From assembly GCF_041821065.1 (NCBI RefSeq), contig NZ_JBGUAX010000003.1, positions 124,001 through 188,000 of the forward strand: a stretch of DNA of 64,000 nucleotides. The letters run 5' to 3'. Made by a program: the position numbers and the translations under genes. The stretch comes from Egicoccus sp. AB-alg2 (lineage in GTDB: Bacteria; Actinomycetota; Nitriliruptoria; Nitriliruptorales; Nitriliruptoraceae). The notes beneath the pieces are model-generated. The model worked only from the letters and a program-made list of their open reading frames with translations. It ran no database searches and was not told the origin of the DNA. Shown here piece after piece: positions 1 through 64,000 of this stretch (position 1 is the stretch's first letter; the number at the start of each line of letters is the position of its first letter).

Positions 1-346
1 CGAAGGCGATGTCGCCGGCCACGCCTTCGGCCCGCCCCTCCTCGATGAACAGCTGCGCCAGGGTCTCGGGCGACACGGTGGCGCGGTATGCCGAGCCGGT
101 GGGCTGCGACGCGCGGAACCAGGCCGCGATCTGGGCCGCACTGACGCGGTCGCGCTGCATGACCGGCGTCTGCGTCGACGCGTCGGCAGCCGGTGGTGCC
201 GTCACCGCGGCCGTCACCGACGACAGGATCACCAGCGTGGCCAGCACCGCGGCGCGTAGCCGCCGCGTCGGCAGCTGCCGCGAGTAGGTCACGGGCGCGG
301 GGGCGGGGTCGGGCAGGCCGAGGTGCGGCGGGGTGGCGAACGTCAC
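1..346 (-). CDS. secreted glucosaminidase-like protein, N-terminal part (truncated by window edge)
   Basis: An open frame runs leftward from a GTG at 346 and leaves the window without a stop, so only about 115 N-terminal residues are visible. A short leader is followed by basic residues and a hydrophobic stretch (about residues 30-50, AAVLATLVILSSVTAAV) that fits a signal peptide or anchor. The mature part contains AAWFRAS and AQLFIEEGRAEGV and ends at GDIAF, the pattern at the start of actinobacterial glucosaminidase-type peptidoglycan hydrolase domains (usually continuing as AQSIVETG, beyond the edge). The catalytic residues are not visible, so the enzymatic call is by resemblance only. The start is uncertain because no convincing ribosome binding site precedes it; an in-frame GTG 18 codons further in is an alternative. 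Confidence 0.6.
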   Translation of the reverse strand, partial: MTFATPPHLGLPDPAPAPVTYSRQLPTRRLRAAVLATLVILSSVTAAVTAPPAADASTQTPVMQRDRVSAAQIAAWFRASQPTGSAYRATVSPETLAQLFIEEGRAEGVAGDIAF

Positions 347-571
347 GAGGTACCTGACACTCGGGGCACGAGGGACAGGGGCAGGACGCACGCGTGAGCA
401 GGCGGACGCCGGTGAGCGTCTGCACATGCAGGTGGTGCTTGCCCCTTGGAGGTCGGCCCATGAGGCGCCGACTCACTGATGGTCGACCGGTGCTGCGCTA
501 CGTTGAGGTCGCGTGCGCAGAACGCGGCGCACACCCGTGAGGGGAACTCCTCGTCCGTCGAAGGGCACGCG

Positions 572-1126
572 ATGGAGTGGTTGATCGTTCTCGCCGTCGT
601 CCTGGTACTCGGCATCGGGCTCGTGGCGATGTACAACCGGCTCGTGCGCGCCCGGGTGCGCGTGGACGAGGCCTGGGCCCAGATCGACACGCAGCTGCAG
701 CGCCGGCACGACCTGATCCCCAACCTGGTGGAGACGATCAAGGGCTACGCGGCGCACGAGCGGCAGACGTTCGAGGAGGTGACGGCGGCCCGCGCGCGAG
801 CGCTGCAGGTCGCCTCGCCGGGCGAGCTCGCCGACGCGGAGAACCAGCTGACCCAGGCGCTGGGTCGGCTGCTCGCGATCAGCGAGAACTACCCCCAGCT
901 GCGCGCCGACGCGAACTTCCGCCAGCTGCAGGAGGAGCTCGCCCACACGGAGAATCTCGTCGCCGGCGCCCGCGGGCACTACAACGCCTCCGTGCGCAGC
1001 TACGACGAGACCCGCCAGGTGTTCCCGACATCGGTCATCGCCGGCGCGTTCAACTTCGAGCCCCGCGAGTACTTCGAGGTGGAGACCGTCGAGGTCCGCT
1101 CGGTGCCCGACGTCTCGTTCGAGTAG
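572..1126 (+). CDS. lemA: LemA family protein
   Basis: A 184-residue membrane-anchored protein of the LemA family, whose biochemical role is not established. Residues 2-22 form one transmembrane helix (WLIVLAVVLVLGIGLVAMY), followed by the family signature YNRLV, then RVDEAWAQIDTQLQRRHDLI, PNLVETIKGY and the late motif FPTSVIAGAF. Length is typical. I chose the ATG at 572 because it begins the transmembrane helix directly; the longer upstream frame is non-homologous. The stop overlaps the GTG of the downstream M48 protease by one base, so the two are almost certainly co-translated. LemA and HtpX-type proteases are frequent neighbours, which suggests a shared envelope quality-control role. Confidence 0.93.
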   Translation: MEWLIVLAVVLVLGIGLVAMYNRLVRARVRVDEAWAQIDTQLQRRHDLIPNLVETIKGYAAHERQTFEEVTAARARALQVASPGELADAENQLTQALGRLLAISENYPQLRADANFRQLQEELAHTENLVAGARGHYNASVRSYDETRQVFPTSVIAGAFNFEPREYFEVETVEVRSVPDVSFE

Positions 1127-2304
1127 TGAGTCACACGTCCGAACCCGCGGTCTACGACGAGCTGCAACGCGCCAACCGTCGGGCCACGCGCGTGCTGCTC
1201 GCCGGCAGCGTGTTCCTCGCGGTCGTGCTGGTATGGATCGTGGTCGGCTGGTTCGCGCCACAGGCCGCGCTCGACCCCCTGACGGCTGTCCCCGTCACGC
1301 TGGGTGCGGCGACGCTGGGCCTCGGCGGCACCTACCTCGCCTACCGCGGCGGTCCAGCATTGGCCCTGCGCGCGGCCAAGGCCAGACCGGCCAGCCGTGA
1401 GGCGTATCCGCAGCTGCACAACGTCTTCGACGAGGTGTGCGTCTCGGCCGGCATCTCCGGCACGAAGCCCAAGCTGTACATCGTCGACGACCCGGCGCCC
1501 AACGCCTTCGCGACGGGCCTGAAGCTCGAGGACAGCCACGTCGCCGTCACGACCGGCCTGGTCGAACAGCTGCCGCGCTACGAGCTGCGGGCCGTGCTCG
1601 CCCACGAGGTCGCCCACGTCCTCAACGACGACATCCGCGCGGTCACCGTCGCGGTCGCGACCGCCGGCCTGGTCGCCCTGCTCGCCGACGTGCTGGTGCG
1701 GGCGCTGTGGTTCGGCGGTGCCCGCGGCGGCAACCGCGGCGGAAACCGCGGGGGTGGCGGCAACGCCGGCGCAGCCCAGGTGATCTTCCTCGTGCTCGGC
1801 CTGCTGGCGGTGGTGCTGGCGCCGATCGCGGCCCAGCTGATCAGGTTCGCGGTGTCGCGCCAGCGGGAGTACCTCGCCGACGCGACCGCGGCCGACCTGC
1901 TGCGTGACCCGCAGTCGATGGTCAACGCGCTGCGGCGGCTGGAGGCCGACAAGACCGAGCTGCGCCAGTTCGAGGTGGCGACGGCGCACCTGTGGTTCGA
2001 GGAGCCGAACGAGACCAAGGGCCGGGACCGCGGGGCGAAGATGGCCCGGCGGTTCGCGACCCACCCCAGCATCCAGGAACGCATCCAGCGGCTGGCGCGC
2101 CTGAACGCCGGCACGGTCCGCCTCGACGACCCGCTGCCACCGCCGCCCGGTCGCGGTCCGCGGCCCGACGCCGGCGGCGGACCCGCCAGCGCGCCGGAAG
2201 GGCAGCCGTCGACCGGGGATTCGCCCTGGGGCGGGATGCCGCCCTGGGGTCCGATCCCGGGTACGACACCGCCACCACCGCCGCCGCCACCACGGGGACG
2301 TTGA
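1126..2304 (+). CDS. htpX: HtpX-like M48 family membrane zinc metalloprotease
   Basis: A 392-residue integral membrane zinc protease. Two N-terminal transmembrane segments (about 18-40 and 48-65) precede the zinc motif HEVAH at residues 160-164, with a third ligand plausibly E248 in REYLAD. Two further hydrophobic segments (about 172-190 and 220-245) flank a Gly/Asn-rich loop (GGNRGGNRGGGG). The C-terminal 60 residues are Pro/Gly-rich and probably disordered, unlike E. coli HtpX. Family members degrade damaged membrane proteins. The GTG start at 1126 shares a base with the lemA stop, and the stop overlaps the next ATG (ATGA), so it sits in the middle of a coupled operon. Confidence 0.92.
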   Translation: MSHTSEPAVYDELQRANRRATRVLLAGSVFLAVVLVWIVVGWFAPQAALDPLTAVPVTLGAATLGLGGTYLAYRGGPALALRAAKARPASREAYPQLHNVFDEVCVSAGISGTKPKLYIVDDPAPNAFATGLKLEDSHVAVTTGLVEQLPRYELRAVLAHEVAHVLNDDIRAVTVAVATAGLVALLADVLVRALWFGGARGGNRGGNRGGGGNAGAAQVIFLVLGLLAVVLAPIAAQLIRFAVSRQREYLADATAADLLRDPQSMVNALRRLEADKTELRQFEVATAHLWFEEPNETKGRDRGAKMARRFATHPSIQERIQRLARLNAGTVRLDDPLPPPPGRGPRPDAGGGPASAPEGQPSTGDSPWGGMPPWGPIPGTTPPPPPPPPRGR

Positions 2305-3479
2305 TGGGCACCTCCCGCCGCGCCGTGACGGCCCTCCCGGGTGTCGGGCGCCTGGTCCGCACGCTCGACGCCACCCGCGACGAGCGTGACCGGCTGCGCC
2401 GCCAGCGCGACCGGCTGCGCGAGGAGAACGCCGCCCTCCGTGACGCGCAGGCCGCCCTTCGCGAGGAGCATGCCGAGCTGCAGGACCGGCACGCACGGCT
2501 GCAGGCCGAGTCGGGGCACTCGCGGAAGGGCGCCGCTACGAGCCCGTACCCCGCCGCGGCGACGGGCGACGCGACGCGTTCGCCGTCGACGGCGAACGGG
2601 CTGCGCTCCCCGGCGGAGCAGCGGGCGCTGGAGGCCCGCCTGAGCCAGCCGAGCTTCTTCGCCCGCCTGGAGACGCTGCGCCGCGTCCGAGCGCTCGCAC
2701 AGGACGAATTCGGCGTCACGGACCCGATCTGGGCGCACAACAGCAAGTCCGCCGGCTACGAGCTGGCGCGTTCCCTGGGCGTCCGCGTCCCGGAGCTGGT
2801 GGCCGGCCCCACGGAGCTGGACGAACTCGCCCGGCCCACCCGGGCCCGGGTCGTGGTCAAGCCCGTGGAGGGCTCGACCGCCCGCGGCGTGATGCCGCTG
2901 GTGGCCGCCGACGACGGTGCCTGGCACCTGCTGTTCGACCTGTCGCGCACCTACACCTGGGAGCAGATCGTCGATCTGCTGCGCGACGCCGTCGCCGAGG
3001 GCAAGATCTCCAGCCGCTTCATCGTCGAGGAGCTCATCCCGGGGCCCGGGCCGCTGGCGTTGCCCTACGACTGGAAGCTGTACTGCGTCGGCGGCCGGGT
3101 CCAGCTCGTCCTGCAGCGCGACGCCCGCAACCAGCGCGCCGGCCGGCAGGCCGGCATGCGCTTCTGGACCCGCGAGTTCACCGACCTGGGCCAGGCCCGT
3201 CTGCTGCAGGACCGCGACCAGGAGATGGCACGCCCGCACCACCCGGGCGAGCTGGTCGCCGTCGCCGAGCGCATCGCCGCCGCGCTGCCCGGCCACTTCG
3301 TCCGCGTCGACCTCTACGACGCGCCCGACGGGGTCGTGTTCGGCGAGATCACCCCTCAGCCGGGTGGCCAGCAGCTGTTCCGGGACGATCTCGACCGGCA
3401 GCTGGGCGAGGCATGGGACCGCGCCGAGGCGGCGGACTTCGCCGCCCGGGTCCGCGGCGACGGGCCCGCCCCGGCCTGA
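2304..3479 (+). CDS. coiled-coil TupA-like ATP-grasp protein
   Basis: A 391-residue protein with two parts. Residues about 22-75 are a highly charged heptad-like coiled coil (RDERDRLRRQRDRLREE and following). After a linker, residues about 130-385 look like the TupA-like ATP-grasp family, named after a teichuronopeptide synthesis protein: WAHNSKSAGYELARSLGV, VVVKPVEGSTARGV, RFIVEELIPGPG, PYDWKLYCVGGRV, HFVRVDLYD and GVVFGEITPQPGG, the last supplying the acidic metal-binding pattern. The substrate cannot be told; cell-envelope polymer synthesis is the usual guess. ATG overlaps the preceding stop (ATGA). The stop codon lies inside the first unit of an 18-bp tandem repeat. Confidence 0.82.
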   Translation: MGTSRRAVTALPGVGRLVRTLDATRDERDRLRRQRDRLREENAALRDAQAALREEHAELQDRHARLQAESGHSRKGAATSPYPAAATGDATRSPSTANGLRSPAEQRALEARLSQPSFFARLETLRRVRALAQDEFGVTDPIWAHNSKSAGYELARSLGVRVPELVAGPTELDELARPTRARVVVKPVEGSTARGVMPLVAADDGAWHLLFDLSRTYTWEQIVDLLRDAVAEGKISSRFIVEELIPGPGPLALPYDWKLYCVGGRVQLVLQRDARNQRAGRQAGMRFWTREFTDLGQARLLQDRDQEMARPHHPGELVAVAERIAAALPGHFVRVDLYDAPDGVVFGEITPQPGGQQLFRDDLDRQLGEAWDRAEAADFAARVRGDGPAPA

Positions 3480-3537
3480 CCAGCCGCCCCGGCCTGACCG
3501 GCCGCCCCGGCCTGACCGGCCGCCCCGGCCTGACCAG
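3466..3537 (+). repeat. 18-bp tandem repeat, four copies, spanning a stop codon
   Basis: Four head-to-tail copies of an 18-bp unit (CCGCCCCGGCCTGACC plus AG or GG) run from 3466 to 3537 with only one variable position. The TGA that ends the ATP-grasp gene lies inside the first copy. Because 18 is a multiple of three, every copy repeats that stop in the same frame. Confidence 0.95.
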
Positions 3538-3742
3538 CGCCCCGCCCGACGCCGGACCGCGGGTCGGGCCCGGGCCCCGATCCGGGACCACCCGCCCGTC
3601 GCGTCGCGGATTTGAGGCCCGGGGACCCTCGGCGCGGTCCCCTCGGATCGCGAGTCTGACCCGACGTGCACGGACCACGTGCCACGGAGCCCACGGGCCA
3701 AGACCGGCGTGTGGGCCAGCGACGACACGTCGAGGCAGGGGC

Positions 3743-5179
3743 ATGGGCGAACCGCGGCGGCCCGACGGGCGGCTTCGCCGCGTCCGCTGCCGACGCGAGC
3801 ACGGTGGCGTCTCGGGCGAGTACGTCGGGGTCCTTGTCGTGATCGGCGCGCTCGTGGGGACGCTCACGCTGGCCCCGTTCGCGCCGTACGTGGCCGACTG
3901 GGCCCGCTACGCCGTGTGCAGCCTGTTCGGCGACGACTGCGACGCCCCGCAGGCCCGACCAGCAGCGCCGGAGTTCGCACCCGTCAGCATGGTGTGCCTC
4001 GAGGCCAGCGACCGGGAGGGCGTCGGCGGCAACGTCACGGTCTTCTCGGCCAAGGTCAGCAGCGACCTGTCCTACCAGATCGACCGCACCTCCGACGGCC
4101 GGCACGAGGTCACCCTCGAGCTGTCGGGGGGACTGGCCGGCAAGCTGGCCACGGGTGGCAGCCTGTCGGCGGACGCGCTCGGGGTACGACAGGGCCGCGA
4201 GGGCGCCGTGGAGCTGGGAGCGGACGTCACGGTCGCGCCCGCGTTCTCCTTCTCCTCCCGGGAGGCGGCCGTCGCCTTCGCCGAGCAGGCCCGCGACCTG
4301 GTGGCCGGCCCGGTCGACGACCTGTGGGACTGGCGGACCCTGATCCCGGTGTACGGGCCGGGCCGTATCCCGGTCAACCAGTACCAGCGCATCCGTGACT
4401 TCCAGGCCCCGCCGCCGTCGGGCCTGCGCGTGCAGGGCGAGATCACCACGACGGCCAGCGGCGACCTGTACGGCAACGCGTACGGCGCGGCTGGCGTGCT
4501 CTCGGCCGGACAGTCGCTGGGCGCCGACTTCGACTTCGAGACCGGCGAGACGACCTACTACGTCGCCCTGGACGCCTCCGTGGCCGCGGAGTTGCAGCTC
4601 GGCCCCAGCACGGTGCCGGTCGGGGGCGGCGTCTCCGGTTCCGGCGAGCTCGCCGGCGACGTCACCGTCGCCCTGACCGTCGACGCGGCCGGGCACCCGA
4701 CGACCCTGGCGTTCGGCGCGGCGGCGGCCGGGTACGCGGGTCTGGACCTCGGCCTCGAGGGCCTGTTGCTGCCTGCCAGCCCGTTCACGGCCATCGGACC
4801 CGACCTCGACTCGGCCGTGGCGGCGCTGGAACTCGACGCGCGCACGGAGCGGTCCCTCGGGCTGTCGGCCACCGCCACGCTCGATCTCACGCAGCCCGGC
4901 GTCCGCGAGCTCGGGACCGACGTGCTGGCGGCGATCGCGACCCGCGACCGTGTGGCGCTGGCCACGGCCGGCACCCGCCTGGCCGACCACCTCGTTCGGG
5001 AGGCGCCGCTGGAGGCGCAGCTGCACCGCGGCTCGCGGGACCAGTTCGACCTCGGTGCGTCCGGCGGCAAGGGACTCGCCTTCGGGTTCGGCCTCTCCCA
5101 CGAAGAGTCCTCGCTTCAGCTCGCCGGCGCGTGGATGCGCCCGGCCGGTGGCCACTTCCAGCGTGGCTATTGTTCCTGA
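3743..5179 (+). CDS. exported protein with Flp-pilin-type (class III) leader
   Basis: A 478-residue protein of unknown function. After about 22 basic residues the sequence GGVSGEYVGVLVVIGALV matches a class III (Flp/TadE-type) signal: Gly, then Glu at +5 and Tyr at +6 if cleavage follows the first Gly, then a hydrophobic helix. This is the substrate type of the TadV prepilin peptidase, but the 430-residue exported domain is far too long for a pilin. That part is rich in Gly, Thr, Ser and Asp with beta-strand alternation (LELSGGLAGKLATGGSL, TTYYVALDASVAAELQLG) and has few Cys. I recognise the architecture from other actinomycetes but no named domain. ATG 3743 has GAGGCAGGGG just upstream. Confidence 0.75.
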   Translation: MGEPRRPDGRLRRVRCRREHGGVSGEYVGVLVVIGALVGTLTLAPFAPYVADWARYAVCSLFGDDCDAPQARPAAPEFAPVSMVCLEASDREGVGGNVTVFSAKVSSDLSYQIDRTSDGRHEVTLELSGGLAGKLATGGSLSADALGVRQGREGAVELGADVTVAPAFSFSSREAAVAFAEQARDLVAGPVDDLWDWRTLIPVYGPGRIPVNQYQRIRDFQAPPPSGLRVQGEITTTASGDLYGNAYGAAGVLSAGQSLGADFDFETGETTYYVALDASVAAELQLGPSTVPVGGGVSGSGELAGDVTVALTVDAAGHPTTLAFGAAAAGYAGLDLGLEGLLLPASPFTAIGPDLDSAVAALELDARTERSLGLSATATLDLTQPGVRELGTDVLAAIATRDRVALATAGTRLADHLVREAPLEAQLHRGSRDQFDLGASGGKGLAFGFGLSHEESSLQLAGAWMRPAGGHFQRGYCS

Positions 5180-5207
5180 CCCCACCATGCGCTCCGAGGA
5201 AATGACC

Positions 5208-5774
5208 TTGCGAACCCGTCGGGCGGTCCTGGCCGTGGCGACCGTGCTGGCCCTGTCGTGCACCGGCGGGGGGGAGGCGGCGACGACCACGCCGGCCGCC
5301 TCGATCCCGGACGGCTGGGAGGAGCACACCTTCGAGGGCGGCGCCGTGGCGGCGCCACCCGACTGGTCGGAGGTGGCGCCGATCGACACCGACGACCTGA
5401 CCCTGCAGGGTCCGGACCCCGGCGACGGCCTGCCGCCGATCGCCCGCCTCCAGGTGACCGAGCGCGACGGCACGCCGTTCGACCAGCTGCTGCAACTCGT
5501 GTCGGCGCAACTCAACCTGCAGTTCCCCGACGTGGAACCGGGGGAGTCCCGTTCCGTGGAGTTGCCCGGTGCCGACCAGGCCCAGGTCGGCACGTTCCGA
5601 TACGAGACGCAGGCCGACGGGCAGCCCGTGACCCTCGAGGAGCGCTTCGTGGTCGCCTGGTACGGCGACGACGGCCAGGCCCAGATGCGCATCGGCGGGC
5701 CGGCGGAGCACCTGACGGAGGAGGAGCCGACGATCGAGCAGATCATCCAGACCCTCCGGTTCGACGGCGACTGA
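5208..5774 (+). CDS. putative lipoprotein
   Basis: A roughly 188-residue secreted protein of unknown function. The N-terminus (RTRRAVLAVATVLALSC) is a short signal peptide ending in a weak lipobox with Cys at about position 18. The mature part has FEGGAVAAPPDWSEV, a fold-like pattern seen in small actinobacterial lipoproteins that resemble LpqN/LpqT, and ends IEQIIQTLRF; that resemblance is tentative. A GAGGA at 5196 sits seven bases before TTG 5208, the best-spaced start; ATG 5202 or 5187 are alternatives. It lies 28 bases downstream of the class III leader protein, and its stop overlaps the next ATG, so it is operonic with both. Confidence 0.78.
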   Translation: MRTRRAVLAVATVLALSCTGGGEAATTTPAASIPDGWEEHTFEGGAVAAPPDWSEVAPIDTDDLTLQGPDPGDGLPPIARLQVTERDGTPFDQLLQLVSAQLNLQFPDVEPGESRSVELPGADQAQVGTFRYETQADGQPVTLEERFVVAWYGDDGQAQMRIGGPAEHLTEEEPTIEQIIQTLRFDGD

Positions 5775-6181
5775 TGCGACCGAAGGCCGCGGTGACCGTC
5801 GGCGGGGTGGCGTTCCTCGTGGCTGCCGCCGTGTCGGCGGTCGTGACCGGGGTGTGGACGGCCACCGAGTTCGGCTTCGACCGTGCCGGCTCGCTCGTCG
5901 CGGGCTCCTCGCTGGTCGCCGCGCTGGCGGGTCTGCTGGGCGGACTGGTCGGGGGGCACCTGGCTCGGCGCCGGCTGCCGCGCCGGTCCGGCGTGAAGGT
6001 CGCGGCGGGCGGCGCCGCCGCCCATGGCGTGCTCCAGGGCCTGCTCGCCGTCGGGTCCGGGGCCGCCGGGCTCGGAGCTGCGGTGCTGTCGGCGGGCGGG
6101 GTGGCCGCGCTGACCGGCGCCGTCGTGGCCGCGGCGGCACCGCGCGTGCGTCACGCCACGGACCGGCCGTCGCCCCCGTGA
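5774..6181 (+). CDS. small integral membrane protein, unknown function
   Basis: A 135-residue hydrophobic protein with about four predicted transmembrane segments rich in Ala, Gly and Val (residues about 6-26, 38-60, 74-96, 100-122), positively charged loops (LARRRLPRRSG) and a polar tail. No domain recognised. The ATG overlaps the stop of the lipoprotein gene and the stop overlaps the GTG of the next gene, so translation is likely coupled through all three. It resembles the many unnamed small membrane proteins of actinobacteria; no specific function can be given. Confidence 0.72.
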   Translation: MRPKAAVTVGGVAFLVAAAVSAVVTGVWTATEFGFDRAGSLVAGSSLVAALAGLLGGLVGGHLARRRLPRRSGVKVAAGGAAAHGVLQGLLAVGSGAAGLGAAVLSAGGVAALTGAVVAAAAPRVRHATDRPSPP

Positions 6182-6750
6182 GCGGCATCGGTGGGAGCGG
6201 GATCGGCCCGGACGTGCACCGCACCGCCGACGGCGGCTTCGAGGTGCGGATGCGCCGCAGCAGCCGGTGGCTCGCCGTCGGTCTGGTCGCCGCGTTCGTG
6301 GTGCTCGGGTCGGGCGGCGTGGGGTTCGGGCTGCTGCTACAGCGGCTCGGCGAGCCCGTGCCGGCCGTCTTCGTGGTGGCGGGGCTGTGCCTGTTCGCGG
6401 GCCCCGTCGTGGTCGTGTCGCTCGCGCGGCGTCAGCGACGTGCCGCGGCCTGGCGGGTGGAGCCGGGCGGGCTCGTCGTCGGCGGTGGTCGACGACGACA
6501 CGTGGTCGCCTGGTCGGACGTGGCGGTGCTCGAGCTGCGCGAGCGGGGGCAGCGCCGCCCGCGTGGGCCGGGCGCCGGCGTCGGTGCCTGGCTGCGGCTG
6601 GTCGACGTCACGGCGCTCGACCGCGACGGGCGGCCGCTGCTGCGCCTCCCGGAGGAGAACGACGACCATCGCCTGCGCGCGGTGTTCACCGCCGCCCGTG
6701 CGGCGGGCGTCGTCCCACTGCACGTGCAGTTCGTCGAACGACGCAGCTGA
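6178..6750 (+). CDS. membrane protein with two N-terminal transmembrane helices (PH-like tail)
   Basis: A 190-residue protein. Two transmembrane helices (about residues 29-52 and 60-82) are followed by a cytoplasmic domain beginning RRQRRAAAWRVEPGGLVVGGGRRRHVVAWSDV. A short membrane hairpin followed by a beta-rich segment with a W-x-D-V strand resembles bacterial PH-like (YcxB/DUF2244-type) membrane proteins; this is inference. GTG 6178 overlaps the previous stop (GTGA). It is the last gene of the 0.6-6.8 kb envelope block; the next gene is convergent. Confidence 0.7.
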   Translation: MSGIGGSGIGPDVHRTADGGFEVRMRRSSRWLAVGLVAAFVVLGSGGVGFGLLLQRLGEPVPAVFVVAGLCLFAGPVVVVSLARRQRRAAAWRVEPGGLVVGGGRRRHVVAWSDVAVLELRERGQRRPRGPGAGVGAWLRLVDVTALDRDGRPLLRLPEENDDHRLRAVFTAARAAGVVPLHVQFVERRS

Positions 6751-6836
6751 CCCGCCGCCACCCGCCACGACGCCGCTCCCGCCGCACATCGCCGCGATGC
6801 CTGGACCGGGGCTGCGCGGTCCGGCGCCGCGCGCGT

Positions 6837-8270
6837 TCAGCTGCCGGCGAGCCGGAGCGCGGCCAGCGAGCGGGTGAGGCCGGGGAAGCTGCGCGGGTCC
6901 CAGCCGGTCAGCTCGGCCCACCGGTCGAGCCGGTAGGCGACCGTGTTGGCGTGCAGGCCCAGCCGGCGGCCGGCCTGGCTGACGGAGAAGCCCGCGTCCG
7001 CGAACGCGCGCACGGCCTCCGCGAGATGCGGGTGGCGGCCGGCGGCGTCGGCGCCGTCCGCCAGCAGCGGTCGCAGCCGCTCGTCGGCGCCCGTCAGCGT
7101 CGCCCACAGCCAGGCGTCCTCGAACGTCGAGGTGTCGCCGTCGTCGGTGACGGCCAGCGTCAGCTCCGCGTCGGTCAGGCTGGCACGCGCGCCGCGCAGT
7201 CCCGGTCGCCGGGAGCCGAGCGCCACCGCCGCCGCCGCGAACACGTTGCGCGCCGCCGTGGTCAGGGCACGCTCCTCGCCACCCTGCGACACGCACACGA
7301 CCTGGGTGCCGCGCGCCACCACCGCGTGCCGCCCGGCCAGCCGGTCGACGGTGTGCTGCAGTTCGACGGCGTCGAGGTCGTCCCCGCCCACCCGCAACAC
7401 CATCACCGTGAACTCCCCGGCCGGATCGAACCCGAGCGAACCGGCCAGGCGGGGCACCTCCTCGCCGTCGAGGTCGCCGCCGACCAGCAACTCCACGAAC
7501 CGCTGCCGGGCACCGACCGCGCGGGCCTCCAACGAACGCACCGTGGAGGCGTGCGACTCCGCCAGTGCGTCGGCCACCTCGTGGACCCACTGCCACACCA
7601 ACGTGGCCGTGGTCAGCAGTTGCGTGGCCGTCTGCGGTTCGTCGCCGGGCACCGCGTCGACGAGCGCGAGCCACAGCTCGCGGTAGCCGACGTGGTAGGC
7701 CTGGATCAGAGCGTCCACCGGCATGCCCTGCAGGGCGCGGCGGCTGCCGAGCTCGCGGCGGACCGCGACCTCCTCCGGATGCGGCGGGCGGTGTTCGGCG
7801 AGCCCGAACAGGATGCCCTCGAGGTTGCGGCGCACCGAGTGGCGCAGGTCCTCGCGTGGGACGAGGCCGGTGCGGTAGGTCGGGATCTCGTCGTGGATGC
7901 AGTCGGTGATGCGCTCGACCAGGGCGTCGAGGTGGCGCTCGACGATCGCGGCCAACTCGGCGATCGGCTCCCAGCCCGGTGGCACGTTCACCGGCCGGCT
8001 GGGCCGTGACGCCGACGGCCGCAGGTCCAGGGGTAGGTGCGCGTCGGCTTCCGCCTCGACATCGCGGTCCTCGGGGAGCCGGTCGGCTGTGCCCGCGTCG
8101 CCGTCGTTCGCCGCAGCATCGACGGCCGGCCCGTCGTTCACCGCGCCCTCGCCGCCCGGCCCGGTGGCACCGTCCGACGCGCGCTTCCCGGCGCGGCCAC
8201 CCGGCGCGGCACGGGGGCTCGTGCGGCGTGCCCCAGGTGTGCGCGAGGACGCGCGAGCACCGTCTCCCAT
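6837..8270 (-). CDS. PucR family transcriptional regulator
   Basis: A 477-residue regulator. After about 95 low-complexity residues, residues about 100-250 form a helical N-terminal domain like the RsbRD-type sensor region of PucR/CdaR proteins (IVERHLDALVERITDCI, MPVDALIQAYHVGYREL). A GGDEF-like remnant follows, and the C-terminus carries the PucR helix-turn-helix (FADAGFSVSQAGRRLGLHANTVAYRLDR). It reads away from the liv/acyl-CoA ligase operon that starts 245 bases away, so it is the obvious candidate regulator of that operon. PucR proteins often sense purines, amino acids or aromatic/fatty acid intermediates; the ligand here is unknown. A 7-bp inverted repeat with a one-base spacer lies 44 bases upstream of its start. 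Confidence 0.9.
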   Translation of the reverse strand: MGDGARASSRTPGARRTSPRAAPGGRAGKRASDGATGPGGEGAVNDGPAVDAAANDGDAGTADRLPEDRDVEAEADAHLPLDLRPSASRPSRPVNVPPGWEPIAELAAIVERHLDALVERITDCIHDEIPTYRTGLVPREDLRHSVRRNLEGILFGLAEHRPPHPEEVAVRRELGSRRALQGMPVDALIQAYHVGYRELWLALVDAVPGDEPQTATQLLTTATLVWQWVHEVADALAESHASTVRSLEARAVGARQRFVELLVGGDLDGEEVPRLAGSLGFDPAGEFTVMVLRVGGDDLDAVELQHTVDRLAGRHAVVARGTQVVCVSQGGEERALTTAARNVFAAAAVALGSRRPGLRGARASLTDAELTLAVTDDGDTSTFEDAWLWATLTGADERLRPLLADGADAAGRHPHLAEAVRAFADAGFSVSQAGRRLGLHANTVAYRLDRWAELTGWDPRSFPGLTRSLAALRLAGS

Positions 8271-8313
8271 GCCGCTCCCTGACGTCGAAGCTTCGTGGAT
8301 TGCACGAGGTCAC

Positions 8314-8328
8314 CCGACCGACGGTCGG
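8314..8328. promoter_or_regulatory. candidate operator, CCGACCG-A-CGGTCGG
   Basis: A perfect 7-bp inverted repeat around one base, partly extended by CAC and GTG on the flanks. It lies in the divergent gap, 44 bases from the pucR start and 63 bases upstream of the putative -35 of the liv operon. It is a likely regulator site; which protein binds it is inference. Confidence 0.5.
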
Positions 8329-8390
8329 TGATCCTACGAGGCGGATAGGACGCCCGTCCAGACCTGTCCCGAGGTTTCAGGCGAGAAGCG

Positions 8391-8420
8391 TTGACATCGG
8401 TGTCGTCGAACAGGTACCAA
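8391..8420 (+). promoter_or_regulatory. candidate sigma-70-type promoter of the liv operon
   Basis: A perfect TTGACA at 8391-8396 is followed after 18 bases by TACCAA (8415-8420). It is the only consensus -35 noticed in this window and lies about 95 bases before the livF start. The -10 is weak, which would fit an activator-dependent promoter. Confidence 0.45.
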
Positions 8421-8515
8421 TCCGCACCGGGAGAGCATTCGTGGGAACCACGAACGCGGCCGGGCGGCCAGACGTCGCCCGGATGTGCGTCGTGGTCGGG
8501 AACTTGGGAGCGCCT

Positions 8516-9298
8516 GTGCTGACGGTGCAGAACCTCGAGGTGGTCTACGAGGACGTGATCCTCGTGCTCAAGGGCGTCAGCCTCGAGGTGCCACAGGGGG
8601 CCATCGTGGCCCTGCTAGGGGCCAACGGGGCCGGCAAGACGACGGTGCTGCGCGCCGTCACGGGCCTGCTCGACGTCCACCGGGGCGAGATCACGAAGGG
8701 ATCGATCACCTTCGACGGCAAGCCGATCCACCGCCTGGACGCGCCGTCGACGGTGGCCACGGGCATCGGCCAGGTCATGGAGGGCCGCCGCGCGTTCGCG
8801 GAGTTCACCGTCGAGGAGAACCTGCGCGTTGGGGCGCACACGGCGGACCGCGGCACGATCAGCGCCAGCCTCGATCGCGTCTTCACCCTGTTCCCGCGCC
8901 TGGCCGAGCGGCGCAAGCAGATGGCCGGCTATCTGTCGGGCGGCGAGCAGCAGATGCTGGTCATCGGCCGCGCGCTGATGGCCGAGCCGCGGCTGCTGCT
9001 GCTCGACGAACCCTCGCTGGGTCTCGCGCCGCTGATCGTGCAGCAGATTCGCGACCTCATCGTCGACATCAACCAGCAGGGCACCTCGGTGCTGTTGGTC
9101 GAGCAGAACGCCAACATGGCACTGTCGATCGCCTCGCACGGCTACATCATGGAGACCGGCAAGGTCGTCATGGACAAGCCGGCCGCCGTGCTGCGCGAGG
9201 ACGAGGACGTCCGCGAGTTCTACCTCGGCCGCCACGGCGAGGCGACGTCGTTCCGTGACGTCAAGCACTACAAGCGCCGCAAGCGCTGGCTGTCATAG
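8516..9298 (+). CDS. livF: branched-chain amino acid-type ABC transporter ATP-binding protein LivF
   Basis: A 260-residue ABC ATPase: Walker A GANGAGKTT, signature LSGGEQQ, Walker B LLLLDEPSLGL and switch region LLVEQNANMAL, followed by the LivF-type C-terminal tail ending in a basic stretch (KHYKRRKRWLS). With LivG it powers uptake through LivH/LivM. I chose GTG 8516 because GGGAG sits five bases before it and the protein then begins at the usual LivF position (LTVQNLEVVYEDVILVLKGVSL); an ATG at 8483 gives an unsupported extension. It is the first gene of a six-gene operon. Confidence 0.93.
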   Translation: MLTVQNLEVVYEDVILVLKGVSLEVPQGAIVALLGANGAGKTTVLRAVTGLLDVHRGEITKGSITFDGKPIHRLDAPSTVATGIGQVMEGRRAFAEFTVEENLRVGAHTADRGTISASLDRVFTLFPRLAERRKQMAGYLSGGEQQMLVIGRALMAEPRLLLLDEPSLGLAPLIVQQIRDLIVDINQQGTSVLLVEQNANMALSIASHGYIMETGKVVMDKPAAVLREDEDVREFYLGRHGEATSFRDVKHYKRRKRWLS

Positions 9299-9337
9299 GC
9301 ATCCACGCACCGGCACGCAGGCGACGGGAGAGCGAGC

Positions 9338-10231
9338 GTGGCACAGATCCGACCACTGTCGGAGGCATTGACGGGGACGTCGGTCGACGTGGCCGAAGGT
9401 CAGCCGATCCTCGAGGTGCACGACCTCGTGCTGCGTTTCGGCGGCACCACCGCCGTCGGCGGCGTCAGCTTCGACGTCGAGCGTGGCGAGCTGTTCGCGA
9501 TCATCGGTCCCAACGGCGCCGGCAAGACCTCGATCTTCAACTGCCTGTCCGGCGTGTACCGGCCGCAGGAGGGCAGCGTGCGGTTCCTCGGCGAGGACCT
9601 GTTGGGCAACAAGCCCGACGTCGTCGCCGACAAGGGCGTCGCGCGGATGTTCCAGAACATCGAGCTGTTCGACAACCTCACGGTGCTGGACAACCTGATG
9701 CTGGGCCGCCACCAGCACCTGCGCTACGGGATGCTGGCCGGGATGGTCTACCGCGGCCGGGCCAAGCACGCGGAGCTGGAGAACCGCCGCATCGTCGAGG
9801 ACATCATCGACTTCCTGGAGATCGAGGCGTTCCGCAAGTTCCCGGTTGGGATGCTGCCCTACGGGGTGAAGAAGCGCGTGGAGCTCGGCCGCGCCCTGGC
9901 CATGGAGCCCAAGCTGCTGCTGCTCGACGAGCCGGTCGCCGGCATGAACGTCGAGGAGACCGAGGACATGGCCCGCTTCATCCTCGACATCCGCACGGAG
10001 CTGGACCTGGCCATGATCATGGTCGAGCACGACATGGGCCTGGTCATGGACCTCGCCGACCGGGTGCTGGTGGTCGACTTCGGCAAGCCGATCGCGCTGG
10101 GGACGCCGGAGCACGTCCAGAACGACCCCGAGGTGATCCGCGCCTACCTCGGCGAGGGCGACCAGGGGCCGACGCTGCAGGAAGAGGCGGCCGCCGCCGA
10201 GGCCGTGGCCGCAGAGGAGGTGGGTCGATGA
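9338..10231 (+). CDS. livG: branched-chain amino acid-type ABC transporter ATP-binding protein LivG
   Basis: A 297-residue ABC ATPase. Walker A GPNGAGKT, a LivG-type insertion (about residues 90-150), Walker B LLLLDEPVAGM and MIMVEHDMGLVMDLADR are clear. The signature region reads LPYGVKKRVELGRAL, the usual divergent form in LivG. About 25 acidic, Ala-rich residues extend the C-terminus. GTG 9338 has GGGAG seven bases upstream. Its end overlaps the acyl-CoA ligase start (ATGA), tying transporter and ligase together. Confidence 0.93.
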   Translation: MAQIRPLSEALTGTSVDVAEGQPILEVHDLVLRFGGTTAVGGVSFDVERGELFAIIGPNGAGKTSIFNCLSGVYRPQEGSVRFLGEDLLGNKPDVVADKGVARMFQNIELFDNLTVLDNLMLGRHQHLRYGMLAGMVYRGRAKHAELENRRIVEDIIDFLEIEAFRKFPVGMLPYGVKKRVELGRALAMEPKLLLLDEPVAGMNVEETEDMARFILDIRTELDLAMIMVEHDMGLVMDLADRVLVVDFGKPIALGTPEHVQNDPEVIRAYLGEGDQGPTLQEEAAAAEAVAAEEVGR

Positions 10232-12219
10232 GCGCGACCCTGGAACACCGTCCGGAGCAGGCCAGCGCGCCACGTGGCGCCCGCACGATCCCGGCGCGGA
10301 TCCGTGAGCACGCCGAAGCCGACCCCGGGCGGGTCTGCATGCGCGAGAAGCGCTACGGCATCTGGCAGGACATCACCTGGGCCGACTACTGGGAGCAGGC
10401 GTCGCTGGTCGCCCACGCGCTCGCCTCGCTGGGGGTCGGCGTCGGCGACCGCGTCGCCATCCACTCGGAGAACCGGCCCGAGTGGCTCTACGCCGACGTC
10501 GGGACGGTGGCGCTGCGAGCCATCGCCATGGGGCTGTATCCCACCAACCCGGCCGCCGAGGTGTCGTACCTGCTACGCGACTCGGGCAGCAAGGTGTTGG
10601 TGGCCGAGGACCAGGAGCAGGTCGACAAGGCCCTCGAGGTGGAGGCCGACTGTCCGGAGTTGCAGCACATCGTCTACCTCGAACCGCGTGGCGTACGCGA
10701 GTACGACCATCCCAAGCTGATCGCCTGGGACGACTTCCTCGCCCGCGGTCGCGCCCACCGCGAGCAGCACCCCGACCTGCTCGACCGGCTCGCGAACGAG
10801 GCGACCGACGAGGACGTCGTCACGCTGATCTACACCTCGGGCACGACCGGGCCGCCGAAGGGCGCCATGCTGACGGTCGCCAACGTGGAGTTCGCGATCC
10901 AGACGCTGGTGTCGGGCGGCGGGTTCTACAACCCGCCGGCCAGCCCGAAGGACGTCATCCTCAGCTACCTGCCGCTGTGCCACGTGGCCGAACGGGCCGC
11001 GACGGAATGGGTCAACGCCGAGGCCGGCGTGACCGTGCACTTCGCCGAGTCGATCGAGACGGTGCAGGCCAACCTGAAGGAGGTGCAGCCGACCCTGTTC
11101 TTCGCGGTGCCGCGGATCTGGGAGAAGCTGCACGCCGGCATCCACATCAAGATGAACGCCGCCTCGCCGCTGAAGCGGGCCGTGTTCGGGTTCTGGATGC
11201 GGATCGCGAACCGGATCGGCGACGAACTCGTCGCCAACGACGGCAACCACACCTTCAAGACCCGGCTGCTGTACGCGCTCGGCTACCCGTTCGTGTTCCG
11301 GGCCCTGCGCGACCGCATCGGGCTGCGCAAGGTCCGCTCCGCCGGCTCGGGCGCCGCGCCGATCGCGCCCGAGGTGCTCAAGTTCTTCTACGGCATCGGC
11401 GTCATCATCTACGAGATCTACGGGATGACGGAGAACGCCGCCGTCGCCACCGTGAACCGGCCGGGGCGCGTCAAGCTCGGCACGGTCGGCGAGCCGCAGC
11501 CCGGCATCGAACTGAAGATCGACGAGCAGACGGGCGAGATCCTGACCCGGCACCCGGGTGTCTTCGCCGGCTACTGGAACCGGCCCGACAAGACCGCGGA
11601 GACGATCGACGCGGACGGCTGGCTGCACACCGGTGACGTCGGCGAGTGGGTCGACGGCACGCACGTGAAGATCGTCGACCGCATCAAGGACATCATCATC
11701 ACGGCCGGGGGCAAGAACATCTCCCCGTCGGAGATCGAGAACTCGCTCAAGACCTCGCCGTTCGTGAAGGAGGCGGTCGTCATCGGCGACCAGAAGCCCT
11801 ACCTCACCGCCCTGGTCGGCATCGAGTTCGACACGGTCGGGGACTGGGCACAGCGCCGCAAGCTCCCGTACACGACCTATCGCGACCTGTCGGAGAAGCG
11901 CGAGGTCCTGGAGCTGGTCCAGAAGACCATCGCGAAGACCAACGAGAAGTTCGCCCGCGTGGAGAACATCCGCAAGTTCCGGGTGATCCCCAAGGAGCTC
12001 GACCACGAGGACGGCGAGCTCACCGCGACGCAGAAGGTCAAGCGCGCGTCGCTGCACGACATGTTCGGCCACCTCGTGGACGACATGTACGAGAACCGGA
12101 CCGAGCACGCCGGCGGCGACCTCGTCGACGTCCACACGCCGGCCCGGGGCACGACGACCGACGACGGCGTGGACGCGGAACTCGGCACCGAAGCCGGCCG
12201 CGGCATGGGAGTGGCGTAG
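10228..12219 (+). CDS. long-chain acyl-CoA synthetase / AMP-dependent ligase
   Basis: A 663-residue adenylate-forming enzyme that activates a carboxylic acid to its CoA thioester via an acyl-AMP. Core motifs: YTSGTTGPPKGAM (phosphate-binding loop), IIYEIYGMTENAAVATVN, GWLHTGDVGEW and KDIIITAGGKNISPSEIE. Size and the C-terminal region RVENIRKFRVI match the long-chain (FadD15-like) branch. It sits between livG and livH with four-base and one-base overlaps, so the imported substrate is probably an organic, fatty or aromatic acid that is trapped as a CoA ester rather than an amino acid. Chain-length preference cannot be read from the sequence. Confidence 0.92.
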   Translation: MSATLEHRPEQASAPRGARTIPARIREHAEADPGRVCMREKRYGIWQDITWADYWEQASLVAHALASLGVGVGDRVAIHSENRPEWLYADVGTVALRAIAMGLYPTNPAAEVSYLLRDSGSKVLVAEDQEQVDKALEVEADCPELQHIVYLEPRGVREYDHPKLIAWDDFLARGRAHREQHPDLLDRLANEATDEDVVTLIYTSGTTGPPKGAMLTVANVEFAIQTLVSGGGFYNPPASPKDVILSYLPLCHVAERAATEWVNAEAGVTVHFAESIETVQANLKEVQPTLFFAVPRIWEKLHAGIHIKMNAASPLKRAVFGFWMRIANRIGDELVANDGNHTFKTRLLYALGYPFVFRALRDRIGLRKVRSAGSGAAPIAPEVLKFFYGIGVIIYEIYGMTENAAVATVNRPGRVKLGTVGEPQPGIELKIDEQTGEILTRHPGVFAGYWNRPDKTAETIDADGWLHTGDVGEWVDGTHVKIVDRIKDIIITAGGKNISPSEIENSLKTSPFVKEAVVIGDQKPYLTALVGIEFDTVGDWAQRRKLPYTTYRDLSEKREVLELVQKTIAKTNEKFARVENIRKFRVIPKELDHEDGELTATQKVKRASLHDMFGHLVDDMYENRTEHAGGDLVDVHTPARGTTTDDGVDAELGTEAGRGMGVA

Positions 12220-13118
12220 TGGACGATCTGCTCACGGTCCTGTTGCGCGGCATCGCGCAGGGCAGCGTGTACGCGTTGCTCGCGGCCGGTTTCGTGGTGA
12301 TCTACCGCGCGACCGACGTGGTCAACTTCGCGCAGCCGGCACTGATGGTGCTCGGCGCCTACTTCACCTACCTGTTCGTGCGACCGCTGGGGGTGCCGTT
12401 CCCGATCGCGGTGCTGCTCGCGATCGGGGCCGTGGCGCTGATCGCCGCCGTGACCGAGCGGATCGCGCTGCGGCCGATGGTGGGCGAGCCACCGTTCTCG
12501 GCCGCGATGGTCACCGTCGGGTTGTTTCTGGTGCTGACGATCGTGGCCAACCGGCTCATCGGCTCCAACGTGCTCTCCGTCGGGGACCCGTGGGGTCTGG
12601 ACACGGCCGTGTTCGCCGGCAACGTGCGCATGCGCGTCGCCGACGGCTGGCGCATCGGACTCACCGCGGCCGCGTTCGCCGGCGTGGGGTTGTTCCTGGC
12701 CCGCTCGCGCGTGGGGCTGGCCATGCGGGCCACCTCGCTGGACCAGGAGGTCGCGTTGGCGCAGGGGGTCAACGTCGGCCGCATGTTCGGCCTGTCGTGG
12801 GCGCTGGCCGGCGGCCTGGCCGGGCTGGCCGGCATGATGGTCGGCAGCGGCGGCATGGGCGTGGACAACACCACCGCCTTCATCGCCCTCAAGGCCCTGC
12901 CGGTGATCATCCTCGGCGGCCTCGACTCGCTGAAGGGCGCCTACATCGCCGGGCTGATCATCGGGGTCGCCGAGGCGTTCACCCGGGCCAACTCGGCCGC
13001 GCTGACCGGCTACGTCGGGGCCAACGTCGACGTCGTCGTGCCCTACGTGATCATGATCCTCGTGCTGATGGTGCGCCCGTACGGGCTGTTCGGCACCCCG
13101 GAGGTCCAGCGCGTATGA
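12219..13118 (+). CDS. livH: branched-chain amino acid-type ABC transporter permease LivH
   Basis: A 299-residue permease with about eight transmembrane helices and the LivH hallmarks GIAQGSVYALLAAGFVVIY at the N-terminus, MRATSLDQEVALAQGVN (cytoplasmic coupling loop) and KALPVIILGGLDSLKGA. GTG 12219 shares one base with the ligase stop (TAGTG). It pairs with LivM to form the channel. Confidence 0.93.
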   Translation: MDDLLTVLLRGIAQGSVYALLAAGFVVIYRATDVVNFAQPALMVLGAYFTYLFVRPLGVPFPIAVLLAIGAVALIAAVTERIALRPMVGEPPFSAAMVTVGLFLVLTIVANRLIGSNVLSVGDPWGLDTAVFAGNVRMRVADGWRIGLTAAAFAGVGLFLARSRVGLAMRATSLDQEVALAQGVNVGRMFGLSWALAGGLAGLAGMMVGSGGMGVDNTTAFIALKALPVIILGGLDSLKGAYIAGLIIGVAEAFTRANSAALTGYVGANVDVVVPYVIMILVLMVRPYGLFGTPEVQRV

Positions 13119-13158
13119 GCAGCGGACACCCGGGAGCGACGGCGGCGGAGGCGCGCGC

Positions 13159-14325
13159 ATGACCGAGCGGCGGAGTGGACTGGATCTGGGCAGCCGGCGG
13201 CAGGTGACGCTGCGCGGACGTCCGGAGCTGTACACCGACTACGCGGCGGACCAGGCGCTGCTCAACACCCCGGCCAAGCGGCGGTTCACCTTGCTGTTGG
13301 TGGCGGCGCTGCTGGCGACCCCCTTCCTCCTCGGCCGCGACCTGACGACGCTGCTGACCACGGTGTTCATCTACGCGATCGGGGCGATCGGCCTGAACCT
13401 CGTGACCGGGTACGCCGGGCAGGTGTCGCTGGGGCACGCGTTCTTCGTCGGCCTCGGCGCCTACACCGCCGCGTTCGTGGGCAGCGAGGCGACCGAGTCG
13501 CTGCGCGGCCTCGGGCTGGAGCTGTGGGTCTGGCTGCCGCTGGCGGGGCTGGTGCCCGCCGTCGTCGGGTTCCTGGTCGCGCCCATCGCGGCGCGCGTGC
13601 GCGGGCTGTACCTCGCCATCCTGACCCTGGGCCTGGTGTTCATCGGCGACCACGTCTTCAAGGAGGCCCGCACGTTCACGGGCGGTCCGGGTGTCGGCCG
13701 TCGGGCGGCGGCGCCGATCGTGGGGGGTCTCGACCTCTCCCGCCGCCAGGAGTTCTTCGGCATCACGTTCGAGGGTGCCGACCTGTTCTACCTGTTGTGC
13801 TTCGCGCTGCTGGTCGTGATGGCCGTCGCTGCCCGCAATCTGGCGCGTTCCAAGGCGGGCCGCGCCTTCGCGGCCGTTCGCGACCGGGACATCGCGGCCG
13901 AGGTCATGGGTGTGCCGCTCACCCGGACCAAGGTCCTGGCGTTCACGATCTCGTCGTTCTACGCCGGCATCTGCGGCGGCCTGCTGGCGATCACCTACGG
14001 CGTCATCGAGCCGGCCAGCTTCAACCTGCTGCTGTCGGTCGACTTCCTGGCCATGATCCTCATCGGTGGCGTGGCGACCGTCTCGGGTTCGCTGGCCGGC
14101 GCGGCGTTCGTCGTGCTGCTGCCCCGGATCGTGCAGACCTACGCCCACTACATGCCGGGTATCAGCCGCGGCTCGACCGGCGGTGGGATCCTGACCGTGT
14201 TCCAGCTCGAGGCGCTGCTGTTCGGCGTGCTGATCGTGGCGTTCATCGTCCTCGAACCACGCGGCCTCTACGGGCTGTGGCTGCGGGTACGCAACTACTG
14301 GAAGGCGTGGCCGTTCTCGTACTGA
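13159..14325 (+). CDS. livM: branched-chain amino acid-type ABC transporter permease LivM
   Basis: A 388-residue permease with a 45-residue hydrophilic N-terminal extension, then about ten hydrophobic segments. LivM motifs include GAIGLNLVTGYAGQVSLGHA, RGLYLAILTLGLVFI, FAAVRDRDIAAEVMGV (coupling loop) and MILIGGVATVSGSLAGA. GGCGGAGG upstream of ATG 13159 is a good ribosome binding site. The gene starts 40 bases after livH and is 185 bases before livK. Confidence 0.93.
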   Translation: MTERRSGLDLGSRRQVTLRGRPELYTDYAADQALLNTPAKRRFTLLLVAALLATPFLLGRDLTTLLTTVFIYAIGAIGLNLVTGYAGQVSLGHAFFVGLGAYTAAFVGSEATESLRGLGLELWVWLPLAGLVPAVVGFLVAPIAARVRGLYLAILTLGLVFIGDHVFKEARTFTGGPGVGRRAAAPIVGGLDLSRRQEFFGITFEGADLFYLLCFALLVVMAVAARNLARSKAGRAFAAVRDRDIAAEVMGVPLTRTKVLAFTISSFYAGICGGLLAITYGVIEPASFNLLLSVDFLAMILIGGVATVSGSLAGAAFVVLLPRIVQTYAHYMPGISRGSTGGGILTVFQLEALLFGVLIVAFIVLEPRGLYGLWLRVRNYWKAWPFSY

Positions 14326-14510
14326 GGCGGGCGCGTGGACGCGAGCGGCGAGCGCGGCACGAAACGGGGCACGAAAAGAGCGGTGACGCAGGGGCACCAG
14401 CATCTACGATCGACGTAGTAGTCGCGAGCCCGACCGGCGACGAACGAAGACTCCGCCCACCCGTCCGGCGTGGGCGGCGGGAGACCCTTCCGAGACGAGA
14501 GGACGAAGGG

Positions 14511-15884
14511 ATGCGGGAGACAAGGCGATGGCGGCGTTCGGCCGCCGTGCTGTGTGCCGTGGCACTGGTGGCGACGGCGTGCGGCGGAGGGGACGACGAC
14601 GGCGCCGCACCGGCCGGTGACGGCGGCGAGCAGACGGGTGAGGAGACCGGTGACGGCGAGGAGACCGGCGAGGTCGCCACGGACATCGGTGTGACCGAGG
14701 AGCCGTGCCCGGAGGGCATCAACCCCGACAACGGGTGCATCTACCTCGGCATCCTCTCGGACCTGACGGTGGGCCCGTTCGCGGCGCTCGGCGTGCAGAT
14801 CGTCGAGGGCCAGGAGGCCTTCTGGCAGCGGGTCAACGAGCAGGGCGGCATCGCCGGCTACGACGTCAACGTGACCGAGTACACCCGCGACAACGAGTAC
14901 AACCCGCAGACCCAGTCGCAGCTGTACCGCGAGATCGAGCCCGACGTCCTCGCGCTCGCGCAGACGCTGGGCACCCCGCCGACCGAGGCGATCCTGCCCG
15001 ACATGGACGAGGACAACGTCCTCGGCGTCCCGGCGTCGTGGTGGTCGGGTTGGGACCACGAGTCCGCCGACTACGGGCTGATCCTGAACTCCGGCTACTC
15101 GTACTGCATCGAGTCGCAGATCGCGCTCGACTGGTCGAGCGAGAACGAGGGCGAGATCAGCTCGGTCATGGCCGTGGGCTACCCGGGTGACTACGGCGGC
15201 GACTCGGCGGCTGGCGTGCAGGCCTGGGCCGAGGCCAACGACATCGAGTACCTCGGCTTCGTGGAGACCGCTCCCAACGCCGTCGTCGGCTCGCAGGACG
15301 CCGCCGTCGGCCAGGTCGTCAGCGGCGGCGCCGACCGTGTGGTGATCGCCACCGGCCCGGCCGAGACCGCGGAGATCGTCGGTGGGGCGATGGCCAACGG
15401 CTTCGACGGCCGGTTCATCGGCTCCGTGCCGACCTGGAACCCGGCGCTGATGGAGTCGGCGGCCGCACAGGCCCTGGAGGCTGCCTTCACCCACGTCGGT
15501 CCGTGGGAGGCCTTCACCGGCGAGTCCGAGGCGCACCAGGCGATGCAGGAGTTCCTCGGTGAGGGCAACCTGCCGGGCAACGACGGGTTCACCTTCGGCT
15601 GGATCTGGTCGTACCCGATGAAGGCGCTGCTCGAGCAGGCGGCCGCCAACGGCGACCTGACCCGCGAGGGCCTGCGGGCGGCCGTTGACGGACTGACCGT
15701 CGATTACGAGGGCGCCCTGCCCGAGCGGACCCTCGGTGGCGACGCCAACGAGACCGCCGTGCGAACGGCCGTCATCTCGCAGCCCGACGCGGACGAGCCG
15801 TTGCGTCTGCGCACGGTCGAGACCGGCGTGACCGGCCCGACCGCCGACGAGTACGACTACAGCGCCCCCTGCTCGGGCACCTGA
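14511..15884 (+). CDS. livK: ABC transporter substrate-binding lipoprotein (LivK-like)
   Basis: A 457-residue periplasmic-binding-protein-fold lipoprotein. The signal peptide ends at AVALVATACGG (lipid-anchored Cys at about 22) and is followed by an acidic Gly/Glu linker. The mature domain begins CIYLGILSDLTVGPFAALG with QIVEGQEAFWQRVNEQGGIAG and NPQTQSQLYREI, typical of type I ligand-binding receptors for branched-chain amino acids, amides or aromatic acids. ATG 14511 follows GAGGACGAAGGG. It is the last gene of the operon and is followed by a strong terminator at 15933. Confidence 0.92.
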   Translation: MRETRRWRRSAAVLCAVALVATACGGGDDDGAAPAGDGGEQTGEETGDGEETGEVATDIGVTEEPCPEGINPDNGCIYLGILSDLTVGPFAALGVQIVEGQEAFWQRVNEQGGIAGYDVNVTEYTRDNEYNPQTQSQLYREIEPDVLALAQTLGTPPTEAILPDMDEDNVLGVPASWWSGWDHESADYGLILNSGYSYCIESQIALDWSSENEGEISSVMAVGYPGDYGGDSAAGVQAWAEANDIEYLGFVETAPNAVVGSQDAAVGQVVSGGADRVVIATGPAETAEIVGGAMANGFDGRFIGSVPTWNPALMESAAAQALEAAFTHVGPWEAFTGESEAHQAMQEFLGEGNLPGNDGFTFGWIWSYPMKALLEQAAANGDLTREGLRAAVDGLTVDYEGALPERTLGGDANETAVRTAVISQPDADEPLRLRTVETGVTGPTADEYDYSAPCSGT

Positions 15885-15932
15885 GTCGAGGCACGTCGGG
15901 TGCCCGTGACGCGGGACCCGACGGAGCGCAAC

Positions 15933-15960
15933 GCTGGGGCGGCCTTCGGGCCGCCCCAGC
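15933..15960 (+). terminator. intrinsic terminator hairpin of the liv operon
   Basis: A perfect 12-bp GC-rich stem (GCTGGGGCGGCC) closed by a TTCG tetraloop lies 48 bases after the livK stop. There is no T-tract, as is common in high-GC actinomycetes. Confidence 0.85.
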
Positions 15961-16123
15961 GGCGTGTCGGACGCCGGCGTCGGCCCTGAGCGCCCGGCGG
16001 CGAGGTCAGGGCCGTCCAAGGGTGCTCCCCGATGGTCGGGGCCGGCGCACACTGGGACAGTAGGACTCGACCCAAGAACCCCCCGGGCCGGCGCGTGCCG
16101 GCCTCCCTCGAGAAGGAATCACG

Positions 16124-16750
16124 GTGACCTGCCAGAACTGCGGTGCGAGCCTGGAGTCGACCGCGACCACCTGCCCGGTCTGCGGGACGGCCGTTGCCGC
16201 CGGGCCGACGGCCGGGCAGGAACGCCCCGTCTGGGACTCGGGCACCGGCGAGCCGGCCTGGCAGGACGCCGGCCGCGGACCCGGTGAACTGGGCGCCGGC
16301 GCGCCGACCGGCAGCACGGCCGGCGGGTGGCAGCAGCCGGGTGGCCCCTACGGTGCTGCCTGGGGCCAGCCGCAGCCGCACCCGTCCGGGCTGCCCGGTG
16401 ACATCCGGGGCTGGGGCATCGGCGCCCACGCCTCGGCCTACCTCGCCTTCGTCGGGCTGCCGATCATCGGGCCGCTGCTGGTGTGGCTGCTGAAGCGCGA
16501 GCACCCGTTCGTGGACCACCACGGCAAGGAGTCGCTGAACTTCAACCTGTCGGTGGCGCTCTACGGGGTGATCCTGGTGGTGGCGGCCTTCCCCATCGGC
16601 CTGCTCACCGTCGGGATCGGCCTGATCCCGATCGGCCTGCTCGGTGCGGCGCTCGGCCTGCTCTGGCTGATCCTGCCGATCGTCGGCTGCATCAAGGCCT
16701 CCAACGGCGAGGGCTACCGCTACCCGATGACGATCCGCTTCGTGCGCTGA
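16124..16750 (+). CDS. zinc-ribbon DUF4870 membrane protein
   Basis: A 208-residue protein. An N-terminal zinc ribbon (CQNCGASLESTATTCPVCG, residues 3-21) is followed by a Gly/Pro/Gln-rich linker and a DUF4870-type membrane domain from about residue 95: WGIGAHASAYLAFVGLPIIG, HPFVDHHGKESLNFN and three to four helices, ending GCIKASNGEGYRYPM. The family (Tic20-like topology) has no assigned function. GTG 16124 follows GAGAAGGAATC. It is monocistronic, with a hairpin just after the stop shared with the convergent lipoprotein gene. Confidence 0.88.
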   Translation: MTCQNCGASLESTATTCPVCGTAVAAGPTAGQERPVWDSGTGEPAWQDAGRGPGELGAGAPTGSTAGGWQQPGGPYGAAWGQPQPHPSGLPGDIRGWGIGAHASAYLAFVGLPIIGPLLVWLLKREHPFVDHHGKESLNFNLSVALYGVILVVAAFPIGLLTVGIGLIPIGLLGAALGLLWLILPIVGCIKASNGEGYRYPMTIRFVR

Positions 16751-16771
16751 CGGCGCCCGCCGCCGACCCGC

Positions 16772-16804
16772 TCCGCCGCGCGGCCCACAGGGTCGCGCGG
16801 CGGA
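16772..16804. terminator. bidirectional terminator hairpin
   Basis: An 11-bp perfect stem (TCCGCCGCGCG) with an 11-base loop lies between the convergent ends of the DUF4870 gene and the lipoprotein gene. Confidence 0.75.
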
Positions 16805-16814
16805 CTGACGTCGG

Positions 16815-17546
16815 CTACTCGATCGCCTCCCACGGCCGGCAGCCGCCCCTTGCGATACCCCGGTACGCGTCCGCCAGGCTCGGCGGGTCGTCGCGAACCA
16901 GGCCCTGCTCCCGGGCGCAGGCGATCGCGGCGTCGAAGGCGACCGCCTCGTCGGCGGCCGAGTGGCTGGCGGACGTCTGGGCCTCCCAGCGTGCCTTCAC
17001 CCGCGACGACCACGCCCGCTCGCACCGCCTGACGATGTCGTACATCGCCTGTTCGTCGACGCCGGGATACACCCTGAGGGCGTAGCCCGGATCCGGTGGC
17101 CGCGTCAGCGAGGTGATGCCCACGCCGTCCGGATCGGGGTAGCGCGCGTCGACACCGGCCTGGCGCATGCAGTCGGTCGCGGCGCGCATCGCCTCGTCGA
17201 GGTCGTCTTCGCCGATCTCGCTGGCAGCGAGCAACCGCTGCTGGAACTCGCGTCCGACTTCGAGGTCAGCGGCCTCCTCGAGGACGGCGAGGTCGGGCTG
17301 CGGTGCCGCGTCCGAGGCGCCGGCATCGGGTTGCGGTGCCGCGTCCGAGGTGCCGGCATCGGTGTCCGGCCTCGTGGCCGGGCGACCGGCGTCGGACAGC
17401 GGTGCCGTGGCAGCAGTCGCCGGCTCGGTCACCGCACGGGACGGGTCCGGGCCGCTGTCGCACGCGTTCAGCGTCAGCACGGCGAGCGCGAGCAGCCCGA
17501 CCCGTCGGGACCACGACCTTCGGTTCAACCCCGGTCCTGTCGTCAT
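16815..17546 (-). CDS. putative lipoprotein with internal peptide repeat
   Basis: A 243-residue exported protein of unknown function. The signal peptide runs to LALAVLTLNAC (Cys about 29). A low-complexity linker contains two copies of an 11-residue unit (DAGTSDAAPQP and DAGASDAAPQP) encoded by a 33-bp tandem repeat. The C-terminal half is helical with several Cys (TDCMRQAGVDARYPDPDG, RCERAW, ACAREQG, GGCRPWE), as in small secreted actinobacterial proteins with a Cys-paired helical domain. Start at ATG 17546 is preferred over an upstream TTG; no clear ribosome binding site is seen. Confidence 0.72.
   Translation of the reverse strand: MTTGPGLNRRSWSRRVGLLALAVLTLNACDSGPDPSRAVTEPATAATAPLSDAGRPATRPDTDAGTSDAAPQPDAGASDAAPQPDLAVLEEAADLEVGREFQQRLLAASEIGEDDLDEAMRAATDCMRQAGVDARYPDPDGVGITSLTRPPDPGYALRVYPGVDEQAMYDIVRRCERAWSSRVKARWEAQTSASHSAADEAVAFDAAIACAREQGLVRDDPPSLADAYRGIARGGCRPWEAIE
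17299..17364. repeat. 33-bp tandem duplication within a lipoprotein gene
   Basis: Two 33-bp units (17299-17331 and 17332-17364) differ at only a few positions and encode the repeated linker peptide ending SDAAPQP. The unit keeps the reading frame, so it is a tolerated linker-length duplication. Confidence 0.85.
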
Positions 17547-17765
17547 GTGCAACCGCCACGTCGGTCACGACGCAAGGGCCGGCCCGACGCCCTGGGCGGC
17601 GACCCACGAAGCGAAAGCCGGACTTATGCCCAGATCGCGCGGCCGAGCGCCGTCGAGGTTGCGAGCAGCGCACGGTGGCGTCGGGACTAGTCCGCGCGCG
17701 TCACCGGACGCACGCACCGGCGTTGAGCCCGGCAGATCCGCTGCCACCAACGCCTGGAGCCCCAC

Positions 17766-19178
17766 GTGCGCCGGAGACTCGCTTCCCTTTCCGCTGGTTC
17801 GTTGTTCGCCGTCGGGGGCCTCCTCGGCCCGATGCTCGGCGGCGTCGGCACCGTGACCGGTGTCACCACCACGATCGTCGACGACGCCGTACGGCAGTTG
17901 ACCGGCACGGCCACCGTGCTGGTCATCCTCGACGAGGACGCCGACGTGGACGCCGCGGCCCAGGCCGTCGACGCCCGCGTCGATCTCGTCAGCCGCTACG
18001 ACCGGATCCACGTCCTGCTTGCGAAGGGGCCGGCCGACGCGCTGCGGGGGCTGGCGGACGTACCCGGCGTCATCCGGTTGGAGCACGACGCCCCGATCGA
18101 GACCTTCACCGACTCCTCCCACGTCGCCACCCGCGGTCAGCAACTCCTGGACGGCGAGGTCACCATCGGCGGTCAGGTCGTCGACGGCACCGGCGTGGGC
18201 GTCGCCGTCGTCGACACCGGCGTGGACGGCTGGCACCCGGACCTGGAGGCTCGCACGGGCGAGAACGTGAAGGTCGTGCCGTCGCTCGGCGTGCTGGGCG
18301 GCACCGCGATCCCGTTCCCGGAGTCCGACACGCTCAGCCTCGGCGGCCACGGCACGCACGTTGCCGGGATCGTCGCCGGGGACGGGACCGCGTCGTCCGG
18401 GAGGTTCCACGGCGCCGCCACCGGCGCCACCATCCACGGCGTGAGCGGTGGGACGCTGATCTCCATGCACTCCGGGCTCGAGGGGCTGTACTGGGTGCTG
18501 GAGAACCACGAAACGGTCACGCCGACCATCCGCGTCGTCAACAACTCCTGGGGCGGCAGCGCCGGCGACTACAACCCCGACGGTGCGATCCCGCGGGTCG
18601 TGCGGGCGCTGATCGACGAAGGCGTCGTGGTGGTGTTCGCCGCCGGCAACTCGGGCGGTGACGGCTCCACGCAGTCGACCAGCATCCAGTGCGTCGACCC
18701 GACCCCAGGCATGATCTGTGTCGCCGCCTACGACGACCAGGGCACCGGTACCCGCGACGGCGAGACGGCCAGCTTCTCGTCACGCGGTGACGCCACGCGT
18801 CCGGAGACCTGGCCGGACCTCGCCGCCCCCGGCGTCGACATCATCGCGGCGTGCCGGCTCACCCTGCCGGTCTGCGCCACCGGCGCGACCGCGTCGCCGG
18901 ACCCGCTGTACTACAGCAGCCTGTCGGGCACCTCGATGGCTGCCCCGCACATCGCCGGCATCGCCGCCCAGGTCCTGCAGGTCGCGCCGGAGCTGACGCC
19001 GGCCGAGGTCGAGCAGATCCTCGTCGCCACCGCCACCAGCTACGGCGACTCGGGCTTCGAGCAGGGCGCCGGACTCGTCGACGCCGTCGCCGCCGTCCGC
19101 ACCGCCGCCGGGGAACCGGCCCGCAGCAGTGGCCACCCCGGCCGCTCCGGCCAGGCACCCGGGCGCGGGCGCGGCTGA
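17766..19178 (+). CDS. secreted S8 family serine protease (subtilase)
   Basis: A 470-residue subtilisin-type protease. Signal peptide (about residues 1-30), then an I9-like propeptide (TATVLVILDEDADVDAAAQAV, about 48-115), then the catalytic domain with the full triad: Asp in VAVVDTGVDGWHPDL, His in GHGTHVAGIVAG, Ser in GTSMAAPHIAG, plus the oxyanion Asn region NNSWGGS. The C-terminus is Ser/Gly/Arg-rich and short, with no anchor, so it is likely released. GTG 17766 is the only start placed before the signal peptide. A strong terminator follows 41 bases after the stop. Confidence 0.92.
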   Translation: MRRRLASLSAGSLFAVGGLLGPMLGGVGTVTGVTTTIVDDAVRQLTGTATVLVILDEDADVDAAAQAVDARVDLVSRYDRIHVLLAKGPADALRGLADVPGVIRLEHDAPIETFTDSSHVATRGQQLLDGEVTIGGQVVDGTGVGVAVVDTGVDGWHPDLEARTGENVKVVPSLGVLGGTAIPFPESDTLSLGGHGTHVAGIVAGDGTASSGRFHGAATGATIHGVSGGTLISMHSGLEGLYWVLENHETVTPTIRVVNNSWGGSAGDYNPDGAIPRVVRALIDEGVVVVFAAGNSGGDGSTQSTSIQCVDPTPGMICVAAYDDQGTGTRDGETASFSSRGDATRPETWPDLAAPGVDIIAACRLTLPVCATGATASPDPLYYSSLSGTSMAAPHIAGIAAQVLQVAPELTPAEVEQILVATATSYGDSGFEQGAGLVDAVAAVRTAAGEPARSSGHPGRSGQAPGRGRG

Positions 19179-19218
19179 ACCGCAGCGCCACGCACGGCAA
19201 GGACCTCCCACGCGGGGG

Positions 19219-19256
19219 GAGAACGGCCCGGGACTCCGCCGTCCCGGGCCGTTCTC
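19219..19256 (+). terminator. intrinsic terminator after the subtilase
   Basis: A perfect 15-bp stem (GAGAACGGCCCGGGA) with an 8-base loop lies 41 bases downstream of the subtilase stop. Confidence 0.85.
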
Positions 19257-19404
19257 GCGTCGCCGCCGTACCCCTTCGCGGCTCGGTGGACCGTGGTGCG
19301 GGCTGTAGACACGCGGCCGGGATGTCGGAGGCCTGCACTACCCTCGGTGGTTCGACCCCGGCACGCCGTCGGGGCTGCCGTGCCGTCGTCGTCCGAGGCT
19401 CACC

Positions 19405-22400
19405 GTGTCCGCCGATCCCCGTCTGCTCGAAGGTCTGAACCCGGCGCAACGCGACGCCGTGGAGACCGTCGACGGCCCCGTGTTGGTGGTCGCCGGAGCG
19501 GGGTCCGGCAAGACCCGCGTGCTGACCCACCGCATCGCGCACCTGATCCGCGACCGGCACGTGAGCCCGTTCGAGCTGCTGGCTATCACGTTCACCAACA
19601 AGGCCGCCGGCGAGATGGCCCAGCGGGTCGGTGGGCTCGTCGGCGACCGGCTGTCGGACCGGATGTGGGTCACCACGTTCCACAAGTCGTGCGTGCGGAT
19701 CCTGCGGCGCGAGCTGACCCGGCTGGGCTACCGCAGCGGGTTCACGATCTACGACGCGCAGGACAGCCAGCGACTGATCGGGCAGATCGCCAAGGACCTC
19801 GGCGTCGACGACAAGCGGCTGTCGCCCCGGGCGATCCAGCACGCGATCAGCAACGCCAAGGACGAGCTGGTCGACCACGAGACCTACGCGTCACGTGCCG
19901 GCGCGTGGCCGGAGATCCAGATCGCCGACGTCTACAAGGCCTACCAGGACCGGCTGCTGCGGGCCAACGCCCTGGACTTCGACGACCTCATCGTCAAGAC
20001 GGTGGAGATCTTCCAGCTGTTCGACCCCGTGCTCGAGCACTGGCAGCAGCGCTTCCAGTACCTGATGGTCGACGAGTACCAGGACACCAACCGCGCCCAG
20101 TACCACCTCGTCAACCTGCTCGCGGCCGCGAACCGCAACATCATGGTCGTCGGTGACCACGACCAGTGTCTCGTGCCGGGCACGCCGATCTCCACGATTC
20201 GCGGACCCGTACCCGTCGAGGAGGTGCAGGAGGGCGATGTCGTCCTCGGCACGGGCGGTACGCACGAAGCCGTCGCTCGCCCGGTCACCAAGGTGATGCA
20301 GGGCAGCTATCTCGGACCGGTCTGGCGGGTGCACGTCGGCGGCCAGCTGTTGGTCGGCACCCCGCACCACATGGTCCTGGCACGATTCACCAACGACCTG
20401 CACGACCGGCATCTCGTCTATCTGATGTATCGCGCCGACCGCGGCTACCGGATCGGCCGTACGAAGGCCGTGCGACCGGCGACGTCGAAGCAGGTCGAGG
20501 TCGGCCTGCGCGTCCGCGTCAATCAGGAACGCGCCGACGCTGCCTGGGTGTTGAAGGTCTGTGACGACGTCGGTGAGGCCACCTTCTGGGAGTCGTACTT
20601 CGCCGCGGAGTACGGACTGCCGACGATGTGCTTCCACTCCGAGGGCCGCAATCTGTCCATCAGCGACGAACGGCTGGCGGAGCTCTTCGGGCGCGTCGAC
20701 ACCGAACGTCGTGCCAAGGACCTCATGGCCGACTTGTGCCTGCATCCCGACTTTCCGCACTATCGGCCAGGCGGGGGCAGGCGACGTCAGACGGTCAACG
20801 TCGTCATGTACCAGGACCACCGCTACGGCGAAGTGGGCATGCACCGCGTCACATGGGGCTCCAACCGCCAGGAAATGGCCGACCGTCTCCGGGCGGCCGG
20901 GCACCGGGTCCGCGACAACGGCAAGGGCGGCTGGAAGATCGAGACCAGCCGCAAGTCGTACGAGGCGGCGTTGACCCTCGCGCGACAGATCGCCGCGGAC
21001 GGCGGCATCGACGTGGTGCGCCGCGCACAGATCGACGGCGTCAGGTGGCCGGTCGTGCCGTTGTCGCACGTGCATCCCGGCATGAAAGTGCTCCTCGAGC
21101 GCGAGGAAGAGTTCGTCGAGGCAACGGTCGACCACGTCGACGTCGGGTTCCACGACGGGCCCGTCTACGACCTCGAGGTGGCGGACACGCACACGTACGT
21201 GGCCAACAGCATGCTGGTGCACAACTCCATCTATGCCTTCCGCGGTGCGACGGTGCAGAACCTGCTCGACTTCGAGCGGGACTACCCGGACGCGACCGTC
21301 ATCCCGCTGGTGCAGAACTACCGGTCGACGCAGACGATCCTGGACGCCGCCAACGCGGTCATCCGCAACAACGCCTCGCGCTACCCCAAGGACCTGTGGA
21401 CCGACCAGGGGCTCGGCGAACCGGTCGTGCGCTACCACGCCGACGACGAGCACGACGAGGCCGCGTTCGTCGCCGAAGAGCTGGAGAAGCTCCGGGCCGA
21501 GGGCTTCACGTTCGACGACGCGGCGGTCTTCTACCGGACCAACGCCCAGTCCCGTGTGCTGGAGGACGTGTTCATCCGCGTCGGCATCCCGTACCGGGTG
21601 ATCGGCGGGGTGCGCTTCTACGAGCGCAAGGAGATCAAGGACGTCCTCGCCTACGCGCGCCTGCTGGTCAACCCCGACGACGACGTGTCGGCGCGGCGCG
21701 TCGTCAACACCCCCCGCCGCGGGGTCGGCGACCGCACCGTCGAGGCCGTCGACTGGCACGCCAGGCGCGAGGGCATCAGCTTCCTCGAGGCGTGCCGCCA
21801 GGCCGAGCACGTACAGGGCCTGGCCACCCGGGCGATCGGCGCGGTGACCTCGTTCGTCGACCTGCTGGACGGGCTGCGCACCGCGCTTGAGCACGACCTC
21901 GCCGTCCCGGACCTCATCGAGGAGATCTGGAACCGGACCGGCTACCTGCGCGAGCTGCAGGCCGAACGCACCGTCGAGGCACTGGGTCGCGAGGAGAACC
22001 TGCGCGAGCTCAAGTCGGTCGCCACCGAGGTGCACGAGCGCGGCGGCGGCTCCGATCCCTCGCGCCCCGGGCACGGGGCGACCGGCATCGCCGGGCTGGA
22101 GACGTTCCTGGAGTCCGTCACCCTGGTCAGCGACCAGGACGAGCTCGAGGACGCCGAGGACGGCACCGTCACACTCATGACGCTGCACACCGCCAAGGGG
22201 TTGGAGTTCCCGGTCGTGTTCCTGGTCGGCATGGAGGACGGGGTCTTCCCGCACGTCCGCTCGCTGGACGACACCGCGGAGTTGGAAGAGGAGCGCCGGC
22301 TCTGCTACGTCGGGCTCACCCGCGCGCAGCAGCGGCTGTACGTCACGCACGCCGACCACCGCACGCTGTGGGGCGGCACCTCGTACAACCCGCCGTCGCG

Positions 22401-22668
22401 GTTCCTCGACGAGCTGCCGGGCAACCTCGTCGAACGTCGCGGCGCCACCCGCGCGACGTCGGCCGCGTCGCGTCGCCGCGACAAGGAGCTCCTCGAGGTC
22501 GCCGGCGAGGAGTTCCGGCCGGGCGACCGGGTGCTGCACACCAAATTCGGTCCGGGAACCATCGCCTCGCTGACCGGCGAGGGCGAACGCGCCGAGGCCA
22601 CCGTCGACTTCGACAAGGCCGGCCGCAAGCACCTCATGTTGGCCTACGCCCCACTCGTGAAGACCTGA
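19405..22668 (+). CDS. pcrA: ATP-dependent DNA helicase PcrA/UvrD, intein-containing
   Basis: A 1087-residue precursor: a typical actinobacterial PcrA/UvrD1 (about 734 residues after splicing) interrupted by a 353-residue intein at residues 255-607. The helicase is a 3'-5' superfamily 1A motor for nucleotide excision repair and replication-conflict resolution. Visible motifs: Q-motif LNPAQRDAV, Walker A AGAGSGKT (30-37), motif II DEYQD (223-227), motif III VVGDHDQ joined to SIYAFRGA across the intein, motif IV VQNYRST, TLHTAKGLEF and LCYVGLTRA. The C-terminal extension (FRPGDRVLHTKFGPGTI) is the PcrA tudor-like RNA polymerase-interaction domain. GTG 19405 places the first residue at the usual position. 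A TACCCT hexamer at 19339 is a plausible -10. Confidence 0.95.
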   Translation: MSADPRLLEGLNPAQRDAVETVDGPVLVVAGAGSGKTRVLTHRIAHLIRDRHVSPFELLAITFTNKAAGEMAQRVGGLVGDRLSDRMWVTTFHKSCVRILRRELTRLGYRSGFTIYDAQDSQRLIGQIAKDLGVDDKRLSPRAIQHAISNAKDELVDHETYASRAGAWPEIQIADVYKAYQDRLLRANALDFDDLIVKTVEIFQLFDPVLEHWQQRFQYLMVDEYQDTNRAQYHLVNLLAAANRNIMVVGDHDQCLVPGTPISTIRGPVPVEEVQEGDVVLGTGGTHEAVARPVTKVMQGSYLGPVWRVHVGGQLLVGTPHHMVLARFTNDLHDRHLVYLMYRADRGYRIGRTKAVRPATSKQVEVGLRVRVNQERADAAWVLKVCDDVGEATFWESYFAAEYGLPTMCFHSEGRNLSISDERLAELFGRVDTERRAKDLMADLCLHPDFPHYRPGGGRRRQTVNVVMYQDHRYGEVGMHRVTWGSNRQEMADRLRAAGHRVRDNGKGGWKIETSRKSYEAALTLARQIAADGGIDVVRRAQIDGVRWPVVPLSHVHPGMKVLLEREEEFVEATVDHVDVGFHDGPVYDLEVADTHTYVANSMLVHNSIYAFRGATVQNLLDFERDYPDATVIPLVQNYRSTQTILDAANAVIRNNASRYPKDLWTDQGLGEPVVRYHADDEHDEAAFVAEELEKLRAEGFTFDDAAVFYRTNAQSRVLEDVFIRVGIPYRVIGGVRFYERKEIKDVLAYARLLVNPDDDVSARRVVNTPRRGVGDRTVEAVDWHARREGISFLEACRQAEHVQGLATRAIGAVTSFVDLLDGLRTALEHDLAVPDLIEEIWNRTGYLRELQAERTVEALGREENLRELKSVATEVHERGGGSDPSRPGHGATGIAGLETFLESVTLVSDQDELEDAEDGTVTLMTLHTAKGLEFPVVFLVGMEDGVFPHVRSLDDTAELEEERRLCYVGLTRAQQRLYVTHADHRTLWGGTSYNPPSRFLDELPGNLVERRGATRATSAASRRRDKELLEVAGEEFRPGDRVLHTKFGPGTIASLTGEGERAEATVDFDKAGRKHLMLAYAPLVKT
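20167..21225 (+). mobile_element. intein inserted in helicase motif III (353 residues)
   Basis: The intein begins at Cys255 (CLVPGTPISTIRGPVPVEEV, block A), has block B TPHHMVL with the T-x-x-H pattern, and ends VYDLEVADTHTYVANSMLVHN with the terminal His-Asn; the +1 extein residue is Ser608. All splicing residues are present, so it should be active. It splits GDHDQ from SIYAFRGA in the ATPase motif III. At 353 residues it is too long for a mini-intein. The middle lacks an obvious LAGLIDADG or HNH motif; instead VYLMYRADRGYRIGRT (338-353) and WESYFAAEYGLPT (395-407) resemble GIY-YIG nuclease elements. Confidence 0.93.
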
Positions 22669-22772
22669 CCCACACCGGCCTCGTGCCGAACGTCGGCGTC
22701 GGACACCGAACCGTCACTGGCTACGGTGCCGAACCCGCAGGCGACGGACGTCGGAACAGGCAGGAGCAGCGG

Positions 22773-23234
22773 GTGTCGAAGCGCACGCGGAAGGTGTCGG
22801 CGAGTCGGGTGATCGAGGCCGACCGGCAGGCGATCTTCGACGTCCTGGCCGACCCGGCGATGCATCCGGTCATCGACGGATCCGGCACGGTCCGGGACGT
22901 GCAGTCGGGCGGGCCGGAGCGTCTCCACCTCGGCGCCAGGTTCGGGATGTCGATGAAGGTGGGCGTGCCCTACCGAATCCTCAACACCGTCGTGGAGTTC
23001 GAGGAGGGCCGCCGCATCGCCTGGCGCCACTTCCACGGCCACCGGTGGCGCTATGAACTCGAGGACACCACCACCGACGACGGCAGGCCGGCCACGCTCG
23101 TCACGGAGACCTTCGACTGGTCGCGCGCGCTGACCAAGGTCTGGCTCGACCTGTCGAGCTACCCGCGGCACAACCTCCAGGGCATCAAGAAGACCCTCGC
23201 GCGACTGGACGACCACGTGCGCGCCCGCGTCTGA
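22773..23234 (+). CDS. SRPBCC family protein
   Basis: A 153-residue protein of the START/SRPBCC (polyketide cyclase-like) fold: [29 protein letters not shown] at the N-terminus, a central [14 protein letters not shown], an [15 protein letters not shown] strand pair and a long C-terminal helix ([20 protein letters not shown]). Such proteins bind hydrophobic ligands; the ligand is unknown. GTG 22773 follows AGGAG with six-base spacing. It lies 104 bases downstream of pcrA and is probably a separate unit. Confidence 0.85.
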
Positions 23235-23257
23235 CGCGTCCGACCCGGCGACGACGG

Positions 23258-23280
23258 CCCGGCCAGGCCAGCCGGCCGGG
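23258..23280. terminator. weak hairpin between convergent genes
   Basis: CCCGGCC pairs with GGCCGGG around a 9-base loop, exactly between the SRPBCC stop and the end of the convergent membrane-protein gene. The stem is only 7 bp. Confidence 0.45.
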
Positions 23281-23796
23281 TCAGCAGGCCGGCTCGGCGG
23301 CATCCGAGGAGGGCGCCGGACCTGCCACGGTCCGGGTCGCGTCCACGTAGACGGTGCCGTCGTGCACGATCGTCGGGTACTCCGCCAGCGACGCCGCGCC
23401 GCCCAGACCGCGGCCGGTCAGGTTCCAGACCCGCGCGCCGTCCTCGAGCCGGTTGGACGGCTCGCAGTAGGCGACCCCGGCTGCGTCGGCGAAGACCCGG
23501 ATCCGCCCGCCGGCGGCCACCAGCACCGCGTCGAGGTCGTCCAGCGGCTGGCTCGCCGCCAGCTCGTCGATCTCGCCCACCGGTGTCCACGGGGCCGGTG
23601 GCGGCTCGCCGCTGCGCTGGAGGAACAGCACGCCGGCGGCGACGACGACCAGCCCCGCCAGGACGGACGCGACCACCCACTGCAGGCCGAGCGGCGCGCG
23701 CAGCACGATCTTGCGCGCACGCTTCGACGCCCGCTCCGGCAGGTAGCCGGAGGGGCCGAACTCCGGCCGCTGGCCGGTCTGCCTCGGGTCGCCCAT
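23281..23796 (-). CDS. single-pass membrane protein, unknown function
   Basis: A 171-residue protein with a basic cytoplasmic N-terminus ([13 protein letters not shown]), one transmembrane helix at about residues 40-60 ([19 protein letters not shown]) and an extracytoplasmic domain with two Cys ([13 protein letters not shown] and C-terminal AEPAC) that could pair. No family recognised. ATG 23796 is the natural start. It is divergent from the B12-binding gene. Confidence 0.72.
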
Positions 23797-24000
23797 GCTG
23801 CGGCGAACGGTACCGCCGCAGCACCGGGGCCCGGTGCGGGGTGGACGCTCGCCCGGGGCGGCTTGGATGGTCCTGCCAGGTGCCGACTATCCTCGCCGGG
23901 ACGTGCGGCGCGCGGGACGAGGCGCCACACCCACGAGCTCGCGGCGCCGCGGTGGCGATCCCTCCAGGGCCCGCGCAGACGCGAACAGAAAGAGTCGACG

Positions 24001-24396
24001 ATGGCGATCCGAGTCGTCGTGGCCAAGCCCGGGCTGGACGGTCACGACCGAGGTGCCAAGGTCGTCGCGCGAGCGCTGCGCGACGCGGGGATGGAGGTCA
24101 TCTACACCGGCCTCCACCAGACCCCCGAACAGATCGTCAGCGCCACCCTCCAGGAGGACGCGCAGGCCGTCGGCCTGTCGATCCACTCGGGTGCGCACAT
24201 GACGCTGTTCCCGAAGGTGGCCCGGCTCCTGCGCGAGGCCGGCGCCGACGACGTCGTCGTCTTCGGTGGCGGCATCATCCCCGAGGAGGACATCCCGCTG
24301 CTGAAGGAGCAGGGGATCGCGGCGATCTTCACGCCCGGCACGCCCATGAAGACCATCACCGACTGGGTGAAGGGCAACGTCCCCGAACGTGTCTGA
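24001..24396 (+). CDS. stand-alone cobalamin-binding subunit (methylmalonyl-CoA mutase C-terminal domain)
   Basis: A 131-residue protein that is just the B12-binding domain of acyl-CoA mutases. The base-off/His-on signature D-x-H-x-x-G is in [14 protein letters not shown] (residues 7-20), with [21 protein letters not shown] and [14 protein letters not shown] following; the end [11 protein letters not shown] closes the Rossmann-like fold. In archaea and some bacteria this is a separate subunit (McmA2-like) that joins a catalytic TIM-barrel subunit, which is not in this neighbourhood. It precedes sucC by 85 bases, consistent with feeding succinyl-CoA into succinyl-CoA synthetase. ATG 24001 follows a weak purine-rich stretch. 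Confidence 0.9.
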
Positions 24397-24481
24397 GCCC
24401 GCCTGACGCGCCGCGCCCGCCAGGGACGCGGCGCTTCGTTCTTCCCGCCCCTTTCCGTACACCTGATCGAGGAGGCCCTCC

Positions 24482-25663
24482 GTGGACCTCGTGGAGTTCC
24501 AGGGCAAGCAGCTGTTCCGGCGCAACGGGGTGCCCGTGCCGCCGGAGGGCACCGCCTGCCGCACCGTCGACGAGGTCGAGGCGGCCGCACGCCGCTACAT
24601 CGAGCAGGACGGGGCCTCGGCCGTCATGGTCAAGGCCCAGGTCAAGACCGGCGGTCGCGGCAAGGCCGGCGGGGTCAAGTACGCCCCCTCGGTCGACGCC
24701 GCCCGCGAGCACGCCGGCAACATCCTCGGGCTCGACATCAAGGGCCACACCGTCAACGTGGTCTACATCGAGCCCGCGTCGGACATCGCCGAGGAGTACT
24801 ACCTGTCAGTGATGCACGACCGCGTCAACAAGGGCGAGCTGATCATCTGCTCGAAGGAAGGCGGTGTGGAGATCGAGGAGGTCAACCGCACCAACCCCGA
24901 GGCGGTGGTCAAGCGCACCGTGCTGCCCTCCGAGCGCGAGAACGGGCTGCCCCGCGAGCTCGCGCGGGAGATCATGTCCGAGGCGAAGATGCCCGAGGAC
25001 GTCCGTGATGAGGCCGCGGACCTGCTGGTGCAGCTCTTCGACGCCTACCTCGCCGAGGACGCCACCCTCACGGAGATCAACCCGCTCATCAAGACCGAAG
25101 ACGGGCGCATCATCGCGCTGGACGCCAAGGTCACGCTCGACAACAACGCCGCGTTCCGCCACGACGGCTACGAGGAGTGGCAGATCGAGGGCATCGACAA
25201 CGACGACCCGCTGGAGGCCGAGGCCAAGGCCAAGGGCATCCAGTACGTCAAGCTCGACGGCAACGTCGGCGTGCTCGGCAACGGCGCCGGCCTGGTGATG
25301 GCCACCCTCGACGTCGTGGCGCAGAACGGCGGGCGGGCCGCGAACTTCCTCGACGTCGGCGGTGGCGCGTCGGCCGACGCGATGGCCGAGTCCCTCGGCC
25401 TCGTGCTCAAGGACCCCGACGTCAAGAGCGTGTTCGTCAACATCTTCGGTGGGATCACGCGCGGCGAAGAGGTCGCCAACGGCATCGTGGAGGCCACCAA
25501 GCGCCTCGGGGACTTCCCACAGAAGCTCGTCGTGCGCCTCGACGGCACCAACGCCGAGGAGGGCCGCCGGATCCTCGAGGAGGCGGACCTGCCCAGCGTC
25601 GTGTCGAGGCCGACGATGCAGGAAGCCGCCGCCGAGGCCGTCCGACTGGCGAGCGAGGCCTGA
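24482..25663 (+). CDS. sucC: succinate-CoA ligase (ADP-forming) subunit beta
   Basis: A 393-residue ATP-grasp subunit of succinyl-CoA synthetase (succinyl-CoA + ADP/GDP + Pi to succinate + CoA + NTP). Visible: VEFQGKQLFRRNGVPVP at the N-terminus, the nucleotide loop KAQVKTGGRGKAGGVK, EINPLIKTEDG, LDAKVTLDNNAAFR and FVNIFGGITRGEEVANGI near the C-terminus. GTG 24482 is preceded by GAGGAGG with proper spacing. It forms an operon with sucD 69 bases downstream. Confidence 0.97.
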   Translation: MDLVEFQGKQLFRRNGVPVPPEGTACRTVDEVEAAARRYIEQDGASAVMVKAQVKTGGRGKAGGVKYAPSVDAAREHAGNILGLDIKGHTVNVVYIEPASDIAEEYYLSVMHDRVNKGELIICSKEGGVEIEEVNRTNPEAVVKRTVLPSERENGLPRELAREIMSEAKMPEDVRDEAADLLVQLFDAYLAEDATLTEINPLIKTEDGRIIALDAKVTLDNNAAFRHDGYEEWQIEGIDNDDPLEAEAKAKGIQYVKLDGNVGVLGNGAGLVMATLDVVAQNGGRAANFLDVGGGASADAMAESLGLVLKDPDVKSVFVNIFGGITRGEEVANGIVEATKRLGDFPQKLVVRLDGTNAEEGRRILEEADLPSVVSRPTMQEAAAEAVRLASEA

Positions 25664-25732
25664 GCCGACCGACGAGCCGCACCCCGGGCACGGGGTGCCG
25701 ACAACGCCCACCAGCGGCGTGAGGAGCAACTC

Positions 25733-26623
25733 GTGAGCATCTTCATCGACGAGAACACGAAGGTCGTCGTCCAGGGCATCGGGTCCCAGGGCACGTTCCA
25801 CGCCAAGCGCAACCAGGCCTACGGCACCAAGGTCGTCGCCGGCACGCACCCGAAGAAGGGCGGCACGACCTGGGAGGGCCTCGACGTCCCGGTCTTCGCC
25901 ACCGTCAAGGAGGCCGTGTCCGAGGCCGGCGCCAACACCTCGATGGTGATGGTCCCCGCACCCTTCACCAAGGACGCGATCCTGGAGGCCTACGAGGCCG
26001 GTATCCAGACCATCGTCGCCATCACCGAGGGGGTGCCGGTCCACGACATGACCGAGGTGTTCGACGTGGTCGTGCGCCGCGGCGGCGTCCGGCTGATCGG
26101 CCCCAACTGCCCGGGCCTGATCAGCCCCGGCAAGTCCAACGTCGGCATCATCCCGACCGACATCACCCAGCCGGGCAAGGTCGGGCTCGTGTCGCGCTCG
26201 GGGACGCTGACCTATCAGATCATGCACGAGCTGAACGAGGCCGGCATCGGCATCTCCACCTGTGTCGGCATCGGCGGCGACCCGGTCATCGGCACGCAGT
26301 TCCTCGATGTCATCAAGGCCTTCGCGGACGACCCGGAGACCGAGGCGATCGCGTTCGTCGGCGAGATCGGCGGCTCCGAGGAACAGATCGCCGGCGAGTG
26401 GATCCGCGACAACATCCCCGACACGCCGGTGGTCGGCTACATCGCCGGTTTCGAGGCGCCTCCGGGCAAGCAGATGGGCCACGCCGGCGCGATCGTCAAG
26501 GAAGGCGGGCCGAGCGGCGAGTCCGCGGCGGAGAAGAAGGAGATCCTCGAGGGCTACGGCATCGCCGTCGCCATGAACCCCTCCGAGGCCGCCCAGCTGA
26601 TGATCCAGCGCCTGAACGCCTAG
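25733..26623 (+). CDS. sucD: succinate-CoA ligase subunit alpha
   Basis: A 296-residue CoA-binding alpha subunit. Motifs: VVVQGIGSQGTFHAKRN (Rossmann loop; most homologues have TGxxG), GPNCPGLISPGKSNVGI, RSGTLTYQI, GIGGDPVIGT and GHAGAIV, where His (about residue 247) is the phosphorylated catalytic residue. Length matches the family. GTG 25733 follows GAGGAGCAA. A hairpin between this gene and the convergent diguanylate cyclase ends the operon. Confidence 0.97.
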   Translation: MSIFIDENTKVVVQGIGSQGTFHAKRNQAYGTKVVAGTHPKKGGTTWEGLDVPVFATVKEAVSEAGANTSMVMVPAPFTKDAILEAYEAGIQTIVAITEGVPVHDMTEVFDVVVRRGGVRLIGPNCPGLISPGKSNVGIIPTDITQPGKVGLVSRSGTLTYQIMHELNEAGIGISTCVGIGGDPVIGTQFLDVIKAFADDPETEAIAFVGEIGGSEEQIAGEWIRDNIPDTPVVGYIAGFEAPPGKQMGHAGAIVKEGGPSGESAAEKKEILEGYGIAVAMNPSEAAQLMIQRLNA

Positions 26624-26653
26624 CTCCCGGGCCTTCGCCGCCCTGCTGCACCC

Positions 26654-26682
26654 GCGCCCCGGTCGATGCTCGGCCGGGGCGC
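26654..26682. terminator. bidirectional terminator between sucD and the GGDEF gene
   Basis: A perfect 9-bp stem (GCGCCCCGG with CCGGGGCGC) and an 11-base loop lies 31 bases after the sucD stop and 8 bases after the end of the convergent gene. Confidence 0.75.
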
Positions 26683-26689
26683 CGGCATG

Positions 26690-28402
26690 TCACGCGGTGC
26701 CGAGCCGCGCGTCGTCGGACACCGGCATGCCGGGCAGGTCCGCCTCGGTGCGTGGCTGCGTGCGCGTGCCCTCGTCCTCGTCGTCCTCGTCGAGGTCCTC
26801 GAGGTGAACGACGCGGTCACGGCCGGCGCGCTTGGCGGCGTACAGGGCGCGGTCGGCGCCGGCGATCAGTTCGGCGCGGTCCAGCGCCGTCCCGACGGTG
26901 GTCGCGATCCCGAACGACGCGGTCACGGTGCCGAGGTCGCGGCCGTCCTCCGACTCGAACTCCAGGGCCCGGATGGCGTCGCCCAGCCGCTCGCAGGCGC
27001 GGCGGGCCTCGGGTGCCGAGGTGTCGACCAGGATGACCGCGAACTCCTCGCCGCCGTAGCGGCACACGACGTCGCTGGTGCGCAGCAGGTCCTGCGCCCG
27101 CCGCGACACCCCGACCAGCACCGCGTCACCGGTGGGATGTCCGTAGGTGTCGTTGATCCGCTTGAAGAAGTCGAGGTCGAACAGGGCGACGGACAGCACG
27201 CGCTGTTCGCCGAGGTCGGAGCTGCGCGACACGCGTGACAGCTCGGCGGTCAGCCGCTGCTGCAGGTAGCGGTGATTGGGCAGGCCAGTCAGCCCGTCCG
27301 TGGTCGCCATGGACCGCAGGTCGGCCTGCAACCGGGCGTTGTCCAGCAGCAGCGACGCCTCGTCGGCGAGCAGGCTCAGCCGCCGCAGGTCCCCGCCGCG
27401 CAGCGACGGGGCACCCAGCAGCGGCTTGTTCACCTCGGCGCTGATGACGGCCAGGAGCCGGCCGTCGATTCGCAACGGCAGTAGGGCCAGCGGGGCGTCG
27501 GGTCCGTGCGCACGCTGCAGGACGCCCGGGCGCACGTCGTTGCGCTTGACCAGCGTCGGCGTGTCGCGCTCCACGGCGGTGGCGATGGGATGCTCGGAAG
27601 GGGAGAGCAGGGCGGCTTCCTCGACGGCGTCGCCGCCGCCGTGCCCGGCCTGCGCCACCGGCTTCAGGCGTCCCTCGTGGGTCAGCCAGACGACCGCACC
27701 GCGGTAGTCGAGCTGGTCGACCATGGTGGTCGCCAACGCCTCGCAGACGCGGTCAACGCCACGTCGCGGGTCGAGTTGCCGGGTGACCTGGCGCAGCATC
27801 GTGAGGTCGGTCAGCCAGCGGCGCAGGTCGCGCTCGGTGACGCCGTTGAGCACCCCCACCAGGCCGGTGACCGCCCACAGCCCCAGCAGCAACCAGACGG
27901 CGCGCAGGTCCGGGTCCAGCGCCAGCGCGAGGCTGCCGTCGACGGGCCGCACGGCGTCGACCGCCTGCGGCAGGGTCGGCGGGTCGACCGAGCGCACCCA
28001 CAGCAACGCGATACTGAGCACGGCAGCGATCCGCACGCCACCGCCCCACCCGAACACGAGCGTGACGGCGACGGCCTCGGCCAGCACCAGCCAGGCCAGC
28101 GGGCTCGCGATACCGCCGGTCACCGCCAGCACCACCGCGATCGCGGCGGCGTCCATCAGCGCGGTCAGTTCGATGACCGCGGGCAGGGCGTCCCGGCGCT
28201 GCGAGGCGATCAGGCTGACGGCGTTGACGACGAGGTGACCGACGGCGACGGCCACCAGTAGCGAGGCGCCGGCGGGATCGACGAGGTCGCGACCCAGCGT
28301 GGCGAGGTACAGGGCGAAGACCGCCAGGGCCAGCAGCCGACCGACCGTGACCGCGCGCAACCGCGCTCCGCGAGTGACGTCGTCAGAGGCGGTGGCGCTC
28401 AC
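26690..28402 (-). CDS. membrane diguanylate cyclase (GAF-GGDEF)
   Basis: A 570-residue signalling enzyme that makes c-di-GMP from two GTP. About five to six transmembrane helices occupy residues 18-215, a GAF-like domain follows (about 225-375), and the GGDEF domain starts at MATTDGLTGLPNHRYL. The active-site loop is RYGGEEF, a catalytically competent variant, and RTSD lies exactly five residues before it, matching the RxxD product-inhibition site. GTG 28402 is chosen because an AGGAGG lies just upstream; it overlaps the end of the upstream gene by 20 bases, so the two are probably co-transcribed. The C-terminus is an acidic tail (DLDEDDEDEG). Confidence 0.93.
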   Translation of the reverse strand: MSATASDDVTRGARLRAVTVGRLLALAVFALYLATLGRDLVDPAGASLLVAVAVGHLVVNAVSLIASQRRDALPAVIELTALMDAAAIAVVLAVTGGIASPLAWLVLAEAVAVTLVFGWGGGVRIAAVLSIALLWVRSVDPPTLPQAVDAVRPVDGSLALALDPDLRAVWLLLGLWAVTGLVGVLNGVTERDLRRWLTDLTMLRQVTRQLDPRRGVDRVCEALATTMVDQLDYRGAVVWLTHEGRLKPVAQAGHGGGDAVEEAALLSPSEHPIATAVERDTPTLVKRNDVRPGVLQRAHGPDAPLALLPLRIDGRLLAVISAEVNKPLLGAPSLRGGDLRRLSLLADEASLLLDNARLQADLRSMATTDGLTGLPNHRYLQQRLTAELSRVSRSSDLGEQRVLSVALFDLDFFKRINDTYGHPTGDAVLVGVSRRAQDLLRTSDVVCRYGGEEFAVILVDTSAPEARRACERLGDAIRALEFESEDGRDLGTVTASFGIATTVGTALDRAELIAGADRALYAAKRAGRDRVVHLEDLDEDDEDEGTRTQPRTEADLPGMPVSDDARLGTA

Positions 28403-29582
28403 GGACTCCCTCCTGGCCGGGCTCCCCGGACACCGACATGGGTAGCAGACCAGGACGGAAGCGGCGCTGAAGCGCCAGGTAGCTGGCCAGTGCCAGGACC
28501 AGACCGATCGGGACACCGAAGTTGCGCACCGGCGCCGGCAGCGTCTCGATCGCTCGCCGCGCCTCGTTCAGCAGCGCACCGCCGGCCTCGCCGGCGCGCG
28601 ACAGCCGTTCCCCGATACCGCCACTCAGCACGTCTGGCGACTGAGGCGTTCCCGCGGCCGCGACCGGGGTCCCCTGGTCGGATTCAGCGTCGTTGCCGTC
28701 CGCCGTGTCCGCGGCGTCGGCGGCGTCGGCGGCTTCCGACACCGCGGCGGGGGCGGGACTGGGCGACGGCGGGGTCGTGTCCGGGCCAGCGGCGAGGTCC
28801 TCGGGCGGCAGGGCCGGCGGGGGCACACGCGTCCCGGCGCGCTCCGCGGGCGTCTCCGATGGGCGTGGCGCCGGCGAGCTCGGCCGGTCCGACGGCGAGG
28901 GGCGCGTGGGCTGCTCGGTGGCGGGCGGCGTCCCGTCACCGCCGACCGGCGTCCGACTGCGGGTCAGCGGCGTCTCCGAGCTGCTGCGCTGCTGCGCGCC
29001 GCCGGGGCCGGAGGTGTTGGTGCGCGCGTCGGCCTTCACGGTGCCCTTCGCGGCATCGGCGACGGCGTTCCCACGCGTCTGCGTGGTGGTCTTCTTCCCG
29101 TCGGGTCCGGTGACCTGGGTCTTCGTCTTCACCGACACCTTGACCGAGTCCGCGCCGACCTGGTCGTTCCCCTTGCCGTTGCCCTTGGCCTTGCCGTTGC
29201 CGTTGGCCTTTCCGTTCGCGGCGCCCTTGGCCGCGGCCTTGCCGGCGTTGCCCTTGCCGTTGTCGGTCCGTACCTCGACACGGGTGCGCACCTTGCCGTC
29301 GACCTCGATGCGCACCTCGACCCGGCCGTTGCCGTTGTCCTTGATGCGAACCTGCGCGTTCGACGGCGCGTCCGCGAGCAGCTTGTCGATCTGCCCGTCG
29401 ACGCCCAGGTCGGCAAGTGCGCGCAGGGCCGCGCGTGTGAGCTCGTCGTGGGACGACTGCACGGCCGCTCGGCCGTTGCCGTTGTCGGCGTGGCCGGCGA
29501 CGGGGAAGCCGACGAGCAGCACGACCAGCAGGGCCAGCGAGAGAAGTCTCGCCGTCCGGAATCCGGGTCGTGAAGGCAGCAT
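28383..29582 (-). CDS. secreted/anchored Asn-Gly-Lys-rich low-complexity protein
   Basis: A 399-residue protein with a clear signal peptide (FRTARLLSLALLVVLLVGFPVAGHA), a low-complexity mature part in which N, G, K and D dominate (about residues 100-160, KGAANGKANGNGKAKGNGK), a Thr/Ser/Pro/Ala-rich stalk of about 140 residues, and a C-terminal transmembrane helix (FGVPIGLVLALASYLAL) followed by RRFRPG. This is the layout of a surface stalk protein with a C-terminal membrane anchor. No domain recognised. ATG 29582 starts the signal peptide; upstream in-frame codons look non-coding. It precedes and overlaps the diguanylate cyclase gene. Confidence 0.75.
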   Translation of the reverse strand: MLPSRPGFRTARLLSLALLVVLLVGFPVAGHADNGNGRAAVQSSHDELTRAALRALADLGVDGQIDKLLADAPSNAQVRIKDNGNGRVEVRIEVDGKVRTRVEVRTDNGKGNAGKAAAKGAANGKANGNGKAKGNGKGNDQVGADSVKVSVKTKTQVTGPDGKKTTTQTRGNAVADAAKGTVKADARTNTSGPGGAQQRSSSETPLTRSRTPVGGDGTPPATEQPTRPSPSDRPSSPAPRPSETPAERAGTRVPPPALPPEDLAAGPDTTPPSPSPAPAAVSEAADAADAADTADGNDAESDQGTPVAAAGTPQSPDVLSGGIGERLSRAGEAGGALLNEARRAIETLPAPVRNFGVPIGLVLALASYLALQRRFRPGLLPMSVSGEPGQEGVRERHRL

Positions 29583-30124
29583 CGGCTCGAGGGCCCCCGT
29601 GGTCGGCACGTGGCCTCGCAATCGGCACCTGCGAGACCCACTTGAGCGTCCGTGCGAGATGCGCACGATCGATGAATTTCGGAACTCTAGCCCGGCCTCC
29701 GAAGCGCAATCGCGATGGGCGCCACGCATCGCCAGATGCGAGCGGAAGCGCGGGCATGACACCGCGGCGCATCGGCTCCGCCGCGGTGCGGCAGCGGCAG
29801 CGCGGGCACCTCCGCCTCGACGGCCGGAACGAAACGGACCCCCGGCTGGGGGGCCGGGGGTCCGTTCAAACCGGGACGCGCGGGGCACGGCGTCGACCGG
29901 CTGTGAGCGCCCTTGGGGGAAGGGTGTGCTCACTGGCGCGCCACCCGATGGGGCGTCGGGAATGATCGGCGCGCACTGGCGGTCAGGGGCGGACCGCCTA
30001 CACGTGATTCAACGCGTCTCCCGCGGCGAGGGTGCCCGTCCGTGCGTCGTTCGCACAAGTGGGCGCGTGGTTCGACTCCTGGCGCCCTCTACGCTCGGAG
30101 ACGACCGGGAACGAGGTGCCTGCC
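29583..30124. other. 542-bp divergent intergenic region with two orphan hairpins
   Basis: This gap separates the leftward stalk-protein/cyclase pair from the rightward FIST gene. I see no convincing reading frame. It holds two strong hairpins: 29761-29787 (9-bp stem ACCGCGGCG, 9-base loop) and 29833-29866 (14-bp stem AACGGACCCCCGGC, 6-base loop). A TACGCT at about 30090 could be the -10 for the FIST gene. The stretch 29640-29730 is less GC-rich than its surroundings and may hold the promoter for the leftward genes. Confidence 0.5.
29833..29866. terminator. orphan terminator-like hairpin
   Basis: A perfect 14-bp GC-rich stem with a 6-base loop. No annotated gene ends here on either strand, so it either terminates an unrecognised transcript or acts as an attenuator in a long leader. 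Confidence 0.5.
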
Positions 30125-31769
<1,645 letters not shown>

Positions 31770-31771
31770 CG

Positions 31772-34474
31772 ATGCTCGACCGTCGCCCTGCCGCCGCGCC
31801 GCCCACCCCCGACCACGGGGACGCGCCTCCGGCCCCCGCGGTTCCCGATGAGGCGGCCGCAGTCGCGGACTGGTTGCGCGAGCGTGGCGAGGCCCTGCGG
31901 GCCGCCGGGCCGCCGCCGGGCCGCGCGTGGTGCGAGGCGTGGAGCGGCGCGGTCGACCAGGCGCTGTGCCGGCTGGCCGCCCGCGTGGTCGACGGCCACC
32001 GGCTGTCCGTGGTCGCCGTGGGCGGCTACGGCCGGCGTGAGCTGTGTCCCACCTCGGACGTGGACCTGCTGCTCCTGCACGACCGGCTGGAGCAGCCGGC
32101 GCTCGAGTTCGCCGTCCGCGAGATCGTCTACCCGCTGTGGGACGCCGGGCTGCGCGTCGGCTACGCCGTGCGCAACCGGCGCGAAGCGATCGGCGCGGTC
32201 GACGACGTCGACACGGCCACCTCGATGTTGGACCTGCGCACCGTCGCCGGGGACCGGCACTTCACCCATCTGGTGCAGGTCGAGGTGCTGCGGCGGCTGC
32301 GACAGCGCCCGCACCGGTTCCTCGAGGCGCTGCGCCGGGCCGACGTCGCGCGGCGGCGCAAGGCCGGGGACGCGGCCGAGGCGCTCGAACCGGACCTGAA
32401 GAACGGTGCCGGTGGGCTGCGCGACGTGCAGTCGCTGGCGTGGGCCGCGGCCGCCCTGGTGGGGGTGGCCGGGCTCGACCCGCTCGTGCCGGCCGGCTAC
32501 CTCGGTGCCGCCGACCGTCCCCGCCTGGTCCGCGCCCGCGACCGGCTGCTGGCCGCCCGCGTCGCCCTGCACCTCGTGACCGCCGAGCTGCAGGGCACCG
32601 TCGGCAACGGCACGCGCAACGAGGTGCTGCGCCTGGAACTGCAGGACGCGGTGGCGGCCCGGTTGGGCTACGAGGACCGCGGCGCGAACGACCTGGCCGC
32701 GCACGACCTGCTGCGCGAGCTGTTCCTCGCCGCCCGCACCGTCGACCACGTCCACCGCCGGGCCTGGTCGCTGATCGACGCCGACCGAGCCCGCGGCGCG
32801 CGCCGGCGACGTCGCCCCACCCAACGCGAGCACGACGGGTTCGAACTGGTCGACGGGGTGCTGCGCCTACCCGAGGGTCAGGACCTCGCCGAGTCGCAGC
32901 TGCCGTCCCGGCTGTTCACGGCGCTGGCCGACACCGGCGCGGTCCTGGACCGTGCCAGCGCGGCCCGGCTGCGACGGCGGGCCGAGGAGGTCACCGTGCC
33001 GTGGCCGTGGTCCGACCAGCAGCGGGAACGCTTCGTCCGGGTGCTGTGGCGTGGGCAGATCATGCTGCCGGCGCTGGCGGAGCTCGACGACGTCGGCGTG
33101 CTGGGCGCGCTGCTGCCGGAGTGGGAGGCGCTGCGCGGACGCCCCCAGCGCAACCCCTACCACCGCTACAGCCTCGACCGGCACGCCTGGCACGCCGCCG
33201 CCCACCTCGGCGACCTCGTGCGCCGCGAACCGTGGGCCGCCGAGGCGCGGCGGCTGGTCGGCGACCGCGAAGGGCTGCTGCTGGGCGTGCTGCTGCACGA
33301 CGTCGGCAAGGCCGTCGGCGAACCGCACAGCGAGACCGGCATACCGCTCGCGACGGCCATCGCCGCACGTATGGGCGCCTCGGCTGGCACCATCGGCCTG
33401 GTCGGGCGTCTCGTGCGCCTGCACCTGCTGCTGCCGGACGCGGCGCGCAAGCGCGACGTCACCGACCCGGAACTGGTGCGTCGCCTCGCCTCAGAGGTGG
33501 GGGACCGCTCCACGCTCGCGTGCTTGCATCTGCTGTCCGCAGCGGACGGTCTGGCAACCGGGCCGACTGCCTGGACGACGTGGACGGCCAGCCTGGTGCA
33601 CACCCTCATCACGAAAGTCAGCGCAGTGCTCGAGGAGCAGGACGGCCGTGCCGTCAGCGTCCAGGACCGCGAACGGGAGGCCGCCGTGGCGACGGTGCGC
33701 GAGGCCCAGCGTCTGGCACCGGAGCTGGGCGCCGACGCGGGGGCCGTGCGCGAGCACCTCGCCCTGCTGCCGACCCGCTACGCCCGGTCCGTGTCGCCGC
33801 GGGCGGTGGTGCGCCACACGTTGATGACGGCCGTGCCGCCCGGGCCGACCGAGGTCCGCACCCGCGTCACGCCCGGCGAGGACGTGCCCGAGGACGAGGG
33901 CCGCGTCGACGAGCTGGACGTCGTGGCGCTGGACCACCCCGGCTGGTTCGCCAAGGTGGCCGGCGTCGTCGCGCTGCACGCCGGGTCGATCCTGGCGGCG
34001 GATGCCTTCAGCCGCGAGGACGGTCTCGCGGTCGACACCTTCAAGGTCCGCCCGCCCGAGGGGGCGGCCGGCGCCTGGTGGGCGGCGGTGGAAGGCGACC
34101 TGGCCGAGGCCGCCGCCGGCAAGCTCGCCATCCGGGCCCGCGTGTTGCGTCAGGCCCGGGCCGCCTCAGCACGGCTGCGCGGTGTCCGGGTACCGACCAC
34201 CATCACGTCGGAGCCGGACCCGGCCGGGCGGGCCACGCTGGTCGAGGTCCACACGCTCGACCGTGTCGGCGTGCTGTATTCGATCGCGACGGCGCTGGCG
34301 GAGCTGGAACTCGACATCGTCGTCGCGCGCATCCAGACGCTCGGGCGCGAGGCCGTGGACGTGTTCGCGGTACGCGACGGCGACGGCAGGCCGCTCGACG
34401 AACACCACCTCGCCGAACTGCGGCTGGCGGTCGACGCCGCCATAGAGGAGCTCGGCCCGGTCGGGGCGATCTGA
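31772..34474 (+). CDS. glnD: bifunctional [protein-PII] nucleotidyltransferase/removing enzyme
   Basis: A 900-residue GlnD. The nucleotidyltransferase motif GGYGRRELCPTSDVDLLLLHD (about 88-108) carries the catalytic Asp pair, the GlnE/GlnD linker contains KNGAGGLRDVQSLAWAAAAL, the HD hydrolase domain has LLHDVGK and the upstream His in RHAWHAAAHL, and two ACT domains close the protein (VVALDHPGWFAKVAGVVALHAG and VHTLDRVGVLYSIATALAELE). It modifies and de-modifies PII in response to glutamine; actinobacterial homologues can adenylylate rather than uridylylate. It is translationally adjacent to glnB (2-base gap). Confidence 0.95.
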   Translation: MLDRRPAAAPPTPDHGDAPPAPAVPDEAAAVADWLRERGEALRAAGPPPGRAWCEAWSGAVDQALCRLAARVVDGHRLSVVAVGGYGRRELCPTSDVDLLLLHDRLEQPALEFAVREIVYPLWDAGLRVGYAVRNRREAIGAVDDVDTATSMLDLRTVAGDRHFTHLVQVEVLRRLRQRPHRFLEALRRADVARRRKAGDAAEALEPDLKNGAGGLRDVQSLAWAAAALVGVAGLDPLVPAGYLGAADRPRLVRARDRLLAARVALHLVTAELQGTVGNGTRNEVLRLELQDAVAARLGYEDRGANDLAAHDLLRELFLAARTVDHVHRRAWSLIDADRARGARRRRRPTQREHDGFELVDGVLRLPEGQDLAESQLPSRLFTALADTGAVLDRASAARLRRRAEEVTVPWPWSDQQRERFVRVLWRGQIMLPALAELDDVGVLGALLPEWEALRGRPQRNPYHRYSLDRHAWHAAAHLGDLVRREPWAAEARRLVGDREGLLLGVLLHDVGKAVGEPHSETGIPLATAIAARMGASAGTIGLVGRLVRLHLLLPDAARKRDVTDPELVRRLASEVGDRSTLACLHLLSAADGLATGPTAWTTWTASLVHTLITKVSAVLEEQDGRAVSVQDREREAAVATVREAQRLAPELGADAGAVREHLALLPTRYARSVSPRAVVRHTLMTAVPPGPTEVRTRVTPGEDVPEDEGRVDELDVVALDHPGWFAKVAGVVALHAGSILAADAFSREDGLAVDTFKVRPPEGAAGAWWAAVEGDLAEAAAGKLAIRARVLRQARAASARLRGVRVPTTITSEPDPAGRATLVEVHTLDRVGVLYSIATALAELELDIVVARIQTLGREAVDVFAVRDGDGRPLDEHHLAELRLAVDAAIEELGPVGAI

Positions 34475-34476
34475 CC

Positions 34477-34507
34477 CGCCGCCGACGCCTGCCGGCGCCC
34501 GGCGGCG
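34477..34507 (+). terminator. candidate terminator after glnD
   Basis: CGCCGCCG pairs with CGGCGGCG around a 15-base loop immediately after the glnD stop. The sequence is so GC-repetitive that the prediction is modest. Confidence 0.4.
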
Positions 34508-34625
34508 GCTGTCGGCGTGCGGTATCGGCTGATCTGACCGGCCGGCGGCGGCCGCCTACCCTGCGCGACGGTGCGGGCGCGTTCGCGACCTGCCCTCCTC
34601 CTCCCTCACCCGTGCGGAGCCGAAC

Positions 34626-35996
<1,371 letters not shown>

Positions 35997-36054
35997 CCGC
36001 GCCGTCCGGCAGCGGGGACGGCTGCGCGACCGGCCGCCCCGTACCCGTTCGTCG

Positions 36055-36161
36055 GTGTGACGCCAGCCATTCGGTGTGACGCCACCCGTTCCGTGCGACG
36101 CCAGCGTCGCATCGTTGCGAGGTTGGCGTCACATCGGCATCCAGGCGTCACTTCGCCCGGC
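36055..36161. repeat. 19-bp direct repeats then the inverted version, upstream of an AbiEi/DUF559 gene
   Basis: The 11-mer GTGTGACGCCA starts at 36055 and 36074, with a one-base variant at 36093, so exactly 19 bp apart. The inverted core follows as TGGCGTCAC at 36124 and AGGCGTCAC at 36143, again 19 bp apart. The array ends about 70-80 bases before the downstream start codon. The same core (GTGACGCC/TGGCGTCAC) reappears right after that gene. Confidence 0.9.
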
Positions 36162-36228
36162 AGGCGGGCAACGGTTGTCCACAGGCTTCGGGCCGCCCAA
36201 ATCGGCAAGGCGCGTGCCCGCCCGCACG

Positions 36229-37158
36229 ATGCGTGCCATGAGCACGGTCGACGAACGAGCCATCAGAGCGGCCAGCGGGCAGCGCGGACTGCTGACGCGG
36301 TCACAACTCGCCGAGGCGGGCGTGTCCCCGTCCACGATCGCCAGACGTCTGTCGAAGGGACGGTGGACCGAGAAGATCCCCGGCGTGATCGACCTCGGCA
36401 CCCATGAGCACACGTGGCGGCGCCATCTGCAGCAGCTGCTGCTCGCGGCGGGCCCGGAGTCGTGGGTCTCCCACCTGTCGGCTGCGCACCTGCACGCCTT
36501 CCTCGACATCGAGGAGCCACCGACCCACGACGTCGTCGTCCGGCGCGGCCGTCATCCGCGCGTCGGCACCAGCACCCTGCACACGACGACGGCGCTCGAC
36601 GAGGACGAGACGACCGTCGTGGGTGGGCTGCGCTGCACGACGAAGGCACGCACGTTGCTGGACGTCGCCCCGCAGTTCGGTCTGGAGTCGCTCGAGCGGC
36701 TCGCGGCCGATCTCGCACGGAAGGACCGCCAGGCGTTCCGCCAGCTCGGGACGGTGCTGGCGCGCAGCGCAGGGAGCAGAGGCCGGCGTCGGCTGCTGAC
36801 CGCGCTCTCGCGGCTGCCGGACGACGTCGCCAAGCTCGGCTCGCCTCTGGAGGTGATCGGCGTACCGGTCCTCATGCGGAACGGCGCCCCGCAACCGAAG
36901 CTGCAATACCGCGTGCGCGACGCCGGCGGTTCGGTCATCAAGCGGGTGGACGCGGCCTGGCCGCGACTGTGGACCATCGTCGAGTTCGACGGCGGCGCCT
37001 GGCACGACACGACGGCCGCACGAGCCCACGACGAGGCGGCGCGAGATCGGATGCGGGCGCTCGGGTGGACCGTCGAGGTGCTCCGTTTCCAGGACCTCGA
37101 CGGACCCCGACCGGCGCAGATCGCCGCGCGACTCCGTGAGCTGCACGCGGCGCAGTGA
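36229..37158 (+). CDS. AbiEi-like antitoxin domain plus DUF559 (endonuclease-fold) protein
   Basis: A 309-residue protein. Residues about 12-60 form an AbiEi_4-type winged helix (GQRGLLTRSQLAEAGVSPSTIARRLSKGRW); the centre has GLRCTTKARTLLDVA, common to the family; the C-terminal about 90 residues are a DUF559/Vsr-like fold with VDAAWPRLWTIVEFDGGAWH, DRMRALGWTVEVLRFQDL, where the D, E-F-D and H/R pattern is that of a PD-(D/E)XK-like nuclease remnant. AbiEi is the antitoxin of a type IV system, but no AbiEii-type nucleotidyltransferase lies next door. Such solitary fusions are common in actinobacteria and unexplained. Start could also be ATG 36238. Repeats flank both ends. Confidence 0.82.
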   Translation: MRAMSTVDERAIRAASGQRGLLTRSQLAEAGVSPSTIARRLSKGRWTEKIPGVIDLGTHEHTWRRHLQQLLLAAGPESWVSHLSAAHLHAFLDIEEPPTHDVVVRRGRHPRVGTSTLHTTTALDEDETTVVGGLRCTTKARTLLDVAPQFGLESLERLAADLARKDRQAFRQLGTVLARSAGSRGRRRLLTALSRLPDDVAKLGSPLEVIGVPVLMRNGAPQPKLQYRVRDAGGSVIKRVDAAWPRLWTIVEFDGGAWHDTTAARAHDEAARDRMRALGWTVEVLRFQDLDGPRPAQIAARLRELHAAQ

Positions 37159-37220
37159 CGCCAGCACGTCACGGAGACGTCGGACTCGCATCCGTGCTCG
37201 TCTGGCGTCACCGTGACGCC
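37155..37220. repeat. imperfect palindrome with GTGACGCC cores after the AbiEi/DUF559 gene
   Basis: GTGACGCCAGCACG (from 37155, overlapping the gene's stop) can pair with CGTGCT and TGGCGTCAC (to 37211) with a four-base bulge, and a further GTGACGCC follows at 37213. It could be a terminator, but its core is the same motif as the upstream array. Confidence 0.8.
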
Positions 37221-37359
37221 TTCACCGCACCCTGTTCCGAGGGCCGAGCACGCGGAGCCGCCAGCCGTGAAGTGGAACAGGCCTAGGGCCGGCCTCGCGG
37301 GTGGCCAAGGTCCCGAGTCGCCATCGCTTACCTTGGACCCGGTGAGGGAGGTGGTCGGG

Positions 37360-37596
37360 GTGGCGAGCAAGGGACGCAAGCGCAGGCAGCCCCGGCCCTG
37401 GCAACAGCCCGGCGCGGACCGGCCGGGACCCGACCCCGCCCTCGCGCGTCGACGGGAGTGCGGCACCAAGGTCGCGCACGCCAACCGGATCGCCGCCGAG
37501 CAGGCGGCGCTGGAGCACGAGCACCTGCACGGCGAGCCGAAGGGCGTCTACCAGTGCCGCTTCTGCGGCCGCTGGCACGTCGGCTCGCCCGGCTGA
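37360..37596 (+). CDS. small basic protein with a CxxC/H motif
   Basis: A 78-residue, Arg/Lys-rich protein. The C-terminus YQCRFCGRWHVG holds one Cys pair plus His, and a further Cys occurs at RRECGTKVAHANR, which together could bind one zinc. I cannot name a family, although similar short basic zinc-finger-like proteins are common in actinobacteria. GTG 37360 is favoured because GGGAGG lies eight bases upstream; GTG 37342 would add six residues. It does not overlap its neighbours. Confidence 0.65.
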   Translation: MASKGRKRRQPRPWQQPGADRPGPDPALARRRECGTKVAHANRIAAEQAALEHEHLHGEPKGVYQCRFCGRWHVGSPG

Positions 37597-37627
37597 GTGC
37601 CGAGCGGACCCGAGAGGCCATGCTCGC

Positions 37628-38260
37628 TCACCCGCTCGAGCGGCTGAACGTCAGGTGCGTGACGCCGCTCGGTGACGGCGTCGCCTCGATGGCGTATTCC
37701 TGTTCGAGGGCCTCGAGTCCGTACCAGAGGCGCACGCCGCGACCGAGCACGATCGGCACCACCACGACGTGCAGGTGGTCGACGAGTCCGGCTGCGACGA
37801 AGTCCCGGACGGTCGTGACACCGCCGCCGATGCGGACGTCCAGACCGTCGGCCGCCTCGCGCGCCGCGTCGAGTGCCTCGGCCGGCGAGGCGTCGACGAA
37901 GTGGAAGGTCGTGCCGCCCTCCATCTCGAGCGGCGCCCGCGGGTGGTGGGTGAGGACGAAGACCGGCGTGTGGAAGGGTGGGTTGGGGCCCCACCAGCCC
38001 GTCCAATCGGGATCCTCGTGCCAGCCGGGGTAGCCGTACTTGCCGGCGCCCATGATCTCGGCACCGATCCCCGGCTCGTGTTCGCGGGCGATGGCGTCGT
38101 CGACGCCGTCGCTCCCGCCCGGCTTCCAGAACCGCGTGGCGAACATCCACTCGTGCAGCCGTTCACCGGCGTGTCCGAACGGGGCCTCACGGCTCTGGCG
38201 CTCACCGGTGCCGAAGCCGTCGAGTGAGACGGAGAAGTTGTGGACGCGGGTTCGAGACAC
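37628..38260 (-). CDS. dihydrofolate reductase family (RibD-like) protein
   Basis: A 210-residue NADPH-binding-fold protein of the RibD C-terminal/YwjB-type DHFR family. Motifs: RVHNFSVSLDGFGTGERQS at the N-terminus, GAEIMGAGKYG, PVFVLTHHPRAPLEMEGGT, DVRIGGGVTTVRDFVAAGLVD and LHVVVVPIVLGRG. True substrates of this family are mostly unknown, so it should not be called a folate enzyme. GTG 38260 has GAGGAG upstream. It is transcribed away from the fumC terminator. Confidence 0.9.
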   Translation of the reverse strand: MSRTRVHNFSVSLDGFGTGERQSREAPFGHAGERLHEWMFATRFWKPGGSDGVDDAIAREHEPGIGAEIMGAGKYGYPGWHEDPDWTGWWGPNPPFHTPVFVLTHHPRAPLEMEGGTTFHFVDASPAEALDAAREAADGLDVRIGGGVTTVRDFVAAGLVDHLHVVVVPIVLGRGVRLWYGLEALEQEYAIEATPSPSGVTHLTFSRSSG

Positions 38261-38394
38261 GGTCGTGCTCCTCGGTGGTCGGTGGTCGACGCCGCTCGGG
38301 GGGCGGGGACTCTCGTGGGGCAGACGACGCGGAGGGCCGGAACTCGTCGCGACCGCGCGGTCGGGGTCAGCCTCCTGGGCGCCGGAGCACACGA

Positions 38395-38426
38395 CGACGG
38401 CCCGCCGGGATCCCGGCGGGCCGTCG
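38395..38426 (-). terminator. terminator of fumC
   Basis: A perfect 32-bp palindrome with 16-base arms (CGACGGCCCGCCGGGA and its complement) centred on GATC lies 26 bases beyond the fumC stop. It also separates fumC from the next leftward gene. Confidence 0.8.
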
Positions 38427-38451
38427 AGGGTGACGGTGGGTCAGAGCGGCG

Positions 38452-39846
38452 TCAGAGGATGCCGCCCTCGGTCATGCGCTTGTAGTCCAGCACGCGGTCG
38501 AGGGTCTCCTCGGACACGCCGTCCTCCTGCGCCACCTCGCGCAGCGTCTTGCCCTCCTTGTGGGCCTGCTTGGCCAGGGCGGCGGAGCGCTCGTAGCCGA
38601 TCTCCGGGACCAGCGCGGTGACCTGCATCAGGGACCGCTCGACCAGCCGGGGGCCCTGGTCGGTGGCCTCCGTGCCGTCGATGCACTTCTCGACGAAGAC
38701 CCGGCTGACCGCCGCGAGCAGCCGCTCGGACTCGATGACGTTGCGGGCCATCAGCGGGATCATGACGTTGAGTTCGAGCTCGCCGGAGAGCCCGCCGACC
38801 GTCACGGCCGCGTCGTTGCCGATGACCTGCGCGGCGACCTGGCGCACCGACTCCGGGATCACCGGGTTGACCTTGCCCGGCATGATCGACGAGCCCGGCT
38901 GGATCTCCGGCAGCTGGAGCTCGTACAGGCCGGTGCGCGGCCCGGACGCGAGCCAGCGCACGTCGTTGGCGATCTTGATGAGGCTGACCGCGACGGTCTT
39001 GAGGGCGCCGGAGATCTCCACCAGCGCGTCACGGGCGCCCTGTGCCTCGAAGTGGTCCTCGGCCTCACGGAACGGCAGTTCGGTTCGCTCGGCCATCAGC
39101 TCGATGACGCGGTCGACGAACCCGGGCGGGCAGTTGAGCCCGGTTCCGACGGCGGTGCCGCCCAGCGCGAGCTCGTAGACGGAGTCCAGCGACTTCTCGA
39201 TGCGGGCCACGCCCAGCTCGATCTGGCGCGCGTAGCCGCCGAACTCCTGCCCGAGCGTGACCGGGGTCGCGTCCATGAGGTGGGTGCGCCCGGACTTGAC
39301 GACGTCGGCCCACTCGTCGGACTTGCGCCGCAGCGAGGCGGCCAGCTCCTGCAACGCCGGGATGGTCTCGTTCTTGGCCACCCGCGCGACCGCGACGTGC
39401 ACGGAGGTCGGGAAGGTGTCGTTGGACGACTGCGAGGCGTTGACGTGGTCGTTGGGGTGCACCTTGCCCGACGACAGGTCCTCGCCCAGCAGCTGCTTGG
39501 CGCGGTTGGCCACGACCTCGTTGACGTTCATGTTCGTCGAGGTGCCCGAGCCGGTCTGGAACACGTCGACCGGGAAGTGCTCGTCGAGTTGGCCGTCGAT
39601 GACCTCGTCGGCGGCGCGGCGGATGGCGTCGGCCACCTCGGCGTCGACGACCCCCGACTCCTCGTTGGCGGTGGCGGCGGCCCACTTCAGCATGGCGTGG
39701 GCGTGCACGACCTCCAGCGGGACGGGCTGACCGGAGACGGGAAAGTTCTCCACGGCGCGCTGGGTGCTCGCGCCCCACAGCGCCTCCACGGGGATCTGCA
39801 TCTCACCCATCGTGTCGCGGGCCGTACGGAACTGCTGGTCAGCCAT
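38452..39846 (-). CDS. fumC: class II fumarate hydratase
   Basis: A 464-residue fumarase (fumarate + water to L-malate). Signatures: [68 protein letters not shown] and the superfamily signature [21 protein letters not shown] (rather than PAKVNP) favours fumarase over aspartase. ATG 39846 follows GAGGTCCC. It is divergent from ilvA; a TAGCCT on the minus strand at 39921-39926 is a plausible -10. Confidence 0.95.
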
Positions 39847-40078
39847 TCGAGGGACCTCGTCGTCGACGTCGGCGAATGCGGGAGCAGGCGGCGTGCGCCG
39901 GGCCCGCGGAAGACGCCGACAGGCTAAGCGGGCGGACGACGCGGCACGAACCGGCCGATGGTCGTGCGCTTCCGCGGGGACGCCGTCACGAACGCATGCG
40001 CGGCGCCGGGCCGCGCGGCGACGGGGCGGGCCGGGCGGCGTTAGGCTCGTCGGTCGGTCGATCCGGGAGTACGCGTCC

Positions 40079-41293
40079 GTGGAGCTCGTCACGCTCGACG
40101 CCATCCGCGCCGCACAGAAGCTGCTGCAGGGCGTCACCATGACGACGCCCGTCGAACGGTCCCGCGCCGTCGGCACGATCGCGGACGGCGACATCTGGCT
40201 GAAGTGCGAGAACCTGCAGCGCACCGGCTCGTTCAAGCTGCGCGGGGCGTACAACCGCATCGCCCAGCTGACCGACGAGGAACGCCGCTGCGGCGTGGTG
40301 TGCGCCTCGGCCGGCAACCACGCGCAGGGCGTCGCGCTGGCGGCCAAGTTGCAGGGTGTGCAGGCGACGGTCTTCATGCCGCGTGAGGCACCGCTGCCGA
40401 AGGTCGACGCGACCCAGGCCTACGGCGCCGAGGTGCGCCTCGAGGGCGACACGTTCGACGAGGCGCTGTCGACCGCGCTCGCGTACGCCGACGAGCAGGG
40501 CTGCGTGTTCGTCCACCCGTTCGACCACCCGGACATCATCGCCGGGCAGGGGACCATCGGGCTCGAGCTGGTCGACCAGGTCCCGGAGCTGGGGACGGTG
40601 CTGGTCTGTCTCGGCGGCGGCGGGCTGTTGTCCGGCATCGCGGTGGCGCTGCGCGAGCTGCGGCCCGACGTGCGGATCATCGGCGTGCAGGCGGCCGGGT
40701 CGGCCAGCTTCCCGGCCTCGCTGGACGCCGGCCGACCGCTGGACGCGCCCGACTGCGACACGATCGCGGACGGCATCGCGGTCAAGCGGCCCGGGGAGCT
40801 GACCCTCGCGCACGTCGAGGCACTGGTCGACGAGGTGGTCACCGTCGACGACGAGGAGATCGCCCGCGCGGTCGTGCTGCTTCTCGAGCGGGCCAAGCTG
40901 GTCGTCGAACCGGCCGGCGCCGCCGCCGTCGCCGCGCTGCTGGCCGGGCGGGTGTCGGTGGACCGGGACCGCCCGACGGTGGCGACGCTGTCGGGCGGCA
41001 ACATCGACCCGCTGATGCTGCAGCACCTCGTCACCGGCGGGCTCACGACCGAGGGCCGCTACGTCACGTTGCGCACCCAGGTGCCGGACACGCCGGGGCA
41101 GTTGTCGAGGTTGCTGCGACTGGTCGGCGACCAGCGCGCGAACGTCATCGGCGTGTCCCACCACCGCCTCGAGCACCGACTGCGGCTCGGGCAGGTCGAG
41201 GTGGTGCTGGAGTTGGAGACGCGCGGGCACGACCACGTCAAGGCCCTGCAGTTGGCGCTGGAGGAGGCGGGCTACCCGCTCCAGCGCAGCTGA
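40079..41293 (+). CDS. ilvA: threonine ammonia-lyase
   Basis: A 404-residue PLP enzyme (threonine to 2-oxobutanoate + ammonia). The PLP lysine lies in [14 protein letters not shown], with [16 protein letters not shown], the phosphate loop [10 protein letters not shown] and the Ser region [10 protein letters not shown] single C-terminal ACT-like domain ([21 protein letters not shown]) is the short TdcB/IlvA-like form, so allosteric control by branched-chain products is likely simpler than in E. coli IlvA. GTG 40079 lies 32 bases after TAGGCT (40042). It stands alone. Confidence 0.94.
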
Positions 41294-41382
41294 CACGGGC
41301 GGGGGCGAGCGTCCCGGACGGCGGTCCGCCGACGGGCGCGCTGGGTACCGTTCGTCGCATCGGCGCTTCGAGAGGCAACGGG

Positions 41383-42207
41383 GTGGACGAGCACGAACGG
41401 CAGCGCCACGAGTGGGCGGCGCCCGACAGCGGCGCCTGGTCGTCGGCGACGCGGCCGGGTCCCGCCGCCTGGGGCCAGCCCGAACCGGACGCCGACGGGC
41501 CGCCGCCCCCGCCGTGGGTGCGCAAGCGTCGAGAGCGGCGCCGCCGGATCGTCGCCGCGTCCGCGTCCGCGGTCGTGCTCTTGGTGCTGCCACTCGGGAT
41601 GTGGGCGGCCGGGGTGTTCGACGGGCCGAGCGCAGACGACGAGGTCGCCGGGCCCACGGAACCGACCCCTGAGCCTCCCGCCGGACCCGCGCCGAGGCAG
41701 GAGCTCGAGCCACCCGACCCCGACGACTACAGCGGCAGCGACGCCGACTTCGCGGCGTTGCTGGCAGGTGTCGAGTCGTCCGAGCAGTCGATGATGCGGT
41801 TCCAGGAGGAGCTCGCGCAGGCCTTCCAGCTGGGTGACGGCCAGGACCTCACGCCGTTCTTCGCCGCCGTGCGCAGCATCGCCGAGGCGAGCGCGGAGCA
41901 GCTGTCGGCGGCGCGCGACGACCTCGACGACCCGTTGGCGACGCCCGAAGCCGAGACGGTGCGCACCGTCTACCTCGACCACCTCGACGCCTGGCTGGCG
42001 TTGATGCAGGCGGCCGCAGAGGACCCGACGCTGTTCGGGCCGAACGGTGACGCGTCGAGGTTCGACGTGGAGATCAACGCGACGGCGGTGGACTTCTCCC
42101 GCACCCTCGAGGCGGAGCTGCCGGCCGACGCGGCGGACGAGATCACCGCCTACGTCCGTGCCCTGCTCGACCGCGGCTTCCGCTTCGACGGCGACGCCCA
42201 GGCTTGA
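41383..42207 (+). CDS. single-pass membrane protein, unknown function
   Basis: A 274-residue protein. The first about 55 residues are Pro/Arg/Asp-rich and cytoplasmic (PPPPPWVRKRRERRRRIV), one transmembrane helix follows (about 56-75), and the outside part has a Pro/Glu linker and a helical acidic domain of about 170 residues (SEQSMMRFQEELAQAFQLGDG, LDHLDAWLALMQAAAED). No domain recognised. Its end is 13 bases from the convergent SLH-subtilase gene. Confidence 0.72.
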   Translation: MDEHERQRHEWAAPDSGAWSSATRPGPAAWGQPEPDADGPPPPPWVRKRRERRRRIVAASASAVVLLVLPLGMWAAGVFDGPSADDEVAGPTEPTPEPPAGPAPRQELEPPDPDDYSGSDADFAALLAGVESSEQSMMRFQEELAQAFQLGDGQDLTPFFAAVRSIAEASAEQLSAARDDLDDPLATPEAETVRTVYLDHLDAWLALMQAAAEDPTLFGPNGDASRFDVEINATAVDFSRTLEAELPADAADEITAYVRALLDRGFRFDGDAQA

Positions 42208-42220
42208 ACGGTCGAGGGCG

Positions 42221-44056
42221 TCACCGGGCCGTGATGGCGCCCTCGACGACCAGGAGGTCGAGCGAGCGGGCGATGAAGGTCGCGGTCTGGGCACGGGTGA
42301 CCATGCCGGCCGGCCGATACCGATGACTGTCGACACCGCTCGTGATGCCGACGCCGGCGAGCTTGGCCACCGAACTCGCATGCGGTGAGGAGGTCGGCAT
42401 GTCGGTGAACCGCATGCCCTTCGGCGCCGTCAACTGGAGCCCGTAGCGTTGCTCCACCACGCGCGTCATCAGCGTGGCCATCTGGTCGCGACGGATCTGG
42501 CGGTCGGGACCGAACGTGCCGTCCTTGTAGCCCTCGATGACGCCCAGGCCGTTCAGACGCTCGATCGCCGCCTCGTGGCGGTGGCCGCGGGTGTCCGGGA
42601 ACCGCGTGATCTTCGTGGGCTGTTCGAAGTGCTCGGTCGCGTTCAGCGTGCGGTCGAGCAGGGCGGCGAACTCGCCGCGCGTCAGTGCTCGGGACGGCCG
42701 GTAGTTCGTGAGGGGAAAGATCCCGATGCCCCAGTACTCGAGGCATTCGATGCCGGGGGCGTGCACCTCGGCCCAGGAGTGGTACGTGGCGCCGTCGCCG
42801 GGGCAGGCGTTCGCGATGGAGCGGGCCGTCCCGCTGTCAGCTGGGCTCGCCGTGCCGGTAGGGGACTCGTTGACGGGCGTGCCCGTGTCGATCGGCGCGG
42901 TCAGGCGGTCGAGCGTGGCATCGGCGCGGATACGCCCTGCGCCGAGCGAGAAGGAAACCTTCACGGTGCTTCGCTGCACGGCGTCACGCACCTGGTCGGG
43001 CGTCGCCGCGGGGTTGGCGGAGAACGCGAGGGCGGCCGTGCCGGCGACCAGCGGCGTCGCCGAGGAGGTCCCGCAGAAGGTGCTGTAGCCGCCACCGCGC
43101 TGCGTGGTGACGTTGCAGCCAGGCGCCGCCACGTCGACCCACGAGCCGTAGTTGGACCAGGAGTAGCGTCCGTCGCTGTTCGTCGAGCCGGCAACGGCGA
43201 GCACGTGCTTGTGCCCGGCGGGGTAGCGGACCTCGGTGGTCCCGGCGTTGCCGGCGGAGGCCACGACGAGCATCCCCTTGGAGCGGGCGTAGGTGATCGC
43301 GTCGTTGAGGGTCTGGCTCGAGCCCGTGCTGCTGAGGCTGAGGCTGGCGACCTGCGCGCCCTGGTCGGCGGCCCACACGAGGCCCTTGGCGACCGACGAC
43401 GTCGTGCCGCTGCCGGTGCGGTCGAGGACCTTGACCGGCAGCACCTTGCACTCCCAGCACATGCCGGCCACCCCGATGCGGTTGTTACCGCGCGCGGCCA
43501 CCAGTCCGGCGGCAGCCGTGCCGTGCCCGTTGTCGTCGGCCGTCGACGTCGTCCCGTTGACGAAGGAGCGGCCCGTGAGCACGGCGCCACGAAGATCGGC
43601 ATGTTGTGCGTCGACGCCGCTGTCGAGCACGGCCACGACCACCGAGCCCTTCCCGGTGGTGCGTCGCCAGGCGGCCGGGGCGCCGATGCGCTGCTGCCCC
43701 CACTGCTCGGCCCACAGGGGGTCGTTGGGCGTGACGGTGTCGGCGAACACGGCGACGTCGGGCTCCACGTAACGGACGCGCCGGTCCTGACGGAGGCGAC
43801 GAAGGGTGTTGGCCGCCTCGGATGTGGGAACCTCGAGCACCTCGACGCCGAGCTCGTCGATGTCGTCAGCGACGGAGCCCGACGTCGCTGCGACGGCGTT
43901 GCGGACAGCTCCGGGTTCATAGGCGACCACGATCCGTTCCGTGGCCTCGTCGCCGGACGGGCCGTCGGAGGCGTGCGCCGGGACGGTCGCGAGCAGCAGC
44001 GAGGCGACGGTGAGCGTGACGAGTGTGCGGCGGGCGCGGGGCAGTGACGCGGACAT
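42221..44056 (-). CDS. secreted subtilase (S8) with three C-terminal SLH repeats
   Basis: A 611-residue cell-surface protease. Signal peptide about 1-30, an I9-like propeptide (RIVVAYEPGAVRNAVA), and a catalytic domain with Asp in VVAVLDSGVDAQHADL, His in NGHGTAAAGLVAA and Ser in CGTSSATPLVAG; NYGSWVDVAAPGCNV is typical. A linker leads to three S-layer homology repeats (about 440-605): ALTRGEFAALLDRTL, FPDTRGHRHEAAIERLNGLGVIEGY and FTDMPTSSPHASSVAKLAGVGI with RPAGMVTRAQTATFIARSL, which should bind secondary cell-wall polymer and hold it on the surface. The ATG at 44056 has AAGGA upstream and begins the signal peptide. Confidence 0.93.
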   Translation of the reverse strand: MSASLPRARRTLVTLTVASLLLATVPAHASDGPSGDEATERIVVAYEPGAVRNAVAATSGSVADDIDELGVEVLEVPTSEAANTLRRLRQDRRVRYVEPDVAVFADTVTPNDPLWAEQWGQQRIGAPAAWRRTTGKGSVVVAVLDSGVDAQHADLRGAVLTGRSFVNGTTSTADDNGHGTAAAGLVAARGNNRIGVAGMCWECKVLPVKVLDRTGSGTTSSVAKGLVWAADQGAQVASLSLSSTGSSQTLNDAITYARSKGMLVVASAGNAGTTEVRYPAGHKHVLAVAGSTNSDGRYSWSNYGSWVDVAAPGCNVTTQRGGGYSTFCGTSSATPLVAGTAALAFSANPAATPDQVRDAVQRSTVKVSFSLGAGRIRADATLDRLTAPIDTGTPVNESPTGTASPADSGTARSIANACPGDGATYHSWAEVHAPGIECLEYWGIGIFPLTNYRPSRALTRGEFAALLDRTLNATEHFEQPTKITRFPDTRGHRHEAAIERLNGLGVIEGYKDGTFGPDRQIRRDQMATLMTRVVEQRYGLQLTAPKGMRFTDMPTSSPHASSVAKLAGVGITSGVDSHRYRPAGMVTRAQTATFIARSLDLLVVEGAITAR

Positions 44057-44140
44057 GCGATTCCTTGGGCACCCCCGCCCGCGTCGGCTCGTTTTCCTGA
44101 ACCCACGGTGACGGTTTGCTGCCCCTGTCGGCAGGTGCCC
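44057..44140 (-). promoter_or_regulatory. structured 5' leader of the SLH-subtilase
   Basis: Read on the minus strand, GGGCACC (44140-44134) can pair with GGTGCCC (44073-44067), which sits directly before the AAGGA ribosome binding site; inside is a CTGCC/GGCAG hairpin. It is a plausible translation-control leader but is supported by one copy only. Confidence 0.35.
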
Positions 44141-44337
44141 TGGACGCCTGAAGCGATTCGCCCGATTTTCTTGGTGATGTGCCGTGGCCTCGGTTTGGTC
44201 AGCGGTGAAACGGGTCACGCTTCGCGCATATCAGAGCGCACTCGGTGTCGCGCGTAGTTCGCAACTCAACATCACGGGGCGCACAACCGTCTCCAAAGTG
44301 CTCGAGCCGGTCGCGCGATCGGTGATCATCTGCGTGA

Positions 44338-44495
44338 ACCGGCCTGGGGACTTGGCCGGTGCAACCACAGGGGTGTGGGGCAACGATCCAGCCGGCGGTA
44401 GTTGGTCGCCGAGCCGGCTGGGGAGTCAGGGGCGAAACCGACACACCTTCCCGACGGGGACGTGCAGACGCACATCCGGGAAGGAAGCACACACC
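44338..44495 (+). promoter_or_regulatory. structured leader RNA, copy 1 (riboswitch-like candidate)
   Basis: This leader shares a 90-base core (44367-44456) with a second leader at 46057-46146 at 86 of 90 positions. Predicted helices: H1 ACCGGCC/GGCCGGT (44338-44344 with 44354-44360); P1 GGTGTG/CACACC (44372-44377 with 44442-44447); P2 CCAGCCGGC/GCCGGCTGG (44388-44396 with 44413-44421); a small GTC-a-GG/CC-GAC hairpin (44425-44442); and CCTTCCCG/CGGGAAGG (44446-44453 with 44477-44484), which buries the ribosome binding site GGAAGGA ten bases before the ATG. Differences from the other copy keep the helices pairing. I do not recognise it as a known riboswitch class. Confidence 0.7.
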
Positions 44496-45728
44496 ATGCG
44501 CAAGCTCGTAACACTGATCAGCGCCATGGCGCTGATGGTCGGGATGCTCGCCATCCCGGCAGCTGCCGAGGACAGCGAGCCGCTGACCCTCGAGCAACTC
44601 ATCGAGGCCGCCGAGCAGGCGGACGCGCTGGTCGCGACGCTCGAGGGCGAGTTGGCCAACCTCGAGGACGACCTCGTGGACGCGAAGGACCGGCTCGACG
44701 CCGCCGACACGGCCGTCACGTCGAAGCAGGAGGAGCTGGACAGGGCGAAGGAGGCCCGGGCCAAGGCGGCTGAGGATCTCCATGACGCCGAGGCCGCCCT
44801 CACCTCTGCCCAGAGCGACCTCACAGCGGCGCAGGGTGCCGAGCAAGCGGCGCGGGACGCCCTCGCGGACGCCGAGGACGACCTGACCGCGGCGAAGGCC
44901 GCCGAAGCGACTGCCCAGGGCATCTACGACGACGCCGTCGAGGCGCGCGACGCGCAAATCGAGGTCATCAGCGACCTCGAGGACGACGTCGAAGCCGCCG
45001 AGTCCGCCCTTGAAGGCGCCATCGCAGCGCGGAGCGCAATCCAGCAGACCATCGCGAACACCACCAATACGCAGGGCAGCTGCGTTGGGACCCCGGCGCA
45101 GCGTGCCACCTGCGAGGCGGCGAAGGCCGCGCTCCCGGGCGCCGAGTCGGATGTCGTCACCAAGGACGGCGAGCTGAAGCAGGCCGAGGCGGACCTCGAA
45201 GCGGCGCTTGCACTACTCGCGGACCTTGAGGAGGACGTGACCGACGCGTTCGGCGAGTTGCAGGAAGCTACCAAGGACGTCGAGGACGCTAAGGGCGTCG
45301 TGACTTCCGCCGAGGCCGCCGTCGAGGCCGCCGTGGCTGACGTAGCTGCCAAGCAGGACATCGTCGACGAGGCGCTCGCTGACGTCGCTGATGCGACCGA
45401 CGCGCTCAAGGACGCTGACGACGACGTGAAGAAGGCTGCCGAGGACCTCGCGGACGCCATCACCGAGCAGATCGCCGCCGACGCCGCCGTGAAGCAGCTC
45501 GAGGCGGACATCGAGGCGAAGGAGCAGGAGCTCGCCGCGGCCAAGGTCGCCGCTGCCGAGGCACACGCCGCCGTCGAGGCCTACGTGCCCCCGGTGACCG
45601 TCGAGCGTCACCCGGGCTGCAACGGCATCGAGAACGCGGTGGTCCAGGTGACCACGAAGGGCAACGGCAAGGGCAAGGCCGCCGAGGTCCTGACGGCGAA
45701 GGCTGCCGACTGGAACTGCAACGCCTGA
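44496..45728 (+). CDS. secreted alanine-rich coiled-coil protein
   Basis: A 410-residue exported protein: signal peptide MRKLVTLISAMALMVGMLAIPAAAE, then about 330 residues of almost unbroken coiled coil made of heptads rich in Ala, Asp, Glu and Lys (DLVDAKDRLDAADTAVTSK, ALADAEDDLTAAKAAEA). A short loop with two Cys (NTQGSCVGTPAQRATCEAAK, about 189-205) breaks the rod in the middle. The last 45 residues form a non-coil head with two Cys (ERHPGCNGIEN, DWNCNA). The shape suggests an extracellular rod or spacer, perhaps S-layer associated; function unknown. It is preceded by leader copy 1 and followed by a strong terminator, so it is monocistronic. Confidence 0.85.
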   Translation: MRKLVTLISAMALMVGMLAIPAAAEDSEPLTLEQLIEAAEQADALVATLEGELANLEDDLVDAKDRLDAADTAVTSKQEELDRAKEARAKAAEDLHDAEAALTSAQSDLTAAQGAEQAARDALADAEDDLTAAKAAEATAQGIYDDAVEARDAQIEVISDLEDDVEAAESALEGAIAARSAIQQTIANTTNTQGSCVGTPAQRATCEAAKAALPGAESDVVTKDGELKQAEADLEAALALLADLEEDVTDAFGELQEATKDVEDAKGVVTSAEAAVEAAVADVAAKQDIVDEALADVADATDALKDADDDVKKAAEDLADAITEQIAADAAVKQLEADIEAKEQELAAAKVAAAEAHAAVEAYVPPVTVERHPGCNGIENAVVQVTTKGNGKGKAAEVLTAKAADWNCNA

Positions 45729-45746
45729 GTCACCAACGCAGCATCT

Positions 45747-45776
45747 GGAGGGGCGTCCCGTGTGGGGCGCCCCTCC
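45747..45776 (+). terminator. terminator of the coiled-coil protein gene
   Basis: A perfect 9-bp stem (GGAGGGGCG with CGCCCCTCC) and 12-base loop starts 18 bases after the stop. Confidence 0.8.
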
Positions 45777-46029
45777 CGCCGTTGGCCGACGGGTCGGCAA
45801 CCCCGCGATGTCGCCTTCCAGGCCACCGCGGCGCACACGCACTCTCCTGCGCGCGTGTTGGCCGGCCGCGGTCAGAGACAGCCAGGACCTACGACCGCGC
45901 ACCGCATCGATGACGCGATGCGCATACCACATTGCGGTGTGCTAGATGCTGATTTCCCCAACAACGTTGCCGAGCGCACGAGGTGCGACGAATCGCTCGA
46001 GTGGGGGGTTGGTGGGCCATCATGCCCGC

Positions 46030-46183
46030 GTCGGTCAGGGGCATTGGCCGGCGATGACAGGGGTGTGGGGCACCGATCCTGCCGGCGGTAGTTGGTCGCC
46101 GAGTCGGCAGGGGAGTCAGGGGCGAAACCGACACACCTTCCCGACGGAGGGGCGCTCGACGGCGCCGGGGAAGGACACACACC
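46030..46183 (+). promoter_or_regulatory. structured leader RNA, copy 2 (riboswitch-like candidate)
   Basis: Second copy of the leader. Core 46057-46146. Helices in the same order: H1 GTCGGTC/GGCCGGC (46030-46036 with 46046-46052, two G-U pairs); P1 GGTGTG/CACACC (46062-46067 with 46132-46137); P2 CCTGCCGGC/GTCGGCAGG (46078-46086 with 46103-46111), where A-U of copy 1 is replaced by U-A and one G-C by G-U; and CCTTCCC/GGGAAGG (46136-46142 with 46168-46174) covering the ribosome binding site GGAAGGA eight bases before the ATG. Sequence between core and start differs completely, but the pairing is kept. Confidence 0.7.
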
Positions 46184-46783
46184 ATGCGCAAGACCATCGC
46201 TGCCGGCTGTGCAGCGCTGACGTTGGTGGGCATGCTCGCCATGCCTGCTGCCGCGAACACCACGCGCGCGGCCAACTGCGAGGCCCTGGGTGGCACGTAT
46301 GCGCTCGGCTACCACCCGACGAAGCCAGGCGAGTTGCGGCCGGCGCACGACCGCTGCCTCGACGTCCCGCGGCTCGGTGCCCCGGTGTACGGAGAGTGGG
46401 AGGAGGTCTCCCGCGCGTCCGTCGCCGTCGGTGACGTCTTCACGACGAATGAGTACGTCTCCAGCGACCGGGTCAACAGCGACAACGCGGCACAGGACGT
46501 CTACCGCGTCACCTACGACGTCCAGTCGTGGCAGCTCTTCAAGGACGTGGTGCGGCTCGAGCGCACGGTCACGACGCGGGTCGAGTTGCTGACGCTGCAC
46601 GCCCAGGGCAACGACCGGTGGAACCTGCCGAGCGGCAAGGTCACCGGCGCCACCGAGCAGGTCGACGTCGAGGTCGACTTTGATGAGACCGAGCCCGTGG
46701 CGGAGCTCGTCGGCACAACTCGGACGACCTGCATGGAGAACCCCGGATCGTCCGACCGCGAGAACGCGTGCCCGGACTTCTGA
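46184..46783 (+). CDS. small secreted protein, unknown function
   Basis: A 199-residue exported protein: signal peptide MRKTIAAGCAALTLVGMLAMPAAA, then a beta-rich domain (YDVQSWQLFKDVVRLERTV, VDVEVDFDETEPVAELVG). Mature Cys residues occur at ANCEALGG, DRCLDV, TTCMEN and ENACPDF, so up to two disulfides are possible. No family recognised. Only its signal-peptide region and its leader resemble those of the upstream coiled-coil gene; the mature proteins are unrelated. Two hairpins follow the stop. Confidence 0.8.
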   Translation: MRKTIAAGCAALTLVGMLAMPAAANTTRAANCEALGGTYALGYHPTKPGELRPAHDRCLDVPRLGAPVYGEWEEVSRASVAVGDVFTTNEYVSSDRVNSDNAAQDVYRVTYDVQSWQLFKDVVRLERTVTTRVELLTLHAQGNDRWNLPSGKVTGATEQVDVEVDFDETEPVAELVGTTRTTCMENPGSSDRENACPDF

Positions 46784-46790
46784 GCCGCAC

Positions 46791-46816
46791 TTGCGGAACC
46801 ACACTTGGTTCCGCAA
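46791..46816 (+). terminator. terminator hairpin (first of two)
   Basis: A perfect 11-bp stem (TTGCGGAACCA with TGGTTCCGCAA) with a 4-base loop starts 8 bases after the stop of the small secreted protein gene. Confidence 0.75.
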
Positions 46817-46818
46817 CC

Positions 46819-46854
46819 ACGAGGAGGGGCGCTCGACCGGGCGCCCCTCGTCGT
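46819..46854. terminator. second, bidirectional hairpin before the mutase end
   Basis: ACGAGGAGGGGCGC pairs with GCGCCCCTCGTCGT with one mismatch and an 8-base loop. It lies between convergent genes and probably terminates both. Confidence 0.75.
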
Positions 46855-46855
46855 G

Positions 46856-48880
<2,025 letters not shown>

Positions 48881-49150
48881 GAGGCACCTCCGCCCGTGGT
48901 CGGACCGCGCCCCGGCACGCCGGCGCCTCGGTCGTCTGCCACTTCCGTGCTCCCGGCCGCGAGCGTAACGCGGCGCCGATCGCCGCCCTCAACCCATGAC
49001 GTTGCACGTCGAACGACCGATGCCGCCGCCACCGCTCGCGTGTTCGGCGCGGCCGCGGCGGTCGGGAACGCGCTCTACGTCGCCGCGGCGGTCGGGCGCC
49101 ACTGCCGTGGCCGCTAGGCTCGGTCGGCTCGCCACCTGCTCGGAGTCCTT

Positions 49151-49597
49151 GTGTCGCTCGCCGTGATCGCCGCCATCGCCGCCGGCACGCTGATCGCCAT
49201 CCAGTCGGCGATCATCGGCGCCTGGGGCCAGAGCCTGCACCCCTTCACCGCGGCCGTGTGGGTCCACCTCGGCGGGCTGGTGTTCGGCGTCGTCGGCGTG
49301 CTGGTGGCGCCCCGGCTCGGTTTCGAGCTCACCGCCGTCCGTCAGGCGCCGTGGGGACTGCTGGCCGGCGTCGCGGGCATGCTGCTGGTCACCGGGATCG
49401 CCGTGGCCGTCGGCGGCCTCGGCCTCGCCTCCACCCTGGCGGTCGTGACGGGCGTGCAGCTGATCGTCGGGTTCGCGCTGGAGGTGACGGGGGTCGTTGG
49501 GCGCAGCGTGGCGCTCGACCCCGTCCGCGTCGGTGGCGCGCTGCTGATCGTGGCCGGCGTCTACGTCGTCGCCAGCCGCGGCCCGGTCGCCGGCTGA
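49151..49597 (+). CDS. DMT superfamily transporter (DUF606/YdcZ-like)
   Basis: A 148-residue membrane protein with about five hydrophobic helices and the DUF606 pattern: AGTLIAIQSAIIGAWGQSL, TAAVWVHLGGLVFGVVGV, WGLLAGVAGMLLVTGIAVAV and the final DPVRVGGALLIVAGVYVVA. Family members are small drug/metabolite-type transporters that often act as pairs or dimers; substrate unknown. GTG 49151 lies 31 bases after a TAGGCT hexamer (49115), so the leader is very short. Confidence 0.88.
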   Translation: MSLAVIAAIAAGTLIAIQSAIIGAWGQSLHPFTAAVWVHLGGLVFGVVGVLVAPRLGFELTAVRQAPWGLLAGVAGMLLVTGIAVAVGGLGLASTLAVVTGVQLIVGFALEVTGVVGRSVALDPVRVGGALLIVAGVYVVASRGPVAG

Positions 49598-49683
49598 GCG
49601 CCGTGCCGACGTCCCCGCAGGTCAGCACTGCGGAGATCGCCGCGCTCGGGAACCCGCGCCGCCCGCGGGACGTCCCAATCGGC

Positions 49684-50478
49684 ATGAAGCGCTACCTCGC
49701 CGTCCTCGTCCTGCTGCTCGCCGGCCTCACCACCGGCTGCGGCTCGCTGCCCGGGGCGGAGGGCGGGATGCCCGACGGCCTGGCCGGCCCCACCTGGCTG
49801 CTGCGCTCGGGGAGCGGGCCGGCCGGCGAGCTGGCCGTCCCCGACGGGGTGCGCGTCACGCTGCAGGTCGAGGAGGACGGCAGCGTCGGCGGCGTGTCGG
49901 CCTGCAACCACTACTTCGGCGACGCCGAGGTGGACGGCGACCGGCTCCGGGTCGGCGGGCTGGGCGGCACCGAGATGGGCTGCGACCCGGCCGTCATGGC
50001 GCTGGAGCGTGACTACCTCGACGCGCTCGGGCAGGCCGCACGCCTCGACCTGCAGGCCGACGTGCTGACCATCACCGGCTCCGACATCGAGCTGGTGTAC
50101 GACCGCCAGCCCGACGTGCCGACCGCCGAGCTCACCGACACGACCTGGCAGCTGAAGTCGTTGCTGGACGGCGGCGGCCCCGACGGGACCGCCAGCAGCA
50201 TCATGGCCGAGGCGGAGCTGTACCTCGACGGCACCGGCACCATCAACGCCACGACCGGCTGCGGCGGGCTCACGGGCACGTGGATACAAGAGGGCGACGC
50301 CATCCGTCTGACCGCGTCGCGCTATGCCCACGGCGAGGCCGACCGGTGCGTCGGTGACCTCCAGCACGAGCACGTCCTGGAGGTGCTCGGTGACGGCTTC
50401 ACGGTCGAGGTCGAGGGCCAGACCCTGACGGTGTGGGCGCTGCGCGACGAGCGCGGCCTGCAGTACCAGGCCTCCTGA
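49684..50478 (+). CDS. META domain lipoprotein (two META repeats)
   Basis: A 264-residue lipoprotein. Signal peptide ends AGLTTGCGSL (Cys about 20). Two META/HslJ-like domains follow: the first from GLAGPTWLLRSG with GGVSACNHYFGDAEVDGDRL and LGGTEMGC, the second from LTDTTWQLKSL with ATTGCGGLTGTWIQEGDAI. META domains occur in HslJ of E. coli and are linked to envelope stress and antibiotic tolerance, without a known activity. ATG 49684 begins the signal peptide. It lies 87 bases after the DMT gene. Confidence 0.9.
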   Translation: MKRYLAVLVLLLAGLTTGCGSLPGAEGGMPDGLAGPTWLLRSGSGPAGELAVPDGVRVTLQVEEDGSVGGVSACNHYFGDAEVDGDRLRVGGLGGTEMGCDPAVMALERDYLDALGQAARLDLQADVLTITGSDIELVYDRQPDVPTAELTDTTWQLKSLLDGGGPDGTASSIMAEAELYLDGTGTINATTGCGGLTGTWIQEGDAIRLTASRYAHGEADRCVGDLQHEHVLEVLGDGFTVEVEGQTLTVWALRDERGLQYQAS

Positions 50479-50537
50479 CCGGCCCGCCGCCGCCGCGCCG
50501 CCACGGCCACGCCGCTCTGCCGCCACACCGCCGGGCG

Positions 50538-51200
50538 CTACGCCTCCACACGCAGCGCCACCAGCACGCCGTCGCGCAGTGGGACGAGGGAGCTGAGGTA
50601 GCGCTGGTCCTCGGCGACCGCGCGGGTCATCGCCACGATGTCCGGGGTCACGGCGTCGCGCGCCGGCGAGGATCGTTCCTGCGGCACCCCGGCGACCCGG
50701 CCGTGCCACAGCGTGTTGTCGCAGACGAACAGCCCGCCGACCCGGATGCGCTCGCGGGCGGCGGCCCAGGCGTCGGGGTAGCCGTCCTTGTCGATGTCGC
50801 AGTAGACGACGTCGAACTCGCCGTCGACCTCGGCGAAGGACGTCAGCGCGTCCCCGACGTGGTAGTCGACGCGGTCCCAGACGCCGGCGCGACGGAGGTA
50901 GCCCTCCGCGAGCGCGGCGTTGCCGGCGTCACCGTCGGTGCAGATCACCTCGCCGTCCTCGCCCACCGCGCGGGCGAACCAGTAGGCCGAGTAGCCGTAG
51001 CCGCTGCCCAACTCCATCACCCGCCGCGCCCCGATCGCCCGGGCCTGGAGTTCGAGGTGGCGGCCGACGGCACGCCCGACGATCGGGAATCCGTGCTCGC
51101 GGGCGCGCGCCTCCATCTCGTCGAGGACGACGTCCTGCAGCCCGATTCCGGCCAGACCGGTCAGGTAGTCGTCGACCTGCGGCGGCAGCAGCGGTGGCAT
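50538..51200 (-). CDS. SAM-dependent O-methyltransferase (COMT-like)
   Basis: A 220-residue class I methyltransferase of the catechol O-methyltransferase-like family. SAM motif I is VMELGSGYGYSAYWFAR; motif II-like VDYHVGDAL; the metal-ligand Asp patterns are YCDIDKDGYPDAW and VCDNTLWHGRV, as in Mg-dependent caffeoyl-CoA/catechol enzymes. ATG 51200 follows CACTGGAGACACCG. It is divergent from the NYN-arcA pair. Substrate unknown; actinobacterial members often act on phenolic or lipid-like acceptors. Confidence 0.92.
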   Translation of the reverse strand: MPPLLPPQVDDYLTGLAGIGLQDVVLDEMEARAREHGFPIVGRAVGRHLELQARAIGARRVMELGSGYGYSAYWFARAVGEDGEVICTDGDAGNAALAEGYLRRAGVWDRVDYHVGDALTSFAEVDGEFDVVYCDIDKDGYPDAWAAARERIRVGGLFVCDNTLWHGRVAGVPQERSSPARDAVTPDIVAMTRAVAEDQRYLSSLVPLRDGVLVALRVEA

Positions 51201-51356
51201 CGGTGTCTCCAGTGGGTGGGAGGGCGCGGCGGTGGCCGGACGGGTCCGGGCTCGTGCGCGGGGCGCGACGCACCGCGGATCCTGCCACGGCGGGTGCCGG
51301 CCGGCACCCGACGCGGCCTAGGGTGCGCGACGCCGGAACGACGACAGGAGCCGCTC

Positions 51357-51962
51357 GTGGGTCGCCACGTGCTGGTGTGGGACGCACCCAACGTCGACAT
51401 GACGCTGGCCAACATCATCGAGGGCAAGCCGACGCCCAAGGAACGGCCCGACCTGGCCGTCCTCGGCGCCTGGCTGGTGGACCACGCCGTCGAGGGCGAC
51501 GAGGTGGAGGCGGCCGTCTTCGTCAACGTCGCCCCGCACGTGGCCGGGCCGATGCGCGGCTGGGTGATGTGGCTGCTCGAGCAGGGCTACCGGGTCTTCG
51601 CCAAGCCCAAGCACGGCGACAGCGACGTCGACGACGACATGGTCGACCACCTGTGGGAGCGCTACGACGAGGGCGACCTGGACGCCGTCTACGTCGGGTC
51701 CAACGACGCACGCGCCTTCCTCGAGCCGCTCGAGGAGCTGGCGGAGCGCGGCGTCACGGTCAGCGTCCTGGGCTTCTCCGAGTACGCCGGCGGGCTGTCC
51801 ACGTCCGAACCGCTGCGGTTCGTCGACCTGGAGACGATCGAGGGCCTGTTCGGCGAGCCGCTGCCACGCCTCACCCTCGAGCTGCTGCCGGTCGAGGGCC
51901 GCTGGTTCGAGCCGCGTGGCCGGCTCGGCGCCTCACCCTCGTCGCCCGGATGGGGAGAGTGA
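51357..51962 (+). CDS. NYN domain protein (PIN-like nuclease fold)
   Basis: A 201-residue protein with the NYN/PIN-like Rossmannoid fold: first strand HVLVWDAPNVDMTL with the conserved Asp and Asn, then AVFVNVAPHV, the acidic patch HGDSDVDDDMVDHLWERYDEG and YVGSNDARAFLEPLEELAERG, the usual positions of the metal-binding acids. NYN proteins are predicted RNases; this one could process RNA. GTG 51357 lies 33 bases after TAGGGT (51319). Its stop is two bases from arcA. Confidence 0.88.
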   Translation: MGRHVLVWDAPNVDMTLANIIEGKPTPKERPDLAVLGAWLVDHAVEGDEVEAAVFVNVAPHVAGPMRGWVMWLLEQGYRVFAKPKHGDSDVDDDMVDHLWERYDEGDLDAVYVGSNDARAFLEPLEELAERGVTVSVLGFSEYAGGLSTSEPLRFVDLETIEGLFGEPLPRLTLELLPVEGRWFEPRGRLGASPSSPGWGE

Positions 51963-51964
51963 CG

Positions 51965-53185
51965 ATGTCCGACACCACGCCGTCGGTCCGTTCCGAGGTC
52001 GGGGTGCTGCGCACCGTGCTGCTCCACCGGCCGGGCACGGAGGTCGAGCGCATCACGCCGACCAACATGGACCAGCTGCTCTTCGACGAGCTGCTGTGGG
52101 TCGAGCACGCCCAGCTCGAGCACGACGCCTTCGCCGACGTGCTGCGCAAGCTCGACGTGGAGGTGCTCTACCTCGAGGAACTGCTCACCGAGGTGGTCAC
52201 GGACGAGGCGGTGGCACGCGACGTGGTGCAGCGCCACGTCACCGACCGCAGCTGCGGTCCGCAGGCCGTCGGCCGGGTCCGCGAGCTGCTGCTGGGCAAC
52301 GAGCCGAGGCAGCTCGTCGAGCACCTGATCGGCGGCGTGACCGTCGAGGAGGTCGGCCGCGGCGACGGTCTGGTCACCACCGTCAGCGGCCAGTCCGAGA
52401 TGCTGCTCGAGCCGCTGCCCAACGCGGTGTTCATGCGCGACTCGTCGGCCTGGATCGGTGAGGGGGTCGTGCTCTCCCCGATGAACCGGCTGGTGCGGCG
52501 CCGCGAGACCGACCTGCTGCGCACCGTCTACACCCGCCATCCGCGCTTCGCGGACAGCCCGATCTGGTTCGGCGGCGAGGTCACCGACTGGTTCCCGGCC
52601 ACGTTCGAGGGCGGCGACCTGCTGGTCGTCGGCGACCGCGGCCTGGCGATCGGCATGTCCGAGCGCACCACCCCGGCGGGCGTGGAGACGCTGGCCACCA
52701 AGCTCTTCGACGCCGGCGCGGTCGACCGGATCCTGGCCGTCGACCTGCCGAAGGTCCGCGCGGCGATGCACCTCGACACGATCGTGACCCAGGTCGACGT
52801 CGACGCGTTCATCACCTACCCGACGATGACCAGCAACCTGACGGCCTACGCGGTCACACCGCGGCCCGGCGGGGGCGTACACGTCGCCGAGCACGCGAGC
52901 TTCCTGCAGGGCCTGGCGTGGGCGGCCGGCCTGGACCACGCCCGCGCGATCGAACCCGCGCTGGGCTCGATCCGCGCCGAACGCGAGCAGTGGAACGACG
53001 CCAACAACACCCTCGCCGTGCAGCCGGGCGTGGTGGTCGCCTACGAGCGCAACGTCGCCACCAACGAGATCCTGGACACCGCCGGCATCGAGGTGCACAC
53101 CATCCCGTCGTACGAGCTTCCCCGCGGCCGTGGTGGCCCGCGCTGCATGTCGTGCCCGGTCCTGCGCGAGCCGCTGCCGGCCTGA
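51965..53185 (+). CDS. arcA: arginine deiminase
   Basis: A 406-residue amidinotransferase-fold enzyme (L-arginine + water to L-citrulline + ammonia). Motifs: LRTVLLHRPGTEVERITP, PNAVFMRDSSAWIG, FEGGDLLVVGD, catalytic His in MHLDTI, and the catalytic Cys near the C-terminus in RCMSCPVLREP. It begins two bases after the NYN gene, an uncommon partner. No arcB or arcC is nearby, so it may serve arginine turnover or acid protection rather than a full deiminase ATP-yielding pathway. Confidence 0.95.
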   Translation: MSDTTPSVRSEVGVLRTVLLHRPGTEVERITPTNMDQLLFDELLWVEHAQLEHDAFADVLRKLDVEVLYLEELLTEVVTDEAVARDVVQRHVTDRSCGPQAVGRVRELLLGNEPRQLVEHLIGGVTVEEVGRGDGLVTTVSGQSEMLLEPLPNAVFMRDSSAWIGEGVVLSPMNRLVRRRETDLLRTVYTRHPRFADSPIWFGGEVTDWFPATFEGGDLLVVGDRGLAIGMSERTTPAGVETLATKLFDAGAVDRILAVDLPKVRAAMHLDTIVTQVDVDAFITYPTMTSNLTAYAVTPRPGGGVHVAEHASFLQGLAWAAGLDHARAIEPALGSIRAEREQWNDANNTLAVQPGVVVAYERNVATNEILDTAGIEVHTIPSYELPRGRGGPRCMSCPVLREPLPA

Positions 53186-53209
53186 GCGGGCCGCCGGCCC
53201 CGAACGGCT

Positions 53210-54268
53210 TCAGTCGACGGGGGCGGTGGAGCGGCGCACCACCAGTTCCGGCGGCAGTGTGACCGTGCCCGACGGGCGCGGCGCCTCGGGGTCCTCGAGC
53301 ATGCCCAGCAGCAGCCGGCCGGCGTACCGGCCCATCGCGTACTGCGGGATGCGCACCGTCGTCAGCGGCGGGTCGAGCAGGTCGATCAGCGGCAGGTCGC
53401 CGAAGCCCGCCAGCGAGGTGTCCTCGGGGACCCGCCGGCCGGCCGCGTTCAGCGCGCGCAGGCAGCCGACCGCCAACAGGTCGCTGGCCGCGAACACGGC
53501 CTGCAGGCCCGGCCGGCGTGCCAGCAGCCGCTGACAGGCGTGCATGCCCTCGGTGACGCCGAAGATCGCCGCGTGCTCGACCAGTTGCGGGTCGAACACG
53601 CCCGCGGCCGAGGCCGCGGACCGAAACGCGTCGGCGCGTCGACGGCCGGTCGAGGTGTCGGCCGGCCCCGCCACGTGCGCGACGTGGCGGTGGCCGAGCT
53701 TCACGAGGTGGTCCACCACCAGCTCGGTGCCGCCGGCGTCGTCGGGCGCGACCGCCGGCAGCGAGGGATCCGTGCCGTGACGGTTGACCAGCACCACCGG
53801 CAGGTTGCCGGCGACGGGCCGGGCGCCGACCGTGGCGGCACCCTCCGCGCCCCCGTCGGCCGTGCCGTCGTGGCCGGGTAGCCGCGAGGTGGCCAGCACC
53901 AGCCCGTCGACCTGCCGCCGCACGAGGTTGGCCAGGCCACGTGACTCGCGCTGCGGGTCGTTGTCGGTGTTGGCCACGATCAGCACGTAGCCGGCGTCGG
54001 CCAGTGCGTCCTCCAGCCCGCGCACGATGGGTGGGAACAGCGGGTTGGTCAGGTCGGGGACCAGCATCCCCACGGCGTGCGAGCGCTGGGTCCGCAGCCC
54101 CCGCGCCAGCACGTTGGGCTGGTAGCCGAGCTCGTCGGCGGCGCTCATCACCCGCTGCACCGTCTCCGCGCGCAGCTGCCCGGCGGTGCGCTCGTTGAGT
54201 GCGCGCGACACCGTGGAGACGTCGACGCCCGCACGGCGGGCGACGTCCGTCATCGTCGTCCTGGCCAT
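53210..54268 (-). CDS. LacI family transcriptional regulator
   Basis: A 352-residue repressor: LacI helix-turn-helix at the N-terminus (MTDVARRAGVDVSTVSRALNERTAG, hinge PNVLARGLRTQRSHAVG) and a periplasmic-binding-protein-like effector domain (LVPDLTNPLFPPIVRGLEDAL, AVFAASDLLAVGCLRALNAAG, SLAGFGDLPLIDLLDPPLTTV). About 25 extra residues lie between effector lobes (GHDGTADGGAEGAATVG). It sits directly downstream of pckA on the same strand and could regulate it; the ligand is probably a sugar or sugar phosphate. Confidence 0.94.
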   Translation of the reverse strand: MARTTMTDVARRAGVDVSTVSRALNERTAGQLRAETVQRVMSAADELGYQPNVLARGLRTQRSHAVGMLVPDLTNPLFPPIVRGLEDALADAGYVLIVANTDNDPQRESRGLANLVRRQVDGLVLATSRLPGHDGTADGGAEGAATVGARPVAGNLPVVLVNRHGTDPSLPAVAPDDAGGTELVVDHLVKLGHRHVAHVAGPADTSTGRRRADAFRSAASAAGVFDPQLVEHAAIFGVTEGMHACQRLLARRPGLQAVFAASDLLAVGCLRALNAAGRRVPEDTSLAGFGDLPLIDLLDPPLTTVRIPQYAMGRYAGRLLLGMLEDPEAPRPSGTVTLPPELVVRRSTAPVD

Positions 54269-54307
54269 CGGTGACCCCCGGTGCGCCGTCGGTCGTGCCG
54301 CGACGGC

Positions 54308-54342
54308 GACGGGGACGGCCCGCTCGGCAGGCCGCCCCCGTC
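54308..54342 (-). terminator. hairpin after pckA
   Basis: GACGGGGACGGCC pairs with GGCCGCCCCCGTC with one mismatch around a 9-base loop, 22 bases beyond the pckA stop and before the lacI-type gene start, suggesting separate or partly attenuated transcription. Confidence 0.6.
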
Positions 54343-54363
54343 ACCGTCCTGGCGTGGCGGGCG

Positions 54364-55899
54364 TCAGCCGGCCTTCACGATCGACTGGTCCAGCGAGGTG
54401 AACTTGGCGAGGTACTCGGCCCGTTCGGTGTGCAGCCGCTCCACCAGCGCGCGGTACTCGTCCATGCGGTCCTGGCGCTCGTAGAGCTTGCGGGGCTGCA
54501 GCAACTCGTCGTCCTCGATGCCCGGCAACGAGGTGGGCACGAGGTAGCCGAAGTCCGGGTCCTCCTCCCACTCGATCGTGCCGTCGACGATCGCCTCCTG
54601 GACGGCGGCCGAGTCGGGGATGCGCACCTTCTTCGAGCGCTCGTCCGCGTCGCCGCCACCGACCCGGCCGGTGTTGAACAGGTAGACCTCGAGGTCGCAG
54701 GTCTCGAGCAGTTCGAGGAACCGGTTGCCCATCGAGGACTCCTCCTCGAACCAGAACGGGTTGGTGCCTGGCACCCGCAGGTTCTTGCCCGCCTCGTGCG
54801 CACCGCCGGCGGAGGTGCCCTTGGTCTCGCCCAGCATGAAGTAGTACGCCGCCTGCTCGGGCTTGAGCTTGGCGACCGCCGGGATGAGGTTCTCGTTGCG
54901 GTTGAGGATGAACAGGTAGTGCGCCCGGGGCAGGTCCTTCGGATCGCGGTGGCGGATGTTGGCCAGCGGGAAGGTCACCCGGCCGTTGGCGGTGTAGCTG
55001 TCGTCGAAGAAGTCGACCTTGCCGGTCTCCGGGTCGACCGCGACCGACTCCAGCCAGGCGTCGGGACGCGTGGCACCGCCGTGGATGGTCGGCTCGTCGT
55101 CGGGGTCCAGCCCGAACGACTTCGCGAAGCAGCCGTTCTCCGTCGTGTACACCGTGCCGCCGGGCATCAAGGCGATGAAGTCGTCCTGGACCGGCAGCGA
55201 GCCCTTGACGTTGCGGAAGGTCGTGGTGGTCTTGCCGGTGCCCGACAGCCCGATGATCAGCGCGAGCCGCTCCGTGCCATCGGGGGTGGACTCCGGGGGG
55301 AAGGTCTTCGCGCCCGAGTGCATGGCCAGCCCGCCCCGGTCGTAGACGAGTTTGTTCCACATCCGCAGCCCGCCCATCTTCGACTCGCCGAAGTAGTCGG
55401 AGCCGAACACGCGGGTGACGTAGTTGTCGAGGTCCACGAGGATCAGGCACTCCTCGTGGTGCTCGGGCACGCGCAGCCCCGGCGTGTAGATGACGGTGAA
55501 CTCGGGGGTCCAGTCCTCGTCGCGCGGGAAGTACAGCTGCTGCTGCATGGCCGGGACGTTGCTGTTGGCCTTCTCCATGTAGACCCGCGATCCGGTGCGG
55601 AACGCCGGGTCCGGACCGATGTAGCCCTCGATCAGGACCATGTCCTGGTCGGCGATGTAGGCGTCCTGCTTGGCGGCCCACTCCTGCGCCTCGGCGCGGG
55701 GCATGACCTGCTTGCCGGTGGGTTCGTCGGAGACGAAGAAGGTCGACGGCGTCAGCCGCGCCAGGATCCGTGCCTGGTAGTTGAGGTTGCCGAACTCGGT
55801 CTCGGTGACACGCGGCATGTATTCGAGCACCCATTCTCGGAGCTCGGCCTGCGTGGGATTGACGGCGACGGACTTGGCTTTCGGCAACTCGAACGACAC
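54364..55899 (-). CDS. pckA: ATP-type phosphoenolpyruvate carboxykinase
   Basis: A 511-residue gluconeogenic enzyme (oxaloacetate + ATP to PEP + CO2 + ADP). The P-loop is GLSGTGKTTTT, the ATP-PEPCK form; also NKLVYDRGGLAMHSGAK, TENGCFAKSFGLDPDDEP and ANIRHRDPKDLPRAHYLF. Actinobacteria such as Mycobacterium and Streptomyces usually have the unrelated-looking GTP form, so this is notable. GTG 55899 follows GGGAGGA with eight-base spacing. The promoter lies in the 260-base gap shared with the rightward ABC gene. Confidence 0.95.
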   Translation of the reverse strand: MSFELPKAKSVAVNPTQAELREWVLEYMPRVTETEFGNLNYQARILARLTPSTFFVSDEPTGKQVMPRAEAQEWAAKQDAYIADQDMVLIEGYIGPDPAFRTGSRVYMEKANSNVPAMQQQLYFPRDEDWTPEFTVIYTPGLRVPEHHEECLILVDLDNYVTRVFGSDYFGESKMGGLRMWNKLVYDRGGLAMHSGAKTFPPESTPDGTERLALIIGLSGTGKTTTTFRNVKGSLPVQDDFIALMPGGTVYTTENGCFAKSFGLDPDDEPTIHGGATRPDAWLESVAVDPETGKVDFFDDSYTANGRVTFPLANIRHRDPKDLPRAHYLFILNRNENLIPAVAKLKPEQAAYYFMLGETKGTSAGGAHEAGKNLRVPGTNPFWFEEESSMGNRFLELLETCDLEVYLFNTGRVGGGDADERSKKVRIPDSAAVQEAIVDGTIEWEEDPDFGYLVPTSLPGIEDDELLQPRKLYERQDRMDEYRALVERLHTERAEYLAKFTSLDQSIVKAG

Positions 55900-56015
55900 T
55901 GTTCGATCCTCCCGCGAAGGTGCCCGGCCCTCCACCGAGCGGTGACCCTCTGCGAAACACCGTAGCGGTCGGTTTCGGCGCCATCCGAATTGGTGCGATC
56001 GGCGGATATTGCGTC

Positions 56016-56029
56016 TGCAAACGTTGGAA
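56016..56029. promoter_or_regulatory. candidate LacI-family operator upstream of pckA
   Basis: TGCAAACGTTGGAA matches eight of nine fixed positions of the general LacI-family half-palindrome TGnAAnCGnTnnCA. It lies in the divergent gap 117 bases from the pckA start, with a LacI-family gene just downstream of pckA. Confidence 0.4.
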
Positions 56030-56161
56030 AGGCGCACATTCGACGGTTTGACGAGACGATCCCTGGCCGATCGTCTCCCGGTGCGACCGTGGCTAGGCTG
56101 GCCGAACGGTCGGGCGCGTGCGCCGTTTCACCGGCTTGCCGAGCGTCCCTGGAGTGGTGTC

Positions 56162-56974
56162 GTGGCTGAGGTGGCGTCCGTCGGTGAGGTCGCGTCGCTG
56201 CGCGCCGTCGGGGTGCGCGTCGGCGGCAACGACCTGCTGCGCGACGTGGACCTCGACCTCGAACGGGGCGAGCACCTCGCGGTCCTCGGCCCCAACGGCT
56301 CGGGCAAGACCACGCTGCTGCGGGTGCTGTCCACCTACCGGTTCCCGACACGCGGCACCGCGCGGGTGCTGGGCGCCACGTTCGGGGCGGCCGACCTGCG
56401 GGCGCTGCGGCCGCGGATCGGCTTCGTCAGCACCGCGCTCGACGACTTGCTGCACGTGCGGGCGGCCGCGCTGCCGCTGGTGGCCGCCGCGGTGCACGGC
56501 GGGCTGTGGCCGCCGCCGCACGTCCTCGACGACGCCGAGGTGGCCGCCGCGGCCCGGTGGGCCCTGGCGCGGGTGGGTGCCGGGCACCTCGCCGAGCGGC
56601 GGGTCGACACCCTCTCGCAGGGTGAGCGCCAGCGTGTGCGTATCGCCCGGGCGTTGGTCGGCGACCCCGACCTGCTGCTGCTCGACGAGCCGTTCGCGGG
56701 GCTCGACCTCGGCGGGCGCGAGTCGCTGCTGGCCGACCTCGATGCCGTCCTGGCCGAGCCCGGCGGGCCCACGACCGTGCTGGTGACCCACCACCTCGAG
56801 GAACTACCACGCGGCGTCCGCGCCGCGCTGCTGCTGCGCGAGGGCGCGGTCGTGGCCAGCGGCGGGGTCGACGAGGTGCTGCGCGACGCGCCGGTGTCGC
56901 GCTGCTTCGGGCTCCCGGTCCGCGTGCAGGCCACGGACGGCCGCTTCGTCGCGCGCGCGGTGGTCGCCACCTGA
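56162..56974 (+). CDS. ABC transporter ATP-binding protein (YlmA/ModF-like)
   Basis: A 270-residue ABC ATPase. Walker A GPNGSGKTTLL, signature region TLSQGERQRVRIARAL (Q rather than G at the second position), Walker B LLLLDEPFAGLDLGG and H-loop LVTHHLEELP. The sequence LRPRIGFVSTALDDLL and the long helical insertion resemble the YlmA/ModF-like ATPases that lack a neighbouring permease; none is seen here. GTG 56162 has GGAG upstream; TAGGCT at 56094 is a plausible -10. Whether it transports or regulates is unknown. Confidence 0.88.
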   Translation: MAEVASVGEVASLRAVGVRVGGNDLLRDVDLDLERGEHLAVLGPNGSGKTTLLRVLSTYRFPTRGTARVLGATFGAADLRALRPRIGFVSTALDDLLHVRAAALPLVAAAVHGGLWPPPHVLDDAEVAAAARWALARVGAGHLAERRVDTLSQGERQRVRIARALVGDPDLLLLDEPFAGLDLGGRESLLADLDAVLAEPGGPTTVLVTHHLEELPRGVRAALLLREGAVVASGGVDEVLRDAPVSRCFGLPVRVQATDGRFVARAVVAT

Positions 56975-56998
56975 CGGGCGTCGCATTGGACGCGGAGG

Positions 56999-57017
56999 TG
57001 AGGTTCACTTAACCTTC
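56999..57017 (+). promoter_or_regulatory. DtxR/IdeR-like iron box upstream of bfd
   Basis: TGAGGTTCACTTAACCTTC matches 12 of 19 positions of the IdeR/DtxR consensus TTAGGTTAGGCTAACCTAA, including both half-site cores AGGTT and TAACCT. It starts 63 bases before the bfd start and overlaps a possible promoter (TTGGAC at 56986, then 17 bases, then TTAACC). Iron control is therefore likely. Confidence 0.65.
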
Positions 57018-57061
57018 GCCTCGCCGCCAGTCGGGGTGGCCCGGTCCGTGAGGTAGGCGCC

Positions 57062-57334
57062 GTGTACGTCTGTCACTGCAACGTGGTGAGCGACCGCACG
57101 ATTCGTGCGGCCATCTCCGCCGGAGCGCGTGACGTCGACGAGGTCACCGACCACTGCGACGCCGGCGACACCTGCGGCGGCTGCATCCCCACCATCGAGG
57201 ACCTGCTGGCCGAGGCGGCCGCCGCGGTACGCGAACCGGACCTGGTGGGGTTGCGCCAGGCCGCCCGTCGCCGTCTGGCCGGCACCGGGCCGTTCACGCC
57301 CGTGCCGGCGATGGCGCGCCCCGCCGCGATCTGA
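57062..57334 (+). CDS. bfd: bacterioferritin-associated ferredoxin (Bfd-like, 2Fe-2S)
   Basis: A 90-residue protein. The four cluster Cys are at 4, 6, 38 and 41 (MYVCHCNVVSDRTIRAA and GDTCGGCIPTIEDLL), the CxC...CxxC spacing of Bfd, which delivers electrons to bacterioferritin to release stored iron. A Pro/Arg-rich tail of about 30 residues is extra. It lies 98 bases upstream of bfr and follows a DtxR/IdeR-like box. Confidence 0.92.
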   Translation: MYVCHCNVVSDRTIRAAISAGARDVDEVTDHCDAGDTCGGCIPTIEDLLAEAAAAVREPDLVGLRQAARRRLAGTGPFTPVPAMARPAAI

Positions 57335-57432
57335 GCCGCGGCGCACCGACCACACCCCGCACGCCGCCGGTGTCCTAGGGTGGGCCACCCCGCAATCGCG
57401 TCCGGGCGGGCGCACCGACGAGGAGCACACCC

Positions 57433-57918
57433 ATGGCACGTGGCGACGAGCGCGTCATCGAGCTGCTCAACGACATCCTCACGTTCGAGCTCACGCTCAT
57501 CAACCAGTACTGGTTGAACTACCGCATGTTGAACAACTGGGGCCTGTACGGGCTCGGCGAGGTCTTCAAGAAGTACTCGCTGGAGGAGATGGAGGACGCG
57601 GACAAGTACGTCGACCGCATCCTCTTCCTCGACGGCCACCCCAACCTGCAACGCATGAACACCGTGCAGGTGGGCGAGACCGCGCAGGAGATGCTGCAGC
57701 TGGCCAAGGCCCGGGAGGCCGAGGCGGTCGACAAGCTCAACGCCGGCATCGCGCTGTGCCTCGAGGTCGGCGACAACGGCACCCGCGAGCTGCTGGCCGA
57801 GGCCCTGCGTGAGGAAGAGGAGCACCTCGACTTCTACGAGACGCAACTGGACGCCATCGAGCTGGTCGGGCTGCAGAACTGGCTCGCGCAGTTCACGCTC
57901 GGCAACGACGAGTCCTGA
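57433..57918 (+). CDS. bfr: bacterioferritin
   Basis: A 161-residue four-helix ferritin. Ferroxidase ligands by alignment to E. coli Bfr are E19, E52, E95, E128 and H131, with heme Met at M53, all in the usual motifs (LTFELTLINQYW, EEMEDADKYVDRILFLDGHPN, EEEEHLDFYE). The position usually occupied by His54 is Asp55 here, so one of the six metal ligands differs. ATG 57433 follows GAGGAGCACACCC, with TAGGGT (57376) as a possible -10. It stores iron with its neighbour Bfd. Confidence 0.94.
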   Translation: MARGDERVIELLNDILTFELTLINQYWLNYRMLNNWGLYGLGEVFKKYSLEEMEDADKYVDRILFLDGHPNLQRMNTVQVGETAQEMLQLAKAREAEAVDKLNAGIALCLEVGDNGTRELLAEALREEEEHLDFYETQLDAIELVGLQNWLAQFTLGNDES

Positions 57919-57993
57919 CCACCCGGCCGTTAGCCTGCCGGGCGGGAGCACCAACCGATCCGCAAGCCGTGTGATGCGCTGGAGGAACGCCCG

Positions 57994-59202
57994 ATGCCCG
58001 AGGCCGTGATCGTCGCCACCGCCCGAACCCCGATCGGCCGGGCCTTCAAGGGCTCGATGACCGAGCTGCGACCCGACGACCTGACCGCGACGATCGTCGA
58101 GGCCGCCATGGCCCAGGTCCCGCAGCTGTCGCCGGACGACGTCGTGGACCTGCACCTCGGCTGCGGGCTGCCGGGCGGCGAGCAGGGCTTCAACATGGCG
58201 CGGGTCGTCACCACCCTGCTCGGCTGGGAGGTCCCCGGTACGACGGTGACCCGCTACTGCTCGTCGTCGCTGCAGACCACCCGGATGGCCTTCCACGCGA
58301 TCAAGGCCGGTGAGGGCGACGTGTTCGTCTCCGCCGGCGTGGAGATGGTCTCCCGGTTCGTCAAGGGCAGCTCCGACTCGCTGCCCGACACGCAGAACCC
58401 GCGCTTCGCCGAGGCGCAGGCCCGCACCCAGAAGACGGCCGAGGAGGGCGCCGACGGCTGGCAGGCCCCTGACGGGCTGTCGGACATCTACATCCCGATG
58501 GGGCAGACGGCGGAGAACGTCGCGCTGCTCGAGGGCGTCTCCCGCGACGAGCAGGACGACTACGCCTACGAGTCGCAGATGCGCTACGCGAAGGCCGATG
58601 CGGAAGGCTTCTGGGAGCGCGAGATCACGCCCATCGAGCTGCCCGACGGGCAGACGATGGTCAAGGACGACTCGCCGCGGCCGACCACCGAGCGCGAGAA
58701 GCTGTCCGAGCTGCAGCCGGTGTTCCGCCCCGACGGCACGGTGACGGCCGGCAACGCGTGTCCGCTGAACGACGGTGCCGCGGCCGTCGTGATCATGAGC
58801 GACACCAGGGCCGCGGAGCTGGGCATCCAGCCGCTGGCCCGCATCGTCTCCACCGGCGTGTCGGCCCTGGACCCGGAGATCATGGGGCTCGGCCCGGTCG
58901 GCGCGATCCGGCAGGCCCTCGGCCACGCCGGCATGACGATCGACGACATCGACATCGTGGAGATCAACGAGGCCTTCGCCGCCCAGGTGATCCCCTCCGC
59001 ACGACAGCTCGGCATCGACTTCGACAAGCTCAACCCGCACGGCGGCTCGATCGCCTGCGGCCACCCGTTCGGCATGACGGGCGCGCGCATCACCGGCACG
59101 CTGCTGAACGGGCTGCGCCACCGCGACGCCACCTTCGGGATCGAGTCGATGTGCGTCGGCGGCGGTCAGGGGATGGCCATGGTGGTCGAGCGGCTGTCCT
59201 GA
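57994..59202 (+). CDS. fadA: acetyl-CoA C-acyltransferase (thiolase)
   Basis: A 402-residue degradative thiolase. Nucleophilic Cys in VTRYCSSSLQTTRMA, EINEAFAAQ with the catalytic His region GGSIACGHPFGMTGAR, and the second Cys in ESMCVGGGQGMAM. It should cleave 3-ketoacyl-CoA in beta-oxidation. No fadB-like partner is adjacent. ATG 57994 is preceded by GGAGGAACGCCCG. A TAGCCT at 57931 may be its -10. Confidence 0.93.
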   Translation: MPEAVIVATARTPIGRAFKGSMTELRPDDLTATIVEAAMAQVPQLSPDDVVDLHLGCGLPGGEQGFNMARVVTTLLGWEVPGTTVTRYCSSSLQTTRMAFHAIKAGEGDVFVSAGVEMVSRFVKGSSDSLPDTQNPRFAEAQARTQKTAEEGADGWQAPDGLSDIYIPMGQTAENVALLEGVSRDEQDDYAYESQMRYAKADAEGFWEREITPIELPDGQTMVKDDSPRPTTEREKLSELQPVFRPDGTVTAGNACPLNDGAAAVVIMSDTRAAELGIQPLARIVSTGVSALDPEIMGLGPVGAIRQALGHAGMTIDDIDIVEINEAFAAQVIPSARQLGIDFDKLNPHGGSIACGHPFGMTGARITGTLLNGLRHRDATFGIESMCVGGGQGMAMVVERLS

Positions 59203-59219
59203 CGGCGGCAGGCACCGCG

Positions 59220-59687
59220 GTGGCCGACGAACGTCGCACGGGCGCCGAGGCAAGCGACGACCGCACCGACGGCGGCGAGGTGGCCGCCGACGGCCCGGCG
59301 GCGCCCACCGTCCGGCTCGAGCGCTGGGACGGGCCGGCGGGCGACGACGCGTTCGCCGGCCTGCGCGCCGACGTCGCGGCCTACGGCCACCTCGACCCGT
59401 TGGTGACCGTGCGCGGGTTGAGCGAGGTCAGCGGCCTACCGGTCGGAGCGCTCGTCCGTTACGTGCTCGCCCGTTGGGCCGCCGGCGGCAACGAGGCGGT
59501 CCTGGAGCTGGGCGTGTCCGGGGTGGACCACCTGGCCCGCCTGGTCGCACGAGCCGAACAGGCTGGCGACGACCGGGCGCGCCTGAGCGCCTACCACGGC
59601 ATGCGCGAGGTGGTCGCGTGGCTGCGCGCGGGCGTCGAGGCCGCCGCGGACGAGGGCGCCGCGGACGAGGACGCGTCCCCGACCTAG
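59220..59687 (+). CDS. DUF6027 family protein
   Basis: A 155-residue protein that I recognise as the actinobacterial DUF6027 type: VRLERWDGPAGDDAFAGLRADVAAYGHLDPL, then GLPVGALVRYVLARWAAGGNEAVLELG and YHGMREVVAWLRAGVE. No function is assigned. The first 28 residues are low-complexity. GTG 59220 is chosen as the earliest plausible start. Its end overlaps the convergent response-regulator gene by four bases. Confidence 0.7.
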   Translation: MADERRTGAEASDDRTDGGEVAADGPAAPTVRLERWDGPAGDDAFAGLRADVAAYGHLDPLVTVRGLSEVSGLPVGALVRYVLARWAAGGNEAVLELGVSGVDHLARLVARAEQAGDDRARLSAYHGMREVVAWLRAGVEAAADEGAADEDASPT

Positions 59688-60424
59688 CGGATCAGGCCGA
59701 GCCGGAACGCGCGGGCGACCGCACCGGTGCGGTCAGGCACGTCCAGCTTCACCAGCAGGTTCTGCACGTGGGTCTTCACCGTGCGGGCCGACAGTCCGAG
59801 CCGCGACCCGACCTGCTGGTTGGTCAGCCCCTCCGCCAGCAACTGCAGCACCTCGAGCTCGCGGGGCGTCAGCGCCGAGGCACCCGACTCGCGCGGCTCG
59901 TGCCGCCAGGTCCCGGCCAGCTGCATCGCGATCGAGGGCGAGATGATGCGTTCGCCCTTGGCGGTGCGCATCACCGCGTCGCGCAGCTCCTCGGCCGGCG
60001 CGCTGGTCAGCAGGAAGCTGTCCACCCCGGCGATGACAGCTTCCCGCAGGTCGATGACCGTGGCGCCGTCGGCCACGACGAGGACCCGCAGCGTGTCGTG
60101 CAGGGCCTTCGCCGTCGCCACGATCCGGAACGTCTCCGGGTCGTCGTCGCGCAGGCCGGCCACGAGGATGGCCGGGCGTAGCTCCTGCACCGATTCGACG
60201 GCGTTGTCGAGGCCGCACTCGCCGACGAGATCCTGTTCCGCGAGGATCGCGCGCAGGCCGGCGCGCACCACGGGCCGGGCGTCGCACACGAGCACCGTCG
60301 TGGCCGGCGCACCGACCACGGCCTCGGTGCTCAACAGCTCACCGAGCTCGGACATCGCACCAGGGCTGTCGGGCACGTCGACGGTCGCGCCGGTATCGCC
60401 GAGAGGGGTACCACGGGTGGGCAC
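59684..60424 (-). CDS. LuxR-type response regulator with degenerate receiver
   Basis: A 246-residue regulator. The C-terminal LuxR helix-turn-helix is intact (LTPRELEVLQLLAEGLTNQQVGSRLGLSARTVKTHV). The receiver domain (about 42-160) keeps the fold (VLVCDARPVVRAGLRAIL) but the phosphoacceptor Asp is replaced: RPAILVAGLRDDDPE has Gly90 where Asp is expected, one of the two acidic metal residues is Cys47, and the conserved Lys is Thr (FLLTSAPAEEL). It is unlikely to be switched by phosphorylation. GTG 60424 has GGAAGG seven bases upstream, inside a perfect palindrome. No histidine kinase is adjacent. Confidence 0.9.
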   Translation of the reverse strand: MPTRGTPLGDTGATVDVPDSPGAMSELGELLSTEAVVGAPATTVLVCDARPVVRAGLRAILAEQDLVGECGLDNAVESVQELRPAILVAGLRDDDPETFRIVATAKALHDTLRVLVVADGATVIDLREAVIAGVDSFLLTSAPAEELRDAVMRTAKGERIISPSIAMQLAGTWRHEPRESGASALTPRELEVLQLLAEGLTNQQVGSRLGLSARTVKTHVQNLLVKLDVPDRTGAVARAFRLGLIR

Positions 60425-60430
60425 GGCAGA

Positions 60431-60471
60431 ACCTTCCGGAAGGTCGCGGTATCAAACCGTCCCGGAACGGT
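60431..60471 (-). promoter_or_regulatory. paired palindromes before the response-regulator gene
   Basis: ACCTTCCGGAAGGT (60431-60444) is a perfect 14-bp palindrome that includes the ribosome binding site, and ACCGT-CCCGGA-ACGGT (60456-60471) is a second inverted repeat with its centre 26 bp away. They fit autoregulatory operators or a leader hairpin. Confidence 0.5.
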
Positions 60472-60606
60472 CTTCGGCACCCTTGGCAGGGGTGATCTTG
60501 CTGTCCAGTCCACCTGGTCCGGCGGGCCTAGACCGCGCGCCAGAGCCGACAACACGCGCGAAACCGCCCGAAACGCCCGTCAGGACGCCTTTCCGGCCCA
60601 CAAGGG

Positions 60607-61071
60607 TCAGGCGGTGCGGATGTCCTTGACCGTGACCTCGAGCGTCATCCCGGTCGGCGTGTCGAAGTGGACCTTGTCGCCTGCGCGCGCGCCGATCACC
60701 GCGGTCCCCATCGGCGAGTCGGCCGAGAGGATGTCCAGGTCCTCGTGCTGGTCCTCGCGGGAGCCGACGAGGTAGGTCTCCTCGTCGCCCTCGACGTCGA
60801 GCACCACGACCAGGCCCGGCCGGACCTCGTCGGTGTCCTGCGGCTGGCCGATGCGCGCATCCCGCAGCAGCGCCTCGAGCTGCCGGATGCGGGCCTCCAT
60901 CTTGCCCTGCTCGTCCTTGGCGGCGTGGTACTCGGCGTTCTCGCGCAGGTCACCATGGGCGCGCGCCACCTCGATCTCCGCGGAGATCTGCTCACGACCC
61001 TCGGTCTTCAGCGTCTCGAGCTCGGCCTGGAGACGGTCGTACGCCTCCTGGCTCAACCAGGTCTCGGCCAC
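60607..61071 (-). CDS. greA: transcription elongation factor GreA
   Basis: A 154-residue GreA. The N-terminal coiled coil carries SQEAYDRLQAELETLKTEGR, HGDLRENAEYHAAKDEQGKMEAR and LEALLRDARIG (with the acidic D/E pair at the tip, DLREN), and the C-terminal globular domain has SPMGTAVIGARAGDKVHFDTP. It rescues stalled RNA polymerase by stimulating transcript cleavage. GTG 61071 has GAGGTG eight bases upstream. Confidence 0.96.
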   Translation of the reverse strand: MAETWLSQEAYDRLQAELETLKTEGREQISAEIEVARAHGDLRENAEYHAAKDEQGKMEARIRQLEALLRDARIGQPQDTDEVRPGLVVVLDVEGDEETYLVGSREDQHEDLDILSADSPMGTAVIGARAGDKVHFDTPTGMTLEVTVKDIRTA

Positions 61072-61272
61072 GGTGGAAACACCTCGTAACACATCGACGG
61101 CAAACATGGGTCCGCGGCTGGGGCACGACCGGAACGGCGCCCCCCCGCCACGACGAACGCCCGGACCGCGTGCAGGTCCGGGCGTGACGAGGGCAGAGCC
61201 TACCACGCGGGTCGACACGTGCGCCAACGACATTGGTCGCCCGACCCGGGCGGGGCACTACAGTTCGGCGTC

Positions 61273-62040
61273 ATGGGTCTCGCCGACGTCGCCTACCGGG
61301 TCTACGAGCGTCGGCTCGCCGAGGAGTTGTCCGGCGGGCCGCTGCCTCGCCATGTCGGCGTGATCCTGGACGGCAACCGGCGGTTCGCCCGCGAACGCGG
61401 CCTGGACGACCCCAGCGCCGGTCACGCGCTGGGCGCCGCCAGGATCGACCCGTTCCTCGGCTGGTGTCTGGAGATGGGCGTCCCCTATGTGACGCTGTGG
61501 CTGCTGTCCACCGACAACCTCGGCCGCGACGACCAGGAGGTCGCGCGGCTGCTGTCGATCATCGAGGAGACGGTGCGGCGGCTGGCCGACGACGGTCGCG
61601 GGCTGCGGCTGACCGCCGTGGGCGCCCTCGACCTGTTGCCGGACGACACCCGTCGGGCGCTCGCCGAGGTCGAGCGCGCCACCGCTGCCAACGACCGGCT
61701 CCGGGTCCAGATCGCCGTCGGCTACGGGGGCCGGCAGGAGATCACCGACGCGCTGCGCAAACTGCTGCAGGCCCGGGCCGGCGAGGGCTGCTCGCTGGAG
61801 GACCTCGCCCGCACGCTGCGCCCGGAGGACATCGGCGACCACCTCTACACCACCGGCCTGCCCGATCCCGACCTCATCATCCGGACCTCCGGCGAGGTGC
61901 GCCTGTCGGGCTTCCTGCTGTGGCAGTCGGCCCACAGCGAGTACTACTTCTGCGACGCGTACTGGCCCGACTTCCGTCGCATCGACTTCCTCCGCGCCCT
62001 GCGCGACTACCAGCGTCGATCCCGCCGCTACGGCCGCTGA
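61273..62040 (+). CDS. uppS: isoprenyl transferase (UppS/Z-farnesyl-PP type)
   Basis: A 255-residue cis-prenyltransferase. Conserved regions: HVGVILDGNRRFARERG (catalytic Asp), LWLLSTDNLGR, VGYGGRQEITDA, IIRTSGEVRLSGFLLWQSAHSEYYF. It extends prenyl diphosphate for wall-lipid carriers; the short N-terminus and size fit the actinobacterial short-chain branch. ATG 61273 is nine bases after TACAGT (61259), so the mRNA is probably leaderless. Its 3' end is duplicated 89 bp downstream. Confidence 0.94.
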   Translation: MGLADVAYRVYERRLAEELSGGPLPRHVGVILDGNRRFARERGLDDPSAGHALGAARIDPFLGWCLEMGVPYVTLWLLSTDNLGRDDQEVARLLSIIEETVRRLADDGRGLRLTAVGALDLLPDDTRRALAEVERATAANDRLRVQIAVGYGGRQEITDALRKLLQARAGEGCSLEDLARTLRPEDIGDHLYTTGLPDPDLIIRTSGEVRLSGFLLWQSAHSEYYFCDAYWPDFRRIDFLRALRDYQRRSRRYGR

Positions 62041-62129
62041 GCGGCCTCGCGTCGGGGCGCCCCGCGCACGAGGCGATATCGAGGCGCCCGCGCACGAGGC
62101 GACGCCGATCCCGCCGCTACGGCCGCTGA
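62017..62129. repeat. 24-bp direct repeat shared by two convergent gene ends
   Basis: The last 24 bases of the uppS gene (62017-62040, ending with its TGA) recur exactly at 62106-62129. The second copy overlaps the C-terminal end of the antiparallel permease gene (which ends at 62117). Between them a roughly 26-bp motif containing GCGCACGAGGCGA occurs twice. Confidence 0.9.
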
Positions 62130-63370
62130 CGCGAGGTGCGGGTGGCGAGCCACACCAGCGAGCCGACGCCCAGCAGCACCAGCCCGCCCACGACCGCCAC
62201 CTGCGGCAGCGTGACGGCCAGCAGCACGCACAGCCCGACGCCCAACGCGGCCAGCCACCGGGGCCAGCGCCGCTCCGTGTGCGTCAGCGTGACGGCCGAC
62301 GCGTTCGCCAGGGCGTAGTAGGTCAGCACCGCGAACGAGCTGAACCCGATGGCGCCGCGCAGGTCGGCGACCAGCACGATCGCCGACACGACCACCGCCG
62401 CGGTGATCTCCGCCCGGTGCGGCGTGCGACGCGTCGGGTGGACGGCGTCGAGGAACCCGGGCAGCTCGCGGCGGCGCGCCATCGACAGCGTCGTGCGGCT
62501 CACGCCGGCGAGCAGCGAGAGCAGCACACCGGCGGCGGCGACCGCGGCGCCGACCTGCACGACGGGGGCCAACCCGGCCAGACCGCCGGCCTCGACGGCC
62601 GCGACCAACGGGGCCGGTGACGCCGCCAGCAACTCGGGCCCGGCGGCGAGCAGTGCGGTGCCGAGCACGACCGTGTACACCACGACCACGATGCCCAGCG
62701 CGAGCGGGATGGCGCGCGGGATCGTCTCGGTGGGGTCACGCACCTCCTCGCCCAGCGTCGCCAGCCGCGCGTAGCCGGCGAACGCGAAGAACAGCAGCCC
62801 GCCCGCCTGCAGGACCCCGAACGGACCGGCCGGCAGCGTCGCGTCGAGGTGGTCCAGCGACGCGTTGCCCCCGAGCAGGGCCGCGGCCGCGGTCACGGCC
62901 AGCGCGGCGAGCACGATCGCGACGATGGCGCGGCTGAGCCGCGCGGTCTTCTCCACGCCGAGGTAGTTGACGGTGGCCATCGCCACCACCGCGCCGATCG
63001 CGATCGGCCGGGCGAGCGACGGGGCGACGTAGGCGCCGAACGTCAGGGCCATCGCGGACAGGCTGGCGGTCTTGCCGACGACGAAGCTCCAGCCGGCCAG
63101 GAACCCCCAGTACTCGCCGAGTCGCTCGCGGGCGTAGACGTAGGTGCCGCCGGCTTCCGGGTACAGCGCGGCGAGCTGGGCCGACGAGGTGGCGTTGGCG
63201 TAGGCCACCAGCGCCGCTAGGGCCAGGCCCACCAGCAGCCATGACCCGGCCGCCGCGGCGGCCGGACCCGGGGCCGCGAACACGCCGGCGCCGATCATGG
63301 CGCCGAGTCCGACGACGACGGCGTCGCCCAGGGTCAGGCGCCGTGCCAGCGACTCCGACGGGCGGGTCAT
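62117..63370 (-). CDS. APC family amino acid permease
   Basis: A 417-residue transporter with 10-12 hydrophobic helices and APC signatures: VVVGLGAMIGAGVFAAPGP in helix 1, AALYPEAGGTYVYARERLGE and GWSFVVGKTASLSAMAL, and FAFAGYARLATLGEEVRDP. Substrate is probably an amino acid or amine. ATG 63370 overlaps the stop of arsenate reductase (ATGA), so they share an mRNA despite unrelated functions. Confidence 0.92.
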   Translation of the reverse strand: MTRPSESLARRLTLGDAVVVGLGAMIGAGVFAAPGPAAAAAGSWLLVGLALAALVAYANATSSAQLAALYPEAGGTYVYARERLGEYWGFLAGWSFVVGKTASLSAMALTFGAYVAPSLARPIAIGAVVAMATVNYLGVEKTARLSRAIVAIVLAALAVTAAAALLGGNASLDHLDATLPAGPFGVLQAGGLLFFAFAGYARLATLGEEVRDPTETIPRAIPLALGIVVVVYTVVLGTALLAAGPELLAASPAPLVAAVEAGGLAGLAPVVQVGAAVAAAGVLLSLLAGVSRTTLSMARRRELPGFLDAVHPTRRTPHRAEITAAVVVSAIVLVADLRGAIGFSSFAVLTYYALANASAVTLTHTERRWPRWLAALGVGLCVLLAVTLPQVAVVGGLVLLGVGSLVWLATRTSRQRP

Positions 63371-63780
63371 GCCGTCGGCTCGACGGCCAGGTCGGCCAGC
63401 AGGCCACGCACGCGACGCTCGATCTCGTCGCGGATCGGGCGCACGTCGTCGACGCCCTTGCCGGCCGGGTCGGTGAGCTCCCAGTCGAGGTAGCGCGTGC
63501 CCGGCACGTAGGGGCACTCGTCGCCGCAGCCCATGGTCACCACCACGTCCGTGGACGACAGCTCCTCGTCGGTCCACCGGCGCGGCTGCTGGTCCGCGAT
63601 GTCGATGCCGACCTCGCGCATCGCGGCGACCGCAGCCGGGTTGACCTCGTCGACCGGTGCCGAGCCGGCCGACAGCACCTGCACCCGGTCGCCGGCGAGG
63701 GTGCGCAGCCACCCGGCCGCCATCTGCGAGCGGCCGGCGTTGTGGACGCAGAGGAAGAGCACGGTGGGGCGGTCGGTCAT
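63367..63780 (-). CDS. arsC: arsenate reductase / low-molecular-weight phosphatase family
   Basis: A 137-residue protein-tyrosine-phosphatase-fold enzyme. The CX5R loop is FLCVHNAGRSQMAAGW (Cys11, Arg17); further Cys occur in VTMGCGDECPYVPG, as in thioredoxin- or mycothiol-dependent arsenate reductases; the Asp loop is DWELTDPAGKGVDDVRPI. ATG 63780 follows GAGGTGTCTCC. It leads an operon with the APC permease. No ArsR gene is seen in the 220 bases upstream to the window edge. Confidence 0.93.
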   Translation of the reverse strand: MTDRPTVLFLCVHNAGRSQMAAGWLRTLAGDRVQVLSAGSAPVDEVNPAAVAAMREVGIDIADQQPRRWTDEELSSTDVVVTMGCGDECPYVPGTRYLDWELTDPAGKGVDDVRPIRDEIERRVRGLLADLAVEPTA

Positions 63781-63962
63781 GGAGACACCTCGACGATTCG
63801 CGTTTGCTCAATGCTAGTCGAGCTATTTCGCCACGTGGTGCGCGGTGGTGGCCGGCCGGTGAACGTCCCCGGGATGGTGGTCGAGGTTCCGCCGCCCCAG
63901 GGGGCCTCGGGGGTACCGTCATCGACGTCGCACGCCCACCGCCGACGACCGAGACGACCACG

Positions 63963-64000
63963 GTGCCGCATCTGCCGCCCGACCATCTCTCACGGGACTT
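63963..64000 (+). CDS. start of a rightward gene, cut by the window edge
   Basis: A GTG at 63963 opens a frame (VPHLPPDHLSRD) that runs off the window. TACCGT at 63914 is spaced like other -10 elements here. Only 12 residues are visible, so no function can be assigned and the gene itself is tentative. Confidence 0.35.
   Translation, partial: MPHLPPDHLSRD

Follow-up and report, generated by a model that had tools for sequence, protein, structure and literature searches.

Class II riboswitches for c-di-GMP in C. difficile are ON switches which control adhesins and pili, mainly at the level of transcription (PMC11477304), and tandem c-di-GMP-II copies in front of surface anchor genes have been described as well (PMC9481103). 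In the structure 3Q3Z, which belongs to the family c-di-GMP-II (Rfam RF01786), the nucleotides in contact with c-di-GMP include A13, U37, A69, A70 and G73 (PMC7288161). RF01786 is the parent family of a variant catalogued in Rfam as the c-di-GMP-II-GAG riboswitch (RF03169).

The window analysed here, a stretch of 64,000 nucleotides from Egicoccus sp. AB-alg2 (Nitriliruptoraceae), gave two matches over the gathering threshold in cmscan, both to RF03169, each covering model positions 1-86 and exceeding the gathering cut-off of 40 bits with 51.1 and 48.7 bits respectively. The two leaders are thus an already catalogued kind of riboswitch and relatives of c-di-GMP-II. With RF03169 they have in common the full-length match with the helices P1, P2 and P3 and the pseudoknot; within the set of genomes searched, they also share its actinobacterial lineage and its position ahead of secreted-protein genes. 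Against RF01786 they reach 42.6 and 38.4 bits, below the gathering cut-off of 53.5 bits, although the architecture is shared and a related copy (G010:C1:5145615) passes this cut-off. As in the C. difficile class II switches, the targets are surface proteins, the likely ligand is c-di-GMP and the predicted logic is ON, but the window copies possess a Shine-Dalgarno hairpin as expression platform.

With a probability of about 0.75, the leaders are riboswitches of the c-di-GMP class II type on an RF03169 scaffold which would bind c-di-GMP through the standard contact bases A69, A70, G73 and U37 and thereby switch on the translation of secreted or surface proteins; the family match, the conserved pairing and Shine-Dalgarno hairpin, the neighbouring genes and the c-di-GMP enzymes of the host are observed, and ligand, direction of switching and strand exchange are each what we infer. 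Beyond the Rfam label, we predict a mostly standard pocket carried by the scaffold of a variant, and a translational platform particular to this subtype. The features are as follows.

44367..44452, + strand: aptamer, copy 1 (RF03169 match, 51.1 bits)
44372..44377, + strand: P1 5' strand GGUGUG, copy 1; pairs with 44442-44447 in the aptamer or with 44490-44495 in the predicted ligand-free fold
44436..44440, + strand: bases A(69) A(70) CC G(73) of the predicted ligand contact in 3Q3Z numbering, copy 1; U37 equivalent at 44403
44442..44447, + strand: P1 3' strand CACACC, copy 1
44446..44452, + strand: anti-Shine-Dalgarno CCUUCCC, copy 1, overlapping P1
44478..44484, + strand: Shine-Dalgarno GGGAAGG, copy 1, pairing with 44446-44452
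44496..45728, + strand: regulated gene 1, secreted Ala/Glu/Asp-rich coiled-coil protein of 410 aa with signal peptide
46057..46142, + strand: aptamer, copy 2 (RF03169 match, 48.7 bits)
46126..46130, + strand: bases A(69) A(70) CC G(73) of the predicted ligand contact in 3Q3Z numbering, copy 2; U37 equivalent at 46093
46136..46142, + strand: anti-Shine-Dalgarno CCUUCCC, copy 2
46168..46174, + strand: Shine-Dalgarno GGGAAGG, copy 2
46184..46783, + strand: regulated gene 2, secreted protein of 199 aa with signal peptide and without an assigned family

Predicted ligand pocket and signal

The register in which the contacts were mapped is set by what we take to be the sequence of 3Q3Z, which is consistent with the run C68 to A74 in the contact list, and the first G of GAG presumably stands for position 69, judging by the consensus of the model and by how GAG and GCG variants are named. 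By this mapping, both window copies read U, A, A and G at positions 37, 69, 70 and 73, the standard c-di-GMP-II set, and in each of them the nucleotides after which the variant is named are A-A-G. The consensus of RF03169 has G at 69 and C at 37; the window copies lack the variant-defining G at 69, where they carry A (44436 and 46126), and have U at position 37. Differences from RF01786 are the pair 40-68, U-A in the window copies versus G-C, and the contact A13, the equivalent of which is apparently G in both copies and A in some relatives.

The two further full copies of the window genome (G000:C3:55344-55441 and G000:C3:57981-58108) are of the G-A-G type, with C at 37 and G at 69. Over 82 copies, positions 37 and 69 are C-G in 46, U-A in 33 and otherwise composed in three, counted over related sequences and uncorrected for kinship; this joint exchange suggests that the two positions are in contact or paired and change in concert. 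More than one type of pocket occurs in seven genomes. In G008 both types stand in tandem before a single gene, A-A followed by G-A (G008:C243:3014-3205, minus strand), and in G004 (C11:90598-90782) an A-C and a G-A aptamer, overlapping by about 9 bases, likewise precede one gene. A divergent pair of riboswitches about 250 bases apart (G003:C1:842088 and 842421) has the pockets A-C-G and A-A-G.

The scaffold filed as GAG may respond to some other signal, be it a further cyclic dinucleotide or a related molecule, and the window copies might do so too despite their A-A-G pocket, which we regard as quite unlikely. The higher score of the Rfam variant model over the c-di-GMP-II model and the mapped G in place of A13 speak for a different signal, and such variants were reportedly proposed as possible sensors of other signalling molecules by Weinberg and colleagues (PNAS 2017). 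On the other hand, the bases that define the variant are not variant in the window copies, and the enzymes of the host argue for c-di-GMP. GGDEF genes are present in all 45 RF03169 carriers, and RF03169 was found in none of the seven GGDEF-less genomes of the 101 searched. Within the family, it occurs in 25 of 29 GGDEF genomes and in none of six others (Fisher p 1.3e-4, relatedness not corrected), a co-occurrence which rests on two GGDEF-less genera. The host itself encodes c-di-GMP enzymes (GGDEF proteins), with 14 GGDEF, nine EAL and one PilZ matches in its genome. A serine at the guanine position of GGDEF domains is the mark of the cAMP-GMP (Hypr) enzymes; the regular GGDEF domains of the window genome which are readable by pattern keep the aspartate of GHxxGD, and none has the Hypr-type serine. 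One degenerate domain has threonine, one has histidine, and several domains were unreadable by pattern. One GGDEF domain protein is encoded in the window itself (26813-27307, minus strand; G000:C3:150813-151307).

Shine-Dalgarno hairpin and predicted direction of switching

Of ten AA-type leaders in the family, nine have an aptamer 3' end that complements the Shine-Dalgarno region over seven bases or more; the longest such run in the GA-type leaders is six (n=39). When ten leaders were folded individually, each formed a hairpin in which anti-Shine-Dalgarno and Shine-Dalgarno enclose an apical stem of variable sequence, with z-scores from -1.1 to -5.2, and one leader with CCUUUCC/GGAAAGG exhibits a compensatory change in this hairpin. 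Folds of the whole leaders (11), the energies of which leave out pseudoknot and ligand, place the Shine-Dalgarno sequence inside this hairpin in most cases; in the free minimum-energy folds of copy 2 and of G002 it pairs elsewhere. Several of the minimum-energy folds pair GGUGUG of P1 with the CACACC beside the AUG, and it is on these folds that the predicted start-proximal pairing, an inference, rests. A general test for duplexes between ribosome site and aptamer, in which partners were swapped as control, yielded a weak signal over the whole set (mean z -0.5 to -0.7 in the family), in part because GGUGUG and the Shine-Dalgarno sequence are common to AA-type leaders, which blunts the swap.

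In the ligand-free state, the CCUUCCC in the 3' flank of P1 would pair with the Shine-Dalgarno GGGAAGG in a hairpin, the 5' strand of P1 could pair with the CACACC adjoining the start codon, and translation would be off. Binding of the ligand would stabilise P1 and the pseudoknot, whereupon P1 would reclaim CC(UU) of the anti-Shine-Dalgarno and free the ribosome site, so that translation is on when the signal is high. The prediction of a translational ON switch derives from this competition between P1 formation and anti-Shine-Dalgarno pairing. Upon forcing P1 to form, accessibility of the Shine-Dalgarno sequence rises in most of the 11 leaders, from 0.00 to 0.58 in copy 1 and from 0.21 to 0.51 in copy 2, is raised little in G003a (0.06 to 0.28) and G010a (0.00 to 0.21), and gains nothing in two of the 11, G003c and G026, the latter being, like the window genome, a member of the Nitriliruptoraceae.

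The opposite logic, an OFF switch in which ligand-bound P1 stacks on the Shine-Dalgarno hairpin and stabilises it without competition, could draw on those small gains and on the extent of the overlap of P1 and anti-Shine-Dalgarno, which comprises only CC, up to CCUU, so that UUCCC/GGGAA could coexist with P1. Yet the two full helices exclude each other owing to the bases that they share, most leaders gain accessibility once P1 is forced and the C. difficile class II switches are ON switches (PMC11477304), and we consider an OFF switch improbable.

In the GAG copies on C3 of the window genome (L087), a P3 strand or the P1 flank has its complement in the ribosome-site sequence GGUUCUGG(AC), which points to an expression platform of another kind.

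Conservation of the leaders

The 90-base cores of the two leaders, 44367-44456 and 46057-46146, are identical at 86 of 90 bases by direct comparison. The four differences (copy 1/copy 2) are 44383 A/C, 44390 A/T, 44414 C/T and 44419 T/A, of which 44390 and 44419 are partners and turn an A-U into a U-A pair, and that at 44414 converts G-C into G-U. The segments of about 25 nt between core and Shine-Dalgarno have seven matches and are essentially unrelated, and so are the mature proteins, with likeness confined to the signal peptides, which span about 25 residues at the start. The initial annotation, which had described near-identical cores with pairing-preserving changes between unrelated flanks and mature proteins, is borne out in these respects. 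It had also named a very recent duplication as one explanation that would undo its reading; copy 1, however, resembles the copy in a different species (G002) no less than it does window copy 2 (95% each), which argues that the copies are more than that.

Selection on RNA structure, which had been deduced from the compensatory changes of the two copies, is supported by the wider alignment. Among 11 leaders of the window subtype from seven genomes, 98.2% of paired cells in P1, P2, P3 and the pseudoknot are standard, six pairs have changed on both sides, and the covariation score was reached by none of 500 shuffles; pairing in slid controls falls to about 40%. Covariation is located in P2, P3 and one pseudoknot pair, which in G010 is changed from U-A to C-G. 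The hairpin H1 upstream of the cores, which had been proposed as conserved, did not withstand comparison: it is unexceptional against dinucleotide shuffles in the two copies (z -1.0 and -0.6), a consistent counterpart was not found in relatives, and it was dropped as a conserved part. The comparison with Rfam that had been recommended also decided against the suggestion of a candidate new riboswitch class, as two full-length matches to the described family RF03169 above gathering leave next to no probability for a class unrelated to known ones.

Carriers and regulated genes

RF03169 is carried by 45 of 101 genomes, comprising the window genome and its relatives. A class-wide search found no carrier genomes beyond this set, and a DNA pattern of the subtype run over the named genomes gave only two matches, both in genomes already in the set. 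The window genome has in addition a weak fifth copy below the cut-off (30.5 bits, G000:C1:417682-417762, L088), which precedes a camelysin/TasA-like gene (PF12389).

The distance from aptamer to start codon is mostly 30 to 60 bases, and nearly every first gene thereafter encodes a signal peptide, as judged by a rough criterion of hydrophobicity. Pfam domains of the downstream genes include LPXTG anchors, SpaA/SdrD-like domains, SLH, Flp pilin, CAP and camelysin. Homologues stand almost always before exported-protein genes, with pairing retained in the leaders aligned, and the proposal of a structured RNA that regulates surface or secreted proteins in cis, selected for pairing, is supported by family match, covariation and downstream genes alike. 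The product of regulated gene 1, rich in coiled coils, has no confident family; that of gene 2 has a homologue of 48% identity in G001, likewise behind an RF03169 riboswitch. Directly upstream of and divergent from the first riboswitch gene, a subtilase with S-layer homology domains is encoded (42221-44218, minus strand).

Whether a Nitriliruptoraceae genome uses two types of pocket, U37-A69 and C37-G69, to read two nucleotide signals and to steer two sets of surface proteins, with 37/69 as the specificity switch, is a speculative and rather doubtful extension. The presence of both types in one genome provides matched natural aptamers for the question of the ligand of the GAG variant. With riboswitches of the c-di-GMP class II type as the preferred reading, uncharacterised secreted proteins of Nitriliruptoraceae are assigned a likely signal, c-di-GMP, and a predicted ON mechanism.
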